From the IMG/VR virus record IMGVR_UViG_3300045738_000569, positions 1 through 27,026 of that record: a stretch of DNA of 27,026 nucleotides. One strand, 5' to 3'. A program made the position numbers and the translations under genes. The notes below the pieces were generated by a model. It saw only the letters and a program-made list of their open reading frames with translations, searched no databases and had not been told where the DNA came from. Shown here one piece after another: positions 1 to 27,026 of this stretch; positions within the stretch are counted from its first letter, which is position 1, and the number at the start of each line of letters is the position of its first letter. Source of the DNA: a virus.

Positions 1-569
1 CTGCCGCCCATAATGCTGTCCAGCGTGGACTTGCTGTCATCATAAATTCCCGCCCGCTTATACGTCTCAAGGCTCATCGGCATGACCTGACAAACCCTGT
101 CCGATGTCTCAACATTCTTCGTCCACGGCGGAACAATAACATACAGTGGGTCAATCGCCTGAAACTCGATCTGCTTCCGGTCAGGATTCCAGAAGGTCTT
201 CATCACCGAATGACCGCCCATCAGCATATGGTCAATCCAACTCATAACCTCCATCGCGAAGTTGCTCTTCTCGTGCATCTTATACGAGAACCACTGTTCC
301 GCTGCGGAAGTGTACGCACTCAACTGCGTTCGCATGGGAACGAATGTCGCCAGCACATCCAACCCCATTGCCTGTTGAAAGAAGCTCGGCTTGAGCTTGT
401 TGATCGTAGTGTCGATCAGGGGGAAATGGGCATCAGAGGCATTCGGCCACGGCTTCCCTCTCCGGCGTAATCCGTCGTTACGCATCTGATACCACAAACC
501 CTGACGCACCTCCCACCGGGTACGGCTGGCAATATCGTGCGCTACTAAGTCGTAAAGCTTCTCGCTCAT
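1..569 (-). CDS. Portal protein, N-terminal part (partial, runs off the left edge)
   Basis: The portal forms the dodecameric ring at the capsid vertex through which DNA is packaged and ejected, and it docks the terminase. The minus-strand frame opens at ATG 569 and stays open to the window edge, giving about 189 residues. The start reads MSEKLYDLVAHDIASRTRWE. Next comes a WPNASDAHFPLID segment (about residues 41-53), resembling the conserved early block of podoviral portal or collar proteins, and then a region with paired Trp and Met residues (SWIDHMLMGGHSVMKTFWNP). The last gene of a leftward operon that starts with the terminase genes is where a portal gene is expected. Its ATG overlaps the stop codon of the preceding small gene (ATGA), so translation is probably coupled. 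Most of the protein lies outside the window. Family assignment is by recall of sequence style and by context. Confidence 0.8.
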   Translation of the reverse strand, partial: MSEKLYDLVAHDIASRTRWEVRQGLWYQMRNDGLRRRGKPWPNASDAHFPLIDTTINKLKPSFFQQAMGLDVLATFVPMRTQLSAYTSAAEQWFSYKMHEKSNFAMEVMSWIDHMLMGGHSVMKTFWNPDRKQIEFQAIDPLYVIVPPWTKNVETSDRVCQVMPMSLETYKRAGIYDDSKSTLDSIMGG

Positions 570-730
570 TTCAATCCGTACTTCTTACCACCCGCAGCCT
601 TGCGGGGTGCAGACGCCATCTTGCGGCGTCCGGCTGGTGTAACTTTCCGCTTCAACGCCTTACGCGCTCCACGCCTTGCTCCGAGTGATTCGTCTTGCCG
701 TGATTTGTAACCCTGTTTCTTTGCTGCCAT
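566..730 (-). CDS. Small highly basic protein, 54 residues
   Basis: The product starts MAAKKQGYKSRQDESLGARR and is almost entirely Lys, Arg, Ala and Gly, with no hydrophobic core. This suggests an RNA- or DNA-binding or virion-associated peptide, but no family is recognised. The stop codon TGA overlaps the portal ATG by the ATGA arrangement. The gene starts a few bases after the stop of the preceding 42-residue gene, so the operon is tightly packed. The dense packing and clean frame on the operon strand support it as a real gene. Function is unknown. A head-completion accessory or nucleic-acid-binding role is only a guess. Confidence 0.6.
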   Translation of the reverse strand: MAAKKQGYKSRQDESLGARRGARKALKRKVTPAGRRKMASAPRKAAGGKKYGLK

Positions 731-734
731 TGTA

Positions 735-863
735 TTATTTTCTTTTAGGTGTTTTGGTTTTAGTTGGTAACTTTTTCTTCGGAGTCTCCATCTGCCATCT
801 CTTAGCCATCTTCGGTTTGTTCGCGTACATCCATTTCCTCTGGTTCTCGCTCTTGAATGGCAT
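735..863 (-). CDS. Small conserved-style phage protein with MPFKSxxQRxWMYA N-terminus, 42 residues
   Basis: The protein begins MPFKSENQRKWMYANKPKMA and then turns into a Lys/Thr-rich tail ending in RKRK-like residues. The opening pattern (MPFKS, QR, WMYA or FMFA, P-x-MAKRW) is recalled from many small uncharacterised proteins of tailed phages. It is predicted to be a short basic helix. The ATG shares a base with the stop codon of the upstream 87-residue gene (TAATG), which indicates translational coupling. It lies between the terminase and portal genes, where small accessory genes are common. Function is unknown. The recognisable N-terminus makes it more secure than its length alone would. 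Confidence 0.65.
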   Translation of the reverse strand: MPFKSENQRKWMYANKPKMAKRWQMETPKKKLPTKTKTPKRK

Positions 864-1126
864 TACTTACTCTTCCTCAGCTTGAAAACATTCTTGTTGG
901 CTTTATACGCCTTCTTCAACAATACTTCGTAGTCCGTATCGGGTTGCCTCTTGCCTGAAAACAAATCCTTATCCTTTTCCGTCTGTGTCCACTGGCTTTT
1001 CCGCGCAAACTCGGCCATAATTTCAGCCGTGTTTTCTTCCCTGCCACGCTTATCCTCTGCCGCATCACGCCGCTTAAAGTGCTTTTGGCTTTGAGGAGGG
1101 ATTCTCCTTCCCGTCTTCTTAGGCAT
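863..1126 (-). CDS. Hypothetical basic protein, 87 residues
   Basis: This is an unrecognised, strongly charged protein starting MPKKTGRRIPPQSQKHFKRR and ending KANKNVFKLRKSK. There are no cysteines and no membrane segment. The middle (ENTAEIMAEFARKSQWTQTEKDKDLF) could be helical. The gene is coupled at both ends: its ATG overlaps the stop of the upstream 46-residue gene by TAATG, and its own TAA overlaps the next ATG in the same way. Tight coupling on the operon strand supports expression. Its place between large terminase and portal suggests a packaging or head-assembly accessory role, which is inference only. Confidence 0.6.
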   Translation of the reverse strand: MPKKTGRRIPPQSQKHFKRRDAAEDKRGREENTAEIMAEFARKSQWTQTEKDKDLFSGKRQPDTDYEVLLKKAYKANKNVFKLRKSK

Positions 1127-1266
1127 TATCTTCCCCTCCCTCTATTCCGACCACGAAGGTCAGGCGCGTGTTCGCCAGCCTTAATGTCTTCCTTGGTTGG
1201 CACAGTAAATCCTTGAGGCGTGACTTCACCCGGCTTGGTCTTCGGCTCTTTCTCTTCCTTCGCCAT
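1126..1266 (-). CDS. Hypothetical hydrophilic protein, 46 residues
   Basis: Reading from ATG 1266 gives MAKEEKEPKTKPGEVTPQGF, and the protein ends in an Arg/Gly-rich GRNRGRGR tail. It is Pro-, Lys- and Glu-rich at the front and probably disordered, with a basic tail that could contact nucleic acid. The ATG follows directly after the TAG of the preceding zinc-ribbon gene, and the TAA overlaps the next ATG (TAATG). I chose this frame over a longer overlapping frame at 1119-1316, which is Arg-rich with no such junctions. No family is recognised. Confidence 0.5.
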   Translation of the reverse strand: MAKEEKEPKTKPGEVTPQGFTVPTKEDIKAGEHAPDLRGRNRGRGR

Positions 1267-1503
1267 CTAATGATCCTCCCACTCAGCAAACTCGTTCGGG
1301 CGGGGATGCCTAACATTCACATTCACCCACGCCACCCGCATCAGCATCTCAGCATTCAACGCATACCCAATACACTCACCACAATAGACGCCGCCAGTCG
1401 CCCGATCTTCAGCCGCAGCCGAACCCAGCTCCTCACAAACAGAACACTCCACCAACCGCGAGTCAGTCGGCCCAATACTCGATCTTGCCATCCCCGTCTC
1501 CAT
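1267..1503 (-). CDS. Small zinc-ribbon-like protein, 78 residues
   Basis: The protein contains two CxxC pairs, CSVC at residues 20-23 and CGEC at 41-44, separated by 17 residues. This is the layout of a small zinc ribbon. The C-terminal part (ALNAEMLMRVAWVNVNVRHP) is probably a helix plus strand. The start ATG 1503 lies one base after the terminase stop codon. A second in-frame ATG at residue 5 has a GGAG motif just upstream and may be the true start. A longer reading from further upstream overlaps the end of the large terminase and is unlikely. It may assist packaging or bind DNA, but no family is recognised. Confidence 0.6.
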   Translation of the reverse strand: METGMARSSIGPTDSRLVECSVCEELGSAAAEDRATGGVYCGECIGYALNAEMLMRVAWVNVNVRHPRPNEFAEWEDH

Positions 1504-1504
1504 C

Positions 1505-3094
1505 CTAGTATCCCATAAACATTCCCTGCGGCATCGCGTCTTCCTCATAACTCGACTGGGCTTCCTCAAATATGTCACCCATCGAAGGACGGGTAAGTGA
1601 GTTGAATTGCTCCCAGCTTCCCCCAATTCCGCCGCCACAAGCAATACAACCCATTACCGCGTCAGCCCTATCAGGACTGTCCAAACCCCGCGCCCGCATA
1701 ACATCCTTCCGCTCCAAACCCAACTTCCCCGTCCGACTAACCTCAGCTCGCCGAGTCACCATCTGCTGGTGCAACATACTGTCACCCGGTAAAATTATCT
1801 CCCGCTTCTCAATCGCCCGCGCAGCCGTGTGCCACATCTCCGCACTCCGGTTCGCGTAACGGTCGTCAAACGGCTTCGCCCCGAAGTTAACCCTGTGTAT
1901 GTCATACCCCGCATCCATCAACGCATCGCACAATGGCAAACCCAGTCCCCCTTCATCAGCATAAATCTCATCCTGTGTCAAGTTATGTTTTTTGATTAAA
2001 TTGATTATCTTGCCAATAGTCGTGTTCGTGTTCTTCTCCCGCCAACAAACCATATCCAAAATCCGGTTCCCATGACGCAAAGCAAACACACACTCATCAC
2101 CGCCAGCAGCAAAGTCTATGAAGGCAACACGCATCCCCAACTCCAACTCAGGTGGGTTCTGCAAACACTCCTCCAGTGCCTTCAGGTTCAACACCAACCC
2201 ATCAGAACTGTCATCAACGAACTCACCATAAATCATCGAGCGCACCAACGGACTGTTCTCACCATACAACTCTATCTGCGACTCAATCCATTCCTTCGTC
2301 AAATGCGGGCAGTCATATGCCGTAACAGTATGACACTTCCAAAACCTGCGCTGCTTGGTAAACGATTCATAGAACGCACCAGCCGACGCACCGGGACTCG
2401 ACATCACCAATAACCGACTGGGTTGACATCTAGCTATGGCTGTGAAGATAGCATCAGGGACTGTCTTCGCCTCATCAACAATCATCAAGAGATTCTCAGT
2501 CGGCCCCTGCCTATGCCAACCCTCGAACTTACCCGGATCATTAGTGCTAAACCCAATCGCCCTAGACCCGTTCGCATAGTGCAACTCACTGCTGGTAATC
2601 CTCCAACCCTGACCCAACCCACCAACATACTTCCGCAACGTAGGCCAAAGCTGCCCCTCGACCTGACGCCAAACACCAGCAGTCGTCACCACCAAACTCT
2701 CAGGGAACCTAACCATGTGCCACAGGATCGCACACGCAGCAATCACACTAGTCTTCCCGCTACCATTCGCCGCCTTCAAGGCAACCCGACTCTCCTTCTC
2801 ATTCAAATCCACCAACACCTTGCACTGCCAACCATACGCCCCAACATCAATAAACGTCTGCGGAAAGTTCTCAAGCAGACTCGCCTCCTCCAACGCATCG
2901 TGATCCTTCGCAATCCGCTCAAGCGCAGCTCTGGACTTCCTCTCACTTGGGGATAGGATCAAGGAAGGTGCAGGAGCCTTCTTAACCTTCTTGGTAGACA
3001 ACACCACATCGAACTTACCCTCCTTGGGCTTCGGGCCAGTCCGCTTGATCTTGGGCTGCTGCTTCAGCACCACCAACTTCTTCTTCTCCGCCAT
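1505..3094 (-). CDS. terL: Terminase large subunit (ATPase and nuclease), 529 residues
   Basis: This is the motor that cuts and pumps phage DNA into the procapsid. The N-terminal ATPase shows a Walker A motif AANGSGKT (108-115), a Walker B stretch LLMIVDEA (202-209) with Asp207 and catalytic Glu208, and a coupling motif MSSPG (231-235). The C-terminal RNase H-like nuclease shows acidic residues in FIDFAAGGDE (326-334), IYADEGG (377-383) and DSPDRADAV (472-480). The length is normal for the family. The first 50 residues are Lys-rich. The ATG shares a base with the stop codon of the small subunit (TAATG), so the two are probably translationally coupled. Identification rests on the visible motifs and the terS-terL-portal order, and is secure. 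Confidence 0.95.
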   Translation of the reverse strand: MAEKKKLVVLKQQPKIKRTGPKPKEGKFDVVLSTKKVKKAPAPSLILSPSERKSRAALERIAKDHDALEEASLLENFPQTFIDVGAYGWQCKVLVDLNEKESRVALKAANGSGKTSVIAACAILWHMVRFPESLVVTTAGVWRQVEGQLWPTLRKYVGGLGQGWRITSSELHYANGSRAIGFSTNDPGKFEGWHRQGPTENLLMIVDEAKTVPDAIFTAIARCQPSRLLVMSSPGASAGAFYESFTKQRRFWKCHTVTAYDCPHLTKEWIESQIELYGENSPLVRSMIYGEFVDDSSDGLVLNLKALEECLQNPPELELGMRVAFIDFAAGGDECVFALRHGNRILDMVCWREKNTNTTIGKIINLIKKHNLTQDEIYADEGGLGLPLCDALMDAGYDIHRVNFGAKPFDDRYANRSAEMWHTAARAIEKREIILPGDSMLHQQMVTRRAEVSRTGKLGLERKDVMRARGLDSPDRADAVMGCIACGGGIGGSWEQFNSLTRPSMGDIFEEAQSSYEEDAMPQGMFMGY

Positions 3095-3474
3095 TAGTTG
3101 CGAGACTTGATGCGCTCAGGAATCAAAGACAACTGCGAAAGTAGCTCTGGTGAGATAGTACTCTTCGGAGCTGCTGCCCCGCTCGCTGCCGTCTTCGGAT
3201 TCCAGTGCGGGAAGCGGGATTGCAGGAAAGCCAATGCCAACTTCCCATCCCGACTATCCATTATCTTCCTCACCAGTGCCTCCTCAGCTTGAGCCTGTGC
3301 CGCCATCACCTGCGCATTCAACTTCGGTTTCTTCTTCCGAAGCCCATCCAGTCTACGAGGCGAAATGCCACAAGCCCCACAAGCCGCCGTCAAACTCAAC
3401 CCCAACGTCAGCTTGTCCAAGAACATCTTCAAAGTGTCCCCCGTCAAATTCTTCTTAACCGAGATGTCAGCCAT
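3094..3474 (-). CDS. terS: Terminase small subunit, likely, 126 residues
   Basis: The small subunit binds the packaging start site and recruits the large subunit. The protein has a helix-turn-helix-like segment, LSLTAACGACGISPRRLDGL, followed by an Ala/Glu-rich helix and the ending FLQSRFPHWNPK. This pattern is typical of small terminases with an N-terminal DNA-binding domain. It immediately precedes and overlaps the large subunit gene. Start choice is uncertain: ATG 3474 (MADISVKKNL) gives a compact domain, while an in-frame ATG at 3585 would add 37 residues of low-quality sequence. Both sites have a poorly spaced ribosome binding site. The gene is first in the leftward operon, about 180 bases downstream of the predicted start point of the promoter at 3663-3690. 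Confidence 0.8.
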   Translation of the reverse strand: MADISVKKNLTGDTLKMFLDKLTLGLSLTAACGACGISPRRLDGLRKKKPKLNAQVMAAQAQAEEALVRKIMDSRDGKLALAFLQSRFPHWNPKTAASGAAAPKSTISPELLSQLSLIPERIKSRN

Positions 3475-3662
3475 TCCCGAAAGGTACCATAAGTTCAAAA
3501 CCTGTCCAGTTCTTTTCGGGGGGTATACATACTCTACTGACTGATGGGGGGTGGTGGCCCTCCCTAGTGCCTCTCTATTAGACATTCCCTGTCCAACCCC
3601 CTAGACAATGCCTTGTCCTACCCTGCCGGTTTCCAGAGCAAAGCCCTTGCCGCCATTGGCGC

Positions 3663-3690
3663 AATTTAAGTACTGCGCAGTACTTGTCAA
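3663..3690 (-). promoter_or_regulatory. Leftward promoter of the packaging operon
   Basis: Read on the minus strand there is a perfect -35 box TTGACA (3690-3685), a 16-base spacer and a -10 box TAAATT (3668-3663; 4 of 6 consensus). Transcription would start near 3656 and run into the terminase genes. The spacer is filled by the palindrome at 3668-3685, so a protein bound there would block RNA polymerase. Confidence 0.6.
3668..3685. promoter_or_regulatory. Palindromic operator, copy 1
   Basis: The sequence AAGTACTGCGCAGTACTT is a perfect 18-bp palindrome. Identical 18-bp cores occur at 5261-5278 and 9951-9968. This copy lies between the -35 and -10 boxes of the leftward packaging promoter, the classic position for a repressor site. 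The binding protein is not known. The ribbon-helix-helix protein at 10012-10212 is a candidate. Confidence 0.75.
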
Positions 3691-3912
3691 AAGAGTGAAA
3701 AGCTTTTGAAAGAATTGGCACACGTCTTACCCCTTTCCCTGCCAGTGAATGATACCGCACAAGCCCTTTCAATCGCACAGAATGCCCTGCCCACGGGGCT
3801 TGAATGCCCAACCCTTTGCCACGGCATTGGCAACGCCTCACAAGCCCTCACAAGGGCAGCAAATGGCTCCGGCTTTCAAGTGCCGGACAAGGGCTTGAAA
3901 GTTTGTGAGTAA
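3691..3912. other. Hairpin-rich intergenic DNA without a convincing gene
   Basis: The stretch holds several short inverted repeats in a row: GCCC/GGGC around 3783-3800, TTGCCA/TGGCAA around 3815-3832, GCCCT/AGGGC around 3845-3858 and CCGGC/GCCGG around 3870-3887. It also holds loose repeats of AAGCCCTT and GAATGCCC. Similar motifs continue to the left into 3590-3660. A 68-codon frame exists, but it starts with TTG, lacks a ribosome site and has odd composition. The region could be an origin element, a packaging recognition site or a non-coding RNA. Confidence 0.4.
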
Positions 3913-3929
3913 CCCACGGAATTATATTC

Positions 3930-3957
3930 TTTTCAATGCTACCATTTCGTGTATCAT
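3930..3957 (+). promoter_or_regulatory. Candidate rightward promoter for the 4093 gene
   Basis: TTTTCA (3930-3935; 4 of 6), a 16-base spacer and TATCAT (3952-3957; 5 of 6) form a plausible sigma-70-type promoter. Transcription would start near 3965, leaving a leader of about 128 bases that contains the hairpins at 3993-4074. The -35 match is modest. Confidence 0.4.
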
Positions 3958-3992
3958 GGAGGCCGTTCATTGATATATGCAGTTGAAACGTA

Positions 3993-4074
3993 GGGCAACG
4001 AATTTTATTCGTTTGCCCGTGGGTGCAAACGGCGGAGGAAATTCACTGTGAATAACCTCCGAGAATTCACCCAC
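3993..4074 (+). promoter_or_regulatory. Structured 5' leader: two tandem hairpins before the 4093 gene
   Basis: Hairpin A pairs GGGCAACGAAT (3993-4003) with ATTCGTTTGCCC (4007-4018), with one bulged base and a 3-base loop. Hairpin B pairs GTGGGTG (4019-4025) with CACCCAC (4068-4074), then CGGAGG (4033-4038) with CCTCCG (4056-4061), then ATTCA with TGAAT around a CTG loop (4041-4053). The 4093 gene's own ribosome site AAAGGA lies just after hairpin B, so the structure could tune translation, RNA stability or transcription through this leader. It matches no riboswitch I recognise. Confidence 0.5.
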
Positions 4075-4092
4075 ACGAAAGGATAATATCTA

Positions 4093-4938
4093 ATGAAAAA
4101 GATATTGAAAGACAAACTGCTAGCAGCTGCAACAGCCGCACGCATAGCGCAATCCGCATACGCAACCGCAGTGTCCGAAGCATCTCTTATTTTTGAGAGT
4201 GCAAAGGATGCAGCAGTTGAAACCAACAACGCAGTTATTGCAGCGTTTCACGTTGTCGTGAATGAGTTGTTAGAGGCGGGCGTTAAGTCCGGAGCCATCA
4301 AAACTACCCTCGAAGAGGGCGGGTTTAGTGGCGTTTGGTCAACCGTTATTCAATGGGTTACCGAGTGGAATGCTTCAAAGGGCATCAAAGGTGATTCCGG
4401 AGGCGGAGGCGGAAACAAAAGTGAGACCAAAGCCGGAGCCGAAGCCGGAGCCGAAGAAGCAAAAGCCGACACGGAGCCGGAGCAAACGCCGAAAGGGCAG
4501 CAAACGCTACGCGCAAAAGTAATCAATAAAATTGGTTACGTTTACGCCAAAGCATTCACCGCGCGCATCGGTCAACTGGAAAAGGGCAATGAAATAGAAT
4601 TCACGAAAGGTGAATTGATTCTGACCGCTGACCAGCAAACCAAGTGTGCCGAAGCTGCGCAGACCGTAGCGTTGGCCATTAGCAGGATTGACCCCAACCC
4701 GTTCGCAACCGCCCTTGGCGGTTTGCTTGAAACGGAAACGGAAACGGAAACGGAAACGGAAACGGAGCCGGAAACAGATACGGAGCCACAGCCGGAGCCA
4801 AAAACGGAAGCGGAGCCGGAGCCGGAAACGGGCCTTGATCGCATGAAAGGGGAACTCAAGAAAATAGACAAATATCTTGAGGGCAACTCCAGTAAACGTG
4901 AAACAAAGCCCCGCAAAAAAGCCGGAGCAAAAAAGTAA
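4093..4938 (+). CDS. Unrecognised protein with Glu-Thr repeat linker, 281 residues
   Basis: No family is recognised. Residues 1-55 are Ala-rich and helical (MKKILKDKLLAAATAARIAQ). Residues 60-95 (GVKSGAIKTTLEEGGFSGVWSTVIQWVTEW) resemble a compact helical domain and could bind DNA. A Gly run and Ala/Glu-rich linker follow, then a second folded segment (about 140-210) ending FATALGGLL. Next is a Glu-Thr/Glu-Pro tract (about 213-247) encoded by tandem hexamers, and finally a basic Lys-rich tail. The ribosome site AAAGGA precedes the ATG. The gene has its own candidate promoter, a structured leader and a terminator directly after it, so it is a self-contained unit beside the iteron cluster. That position suggests a replication initiator or regulator, but this is inference. 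Confidence 0.75.
   Translation: MKKILKDKLLAAATAARIAQSAYATAVSEASLIFESAKDAAVETNNAVIAAFHVVVNELLEAGVKSGAIKTTLEEGGFSGVWSTVIQWVTEWNASKGIKGDSGGGGGNKSETKAGAEAGAEEAKADTEPEQTPKGQQTLRAKVINKIGYVYAKAFTARIGQLEKGNEIEFTKGELILTADQQTKCAEAAQTVALAISRIDPNPFATALGGLLETETETETETETEPETDTEPQPEPKTEAEPEPETGLDRMKGELKKIDKYLEGNSSKRETKPRKKAGAKK
4729..4830 (+). repeat. Tandem hexamer array within the 4093 gene
   Basis: Six perfect copies of GAAACG (4729-4764) are followed by about eleven degenerate units (GAGCCG, GATACG, GAGCCA and similar) up to 4830. The unit length keeps the reading frame and encodes Glu-Thr and Glu-Pro dipeptides. GCCGGA-type hexamers also occur around 4430-4500 in the first linker. Such arrays can change length by slippage without breaking the frame. 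Confidence 0.9.
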
Positions 4939-4954
4939 AGTCCCTACGTTAAAC

Positions 4955-4985
4955 AAAGCCCCACGGGTAAAACCGTGGGGCTTTT
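4955..4985 (+). terminator. Rho-independent terminator after the 4093 gene
   Basis: GCCCCACGG (4958-4966) pairs perfectly with CCGTGGGGC (4973-4981) around the loop GTAAAA, followed by TTTT (4982-4985). Three A residues before the stem also pair with the T run, so a leftward transcript could end here too. It lies 17 bases after the stop codon. Confidence 0.92.
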
Positions 4986-5026
4986 CTTGTGCCTTAATAT
5001 AATGCGCGCCCCCGCGCGCGCGAGGG

Positions 5027-5132
5027 ATATATGGGCGGCACATATATGGGCGGGATATATGGGCGGGCAATTAGTCGGTCATATATGGGCGGCAAACTGG
5101 GTTGTCAATCAATATGGGCGGATTATGGGTGG
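5027..5132. repeat. Iteron-like direct repeats (six copies), candidate replication origin
   Basis: The 12-mer ATATATGGGCGG occurs exactly at 5027, 5042, 5055 and 5081. Diverged copies CAATATGGGCGG and GATTATGGGTGG start at 5110 and 5121. Start-to-start distances are 15, 13, 26, 29 and 11 bases. The array is preceded by an alternating GC tract (5004-5022) and followed by AT-rich DNA (5135-5210). Iterons next to an AT-rich unwinding region are the usual build of an initiator-dependent origin. They could instead be operator sites for the promoter just downstream. Confidence 0.65.
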
Positions 5133-5155
5133 CAAACCATGTCAATGTTATATTC

Positions 5156-5184
5156 TTGACTTATGGTATTAAATATGGTAGTAT
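5156..5184 (+). promoter_or_regulatory. Strong rightward early promoter
   Basis: TTGACT (5156-5161; 5 of 6), a 17-base spacer and TAGTAT (5179-5184; 4 of 6) are helped by an extended -10 TG at 5176-5177. Transcription would begin near 5191, giving a leader of about 450 bases before the cell-wall hydrolase gene. It lies directly after the iteron cluster, so initiator binding may affect it. Confidence 0.6.
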
Positions 5185-5257
5185 ATATATTCTGATTGGA
5201 GTAGTTCCAATTTCTTTGACATATAGGAGATGGGCGAGGCACAACGCCTGAAAACTT

Positions 5258-5281
5258 ATTAAGTACTGCGCAGTACTTAAT
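5258..5281. promoter_or_regulatory. Palindromic operator, copy 2 (24-bp perfect dyad)
   Basis: The shared core AAGTACTGCGCAGTACTT (5261-5278) is extended on both sides (ATT and AAT) to a 24-bp perfect palindrome, the longest of the three copies. It lies roughly 70-90 bases after the predicted start of the promoter at 5156-5184, where a bound protein could block elongation. No good promoter overlaps it directly. Confidence 0.75.
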
Positions 5282-5302
5282 CGACCTTAAAACAACAACT
5301 CA

Positions 5303-5481
5303 GTTACCAGCCGAACAAACGGTGAGAGTCTCTAGGAGATGCGCTGGAGAGGATAGTCTGTACGAATCCTAAAGGTAACAGTGAATGGCAACCACGTAGC
5401 AACTGGCCCATTACACAGCAACGTGAGGCTCACATGGGAGAGCCGCATACAGCAGCGTAGTCAGGATGAAAAGGCTGACTA
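5303..5481 (+). other. Structured long 5' leader of the early operon
   Basis: Between the early promoter and the gene at 5644 there is no convincing coding sequence. Pairings visible on the plus strand are GTTACC (5303-5308) with GGTAAC (5374-5379), enclosing AGGAT (5350-5354) with ATCCT (5366-5370). Further on are AATGGC (5384-5389) with GCC-c-ATT (5406-5412), GGCTC (5427-5431) with GAGCC (5440-5444), and TAGTCAG (5458-5464) with CTGACTA (5475-5481). A 25-codon frame at 5466-5543 lacks a well-spaced ribosome site. From 5482 to 5643 I see only the ribosome site of the next gene and an unused GTGAAAGGATAG motif near 5550. The leader could be a regulatory RNA or processed small RNA. Confidence 0.45.
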
Positions 5482-5643
5482 AACAAATTCAAACTCACAC
5501 ACTGGTAGAGCGAATCAAACAAACCGCCATGACCTTTGGATAGTTGAACGTGAAAGGATAGAATCTAACAACTATTACTGGTGCTGTGAGTAATCCCAAT
5601 TTCTAATTTCTAGTGTCCAACTAACAACCAGAAAGGAAACAGA

Positions 5644-6180
5644 ATGAAAGGAATAATACTAACACTAACAATGGCAATGAGTGTTGTCGGCTGGGAACCA
5701 GTCGATGCACCCATTGGAAATGCTCGCGCCATAGTCGCCGCCGTTATAATAGGCGAGGCAGTTGGCGAGGGTAAGCAGGGAATGCGGTCTGTGTATGAAG
5801 TTATACACACCCGTGCTTCACATCAGGGAACAAGTTGCCTCACTGAGGTAATGAAGAAATCCCAATTCGACAGCATCAAGAAATATCGCTCCAACCCATT
5901 CGGGTTGGTAAGGAGGTGGCGCGAGAAAGAGCCGGTAAACTATGCGTGGGTGTACTATGACCTGTTAAAGGGAGTGCCAATCACGATGCTTACTGTGCAG
6001 GACAATGCGCCCAAACTAAACACAAACAGAGCTGACCACTTCTATGCCTGTAAGGGCAAGAATAAGATAGCCCCGCCATACTGGACTTACATGAAGGTGA
6101 AGCGGGGAGGCATAGAGGTAAAAGTACCCATCAAGGGTAAAGTTATTGGCAATCACAAGTTCTATAAGCTGGTTAAATGA
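5644..6180 (+). CDS. SleB-like cell-wall hydrolase (endolysin), 178 residues
   Basis: This is a peptidoglycan hydrolase of the SleB type (Hydrolase_2 family), which acts on the glycan strand. The core motif IIGEAVGEGKQGMRSVYEVIHTR (about 35-57) contains the probable catalytic Glu38. Downstream are the conserved SQFDS (73-77), ADHFYA (130-135) and GNHKFY (169-174). Residues 1-17 form a short hydrophobic segment after a Lys, consistent with a signal peptide or signal-anchor, so the enzyme may be exported by the host without a holin. GAAAGGA precedes the ATG at good spacing. It is the first gene after the long early leader, an unusual place for a lysis gene. No holin or spanin gene is recognised nearby. 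The family call is strong. Its role in lysis is inferred. Confidence 0.9.
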   Translation: MKGIILTLTMAMSVVGWEPVDAPIGNARAIVAAVIIGEAVGEGKQGMRSVYEVIHTRASHQGTSCLTEVMKKSQFDSIKKYRSNPFGLVRRWREKEPVNYAWVYYDLLKGVPITMLTVQDNAPKLNTNRADHFYACKGKNKIAPPYWTYMKVKRGGIEVKVPIKGKVIGNHKFYKLVK

Positions 6181-6191
6181 AAGGGAATACA

Positions 6192-6512
6192 ATGGAAAAA
6201 GAATATAGAGAGTTCACCGAGGCTATTGCCCGTAACCTAACTGGGGCAGTAAAGGAGCTAAATGATAGTGACCTTGAGAGCAGGGACTCTGTCGAACACG
6301 TTCCAGAAGAAGATATAGCCGTTGCTATATCTTGCTACATCTTCGCTCAATGCGAGGCTCAGGAAGATTGGTGCGTGCAGGATAAGGGCGTATTCGGCGG
6401 ATGGAATCGGGTATGTGTCAACCATCAGGGATGGTGGGCTAGTAAGTCACACTGTACCAAGGACTTCATGGAGAAGCTGGGCGAGCGTTGCCCGTGGGTT
6501 AAGACATTCTAA
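6192..6512 (+). CDS. Hypothetical Cys/Trp-rich protein, 106 residues
   Basis: This is an unrecognised soluble protein starting MEKEYREFTEAIARNLTGAV. It has an acidic N-terminal half and a C-terminal half rich in Cys and Trp (CEAQEDWCVQ, WNRVCVNHQGWW, HCTKDF, ERCPW), which might bind metal or form a compact core. I chose ATG 6192 because AAGGGA stands 7 bases upstream. An in-frame ATG at 6177 overlapping the hydrolase stop (ATGA) is possible and adds five residues. It follows the hydrolase directly, so it is probably in the same transcript. The function is not known. Confidence 0.65.
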   Translation: MEKEYREFTEAIARNLTGAVKELNDSDLESRDSVEHVPEEDIAVAISCYIFAQCEAQEDWCVQDKGVFGGWNRVCVNHQGWWASKSHCTKDFMEKLGERCPWVKTF

Positions 6513-6546
6513 CCGTAACAACGTAACAAAATGAAAGGGAATAACT

Positions 6547-6747
6547 ATGACAATGAAGCAATTCGTAACTGTAATTGACAAGAAAGTATGGGCTGAGATG
6601 GGCGTAAGTGTCCATGATCTACCTGACATAGACTTCTATGCCTACTATGATGAGGACTTGTCTGATGGCGAGGCTGACTCAATGGCTAGTGAGGTAGTCA
6701 GCGACATCAAGTATGACAATGGCTATGATCTTTGGCTAGTTGATTAA
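6547..6747 (+). CDS. Small acidic protein, 66 residues
   Basis: The protein starts MTMKQFVTVIDKKVWAEMGV and is strongly acidic (YYDEDLSDGEADS), ending in GYDLWLVD. Small acidic phage proteins are sometimes DNA mimics or host-factor inhibitors. Nothing here proves that. AAAGGGA precedes the ATG at a normal distance. It is the last gene before a roughly 300-base non-coding gap that holds a leftward promoter and three inverted repeats. Confidence 0.6.
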   Translation: MTMKQFVTVIDKKVWAEMGVSVHDLPDIDFYAYYDEDLSDGEADSMASEVVSDIKYDNGYDLWLVD

Positions 6748-6906
6748 AGGTATAATGAATCGTCAATCCAATACAGACCTCCCCTTAAACCAACCGAATC
6801 CAATCATTGGTCATTAAGGATTAGGTAAGTGGATTATCATGAGTCTTATAGAATATCGGACGCCACTGATCAGGCTGCCTGACGTATGCCTTGTTACTAA
6901 AGTCAG

Positions 6907-6934
6907 ATTATATACCCTCACAAGATTGTGTCAA
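6907..6934 (-). promoter_or_regulatory. Consensus leftward promoter inside the rightward early region
   Basis: On the minus strand, TTGACA (6934-6929) and TATAAT (6912-6907) are both perfect consensus boxes, separated by 16 bases. Transcription would start near 6900 and run against the early genes. No open frame of note follows on the minus strand, so the product would be an antisense or other small RNA. A perfect TATAAT on the plus strand at 6751-6756 lacks a -35 box. Confidence 0.6.
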
Positions 6935-6941
6935 CTCTTAT

Positions 6942-7031
6942 TTGTTCACAGGCTACCGAGGTTACACCCCGTTCGTATCTGTGAACAAGTGTCCGCGAAC
7001 ACTTAACACTAACAACTGCTGACCAGCAGTT
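6942..7031. repeat. Three tandem inverted repeats
   Basis: IR1 pairs TTGTTCACAG (6942-6951) with CTGTGAACAA (6979-6988) across 27 bases. IR2 pairs AAGTGT (6987-6992) with ACACTT (6999-7004) across 6 bases. IR3 pairs AACTGCTG (7014-7021) with CAGCAGTT (7024-7031) across 2 bases. All arms are perfect. They fill the gap between the leftward promoter at 6907-6934 and the next rightward gene, and could be protein sites or a folded RNA leader. Confidence 0.75.
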
Positions 7032-7041
7032 AAACAACATT

Positions 7042-7221
7042 ATGAACCCACAAGGCACATACCCACAAGGCGAGCGTGAGGACTTCCGAGAGTGGAAGGA
7101 ACGTGAGCTATACTACGAGGCTCAAGCCTCTAACAAACCAAGAGAAAGGAAAGACAATGAAACATATGCCAAAACACCCAAAGGGCTTCGGCCCACTAAC
7201 AGCAACGCCCCTAGAGGGTGA
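7042..7221 (+). CDS. Possible small charged protein, 59 residues
   Basis: ATG 7042 opens a frame MNPQGTYPQGEREDFREWKE that is Glu/Arg-rich and looks protein-like for its first 40 residues. It has no clear ribosome site, and its last 65 bases overlap the start of the next gene in another frame. The overlap and the weak start lower confidence. If real, it is the first gene after the three inverted repeats. No family is recognised. Confidence 0.35.
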   Translation: MNPQGTYPQGEREDFREWKERELYYEAQASNKPRERKDNETYAKTPKGLRPTNSNAPRG

Positions 7222-7516
7222 CACCATTCAAGTCGAAAGGGACGATGGATGGGACAAGGCCAAGGTGATCGATTACGTGGATCACTTGCAGTCCTTGGTC
7301 GGTAAACCTGAGCCACACGGCACAACTCAACCGTTCGTCGATGGGATTCGTAAGCACCGGGATGAGGACGGGATGTATTCGGGCATCATCGCCTATGCGT
7401 TTGGCGATGGCGTACAGGATAGCCGCATTGCGGGAGGATCACCAACCGTTGGCTACACCGTAAGCAAGACAATGCGGACACCATTCAACTCACTGATACT
7501 GGAGGAAACCGAATGA
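7157..7516 (+). CDS. Hypothetical protein, 119 residues
   Basis: The protein starts MKHMPKHPKGFGPLTATPLE, with a likely beta-rich body (GDTIQVERDDGWDKAKVIDYVDHL) and a C-terminal part GIIAYAFGDGVQDSRIAGGS. No family is recognised. I chose ATG 7157 because AAAGGAAAG lies just upstream. An in-frame GTG at 7076 would add 27 residues that overlap the previous possible gene. Its stop codon overlaps the next ATG (ATGA), which supports coupled translation in the early operon. Confidence 0.6.
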   Translation: MKHMPKHPKGFGPLTATPLEGDTIQVERDDGWDKAKVIDYVDHLQSLVGKPEPHGTTQPFVDGIRKHRDEDGMYSGIIAYAFGDGVQDSRIAGGSPTVGYTVSKTMRTPFNSLILEETE

Positions 7517-7686
7517 AGATGTTCAAGGAACTAACACAGGAACAGACGGCTGAGTTCAAGGATTGGGCGCGGCAGAACTATAAACCACTAACGGAAATCA
7601 AGGGAATATGGCATCCCGTGATACAGGCGGAGTGCGCCCTAATAAACAATGAGACATACGGAAGGGGGAAACCAGATGAAAGTTAA
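7513..7686 (+). CDS. Small conserved-style phage protein (FxxWARxNY...WHPVIQAEC), 57 residues
   Basis: The protein MKMFKELTQEQTAEFKDWAR continues with NYKPLTEIKGIWHPVIQAEC. This FxxWAR-NY-P...WHPV-x-x-EC pattern is recalled from small uncharacterised proteins in early regions of many tailed phages. It starts inside the stop codon of the preceding gene (ATGA) and runs 11 bases into the next gene. It is too short to be a domain of known function. The recognisable pattern and the tight coupling support it as a true gene. Confidence 0.65.
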   Translation: MKMFKELTQEQTAEFKDWARQNYKPLTEIKGIWHPVIQAECALINNETYGRGKPDES

Positions 7687-8332
7687 AGGATCAGCTATCT
7701 TCTATGAGAATAGCAGGATGAGGGCGGTTATCACTGGTCTGGATAGACCGTCCGATAACATCAAGACAGGCAGAATGGGTCAAACATTCATGCTCAAGAA
7801 GCAATACCCTACCCGTGACGTGAAGGGTGCTGGGTGTAAAGGGTGTCCAGTATGGGAGGAATGCTACGTCAACTGGAGCCAAGCTCCCGCTGCCGTACAT
7901 CGTACCGCTGAGGCAGACAGATATGCCTTTATGGGGGCTGAGGAGGAGGAGAGGCTATCTGACATACCCTTACGCATCGGATCGGCTGGAGAGCCAACCT
8001 CAGTCCCTTACGGGGTATGGAAGAAACTACTTAAACTATCCCCCAACTGGACAGGTTATACCCACAAGTGGAGACTGCCCAAGTTCCAGAACTTTAAGGA
8101 GTTCTGTATGGCAAGTGTACACTCAGTGGAGGAGGCGCGTGAGGCACAGGCCATGGGCTGGCGTACGTTCAGGGCTGGGGGCATAGATGAGCCAGCGGAG
8201 GGTGAGATAGAATGCCCCAACTCCACCAAGGGAATCCAATGTGCCGACTGTACCCTATGCAAAGGGTCAGCCATCAAGGCCAAATCAATCTACATCAAGG
8301 GTCACGGCCCTTGGTGGAAGAAGAAAGGATAG
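7676..8332 (+). CDS. DUF7227-like phage protein, 218 residues
   Basis: The sequence matches the style of a widespread phage family, which I recall as DUF7227: GLDRPSDNIKTGRMGQTFML (21-40), CKGCPVWEECYVNWSQAPAAV (54-74), IGSAGEPTSVPYGVW (101-115), WTGYTHKWR (125-133), CMAS (144-147) and AQAMGWRTFRAGG (157-169). A terminal Cys cluster follows (C180, C189, C192, C195). The Cys clusters suggest metal or Fe-S binding. The biochemical role is not established to my knowledge. ATG 7676 is preferred because AAGGGGGA stands just upstream. An in-frame ATG at 7649 is an alternative. Gene context is early operon. Confidence 0.75.
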   Translation: MKVKGSAIFYENSRMRAVITGLDRPSDNIKTGRMGQTFMLKKQYPTRDVKGAGCKGCPVWEECYVNWSQAPAAVHRTAEADRYAFMGAEEEERLSDIPLRIGSAGEPTSVPYGVWKKLLKLSPNWTGYTHKWRLPKFQNFKEFCMASVHSVEEAREAQAMGWRTFRAGGIDEPAEGEIECPNSTKGIQCADCTLCKGSAIKAKSIYIKGHGPWWKKKG

Positions 8333-8335
8333 ATC

Positions 8336-8536
8336 ATGGGCAGAACTAAAGATCAATACATCGATCACCTAAATGATCTTGATGAACTTAGACGGGAAGG
8401 TCGGCATAGGTACGACATAAACACTCTCGATCAGGAAGACTCCCAGAATAGGGAGATTCAGGATCGGAAACCAGACAAGAACAAACCAAAAGAAAGGGAC
8501 AGCAATGTCTTTAATGATAAGCGGAAGCAAGTCTGA
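8336..8536 (+). CDS. Small hydrophilic protein, 66 residues
   Basis: The protein MGRTKDQYIDHLNDLDELRR continues as a highly charged, probably disordered or helical chain rich in Asp, Arg, Asn and Lys. No family is recognised. AAAGGA stands six bases before the ATG, and the gene starts a few bases after the DUF7227-like gene. Its last 32 bases overlap the next gene in another frame, a common operon layout. Confidence 0.55.
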   Translation: MGRTKDQYIDHLNDLDELRREGRHRYDINTLDQEDSQNREIQDRKPDKNKPKERDSNVFNDKRKQV

Positions 8537-9350
8537 CTATGTGAGCGAGGCATACCTCGCCACTCGTGAGGCACGTAATAAAACCAACACACACGTAGCC
8601 GTGCCACACCACTGGTTCGTGGATAACATCAAGAAACCCTTGGATGACAGGAAGATTCGGTATGAGAACATACAGATAGCCCTGTCCAAGGATGAAGAAA
8701 CCATGTTCGGTACGATGGAACTACCGGAGGTGTGTGTGCCATCAGTGGACGCACAGTACCAGTTGTTCCGCCAGACCAAGCTGAGTCCCATAGACAGGCA
8801 CAGCCTGTTGGTGAGGCTCTCGAAGAAAGGCGCACTACCATCGTCACGCATCGTTCAGGTGGAGGAGGAATATCTCCGCGAGGATGAGGAGGTGTTACGG
8901 GATGAGCATTCCCGTGGGCATAACGTGTGGCGTCTGCTTCAAGCCTTCACGGAGAAGCAGAAGACAGGTGGCGGGTTCCAAGGCGCACAGTCCAGACTGG
9001 ACGCAACGGCGCAGAGAACCACTGAAGCAACGAAGCTGTTCCTCAACCACTGCGACCCTGATCCGGGCAGACCCAAGCTCAAGGAGATACTGGAGCAACC
9101 ACTCCTACTCAATGAGGAGTTCAGCTTGGCCCAATCCTACAAGTATATGCTGGGATTCAGGCACGGCAACCGACTCAATATGTGTACGGGTGTGGTGCTG
9201 GGAGTGACAGTCATGGTGTGTGACAATATGTGCTTCAGCGGAGAGATCGAGGTGAGGCGTAGGCACACCATGCACGTCAAGCGTGACCTGCCACTGATGA
9301 TTGAGAGTAGCATCGACAAGCTGCTCATGGGTGGTATAATCGCTGGGTGA
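8505..9350 (+). CDS. DUF932-like phage protein, 281 residues
   Basis: The C-terminal part HGNRLNMCTGVVLGVTVMVCDNMCFSGEIEVRRRHT (about 223-258) has the VCDN-x-x-FSG signature of a phage and plasmid family that I relate to DUF932. A well-conserved segment CVPSVDAQYQLFRQTKLSPIDRHSLLVRL lies near residues 76-104. The middle part is charged (QVEEEYLREDEEVLRDEH). The function of this group is unknown. Plasmid members are sometimes found near anti-restriction genes. AAAGGG precedes the ATG. The stop codon overlaps the next gene's GTG start. The signature is clear by eye, but the exact family name is uncertain. Confidence 0.6.
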   Translation: MSLMISGSKSDYVSEAYLATREARNKTNTHVAVPHHWFVDNIKKPLDDRKIRYENIQIALSKDEETMFGTMELPEVCVPSVDAQYQLFRQTKLSPIDRHSLLVRLSKKGALPSSRIVQVEEEYLREDEEVLRDEHSRGHNVWRLLQAFTEKQKTGGGFQGAQSRLDATAQRTTEATKLFLNHCDPDPGRPKLKEILEQPLLLNEEFSLAQSYKYMLGFRHGNRLNMCTGVVLGVTVMVCDNMCFSGEIEVRRRHTMHVKRDLPLMIESSIDKLLMGGIIAG

Positions 9351-9712
9351 CGACCCAGAGAATAACCAAGTGGGGACTTCAGGTTCTCATTGGAGAAGAA
9401 GATGGAATAGAACTTTGGGAAACAATGCCAAGGTTCAATCACTACGGTGGGGTTCGCCGCGAAGTTGGAGAGACATTCCAGCATAGCGGCGCAACCTACA
9501 CCGTTATGGAAGTAACTCCCTCCGCAGCTTTGTGTAAACAAACTGCTGCAAGAATCGTCCAATACACTACGGACGATGGAGTGGAGAAGGAACATAAGAT
9601 CAGGGGTAGCAGCACCATCCGTGTTGCTGCTTATCGTGAAAGGAATACGAAGATTGAACGAGGAGGAAGAAAACGCAAGGGACTTCTGCGAGGAACTACG
9701 CTCGCTGGTTGA
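9347..9712 (+). CDS. Hypothetical protein with GTG start, 121 residues
   Basis: Translation probably begins at GTG 9347, which overlaps the stop of the preceding gene (GTGA). The protein reads as beta-rich (WGLQVLIGEEDGIELWETMPRF, GETFQHSGATYTVMEVT) and ends in a basic tail (RGGRKRKGLLRGTTLAG). No family is recognised. The last 59 bases overlap the following gene. The coupled start and long clean frame support expression, although no strong ribosome site is visible. Confidence 0.5.
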   Translation: MTTQRITKWGLQVLIGEEDGIELWETMPRFNHYGGVRREVGETFQHSGATYTVMEVTPSAALCKQTAARIVQYTTDDGVEKEHKIRGSSTIRVAAYRERNTKIERGGRKRKGLLRGTTLAG

Positions 9713-9872
9713 CGTTCACGAGGTTCGAGGTTGTACACGAGGGCGCATGGGTCAAGCACTCATGGGCTGCGGCATGACCACCCTGAACGAATCAACAGAT
9801 GATAAGGAGAAGGTCAAGGCTATGGCTAGAGAGATGGTCAAGGCTTGGTCTGAAATCATCGACGAAGATTAG
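9654..9872 (+). CDS. Small acidic protein, likely TTG start, 72 residues
   Basis: The frame LNEEEENARDFCEELRSLVD to KAWSEIIDED has no suitable ATG near its natural beginning. TTG 9654 follows AAAGGA by nine bases and is the best start. An ATG at 9576 would add 26 residues deep inside the previous gene. The body is helical and acidic, and includes MGQALMGCGMTTLNESTDD, a pattern seen in small phage proteins of unknown role. It is the last gene before the terminator at 9901-9946, so it closes the early operon. Confidence 0.5.
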   Translation: MNEEEENARDFCEELRSLVDVHEVRGCTRGRMGQALMGCGMTTLNESTDDKEKVKAMAREMVKAWSEIIDED

Positions 9873-9900
9873 TGCGGCTTGTTAGGGCTGCACTGAACAC

Positions 9901-9946
9901 GGCGGGGTCGGGGGCTTATCCTTTCTTCTCCGGCTCCGCCCCTTTT
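9901..9946 (+). terminator. Terminator closing the first early operon
   Basis: GGCGGGGTCGG (9901-9911) pairs with CCGGCTCCGCC (9930-9940), 11 base pairs including two G-U pairs. The loop is 18 bases, and CCTTTTAATT follows. It lies 29 bases after the last stop codon and just before the third palindrome, so it insulates the regulator cassette. Confidence 0.75.
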
Positions 9947-9949
9947 AAT

Positions 9950-9969
9950 TAAGTACTGCGCAGTACTTA
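9950..9969. promoter_or_regulatory. Palindromic operator, copy 3
   Basis: The shared 18-bp core (9951-9968) with one extra matched base on each side makes a 20-bp perfect palindrome. It ends six bases before the -35 box of the promoter that drives the ribbon-helix-helix gene. That placement fits either autorepression or activation. Confidence 0.75.
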
Positions 9970-9974
9970 TATCA

Positions 9975-10003
9975 TTGACTTGTACCGCTATGGGTAGCAT
10001 ACT
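9975..10003 (+). promoter_or_regulatory. Promoter of the ribbon-helix-helix gene
   Basis: TTGACT (9975-9980; 5 of 6), a 17-base spacer and CATACT (9998-10003; 4 of 6). The predicted start point, near 10010, lies only a base or two before the ATG at 10012, so the transcript would be leaderless. Confidence 0.55.
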
Positions 10004-10011
10004 TGGTGCTT

Positions 10012-10212
10012 ATGGAGGATGAGTCATTAGAAGAGACAACCGCTGTCGTCACGAAGATCAACCCAGACACAATTAGGTCTGGTCTTCATGTCAGGATCAC
10101 CTCCCTACACCATGACAAACTATCAATGATTGTCAGGGAGACGGGGAGGTCGAGGAGGGACATAGTAGAAATGCTGATAGACATGGCTAAGGTTGGACAA
10201 TACTCAGAATAA
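10012..10212 (+). CDS. Ribbon-helix-helix (Arc/CopG-like) DNA-binding protein, likely regulator, 66 residues
   Basis: The C-terminal part has the ribbon-helix-helix layout: a strand GLHVRIT (24-30), a helix SLHHDKLSMIVRETG (31-45), and after the turn RSRRD a second helix IVEMLIDMAKV (51-61). Proteins of this fold dimerise and insert the paired strands into the DNA major groove, and they usually repress their own promoter. Residues 1-22 are an acidic extension. There is no ribosome site before ATG 10012, and the promoter places the transcript start almost at the ATG, so leaderless translation is likely. A TTG at 10003 is less plausible because it overlaps the -10 box. The gene stands alone between two terminators with the palindrome upstream. 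Confidence 0.7.
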   Translation: MEDESLEETTAVVTKINPDTIRSGLHVRITSLHHDKLSMIVRETGRSRRDIVEMLIDMAKVGQYSE

Positions 10213-10215
10213 TCT

Positions 10216-10283
10216 GGAGGGGTTGCATCGCTTTTCAAGGGCATCTACTGCCCACACCTCCTTGCGATGTGATCCCTCCTTTT
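10216..10283 (+). terminator. Terminator after the regulator gene
   Basis: GGAGGGGTTGCATCGC (10216-10231) pairs with GCGATGTGATCCCTCC (10264-10279), 16 pairs including G-U pairs, followed by TTTT. A second hairpin, GGGCA/TGCCC (10239-10253), sits in the loop. The next gene starts 17 bases later without a visible promoter, so some read-through is likely. Confidence 0.8.
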
Positions 10284-10299
10284 AATTAAAGGAATAACA

Positions 10300-10767
10300 A
10301 TGCCAAAAACCATAGCGAAGATTGAAAACAGGGAGAATGTAATCGAGGTAGAGCTACTTCCCTGTCCGTTCTGCGGGATGGACGCAGAGACAGACCACTA
10401 TGATGACAGGGGCGGCAGCTTCGGGGATGTGTTCTATATTAGATGCAAGGACGGCTGCGTAGCCCTGAACGACTCTACTCCAGAAGAGGTTTGTGATACT
10501 TGGAACACACGAGCTGACAAACTGCTGGTGAAACAAGCACATAAGTTTACGCAGAAAACAAGGATGGCATATCACTCTACCACTTTTGCCTTGGGGATGC
10601 TCACGGATGTGAAAGAGGTGGCTGACTGGATGATTGCTGTGCTTAAACCGGATAGCGATGGCGAGTACGTGGGTAATAGCTGTCCATCTCTCGAACTTAA
10701 AAGTATGTCTGATGACCTAAAAAGACTGGGGTGGGTTAGGAAGGACAAGGATGAACAGCAGGAGTAA
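10300..10767 (+). CDS. Lar-like zinc-ribbon protein, 155 residues
   Basis: The N-terminal third matches the Lar-type restriction-alleviation fold: LLPCPFCGMDAE (19-30), then CKDGC (49-53) and finally WNTRA (68-72). This is the usual CPFC...C-x(2,3)-C...WNTR arrangement of a zinc ribbon. Known Lar (from Rac prophage) eases type I restriction. Most phage members are untested. The C-terminal half (KQAHKFTQKTRMAYHSTTFA and on) is an extra helical part of unknown function. AAAGGA precedes the ATG. The end overlaps the nuclease gene by 17 bases, which begins the DNA metabolism operon. Confidence 0.8.
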   Translation: MPKTIAKIENRENVIEVELLPCPFCGMDAETDHYDDRGGSFGDVFYIRCKDGCVALNDSTPEEVCDTWNTRADKLLVKQAHKFTQKTRMAYHSTTFALGMLTDVKEVADWMIAVLKPDSDGEYVGNSCPSLELKSMSDDLKRLGWVRKDKDEQQE

Positions 10768-11071
10768 AGGCAAACGCGGTGAGCTGGAATGGCGGGATGT
10801 CATACGCTCGCACGGCTACGAGGCTCGGAGGGGACAGCAGTTCTCCGGCTCACCAGACAGCCCAGATGTGGTGACTAACCTACCCTACCACTTTGAAGTT
10901 AAGCGAGTCGAGAGACTCAACATAGACAGAGCAATGCAACAAGCAGAAGGCGAGTGCGGGGACAAGCCTCCACTGGTTGCCCATCGCAAGAACGGTGGCC
11001 CGTGGATGGTGACGATGCTCGCGCCAACCTTCTTTAACCTGATAAAAGAAAGAGAAACCAATGCCAAATAA
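10751..11071 (+). CDS. PD-(D/E)XK nuclease, Holliday junction resolvase-like, 106 residues
   Basis: The protein has a compact restriction-endonuclease-like core: KGKRGELEWRDVIRSHGYEA (6-25) with Glu11 and Glu13, SGSPDSPDVV (32-41) with the metal-binding Asp, and the FEVKRVERL strand (48-56) with the E-x-K pair Glu49-Lys51. The final PLVAHRKNGGPWMVTM resembles the last strand of archaeal-type resolvases and related phage enzymes. Such enzymes cut branched recombination or replication intermediates before packaging. It stands directly before the ERF annealing protein, which fits a role in recombination. The start ATG has AAGG upstream and overlaps the previous gene. Confidence 0.8.
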   Translation: MNSRSKGKRGELEWRDVIRSHGYEARRGQQFSGSPDSPDVVTNLPYHFEVKRVERLNIDRAMQQAEGECGDKPPLVAHRKNGGPWMVTMLAPTFFNLIKERETNAK

Positions 11072-11609
11072 AGAAAGCAGCAGTGACACACTGCCAATCG
11101 TACTGGCCAAGGCGCAGTCGGAACTAAAGAAAGCAGCCAAGTCGGCTGACAACCCCTACTTCAAGTCAAAGTATGCGGGGCTGGATGAGGTGATCGAAGC
11201 TAGTCGTAACGTACTCAACAAGCACGGCATCGCCGTGACTCAGACTGTCGAGTACTCCCCGGAAGTGATCCGAGCGGGCGAGAAGTCTGAAGACAAGTAC
11301 ACCACCCCACAGCAGACACTCCTCGTGACTACCCTGCTCTACGGGGATCAGTCCATCAGGAGCATTATCCCCTTGGACTACAAGCGTGGTGATATGCAGT
11401 CCTTCGGGTCTGCGTTGACCTATGCGAGAAGGTACGGGCTGGCTGCTATCTGCTGCCTGTCCACTGAGGACGCACTCGATGATGACGGCAACAAGGCTGT
11501 CGGTGAGGAGAATGTGGCGGCGAAGGTCAACAAGCGCAGCAACTATCGCAAGACCAAACCAGCAACACCGGAAGTCCCAGTCGCAGCGGCTGATGACTTC
11601 CTGAAATAA
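11061..11609 (+). CDS. erf: ERF-family single-strand annealing protein, 182 residues
   Basis: ERF proteins form rings on single-stranded DNA and anneal complementary strands, and in P22 they circularise the genome. The signature segments are all present: LAKAQSELKKAAKSADNPYFKSKYAGLDEV (about 15-44), HGIAVTQTVEY (55-65), QSFGSALTYARRYGLAAI (113-130) and EDALDDDGNKA (136-146). The C-terminus is a flexible basic linker ending in VAAADDFLK. The length is normal for a short ERF. It overlaps the upstream nuclease gene by 11 bases, so the two are probably co-translated. The family call is confident. Confidence 0.92.
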   Translation: MPNKESSSDTLPIVLAKAQSELKKAAKSADNPYFKSKYAGLDEVIEASRNVLNKHGIAVTQTVEYSPEVIRAGEKSEDKYTTPQQTLLVTTLLYGDQSIRSIIPLDYKRGDMQSFGSALTYARRYGLAAICCLSTEDALDDDGNKAVGEENVAAKVNKRSNYRKTKPATPEVPVAAADDFLK

Positions 11610-11615
11610 TACTTT

Positions 11616-11714
11616 GAGGGATGGGCAGCAGCGATGGCACATTGCTTACTGTGGCAGGTGGGCGTTTCACAACTTCGCTCCTGCCGCGCCTACGCCGTGA
11701 CCTGCCTGTCCCTC
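11616..11714 (+). other. Long-stem structured element (or 32-codon frame) after ERF
   Basis: GAGGGATGGGCAG (11616-11628) pairs along its whole length with CTGCCTGTCCCTC (11702-11714), 13 pairs with two G-U pairs. Inside, GGCAGG (11653-11658) pairs with CCTGCC (11680-11685). The result resembles a small folded RNA domain in the 119-base gap between ERF and the next gene. The same bases hold a 32-codon frame at 11621-11719 (MGSSDGTLLTVAGGRFTTSL) with a poorly spaced ribosome site. No T run follows the stem, so it is not a typical terminator. Confidence 0.4.
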
Positions 11715-11728
11715 ATTAACTTATAGCC

Positions 11729-11971
11729 ATGCACAAGTCTTGGAACCATCGCCAGAGGATCGGAGGAGCGGAGTCGCTGGGCAGTAACAGTGCGGGCGGT
11801 TACTTCGAGAAACGCCCAGTACCCCAAAGCTGCTGGAAGCACGGGTATCACAAGTGGATTACCAGAAAGTATACACGAACTTGCAGGATTTGCGGGTTCC
11901 ACCAAGACCTAGCTCACACAACTAAGTGGGGCAAAAAGATATACTCGCCAGAAATTAAGAAGGAGAAATGA
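11729..11971 (+). CDS. Small zinc-binding protein, 80 residues
   Basis: The protein contains CWKHGYHKW (35-43) and CRICGFHQDLAH (52-63), a Cys-His/Cys-Cys set that looks like one zinc finger. Lys and Arg residues are frequent and the protein is basic. No ribosome site is visible before ATG 11729, though the structured element upstream could influence this. The stop overlaps an ATG of the next frame. It may bind DNA or RNA in the recombination operon. No family is recognised. Confidence 0.6.
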   Translation: MHKSWNHRQRIGGAESLGSNSAGGYFEKRPVPQSCWKHGYHKWITRKYTRTCRICGFHQDLAHTTKWGKKIYSPEIKKEK

Positions 11972-11973
11972 TT

Positions 11974-12186
11974 ATGAAACACATTGACCACGAACAACGG
12001 GCGCATCATTCAGACTTCCCGCCCTCATCACTGCCCGCTATGGCCAAGTGTCCATGCTACAAGTCATCGGACACCGTCGGTGCAGCAGCAGTACGAGGGA
12101 CTCGGCTTCACGAGAAACTAGAATCCCTTCTGGGCAATGGTGATCTTCGGAAGCTACTGAAACGCCCTATGCCCGATGCCAAATGA
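11974..12186 (+). CDS. N-terminal fragment of a RecB/Cas4-type Fe-S nuclease, 70 residues
   Basis: The sequence MKHIDHEQRAHHSDFPPSSL, AKCPCYKSS (24-32) and AAAVRGTRLHEKLESLL (37-53) is the beginning of a phage PD-(D/E)XK exonuclease family related to AddB/Cas4. In such enzymes the first Cys of an Fe-S cluster and a metal-binding His (here Cys26 and/or Cys28, and His46) come from the N-terminus. The frame stops at 12186, before the catalytic Asp and D-x-K motifs. These appear 1.3 kb further on, in the gene at 13460-14047. ATG 11974 is chosen because AGGAG lies eight bases upstream. ATG 11968 is too close to it. From 12187 to 12329 there is only non-coding or decayed sequence. Confidence 0.65.
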   Translation: MKHIDHEQRAHHSDFPPSSLPAMAKCPCYKSSDTVGAAAVRGTRLHEKLESLLGNGDLRKLLKRPMPDAK

Positions 12187-12329
12187 CATGACACACAGCA
12201 GCAAGAGCCAACACCGGCATAGCCAAGTTACTCAACACACTAGACATCCACCCAATGAAATCAATTAACACATAGGTATCCATGATTAGTTAGTTAGACG
12301 GTACTGACATACAGAAAGACACAACTAAA

Positions 12330-12593
12330 ATGAAAGAGAGGACACCAGACCAAATCAGGGAGCAAGCCATCATGTGCTGGAAGCAGATGGCACGGCCAAA
12401 GTACGACAAGGGACAGGAGGAGAAGGGAACCAATCTCGATGACCACCCCAACCTTGTAACTGAATGCAGGTACGAGATTATAGATATGTGGTTCTACCTC
12501 GACAGCCTTTCCTATCAGCTTGACTGCAAGGACAGCCGCATAGCAGAGCTGGAGTTCGAGGTTGAGCGGTGGAAGGAGCAAGCTAAGAGGTGA
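12330..12593 (+). CDS. Hypothetical protein with C-terminal coiled coil, 87 residues
   Basis: MKERTPDQIREQAIMCWKQM leads to a central EIIDMWFYLDSLSYQLDCKD and a C-terminal heptad-like helix (RIAELEFEVERWKEQAKR) that may form a coiled coil. No family is recognised. The ribosome site is weak (GAAAG). It is the first complete gene of the segment between the two halves of the split nuclease. Its stop overlaps the GTG start of the next gene (GTGA), so the two form one translational unit. Confidence 0.55.
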   Translation: MKERTPDQIREQAIMCWKQMARPKYDKGQEEKGTNLDDHPNLVTECRYEIIDMWFYLDSLSYQLDCKDSRIAELEFEVERWKEQAKR

Positions 12594-13072
12594 CAGTAAC
12601 CCTAGACGCAACTGAAGTGGTGGTGGCACAGGTGCTTGCGACCATGCGCTATAACGTGGCACGGATGGCTGGTGTCACGAATGCCCGCATAGGATCACAG
12701 GATGACTACCAGACAGACTTGGAGGGCATGGCGGCTGAGATCGCCTTCTGCAAGGCGTTCAACTACTTCCCTGACCTGACCGTGGGGCCACGCAAGGGAG
12801 GCTGGGATGCCAAGGGCAGGGCTGGCGAGACAATCGACATCAAGGTTACGAAGTACAACTCAGGTAAGCTGCTCGCCACACTGAAGAAGAAACCGGAGGA
12901 TGCCCAGTATTATGTGCTGCTGGTCGGGGAGTGTCCTACGTACAGGCTGGCTGGCTACGCCACGGCTGAAGAGCTTTTGAAACCGGAGAACATAACAGAC
13001 TTGGGGCATGGCAAAGGCTATGCGCTGACACAAGACAAGCTGAATCAATTCAGCAACAACAAAGGAGGGTAA
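12590..13072 (+). CDS. PD-(D/E)XK-like nuclease, 160 residues, inside the split nuclease locus
   Basis: The protein has the order of a restriction-endonuclease-like fold: an N-terminal helix with acidic residues (DLEGMAAEIAFCKAF, 43-57, Glu45 and Glu50), Asp73 in GGWDAKGRAGE, and the strand TIDIKVTKYNSGKL (81-94) with Asp83-x-Lys85. A strand QYYVLLVGE (107-115) and an ending YRLAGYATAEELL (118-130) follow. This pattern is seen in phage proteins that bind or cut DNA. The substrate is unknown. It starts with GTG overlapping the previous stop, with GGAAGGAG about 11 bases upstream. Its place within an interrupted gene makes a homing-type role worth considering. Confidence 0.65.
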   Translation: MTVTLDATEVVVAQVLATMRYNVARMAGVTNARIGSQDDYQTDLEGMAAEIAFCKAFNYFPDLTVGPRKGGWDAKGRAGETIDIKVTKYNSGKLLATLKKKPEDAQYYVLLVGECPTYRLAGYATAEELLKPENITDLGHGKGYALTQDKLNQFSNNKGG

Positions 13073-13282
13073 ATGGAATACAGGACAACGTGCAGATTAT
13101 GCAAGAACGACATAGTGATAGAGGTTGACGATAAGAAGGACGCAGCGGCCAAGGAGGTCGGTGTTAATCTCGACCTATGGATAGGAAACTCGAAAGTCCT
13201 ATGCGAACCATGCTACACCTACAAGGAGACAGGCCATCGGCCAACCAACACACCACCCATGAAGGACTTCCTATTTGAATGA
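13073..13282 (+). CDS. Small zinc-ribbon protein, 69 residues
   Basis: CRLC (7-10) and CEPC (44-47) form a two-pair zinc ribbon with acidic and Lys-rich residues between (VIEVDDKKDAAAKEVGVNLD). The C-terminus is HRPTNTPPMKDFLFE. The ATG follows the previous stop directly, with AAAGGAGGG at ideal distance. The stop overlaps the next ATG (ATGA). The role is unknown. It could act with the neighbouring nuclease-like protein. Confidence 0.65.
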   Translation: MEYRTTCRLCKNDIVIEVDDKKDAAAKEVGVNLDLWIGNSKVLCEPCYTYKETGHRPTNTPPMKDFLFE

Positions 13283-13482
13283 AACACAGACACGGAACCA
13301 TTGAGGAGTGGGAGATCATCGCCAAGCAGACTCTCGCCAACCCGAAGGCAAGCAGGAGCGAATGTCTCTCTGCCCTTATCGGAATCAACCAGAGCAAGAA
13401 CGAGTGGCTCAAGGAGAAGCTCGCGGAACAGATGAAGATAGCATGGAAGGCAGACCTGAATGTCCTTAAAAAAATACCCTAA
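13279..13482 (+). CDS. Hypothetical protein, 67 residues
   Basis: MKHRHGTIEEWEIIAKQTLA continues with NPKASRSECLSALIGINQSKNEWLKEKLAEQMKIAW, a helical protein with a conserved-looking core. It starts in the stop codon of the preceding gene (ATGA) and runs 23 bases into the C-terminal nuclease gene in another frame, so translation of that gene may depend on it. No family is recognised. Confidence 0.6.
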   Translation: MKHRHGTIEEWEIIAKQTLANPKASRSECLSALIGINQSKNEWLKEKLAEQMKIAWKADLNVLKKIP

Positions 13483-14047
13483 AGAAGTCCTCTGGGCGGC
13501 GCAGTACATCATGTCTGTTGTCGGCAGGAAGAAGCTCATCACTGAGGAACGCATCTCAGTCATGCGAGGCGATGAGGAGGTCACGTTCGGCAGCATGGAC
13601 GCCTACTGCAAGGGCCACCTGTTCGACCTGAAGACCGGACAGATACGGGACTACAAGCAGCAGATGGCAGCTTATGCGCTGGGCGTCATGCAGAAGTACG
13701 GGGAGAAGAAGCTCACCTGTCATCTGGTGTACTCAAGGTTCAAGCACGTTGAGACGTTCGACTTGACTTGTGAAGAGGCTGAGGATATAGTCTATGGCAT
13801 CGTTGACTCCGTTAACGATCCTACCCGCTCACCGTGGCCATGTGAATACTGCGCTTGGTGTGACAGAAAGGAAACCTGCACAGCTTTGAAACATTTTGCT
13901 TATACCATCGGTGGCCAGATGGCCACGATGAAGCTCATCAATCTCAATGAACCTCTGGAGCCAGCCGTTCGTCAACGGTTACTTTCCATCGCGGATGCGG
14001 TGGAGAATTGGTCGGAGAACATTAGGGAAAAGGTAAACAAGGAGTAG
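13460..14047 (+). CDS. C-terminal part of a RecB/Cas4-type Fe-S nuclease, 195 residues
   Basis: This carries the catalytic motifs of a PD-(D/E)XK exonuclease: FGSMDAY (43-49, Asp47), LFDLKTG (54-60, Asp56 and Lys58) and KQQMAAY (66-72, the Q-x-x-x-Y motif). It also has a Cys cluster CEYCAWCDRKETC (128-140) that would hold an Fe-S cluster together with an N-terminal Cys. The usual N-terminus (Cys plus GT-x-LHE) is missing here but is present in the separate gene at 11974-12186. ATG 13460 has only a distant AAGG and lies inside the previous gene, so coupling is likely. A run of seven A residues follows the start. The enzyme probably resects DNA ends for ERF. Whether it works without the N-terminal part is unknown. 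Confidence 0.75.
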   Translation: MSLKKYPKEVLWAAQYIMSVVGRKKLITEERISVMRGDEEVTFGSMDAYCKGHLFDLKTGQIRDYKQQMAAYALGVMQKYGEKKLTCHLVYSRFKHVETFDLTCEEAEDIVYGIVDSVNDPTRSPWPCEYCAWCDRKETCTALKHFAYTIGGQMATMKLINLNEPLEPAVRQRLLSIADAVENWSENIREKVNKE

Positions 14048-14051
14048 TAAT

Positions 14052-14366
14052 ATGCCTGAAGAAACAAAACCAATGCTGACCTTCTCGAAGGTCGCCCGCA
14101 AAGCCTACCTCTACAAGAACGAGAAGAAGAGGGAAGGCTCAAGAGACCCTGACTATAAGGGTAAAGTGTTCGACCTAGACCTGAGCAAACTCAAGGAGAT
14201 TGCCAACGAAGATGGCATCATCGAAACCCTTCACCTGTCCGGCTGGATCGAGGAAGACCAGAGCGGAACCTCACGGGTCGGCATCGCCGTCCAGAAGGGT
14301 GTCCCTCAAGACGGAGAAGCTGCTGTAACGGAACCTGCAAAGGAACCTGCTGAAGCACCATTCTAA
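14052..14366 (+). CDS. Small OB-like or SSB-like protein, 104 residues
   Basis: The protein reads KNEKKREGSRDPDYKGKVFD (22-41), ETLHLSGWIEEDQSGTSRVG (59-78) and IAVQKG. This DYKG...SGWIE...SG...V pattern is seen in small phage and bacterial proteins thought to have a beta-barrel core. The C-terminus KEPAEAPF ends in Pro-Phe after acidic residues, like the tail of single-strand DNA-binding proteins. Together with ERF and the nuclease, a single-strand binding role is reasonable but not shown. AAGGAG precedes the ATG. A hairpin overlaps the stop codon. Confidence 0.55.
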   Translation: MPEETKPMLTFSKVARKAYLYKNEKKREGSRDPDYKGKVFDLDLSKLKEIANEDGIIETLHLSGWIEEDQSGTSRVGIAVQKGVPQDGEAAVTEPAKEPAEAPF

Positions 14367-14440
14367 TCTTACTGATCCAGTAAGATTGTCTCTCCCCTTG
14401 CCGTTTCGTAATACTGTGGTTCCGGCGGGGGGAGAGTTTT
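14365..14440 (+). terminator. Hairpin pair with terminator
   Basis: AATCTTACTG (14365-14374) pairs perfectly with CAGTAAGATT (14378-14387). Then CTCTCCCCTTGCCG (14390-14403) pairs with CGGCGGGGGGAGAG (14423-14436), 14 pairs with two G-U pairs, followed by TTTT. The second is a good rho-independent terminator. The first overlaps the stop codon of the preceding gene. No clear new promoter is seen before 14475. Confidence 0.8.
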
Positions 14441-14474
14441 AGTCACTACACATAACTATAAGGGAAAGGTTACT

Positions 14475-14876
14475 ATGAAAGTTAAAGGTCATTGGATAGA
14501 AAAGAGGGACGAAGATTACCTCAAGATGGCAGCGCAAGCTACGGCACTGGCGTTCGAGGTGGACGCTGATGCGGTGCTGGGCAGGAGCAGGGTGCAACCT
14601 CTGGTCTTTGCCAGACAGACAGCCTACTGGCTGATGCACAACATCATGGGATACTCCTACTGCGAGACCGGACGGATGTTTGACCGTGATCACGGCGGCA
14701 TTATGCACGGTATCAAGAGAGTCGAGGAGGTGCTGGATCAGGACTCGCGGAGCAAGCACGACAACGGTAGCTGGGCCAACGAGATCAGGGCATCGAAGGA
14801 AAACTTTCGGCGGTTCTATATGGTCTACAAGGAAGTCAAACTAAAGGAGGTCGAAGATGTCGCTGAGATTACCTGA
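14475..14876 (+). CDS. Stand-alone DnaA domain IV-like DNA-binding protein, 133 residues
   Basis: Residues about 35-87 match the C-terminal DNA-binding domain of the bacterial initiator DnaA: RSRVQPLVFARQTAYWLMHN (37-56), a turn, SYCETGRMFDRDHGGIMHGIKRV (61-83). The FDRDHGGIMHG part corresponds to the DnaA signature around the GRDH motif that reads the DnaA box. The ATPase and other DnaA domains are absent. The protein could bind DnaA boxes to recruit or compete with host DnaA, or bind the phage origin. AAGGGAAAGG precedes the ATG. The 20-base overlap with the next gene indicates coupling. The domain match is clear. The role is inferred. Confidence 0.85.
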   Translation: MKVKGHWIEKRDEDYLKMAAQATALAFEVDADAVLGRSRVQPLVFARQTAYWLMHNIMGYSYCETGRMFDRDHGGIMHGIKRVEEVLDQDSRSKHDNGSWANEIRASKENFRRFYMVYKEVKLKEVEDVAEIT

Positions 14877-15081
14877 AATACGCAAGCCCGCTTCAGTGTG
14901 GGAGATGAAACAAATCATCGAGATGATCGACGAACGCACCGGGGAACTGCTGCGCCATCGAGGCGAGAACGCCACAGGCGATTACCTGTGGGATAGCGAC
15001 AAGGCCAAGGCTGAGTTCTTCAAGCTCGTCAAGCAACGCAAGGGGATTCGCAAGAAGATACTCGATGTCAAATTAGACTAA
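14857..15081 (+). CDS. Hypothetical protein, 74 residues, end of the rightward arm
   Basis: MSLRLPEIRKPASVWEMKQI continues as a charged helical protein (GELLRHRGENATGDYLWDSDKAKAEFFKLVKQRKGIRKK). AAAGGAGG stands seven bases before the ATG, an ideal site. It overlaps the DnaA-like gene by 20 bases. Its last 14 bases overlap the end of the leftward gene at 15068, so the two transcription arms converge here. No family is recognised. Confidence 0.6.
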   Translation: MSLRLPEIRKPASVWEMKQIIEMIDERTGELLRHRGENATGDYLWDSDKAKAEFFKLVKQRKGIRKKILDVKLD

Positions 15082-15334
15082 TGAAAGTAACGCAACCCTT
15101 TGTAATGGCTGTTGCATCCACGGTCGGGTCTTTATCGTCGTCAGCGTACTGGCTGGACGCGACGATAATGAACTGATCGTGGACTTGCAGCAAGACCCCA
15201 AGGGTTACACAGAGGCAGGGCTTTACCTTGGACAGCTCGCTCTGGACGTAACCTGCGGGGTCAAGCCACTGCACCTTCACCCGCTTCCCAATCCATCGCT
15301 TGGGGAACTTGTTCTTATATCCTCGCCCAACCAT
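15068..15334 (-). CDS. Small conserved-style phage protein, 88 residues
   Basis: Starting at ATG 15334 the product is MVGRGYKNKFPKRWIGKRVK, then VQWLDPAGYVQSEL, CLCVTLGVLLQVHDQFIIVA and SSQY. This W-x-D...TxGxL...D-x-F-I-I-V-A-S layout is recalled from short phage proteins of unknown function with a small beta-barrel look. AAGG lies immediately before the ATG. Longer frames in the same phase overlap the nuclease-like gene and are not preferred. It is the last leftward gene and overlaps the last rightward gene by 14 bases. Confidence 0.6.
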   Translation of the reverse strand: MVGRGYKNKFPKRWIGKRVKVQWLDPAGYVQSELSKVKPCLCVTLGVLLQVHDQFIIVASSQYADDDKDPTVDATAITKGCVTFISLI

Positions 15335-15743
15335 CCTTATATTTCTCCCATGAACAGACCAAGATATTGCCCCGCCCTTTCCCTGCCGGGAAGATGATCG
15401 CGAACGAGTTCTTCTCGCTGAGGTCTTCGACTGGGATGATGTAGTAACCGTCATGGATGATGTCCTCAAAGTCCTTGGCGTAGGACGCGTAAAGTATCAG
15501 GAAGTCACAGTCACTCTTGCCATACTTTCGGGGGCTATGACGGCAATGCTTTAGCGTACACCGATAGCTTCCCCCCTTGTTGATGCTGGCTGACTTGACT
15601 TGTATCCTGCGGGAGTTCCCATCCTTCTCGGCTATCAAGTCGTAAGCGTCCTCATTGAGAGGCCAACTTACTGTGTATCCTAGTTCAACAAGTTTTCTTG
15701 CAACGGCAAGTTCCGCAACACTGCCTGTCCTTTTCGGTTCTAT
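15315..15743 (-). CDS. PD-(D/E)XK nuclease-like protein with no canonical start at its natural N-terminus, about 142 residues
   Basis: The frame reads EPKRTGSVAELAVARKLVEL, then GYTVSWPLNEDAYDLIAEKDG and RRIQVKSASI, the compact G-x-x-x-E-L...Y-D-L...Q-V-K pattern of a PD-(D/E)XK family found in phages and in some homing enzymes. It is open from 15771, just after an upstream stop, but has no ATG, GTG or TTG before the conserved Glu. A strong GGAGG stands nine bases before ATA 15743, so an AUA start is the best fit. TTG 15638 would delete the Glu and the Asp. The C-terminal part (SDCDFLILYASYAKDFEDII) is intact. A frameshift or sequence error is the alternative. It lies 20 bases after the giant virion gene. 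Confidence 0.55.
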   Translation of the reverse strand: MEPKRTGSVAELAVARKLVELGYTVSWPLNEDAYDLIAEKDGNSRRIQVKSASINKGGSYRCTLKHCRHSPRKYGKSDCDFLILYASYAKDFEDIIHDGYYIIPVEDLSEKNSFAIIFPAGKGRGNILVCSWEKYKDGWARI

Positions 15744-15762
15744 GGTTATTGTCCTCCACCCT

Positions 15763-18700
15763 TTACTCTCTCATCCCTGAAGGCCCCTCTATGAGTTGGT
15801 CGTCTGTGAGGGGTATGTTGTCAGGGTTGATGTTAAACTTACGCATCGCAAGGTCGGCCCTGACAGATTTATTATCCATAAGGCCAACTTCAACGAGTGC
15901 AGCTACCCCCGCTGTCCTCGCCCTTTTGTATATCCGTTGCAGCTCACTAATCTTCTCCTCATCAGATGCCCTCCCAAACTCCGACGACTCCATGTACTGC
16001 TTGAACCCCCAGCCCCCCTTGGTGTCCCATCTCCTTTGCATTTGACGCGCCCCAGACACAACCAGCTCGCTCACCCCATCCAACCTATATCTCCCTTCCA
16101 TTATAGATTTGTAGGCGTACTGATCCTGATTCAGCTTGTACCGCCTCCTGTCTTTCCCTTCGCCAACAGTTATCTTGTCGCTATACATCGGTGGCACTAC
16201 ATCGCCCTTGCCTGTCTTCATCATCAGCCTGTAAACCTCGCCTGAGTATGGGTCAGCAATCTTACCGGACTTCTTGAAGTCAACCACATTGAACGTCTTA
16301 GCCATGAACCTATCCCAGAAATCCTCCCTGCCTTGTGCTGTCTTCTCCCAAGTCGCAGTCTTCCACGAGGCCAATGGCACTCCCAGAACTCTTCCCTCGC
16401 CCATAGTCTCCAGCGGTGATCCCCACAGGTCTACTATGATTGGATAGCCAAGAAGTCCAACCGGGACATCCTCCTCCAGTACCTTCCCTTTCTCGTCCCT
16501 AACCCGTACCTTTTCCATCCGGCTCCTGTCGAACATTGATCGGGATTTCGTTTCCCACTCAACCTTCAACGCCTCAGACACGGTGCTGGGCTTGAAACTC
16601 TGCTTGTACGGGGAATCAACCTTGGTCAACCACTGGGCTGTGTTAGGCAGGAAGATTGATGTGAAGTCCTTTACCAGCTTCTTTTGCATCTTCCCTGCTC
16701 CCTCACCTTCCTTAATCCACCACAACGACTGCATGAAATCCTTGACCCCAGTGGCCATTGTCTGGTTCCAGAAATATCTGTTTGCGTACACCGCGCTCCC
16801 CGTGAGTTCGTGGGCGATCAGCTTGTCCCAGTCTGCCTCAATCTTTCTCCTCTTCTTTTCTGGCATCTTTTCAAGGCCGCGCTGCACCGCTGCCCCGCTT
16901 AACAGCATATGGCCAATCGGGCCGAGCCTTCTGGCGTCAACCACCCAGTCGCCTTCCTTCCATCTGGCATCTTCATTGTCAAATTTCCTTCGCAGTCCGC
17001 TCATGTTAATGAATCCGTGGTGGAAGGTTTCCTCAGTAAGATACCTTACCTTGGCCGTGTCAGTTGGATCGGACATGACCGGATTCATGTCTGGCGCAAC
17101 AATCCCGTCCTCTCTCAGCCACTTGTACGCCCCCATCGCTATCGACAACCCCACAAGGTTCTTCCCTGCTATCTGGAGGTTTTCCTTGGTGGGCATATAG
17201 CTCTCTTGAATCCCTCTCCGAATCCCCTTTGCCCCTTCCTCCTTGTACCCTCTCCACGCTCCTTTAAGTCCTGATACTGCCCCTCTGCCCATTGTGTACG
17301 GTGCGCCAAAGGGGGAAAACTGGAAGAGTTCATGCGTCACGTTCATTAAAGTTTTCTGGTACGGAGTCTGGCCTCTCCAGCCCAAGTAAAGAGCCTTCCT
17401 GCCCGCTCCGCCTGACGACAGCCATTTGTTTAGCTTTTGTATGGCTCCCGTCCATCCAGTTTCGTGCTGGAAAGACGCCATCGCAGCTCGATTCCTGTTC
17501 TGTGCCATTTCCTTTTCGGTAAACATCAGCTTGGGATTCCGTATGGCTCTCGCCCTCTTTTCAGGCGACCACTTCCTTACAGCAGCCTGTTCATCTATGA
17601 GCCGCATCATTTCCTTGTTACGGAAGATCACATCCCCCGCCATCAGCCCCTTGAAGTGAATCGTGGGTGCCATCCCGAAGGTGGCCTCGAAAAGGTCTTT
17701 GCTCACTGTCTCCACGTTCTTTGAGGACTTCTTCCCACCGAAGAGCCTCTGCCACGCCCGGAAGGCATCCACTGGGCGCGTCATGTTGGACATATTCATT
17801 GTCCCGGTTTCGTACAGGTTCACATCTGATCCCATCACTAGGGAGGAAAGCATATCACCGCCCACGGGAGTCTTGAATCTCTTGAACTCCGTCATAAACG
17901 CTTCCAGTCGCCTTCCTTTCTTATCCTTGCCCCGCGTTGCCTTCCACGCAGACCACACCCTTGATGCACCAGTGCCGCTTGTGATTCCTTTCGCGTACAG
18001 GTGAAGGAATCTTTCTGGAATCAGCTTGCTCTGTTCCATCGGGTCGGTTAGCTGTTGCAGTCTCTTGATAGTCTCGCCCCTTATCGGGTCGGGACTTTTC
18101 TCCTGCAACTTCTCCAGCTCTATCAGCTTCATCTCCCGACTCTTGCCCCACAGGAACCTGTCGGCTGCTTCGTAGACTCTGGAGCCAGTTCTCGCTGCCG
18201 CCCTTGGGGCCATCGGGAAGATGTTGCCATACACGTTTACCGCATGGGTCGTGGGGGTAAGGAAGTTTCCCTGCCACTGGGCCACGATCATGTCCACAGC
18301 GAGCTTGGGCGTCTTGTCCCCCACGAGGTTGATCTGCTCGACAACCGCCCTCTCCCAGTCGAGCATGGCGTCATCTGCCTTCTCAAAAGCCTTGTTAATC
18401 TCTGCCTCGCTGAGTTCCGGGTTCAGCTCTGCGTCCCGATGTATCTCAGCTAATTCCTCGGATTTCTTTCTGGTTTCCTCAACCCTCTTTATCATGTCCA
18501 GAAGAGTTCCCTGCTCCTCCACGGTAAGTTTCGCCCCTCCAGCCTCCGTAATGGCTTCTTGGTACACATCCCTGACAGCCACCGGATCAGATACCTTGAA
18601 GAAAGAGTAAGTCTGCATCATCTGGCCCACAAACGTCCGGTCATTGGCGAGTGTTTGCACGAAGTCCTCGTAGGCTTGTCGGTCAGCCTTCTCTCCCGTC

Positions 18701-21700
18701 TTGTTGGCCTTCTCCAGCAGTAGCTGTTGCTTCCGCCCCTTTAGAAGACTCCCCACAAGCTCTTGCGGGTCTCCGATCCTCATTACCCCCTTGGTTGCCC
18801 CATACTCCGCTAATGCCGTGTCTGCTGTGGCGAGATCAAACGTATCAATCGTCCTCGCCCATCTGCTTGTAGGGACTGTGAAGTAAGCCGAGTCTGGGTT
18901 GACATCGAATCGCCTTATGAAATCAAAGTCTTTCTCTTTTCTGGCCAGTTCCTTGGCTCGCAGGATCGTGGTGTGGAACTTTCTGGCTGTCCCAGCGGAT
19001 GGGAACATTTCTCCCTCAACAGCCTCCGCTATCTTCTCCTCGCCAGCCTCCTTAGTCTCTTTAACAATCTCAACCACTTCCTCGACCTTCGCCTCCTCAG
19101 CCTTCCCCTTTTCGACTGCCTTAACAACATCAGCTTCCGCCTTGACGACATCAGCAGCAGCCTCGGAAGGTGGCTTGGGGGCTTCTCCAGCCTTTCTGGC
19201 TCTGGAGAACTCACCCATAACCGCCTCATCAAATACTATCGGTTTTCCTAAACTCTTGGGATTGACCTCCGCCCCACGGATAAGAGCGCGACCCTCACCA
19301 ATCTGGCCCGCAAACAGCTTGGGGTCAGCACTCCATGAGTACTTATCCGTGACGGGGATAATCGAAATCTTTCCAGAACCATGCTTACCGCTTATCTCCC
19401 AATCCATTCTGGTGGCCCAAGCCAGCGCACTGTCATAGCTGTCAAAAACATGAACGCCTCCCTTCTCAAGCAATCCACCCTTGACCAGTCCCCCAACCTT
19501 ACCTTCCTCCACCGCTGCCTGTACTCTAGGGTCAGTTATGTCCAACCCCTTAAATGACTTTCCGCCACCGGACACTATCCCCTCCTTCATTATGGACGGA
19601 ACCTCTTGCGAAAGTGTAACGTGATATAGAGTGTCAGGAAGCTCCTCCGTTGGTATGAAGTCCCTTATCAAGCCTTGCAGCTCAAGCACCTCCCTAGACA
19701 AAACCTCTTCAATGGAGGAATTGTACTCCCACTTCTTGTGAAGTAATTTATACTGTTTTTCCAGCTCGTAATATTGGTCATATAGAGGCTTGTGGTCAGC
19801 CTCCCATCGCTCCATAGCATCCCCTTTGTCGCGCATTAGCCCCACGAGCTTATCTGTCATCCCCTTGTTAAAATTGTTAATTGGCCCCTCAAAAACCCCC
19901 TGATTTTGGAGCTTCTTCTGCTGCTCCTTTATCTCGGTTCTTCGGCGTTCAAGCTCCTTGAATCCGAGATTATTGTCCGCGAGCTTCGCGTCAAACAGGG
20001 CGTTATCTACTGGCTCAATTACAGTTTTATCATTTATGTCAGCAATTTCGTCTTCGTAAGTAAACTTCTCAGGGTTCTCCTCTATATTATACCTTCGTTC
20101 TACATAAACCTTCCCGTCATCTGCCTTGGCAACCTCCGCCTCAACAGGGGTAGGTGGCCTTTCCGCTTTCTGAAAAGATTCCCACATCAGCTCCCGCGAG
20201 ACTTCTCTGGCTTCAAAGCCCTGAGCCTTATGCCACTCCACAAACTCAGGCAGTGTCATGGACTGGGCGGCTTCCTGAACCGTCCCCGCAACCTTTGGCT
20301 CAACCATTTCCGCTCCTGTAATCGGCCTTGGTTCCGCTGGTATTACAGGTTCAGGCTTTGGAACAATCTCGACTTCTCCAACTGGCTTATCCGGGGCAAT
20401 CTCAGGCTCCTTGGGTAGCAGAATATCCGTCGCCATCTCAGGGTCTTTGGGAATCACAGGTTCCGCCAGAGGAACGTCCTTCGGGATCACAGCCTCGGTC
20501 AGCACTCTCTCCGGGGTGGGGACACCTCTTTCCCCGTAACCCCCGATAGGATCACCCTTCTGGTGTTCCTTCACAAGCTGTTGCCTCCCCACTTCCTCAA
20601 AAAACTTTGCCCTTCGCTTGGGATCAATTAGCTCGCCCGGAAGTGGCCGAAGGGGGTCGCGATCCTTTTCCTTCACCAACTCCTTCTCGTTGATCCGCAT
20701 GATCTCTCTGGCAGCAACAGCAGCCTTGGCCGGGGTCATGTCCTTCTCTATCGTTACCCCGTACCTCTTCTTGATTGCCGCCTTATTAACCACGCCCTTT
20801 GCGAGTGCCGCAGAGAAAGCAGCCGCAGCAGCAACGCCAAATCCAGCCTCCCACCGATCAACTTGGGAATACTTCGGAGTGCCGTCCTCGTTAACCCCGA
20901 AGATTACATCAGCGAAATGATCCTTACTCTGGTCTACACCGTCTATAATGGAAATGGCGAAGGCAGTCTGGATGCCCTTGGAAGTGGCCACAGCCGGGAC
21001 GCTCCCAGCCCCGATTGCTGGGGCAAGACCCCCAAAAATCCCCAAGGTGTAAACTCCACCCCTAGTCCCGAACATTACCTGAGTCAGGTCGGCTGCTGTA
21101 AGCTGCGCCCCGGCAAGGGCAGATTGGATTGCGTATGCCTTTGAATCCTTTCCATACGCTGCCTCCACGGCGTTAAGCTGACCCTTGGCGGCTTTCTTTA
21201 CCGCATCAAACATCGGTTTAATGTTTTTGTACTGTCCGGTCTCCTCTCCAAACCCAGCCTCACCGATGCCCCGCAGAACGCGTAACGCTTCCATGCTGTT
21301 GGGATCACCCTTACCAGCGTAGTAGGTTTCGGCCACCACATCAGGTGTTCCTCCCATTGCCTCCTCGAAAAACTCCTCCTTGGAATCGTACCCCCAGCCA
21401 CCAAGCAACCCCGTGTACGGGCCGTATAACTTCCTGAAGACGTACCTCGCCGGAGCTGGAATATTCTTATCCTTCCACTTCCCTGCGCTCTCAATGCCCT
21501 TACGCCAGCCCTTCCCAAAATCTGTTTCAGGACGAGCGGGACGCGGACGCCTAGCAGCGATCCTCCCCTCCCTTCCTTCGGGCAACGGGGCAACCATCGG
21601 CCTCTCCGCTTCTCCCGCGAACATTCGGAGCGGAATTAGCGGTTCCTTGGGGACTTCCTCCCCATGAAACACCCTCGCCGCTTCCGCCTCCTGCTCTCTC

Positions 21701-21909
21701 TCTATATCCGCCCACCTCTCCCTGTCCTCTTCCTTGACTGGAGCTAGTGCTGGTAATGGCTGGGAGGTAATTTCAGCTTCACGGTAACGCTCCTCCTTCT
21801 CTTGCTCCCCTTCTTCCCTGAGAAGCCTATCAAAAATAGTTTCCGGTTTCTCCTCCTGCTTCTCTTCGTCTAGGAGCCTGTCAAAAATTGTCAGGGGTTT
21901 ATCGGCCAT
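15763..21909 (-). CDS. Giant internal virion / ejection protein, 2048 residues
   Basis: This is the largest gene and lies third in a row of leftward virion genes, where podoviruses encode the large DNA-ejection protein. The N-terminus has two IFDRLL repeats (8-13 and 25-30) and a charged linker. About 300-390 contains Ala/Gly-rich possible membrane helices. A Pro-rich repeat (VIPKD, LPKEPE) follows. Residues about 755-905 (DTLYHVTLSQEVPSIMKEGI ... VHVFDSYDSALAWATRM) look like an ADP-ribosyltransferase-type fold. After a Lys/Glu coiled-coil linker, the C-terminal half has NFLTPTTHAVNVYGNIF, typical of very large polyvalent phage proteins. ATG 21909 follows AAGG. An in-frame start at 21945 overlaps the previous gene. 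The role is inferred from size, order and composition. Confidence 0.75.
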   Translation of the reverse strand: MADKPLTIFDRLLDEEKQEEKPETIFDRLLREEGEQEKEERYREAEITSQPLPALAPVKEEDRERWADIEREQEAEAARVFHGEEVPKEPLIPLRMFAGEAERPMVAPLPEGREGRIAARRPRPARPETDFGKGWRKGIESAGKWKDKNIPAPARYVFRKLYGPYTGLLGGWGYDSKEEFFEEAMGGTPDVVAETYYAGKGDPNSMEALRVLRGIGEAGFGEETGQYKNIKPMFDAVKKAAKGQLNAVEAAYGKDSKAYAIQSALAGAQLTAADLTQVMFGTRGGVYTLGIFGGLAPAIGAGSVPAVATSKGIQTAFAISIIDGVDQSKDHFADVIFGVNEDGTPKYSQVDRWEAGFGVAAAAAFSAALAKGVVNKAAIKKRYGVTIEKDMTPAKAAVAAREIMRINEKELVKEKDRDPLRPLPGELIDPKRRAKFFEEVGRQQLVKEHQKGDPIGGYGERGVPTPERVLTEAVIPKDVPLAEPVIPKDPEMATDILLPKEPEIAPDKPVGEVEIVPKPEPVIPAEPRPITGAEMVEPKVAGTVQEAAQSMTLPEFVEWHKAQGFEAREVSRELMWESFQKAERPPTPVEAEVAKADDGKVYVERRYNIEENPEKFTYEDEIADINDKTVIEPVDNALFDAKLADNNLGFKELERRRTEIKEQQKKLQNQGVFEGPINNFNKGMTDKLVGLMRDKGDAMERWEADHKPLYDQYYELEKQYKLLHKKWEYNSSIEEVLSREVLELQGLIRDFIPTEELPDTLYHVTLSQEVPSIMKEGIVSGGGKSFKGLDITDPRVQAAVEEGKVGGLVKGGLLEKGGVHVFDSYDSALAWATRMDWEISGKHGSGKISIIPVTDKYSWSADPKLFAGQIGEGRALIRGAEVNPKSLGKPIVFDEAVMGEFSRARKAGEAPKPPSEAAADVVKAEADVVKAVEKGKAEEAKVEEVVEIVKETKEAGEEKIAEAVEGEMFPSAGTARKFHTTILRAKELARKEKDFDFIRRFDVNPDSAYFTVPTSRWARTIDTFDLATADTALAEYGATKGVMRIGDPQELVGSLLKGRKQQLLLEKANKTGEKADRQAYEDFVQTLANDRTFVGQMMQTYSFFKVSDPVAVRDVYQEAITEAGGAKLTVEEQGTLLDMIKRVEETRKKSEELAEIHRDAELNPELSEAEINKAFEKADDAMLDWERAVVEQINLVGDKTPKLAVDMIVAQWQGNFLTPTTHAVNVYGNIFPMAPRAAARTGSRVYEAADRFLWGKSREMKLIELEKLQEKSPDPIRGETIKRLQQLTDPMEQSKLIPERFLHLYAKGITSGTGASRVWSAWKATRGKDKKGRRLEAFMTEFKRFKTPVGGDMLSSLVMGSDVNLYETGTMNMSNMTRPVDAFRAWQRLFGGKKSSKNVETVSKDLFEATFGMAPTIHFKGLMAGDVIFRNKEMMRLIDEQAAVRKWSPEKRARAIRNPKLMFTEKEMAQNRNRAAMASFQHETGWTGAIQKLNKWLSSGGAGRKALYLGWRGQTPYQKTLMNVTHELFQFSPFGAPYTMGRGAVSGLKGAWRGYKEEGAKGIRRGIQESYMPTKENLQIAGKNLVGLSIAMGAYKWLREDGIVAPDMNPVMSDPTDTAKVRYLTEETFHHGFINMSGLRRKFDNEDARWKEGDWVVDARRLGPIGHMLLSGAAVQRGLEKMPEKKRRKIEADWDKLIAHELTGSAVYANRYFWNQTMATGVKDFMQSLWWIKEGEGAGKMQKKLVKDFTSIFLPNTAQWLTKVDSPYKQSFKPSTVSEALKVEWETKSRSMFDRSRMEKVRVRDEKGKVLEEDVPVGLLGYPIIVDLWGSPLETMGEGRVLGVPLASWKTATWEKTAQGREDFWDRFMAKTFNVVDFKKSGKIADPYSGEVYRLMMKTGKGDVVPPMYSDKITVGEGKDRRRYKLNQDQYAYKSIMEGRYRLDGVSELVVSGARQMQRRWDTKGGWGFKQYMESSEFGRASDEEKISELQRIYKRARTAGVAALVEVGLMDNKSVRADLAMRKFNINPDNIPLTDDQLIEGPSGMRE

Positions 21910-21916
21910 AATTGCC

Positions 21917-23689
21917 TTATTTCTCCAAGCCCTTGAGTCTCTCAATGATCCTGCGTAAGATAGCTATTTGTCGCTCCTCCATCCCGCGAACCGCTGATAT
22001 TGCAGCCTTTTCTTCAGCAGTCGCCTGTCTGAAGATTTCCGCTAGGTCAGTAGCAGCCCCCCCATCCTTCTTGGCGTTCTCCCAAAGATTGGCAGCTTCA
22101 TCAACTTCTGCTCTTGGTTCTCCGCGTCTCGGGACTTTCTTCAGGTCTCCTCCCGGCTCAAAAACTTTCGGGGCTGCGAGAGCTTCTATGTCTCCATCCG
22201 GCCCAACCCTGTATAAGGCTCTGATCTTTTCCCGTTCCATCTTGCCCATGCCCAGCATCTCCGGCCTCTCGTTCCAGAAAGTTTTCAAGTCCCTCGGCCC
22301 AAATGATTCCGGTAGCTTTCCCGGCCCCGCTAACTTACCATCGGGGAGTGGTGCTGGGGGAATCTCCTTCGGGGGCGGGTAGTAGATCATCGACCTCTTA
22401 ATCCCGGTGGGATTCATGGTGTGGTACTCCTCGCGAGCCTCCCCCAGCCCAAAAAACTGTGGGATAGTCTCTGTATAGGTCGATAGCCACTGCCGAAATT
22501 CGGGCTTAACGTCCAAGAAAAACTGATCCTTGGAGCCGGGAAGCGGAACCTTCTCGAAGTAAGTCTTGTCGTAAAGGTTCCCCTCGTTATCGCCTTCACC
22601 AACTATTATCTGGTGTTCACCTTTCCCATTATCAAACACAACTGGTTGTATAAGTTTCCGAAAGTCTTCTACACGGGTGAGTGCCTTCCCTTGCTGAGAT
22701 TTGAAGAGATACTCAGCCATATCCTTGCCGGCCTTCTCGGCCTTCTTGAAGTCTTCAATCTCTGCTGTAAGATTTATGATGTTAAATTGAGTTTTAGCCG
22801 TGACTGTGGCAAGCTCCTTCCTAAGCTCCCGAGTCGCCAGTTGGACATCTTCCCTCTCTTTATCGGTCAGCTTTTTCTCCGCGCCAACAGGTAATAACAA
22901 ATCCTTCTTTAGGTTTTCCTGATTTTTCTTAATCTTTTTTGTCAGGTCATCACGAACCGTAAAATTGGAAACATCAGAACTCGGGGGCTTCTCAAAGTAA
23001 TAGTGATACTCCTGAATCTTTGAAACCAAAAGGCGAAGTTCCTTCATCCCGTCAACCGACGTATAGTAAGCCTGAGATTTTGGCGTCATCTCTGCGACGG
23101 AAGGCATCGGCGCACCATAAGTAAGTTCTCCTATTTGCTGAAGCATTACATTAGCGGGGCCAGCGTTCCCCCTCAAGGCGAGGGCGGACGGCTTGGACAG
23201 TTCCAGCGTATAGTCCCCACTTGCAGAAACTACGCGATCATGCCGGAGGCTTCCCTTGGGATAATCTTTCTTATGCTCTTCTGGAATCGTCAATAATCCA
23301 AACGCATCAGTCCACGCCTGACCGCGAGTAACATCCTGTGCCGCGTTGACGGTTTCCCTGCGAAGCCTATCATGTTTAAGTTTATCAACTATTGGGGTTG
23401 CCTTGGCGGCTGCCGAAAGTAGGTCAGCGTTTGGGGCATCTTTAACCCAGTCAGACATTAGCTCGCCTTCCTTGAGGTCAGTCCCAAAGGGGAGGAGGGT
23501 CTTAGGATCGCCTCCAAGCTGCTTGATTGCCGTGACTGCCTTGATGGCGGCTGCGGCATTCTTAGTCCTAGCAGCCTTGGCCAAGCGTTCTACCTCGCCC
23601 TTCTTCTCGCGCCTCTTTGTCCCGCTCTCCCAAGCCTTCTCAAACGACGGCGCGAAGCCTTTTCCAAATCCTCCCCAAAAATCAGCCAT
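21917..23689 (-). CDS. Internal virion protein, likely, 590 residues
   Basis: The start MADFWGGFGKGFAPSFEKAW is typical of phage ejection proteins placed before the giant one (compare the T7 gp15 position). The first 130 residues are Ala/Lys-rich helices. A charged coiled coil lies about 255-350 (KKIKKNQENLKKDLLLP, ATRELRKELATV). The C-terminal third is Pro/Gly-rich, and a helical end (MEERQIAILRRIIERLKGLE) closes the protein. AAGGAG precedes the ATG, 12 bases after the upstream stop. No enzymatic motif is seen. The assignment rests on order, size and composition. Confidence 0.6.
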   Translation of the reverse strand: MADFWGGFGKGFAPSFEKAWESGTKRREKKGEVERLAKAARTKNAAAAIKAVTAIKQLGGDPKTLLPFGTDLKEGELMSDWVKDAPNADLLSAAAKATPIVDKLKHDRLRRETVNAAQDVTRGQAWTDAFGLLTIPEEHKKDYPKGSLRHDRVVSASGDYTLELSKPSALALRGNAGPANVMLQQIGELTYGAPMPSVAEMTPKSQAYYTSVDGMKELRLLVSKIQEYHYYFEKPPSSDVSNFTVRDDLTKKIKKNQENLKKDLLLPVGAEKKLTDKEREDVQLATRELRKELATVTAKTQFNIINLTAEIEDFKKAEKAGKDMAEYLFKSQQGKALTRVEDFRKLIQPVVFDNGKGEHQIIVGEGDNEGNLYDKTYFEKVPLPGSKDQFFLDVKPEFRQWLSTYTETIPQFFGLGEAREEYHTMNPTGIKRSMIYYPPPKEIPPAPLPDGKLAGPGKLPESFGPRDLKTFWNERPEMLGMGKMEREKIRALYRVGPDGDIEALAAPKVFEPGGDLKKVPRRGEPRAEVDEAANLWENAKKDGGAATDLAEIFRQATAEEKAAISAVRGMEERQIAILRRIIERLKGLEK

Positions 23690-23703
23690 AATTCATTTTC
23701 TCC

Positions 23704-24849
23704 TTATCTTGTCGGCCACTTTTTCGCTCCCCACGCTTGGCCCGCCCCGCCAGCGAATCCGCCAGCTATGGCCCCGAAAGCCTGACCCAATCCGCTTGGT
23801 CGAGCGGCTATCTCTGCCGTAGTCCCGAATATGTTCTGAGCAAACCCAGCTCCAGTGGCAGCAGCACCCGGATCAAGCACTATCCCCCTCTGCATCTGGG
23901 GTGGTGCGAACGGTGAGGCTCCCTGCTGAAGTCCAGCCATCAATCCCCCCTGTGCAGCCACAGGTTGCAACCCCAACATAGACTGAATGTTACCCACATC
24001 CTGCTGACGACCAGCCATCTGGGTTCCAAGAGCCTGTTGCTGTGCCGCAAACCCCTGCCCCCGTGCCTGATTGATTTGCTGCACTCTCTGCATCGTATTC
24101 GCAAAGTTCTGCTGGGCTAATCTGTTCGCCACATCGCCCTGCGCCTGTCCGCTGCCTAAGAAGCCCAAATACTCGCCCCTACGCTGCTTGCCCAACTGCA
24201 TTCCGCCTTCCAGCTTCGCAATCGCCTCGCGTAAACCCGATCCTGCGCCTAACGCCTGTCCACGAGCAGCCGCAGCCCTGCGAACGCCCTGTTCCAGCAT
24301 TCTCTGCTGTTGTGGGGTCAACTGTTCCCCCCTCATTAACTGGTCAGCCAGTTGCGTCTCCAATTCCTGCCGCCCAGCAGCAGTCATCTCCGCGTCAGCC
24401 AGTTCCGGTATGCCACCAAGCTCCTCGTAGTCTGGAGTATCAATTCCCAGTGTTAATTCCTCTGCTGTCCCTTCTCCTCTCCTTAATCCCCCGGCAAACT
24501 CCTCTCTCAACGCAAACCCCTCTGGATCGAGCTGCTCCATCTGCTGTCTCTGCTCCGCTACAAACTGCGGGCCGTACTCTATAAGATTTGAGAGCTGTGC
24601 CTCGGTCATCTGCGGAACCATCCCCAGTAATGCCTCCGTTTCAGCTCTGGTTATGTCTATATCGCCCAACCCACTAAAATCAGCAGACACCTGCTTGCCC
24701 GTGCGTGGGTCAGTGTAGTCCACAGGTTGGCCCAGACGATAAGCGGCTTCAATCCTCCGCCGCGCCGGCATAGTCTCTATGTCCGCATAAACTCCCTCGC
24801 GAGTTGCCTTTGCATAATCCGGTGGCGGTGGTGCTTTAGATTTTCCCAT
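23704..24849 (-). CDS. Virion / internal core protein, Gln/Ala/Gly-rich, 381 residues
   Basis: The beginning MGKSKAPPPPDYAKATREGV is a pattern common at the start of podoviral internal or tail-needle region proteins. The middle (PQQQRMLEQGVRRAAAARGQ, LAQQNFANTMQRVQQINQARG) is a long Gln/Ala-rich helical region, and the C-terminus is Gly/Ala-rich (AFGAIAGGFAGGAGQAWGAK), possibly membrane-active. It corresponds by position and composition to ejection proteins such as P22 gp7 or T7 gp14, although direct similarity cannot be shown here. GAGGAA precedes the ATG, just after the stop of the GNAT-like gene. Confidence 0.6.
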   Translation of the reverse strand: MGKSKAPPPPDYAKATREGVYADIETMPARRRIEAAYRLGQPVDYTDPRTGKQVSADFSGLGDIDITRAETEALLGMVPQMTEAQLSNLIEYGPQFVAEQRQQMEQLDPEGFALREEFAGGLRRGEGTAEELTLGIDTPDYEELGGIPELADAEMTAAGRQELETQLADQLMRGEQLTPQQQRMLEQGVRRAAAARGQALGAGSGLREAIAKLEGGMQLGKQRRGEYLGFLGSGQAQGDVANRLAQQNFANTMQRVQQINQARGQGFAAQQQALGTQMAGRQQDVGNIQSMLGLQPVAAQGGLMAGLQQGASPFAPPQMQRGIVLDPGAAATGAGFAQNIFGTTAEIAARPSGLGQAFGAIAGGFAGGAGQAWGAKKWPTR

Positions 24850-24851
24850 AA

Positions 24852-25262
24852 CTAATTCCTCATCAATCGGCGTTTAGCCGTGTCCATATCAACTAACGTA
24901 ACTCTTTCCCCATACTTATGACGTACCCACGCCATCTTCTCAGCAGTCTTCCCCAGATGATTCCAGACCATACGATACATGGCCCTCATTGCATCAGGGT
25001 GGTTGCATACTGTCATCTCAACATAACATATCGGCCCTCCCGTATCCCGATAATGCTCATGGCAGTCCTCTTCATTATCCACGAACCTCACAAAAGCCAC
25101 TCCAACCAGCTCGTCACCCTTTGCCACGGCATAGTATCGGTCATTATCAACAAACCACTGCACCCACTCCAATAGACGTTCCCGACCCCACCCCCTACAA
25201 AAGTCCAGCTTATCCCCAATCAGGTCAGCCATCTCTACTGTTGTTCTCGGAAAGGTTCTCAT
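24852..25262 (-). CDS. GNAT-like (acetyltransferase-fold) protein of the tail module, 136 residues
   Basis: The protein contains DRYYAVAKGDELVGVAFVRF (41-60), then GGPICYVEMTVCNHPDAMRAMYRMVW (75-100), with the strand-helix order of a GNAT fold. A clear acetyl-CoA pyrophosphate loop (R/Q-x-x-G-x-G/A) is not seen, so it may be inactive or structural. Similar proteins of this size are found among podoviral tail and core genes. The ATG overlaps the stop of the upstream tail-hub-like gene (ATGA). The C-terminus KYGERVTLVDMDTAKRRLMR fits the last strand and helix. Confidence 0.5.
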   Translation of the reverse strand: MRTFPRTTVEMADLIGDKLDFCRGWGRERLLEWVQWFVDNDRYYAVAKGDELVGVAFVRFVDNEEDCHEHYRDTGGPICYVEMTVCNHPDAMRAMYRMVWNHLGKTAEKMAWVRHKYGERVTLVDMDTAKRRLMRN

Positions 25263-27026
25263 CGTTGCGGGTCGATTGTATCAGCAAACGCACTCGACTT
25301 GACTGCGTGTAATGAGAGTTTCCCGGCGTTGGTGGTCGCCATGTACTGCATCTCCTTAAATTTACCCCGACTGAGCATATTATATGCCCTTGTGAAGTGC
25401 GCGTCCCTAGCCGGGACAGCTACGTTCCGCTCCAGAGTCCCCAACACCTCCGCTTGCAACAACTTCTCATCCTCAGTTAGCATCGCGTCCCCCGTCTCAA
25501 GCAGGATACCATTGTTTACCCCGGCCATGTCCCTTAAATAGAAGAAGCTCACCAGTTGTTCATTGTTGAACCGATTATCCACATCGAACTCAACCTGATA
25601 ACCCAGCTTATCAGCATAAATCTCCTTGAAATTGTAAGCGCGACTCAAGAGTTTCGTATCATAATCATCTGTCTGATCCCGATACTCAGATTCCGTGGCC
25701 GAACTCTCAGCCACATAGTCCAGCCACGTATAAAGTTTGCCGCAGTTGTCCCCGAACTGGAGCCTGATGTTCCCGCTGAAAGCTGTCACCGCAAAACTGC
25801 GAGGCTCCCAGCCTACCCAGAAGCCGCTCCACGATTTCTGCTCGGCATTGAAGACCAGCGTAGTGTCCGGGTCAGTAGCCGTGTCCAATGGGACTGAAAG
25901 CATATAACGATTCCGATAATACACCGCACAAGACTTGCTTATGTGCGTCTTGTTTATTCTCTCTATGTAATCATTTATCGGTGCTGAGATGGGCGAGGAA
26001 ATGTCCGTCTGCGCTCCTGCCTCAATGGTCGAAAGGCTTCTCACGCCATCACGGGAAAGGAAGAACACATCCGGCCCCACCTGCTGCGCTGTCTGGTGAG
26101 CTATACAGCCTGTACGGTTGTTGATTAGCTTGATCTCCCAGTCGGCAACAGCCTGAGCTGGGTTGGCGTCTACACTCCACACGCTACGCTCCTTGAAGAC
26201 CAATATCCTGAACTCAAACCACGGCAGCAGTGCCGTGATCGGGTCACCATCACCTGAACCTACCCTAATGCTGTTCCCCAGCAAATCAAATGACTCGCCA
26301 TCAAGTACGTCTGACGAATATAAAGTATCCGGTGGCACGGACGTATCTGCGCTCGTGCAGAAGAGCCGGTTGGAGTGACTGATTAAAAGTTTCGGCTTAG
26401 AGGGTGTCTGAGATAGATGAGCTATGCCTTCTGCCGTGGGGTCGGCTGTTCCGGCTGCGAATGTAATCGTGGGGGGCGTAGTCGCACTATACCCACTGCT
26501 GGGAGTGTCAATCACAGCGTCAATCACCCTCCCGCCGTACCCCAGCCTCGCCGTTGCCGCCGCAGCTCCACTGCTGAACGTAATCGCAGGGACAGCCTCG
26601 TAGCCCAACCCTTTCTCAGTGATCTCAATGCTCGATATTGTCCCAGCCGCAATCGTCTGGGCTGCGGAAGCCGAGTCAACATATTGCAGACTCCCAACTC
26701 CATCACAGAAGTACATCCGGTCAACCAGTTGTGCGAAGTAAACGGACGAGGCATCGGAAGAAAAGGTTCCTCCCGTGTCAGCTATCGCTCCCGTCTCACT
26801 GACGTACTTTATCTTTCTAGTGTCAGCAGTCGTATCGTGGTTCGCAAGAATCATCTGCTCATCTGACGGGGTATCATAATAGGCCACACTAATGATTGGG
26901 CCAACAAGGGTTGAACTCCACTCCTCACCAACGTCTTCCCACCGATCCCCGGTTACATCCGTGTCGTCTGTCATCTCGCTCCAGATTGCATCCAGCGCAC
27001 TACCCACCAACTGTGACACTCCCCGG
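25259..27026 (-). CDS. Tail hub / stabilisation-like virion protein (5' end may lie outside the window)
   Basis: The frame is open to the right edge. The first usable codon inside is GTG 27019, so the gene is either complete from there or cut. The 586 residues are beta-rich and include the repeated W-type motifs seen in podoviral tail-hub or head-tail stabilisation proteins (P22 gp10-like position): FEFRILVFKERSVWSVDANP, VFFLSRDGVRSLSTI, YYRNRYMLSVPLD, FNAEQKSWSGFWVGWEPRSF. A segment at about 127-200 has two GxGY...P-x-ITF repeats resembling small beta modules in other virion proteins. It overlaps the GNAT-like gene by ATGA. The specific gp10 assignment is tentative. A structural role is likely. 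Confidence 0.55.
   Translation of the reverse strand, partial: RGVSQLVGSALDAIWSEMTDDTDVTGDRWEDVGEEWSSTLVGPIISVAYYDTPSDEQMILANHDTTADTRKIKYVSETGAIADTGGTFSSDASSVYFAQLVDRMYFCDGVGSLQYVDSASAAQTIAAGTISSIEITEKGLGYEAVPAITFSSGAAAATARLGYGGRVIDAVIDTPSSGYSATTPPTITFAAGTADPTAEGIAHLSQTPSKPKLLISHSNRLFCTSADTSVPPDTLYSSDVLDGESFDLLGNSIRVGSGDGDPITALLPWFEFRILVFKERSVWSVDANPAQAVADWEIKLINNRTGCIAHQTAQQVGPDVFFLSRDGVRSLSTIEAGAQTDISSPISAPINDYIERINKTHISKSCAVYYRNRYMLSVPLDTATDPDTTLVFNAEQKSWSGFWVGWEPRSFAVTAFSGNIRLQFGDNCGKLYTWLDYVAESSATESEYRDQTDDYDTKLLSRAYNFKEIYADKLGYQVEFDVDNRFNNEQLVSFFYLRDMAGVNNGILLETGDAMLTEDEKLLQAEVLGTLERNVAVPARDAHFTRAYNMLSRGKFKEMQYMATTNAGKLSLHAVKSSAFADTIDPQR

Follow-up and report, generated by a model that had tools for sequence, protein, structure and literature searches.

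A palindrome of 18 bases, AAGTACTGCGCAGTACTT, is present in three identical copies in DNA from an uncultured marine phage, raising the question of which protein recognizes it and what that protein controls. The DNA analyzed (here called the window) is an entire IMG/VR record, 27,026 bases long and lacking end repeats. Our analysis points to a phage-encoded DNA-binding protein acting as a genome-wide regulator, most likely the one encoded at 4093 to 4938, and we put the probability of this reading at roughly two in three.

Three identical palindromes in the window

The exact copies of AAGTACTGCGCAGTACTT lie at 3668 to 3685 (site 1), 5261 to 5278 (site 2), and 9951 to 9968 (site 3), and a search of the whole window allowing up to three mismatches returned these three and no others, just as the original prediction had reported. 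For sites 2 and 3, the identity reaches 22 bases. Dinucleotide shuffles of the window gave no match to AAGTACTGCGCAGTACTT, in agreement with the earlier view that such dyads do not arise by chance, and a 7+7 palindrome occurring twice was never seen in first-order Markov shuffles of the window and three other genomes. A circular form of the record was considered and set aside: there is no terminal repeat, and the in-frame join of the two ends, which would fuse a portal N terminus to a protein that does not resemble a portal, was taken as chance. We therefore treat the record as a fragment, and since it lacks end repeats, additional copies may sit on the missing sequence.

The packaging genes, including those for the large terminase (1505 to 3094, minus strand) and the small terminase (3094 to 3474, minus strand; the ATG at 3474 is the start kept in relatives), run leftward, divergently from an early region that is read rightward and opens with the gene at 4093 to 4938 (plus strand). 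This gene encodes a 281-amino-acid ORFan, the proposed cognate regulator, and is flanked by sites 1 and 2. Site 1 lies between it and the packaging genes and forms the 16-bp spacer of a promoter-like sequence on the minus strand, TTGACA-16-TAAATT (3663 to 3690), which is a consensus match only but is the best promoter match between 3400 and 5700 (10 of 12 positions). The earlier placement of site 1 in the spacer of the packaging promoter thus holds for this match; however, a second motif closer to the small terminase gene, TGGAC.-16-TA....T (approximately 3481 to 3508, minus strand), is conserved immediately ahead of the small terminase start in the majority of relatives for which the region is available, and in the window it carries no copy of the palindrome. 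The leader that follows this second motif is very short. The description of all three sites as intergenic stands once a doubtful 87-amino-acid open reading frame with a GTG start (3578 to 3841, minus strand) is disregarded.

Site 2 is located in the early-operon leader, as originally described, 324 bp past the 4093-4938 gene, and begins 76 bp beyond the end of a promoter-like TTGACT-17-TAGTAT (5156 to 5184, plus strand), a position that fits a transcription roadblock. Site 3 has a terminator hairpin on one side and, on the other, the promoter-like TTGACT-17-CATACT (9975 to 10003, plus strand) of a small gene at 10012 to 10212 (plus strand). This promoter-like sequence is conserved in relatives, and the site ends 6 bp ahead of it, close enough to uphold the statement that the two abut. 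The small gene encodes a 66-amino-acid protein that is ribbon-helix-helix-like by inspection and that had no Pfam or PHROG match.

The surroundings of the small gene have features of their own. The loop of the terminator-like hairpin (9900 to 9944) contains TCCTTTC, the complement of the phage ribosome-binding sequence GAAAGGA, and a hairpin with this loop is also found upstream of the small gene in most relatives. After the gene, positions 10217 to 10281 form a conserved structured RNA element that is also found in L085 to L094 and L016; it has 18 predicted pairs, 6 of them with compensatory changes (n = 10 sequences), its unpaired ACCTCCTT resembles the anti-Shine-Dalgarno tail of 16S rRNA, and it had no Rfam match. 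Relative to L087 and L090, L089 has ~111 extra bases between the palindrome and the small-gene promoter, with a promoter-like sequence of their own. Elsewhere in the window, a single 23-base palindrome, AATCTTACTGATCCAGTAAGATT (14365 to 14387), lies upstream of a DnaA-C-domain gene (14475 to 14876); its spacing is unlike that of the three sites, and other relatives have their own operator at this position.

Dispersed palindromes in related phages

A search with the large terminase yielded 330 relatives, and the top 80 were retained as loci; 12 longer relative records were examined whole. Exact AAGTACTGCGCAGTACTT was absent from all other IMG/VR contigs, and its one match in 257 Gb of GTDB genomes is about the chance expectation. 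The unit conserved beyond the window is instead a 16-bp core, AGTACTGnnCAGTACT, which is dispersed in relatives, and the position at the small-gene promoter is kept in several of them. The fetched relatives contained 29 perfect and 16 one-mismatch copies of AGTACTGnnCAGTACT (a few counted twice, as loci overlap), compared with no perfect and 0 to 2 one-mismatch copies for 20 scrambled palindromes of the same composition. Twelve core sites were found in G004 (25.7 kb) and 11 in G001 (37 kb).

De novo searches revealed other repeated palindromes at matching places in other relatives: TTTACTGnnCAGTAAA in L010 and G008, GGTTGACnnnGTCAACC in L027/L029, ACTCTCGCGAGAGT in L060, ATTGTGTnACACAAT in L062, L066, and L068, AGGTTGAnnnnTCAACCT in G003, and CAAACGnnnnCGTTTG in L054 and G007, among others. 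This one clade of uncultured marine phages has at least 10 palindrome types. A search of IMG/VR with the AAGTACTGnnCAGTACTT form returned, apart from L131 (a relative already known, the L085 contig), just two unrelated single matches. Across contigs, the sites are symmetric dyads of 14 to 18 bp, numbering 2 to 14 per contig; the records of G001, G004, and G008 have 8 to 14 each, and the window fragment has 3. The sites of G007 and L054, CAAACGGTATCGTTTG, show an off-centre asymmetry not seen in the symmetric sites elsewhere, with one orientation in most G007 copies and in all three L054 copies. The nearest named phages by large terminase (33 to 37%), which infect Akkermansia, differ in layout and lack repeated palindromes.

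The positions of these sites are also conserved. A palindrome of the phage's own type occupies the interval between the terminator and the −35 element of the small gene in G000, L085, G008, L046, G007, G001, and G004, which, together with the dispersal of the core, gives good support to the idea of a phage-wide operator set. The exceptions are G002, where this interval has no palindrome, and L027/L029, where the palindrome at the small-gene promoter is unlike the main type of the genome. In L010 and G008, the terminase promoter match has a palindrome at its start point. A promoter-like match was found near 21 of 108 sites (10 to 13% expected), and most sites are at gene boundaries or gene ends without a recognizable promoter.

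Covariation of the palindrome with a neighboring gene

The gene tracked by the palindrome is the one at 4093 to 4938, which went unnamed in the original prediction. In relatives, the slot divergent from the small terminase encodes proteins of ~200 to 360 amino acids with low mutual similarity. Among 19 contigs, 8 of 9 pairs of detectably homologous slot proteins had the same palindrome type, a result reached in 0 of 20,000 label permutations; in G010/L062, homologous proteins go with different palindromes. In 13 of 16 contigs, the slot gene had sites no more than 550 bp away on each side (random mean, 0.8; reached in none of 5,000 randomizations). These permutation figures are optimistic, because the contigs share ancestry and because slot gene and palindrome type were partly recognized together.

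Similarity of the phage backbone does not explain this covariation, as judged from terminase comparisons. Terminases were at least 88% identical in 18 pairs, of which 7 had a palindrome in common and 11 did not, and phages whose terminases are 91 to 98% identical but whose slot genes differ have different palindromes. Thus, L010 and L011 (terminase, 96.7% identical) and L058 and G010 (98.4%) differ in both slot protein and palindrome. Gene and palindrome are also absent together: G002, G005, G006, G009, L013, L073, L078, and L079 have no slot gene, and none of them has a 7+7 palindrome repeated even twice.

The protein encoded at 4093 to 4938

The window protein comprises an HTH-like segment (residues ~51 to 95), a linker rich in Gly and Pro-Glu-Thr, and a basic C-terminal tail. 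BLAST detected no homolog among the other contigs, and IMG/VR held no direct relatives; because the protein is an ORFan, its role is assigned mainly by position. No Pfam or PHROG family supporting repressor function was found for the slot proteins, the only named hint being a weak match to HTH_23 (E = 0.052), and two slot proteins searched against a phage collection had no match. Four proteins associated with AGTACTG-type palindromes were aligned (the A1 profile) and share a conserved T-x2-N-x4-W-R followed by a Gly-rich linker. A low-confidence model places helices with HTH spacing at this motif and predicts a helical C-terminal part; a fold search with this model gave nothing significant. 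At its HTH-like segment, the window protein scored 27.6 against the A1 profile and 28.8 against L011 in hhalign, above all 60 shuffles (maximum for the A1 profile, 16.5), so that a link to the AGTACTG family is suggested by a weak profile match. The single-sequence fold of the window protein (pLDDT 45) was unreliable and uninformative.

Alternative explanations

Dispersed 16-bp dyads near a gene of DNA-binding type would also be expected of a partition (centromere) or replication-initiation system, of the ParB/parS or KorB-like kind, in which control of transcription is secondary. The failure to find an integrase and the presence of copies near a DnaA-C-domain gene in G001, G003, and G004 are in keeping with such a system. 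However, the ParA ATPase (PF13614) was absent from the 12 records, there was no Pfam match to ParB or KfrA, and sites occur not only between late genes but also at promoters, both of packaging genes and of regulatory ones. We consider this explanation unlikely.

The original prediction had named the small 10012-10212 protein as a candidate binder, which would then regulate itself and the rest of the genome, and site 3 does adjoin its promoter at a conserved place. Comparison of relatives showed, however, that the operator sequence does not follow the sequence of this protein. The protein is identical in L087, L088, L089, and L090, yet the site of L088 is different and degenerate; its G008 counterpart is 72% identical but accompanied by another palindrome; and G002 retains the protein despite having no repeated palindrome, as do L032, L091, and L092 with no palindrome at that promoter. 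It is decidedly improbable that this protein is the binder, and its gene is a probable target of the operators instead.

Since the repeats lie between genes and the dyads are foldable, they might work as RNA hairpins, either processing sites or terminators. This is very unlikely: no T-run is present, the center often leaves a loop of only 2 bases, and imperfect sites read in the transcribed sense contain 13 G-U and 14 A-C mismatches, so that there is no strand-specific tolerance of wobble pairs, which disfavors a role in RNA. Finally, occupancy by a host regulator such as LexA, also suggested originally, would account for operator-sized dyads near promoters with the GTAC half-sites of LexA boxes (short dyads, cyanobacterial or other), but we give it hardly any weight, as the spacing differs, the copies are many per genome and often at gene ends, relatives without the slot gene have no palindrome set, and, most tellingly, the palindrome changes along with a phage gene at 91 to 98% terminase identity, rather than staying constant in these terminase-matched phages.

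A candidate genome-wide regulator

We thus return to the regulator encoded next to the packaging genes, with the 4093-4938 protein as the likely binder. A dimer on each dyad is the simplest reading of the sites, and the protein would probably dimerize and contact DNA through its HTH-like segment. Bound at site 1, it would regulate both the packaging promoter and, divergent from this, its own gene; at site 2, it would block elongation into the early operon; and at site 3, it would control the small regulatory gene at 10012. In relatives with 8 to 14 sites, it may act genome-wide in a stoperator-like manner, because most of those sites are at gene boundaries without a recognizable promoter. We infer that it is a repressor and that immunity between phages is the selective reason for the system; gene and palindrome change jointly from one phage to the next, which is what an immunity-type regulator with diversifying specificity would lead one to expect. 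The records searched yielded neither an integrase or resolvase nor ParA or an HTH_3 repressor, which leaves a lysogenic role without independent support.

The stoperators of cluster A mycobacteriophages (L5/Bxb1) are phage-specific sites spread over the genome, a minority of them in promoters; in L5, a monomer binds 13-bp asymmetric sites that follow the direction of transcription and number over 20 per genome (PMC6550527, PMC9283540). The system described here is similar in that its sites are phage specific and also placed around the regulator gene, and in that regulator and site consensus vary jointly from group to group, the regulator having an HTH-like segment here and an HTH there. In the relatives G001, G004, and G008, with 8 to 14 sites each, the sites are also dispersed and mostly outside promoters, whereas the window fragment has 3. 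It differs in the symmetry, length, and number of its sites and in its protein, an ORFan that appears to be all helical and has no detectable relationship to the cluster A repressor, and in the lack of a detected integrase or ParA. By analogy with L5, the sites at gene ends without a promoter suggest roadblocks, and the best reading is a function like that of mycobacteriophage stoperators carried out with symmetric sites and an unrelated protein. KorB, KorA, and KfrA have been described as global regulators of IncP and IncU plasmids with palindromic dispersed operators, KfrA being an alpha-helical DNA-binding protein (PMC11790492, PMC7783346). With these plasmid systems, the dispersal of palindromic operators on a replicon is shared, whereas the proteins here are hypervariable, are encoded in phage genomes, and have no Pfam match to those families.

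More tentatively, and at somewhat less than even odds, the slot proteins may constitute an undescribed family of hypervariable regulators, with exchangeable specificity cassettes that carry their own flanking operators and define immunity or exclusion groups among viruses without an integrase. Operators that are phage specific and dispersed, and that covary with their regulator, are familiar chiefly from the mycobacteriophages. If our reading is correct, abundant marine phages would have a second, unrelated system of this kind, with symmetric sites, and the strategy would have evolved more than once. It would also provide a ready panel of natural regulator-operator pairs with many specificities and would allow immunity groups among uncultured viruses to be predicted from sequence alone.
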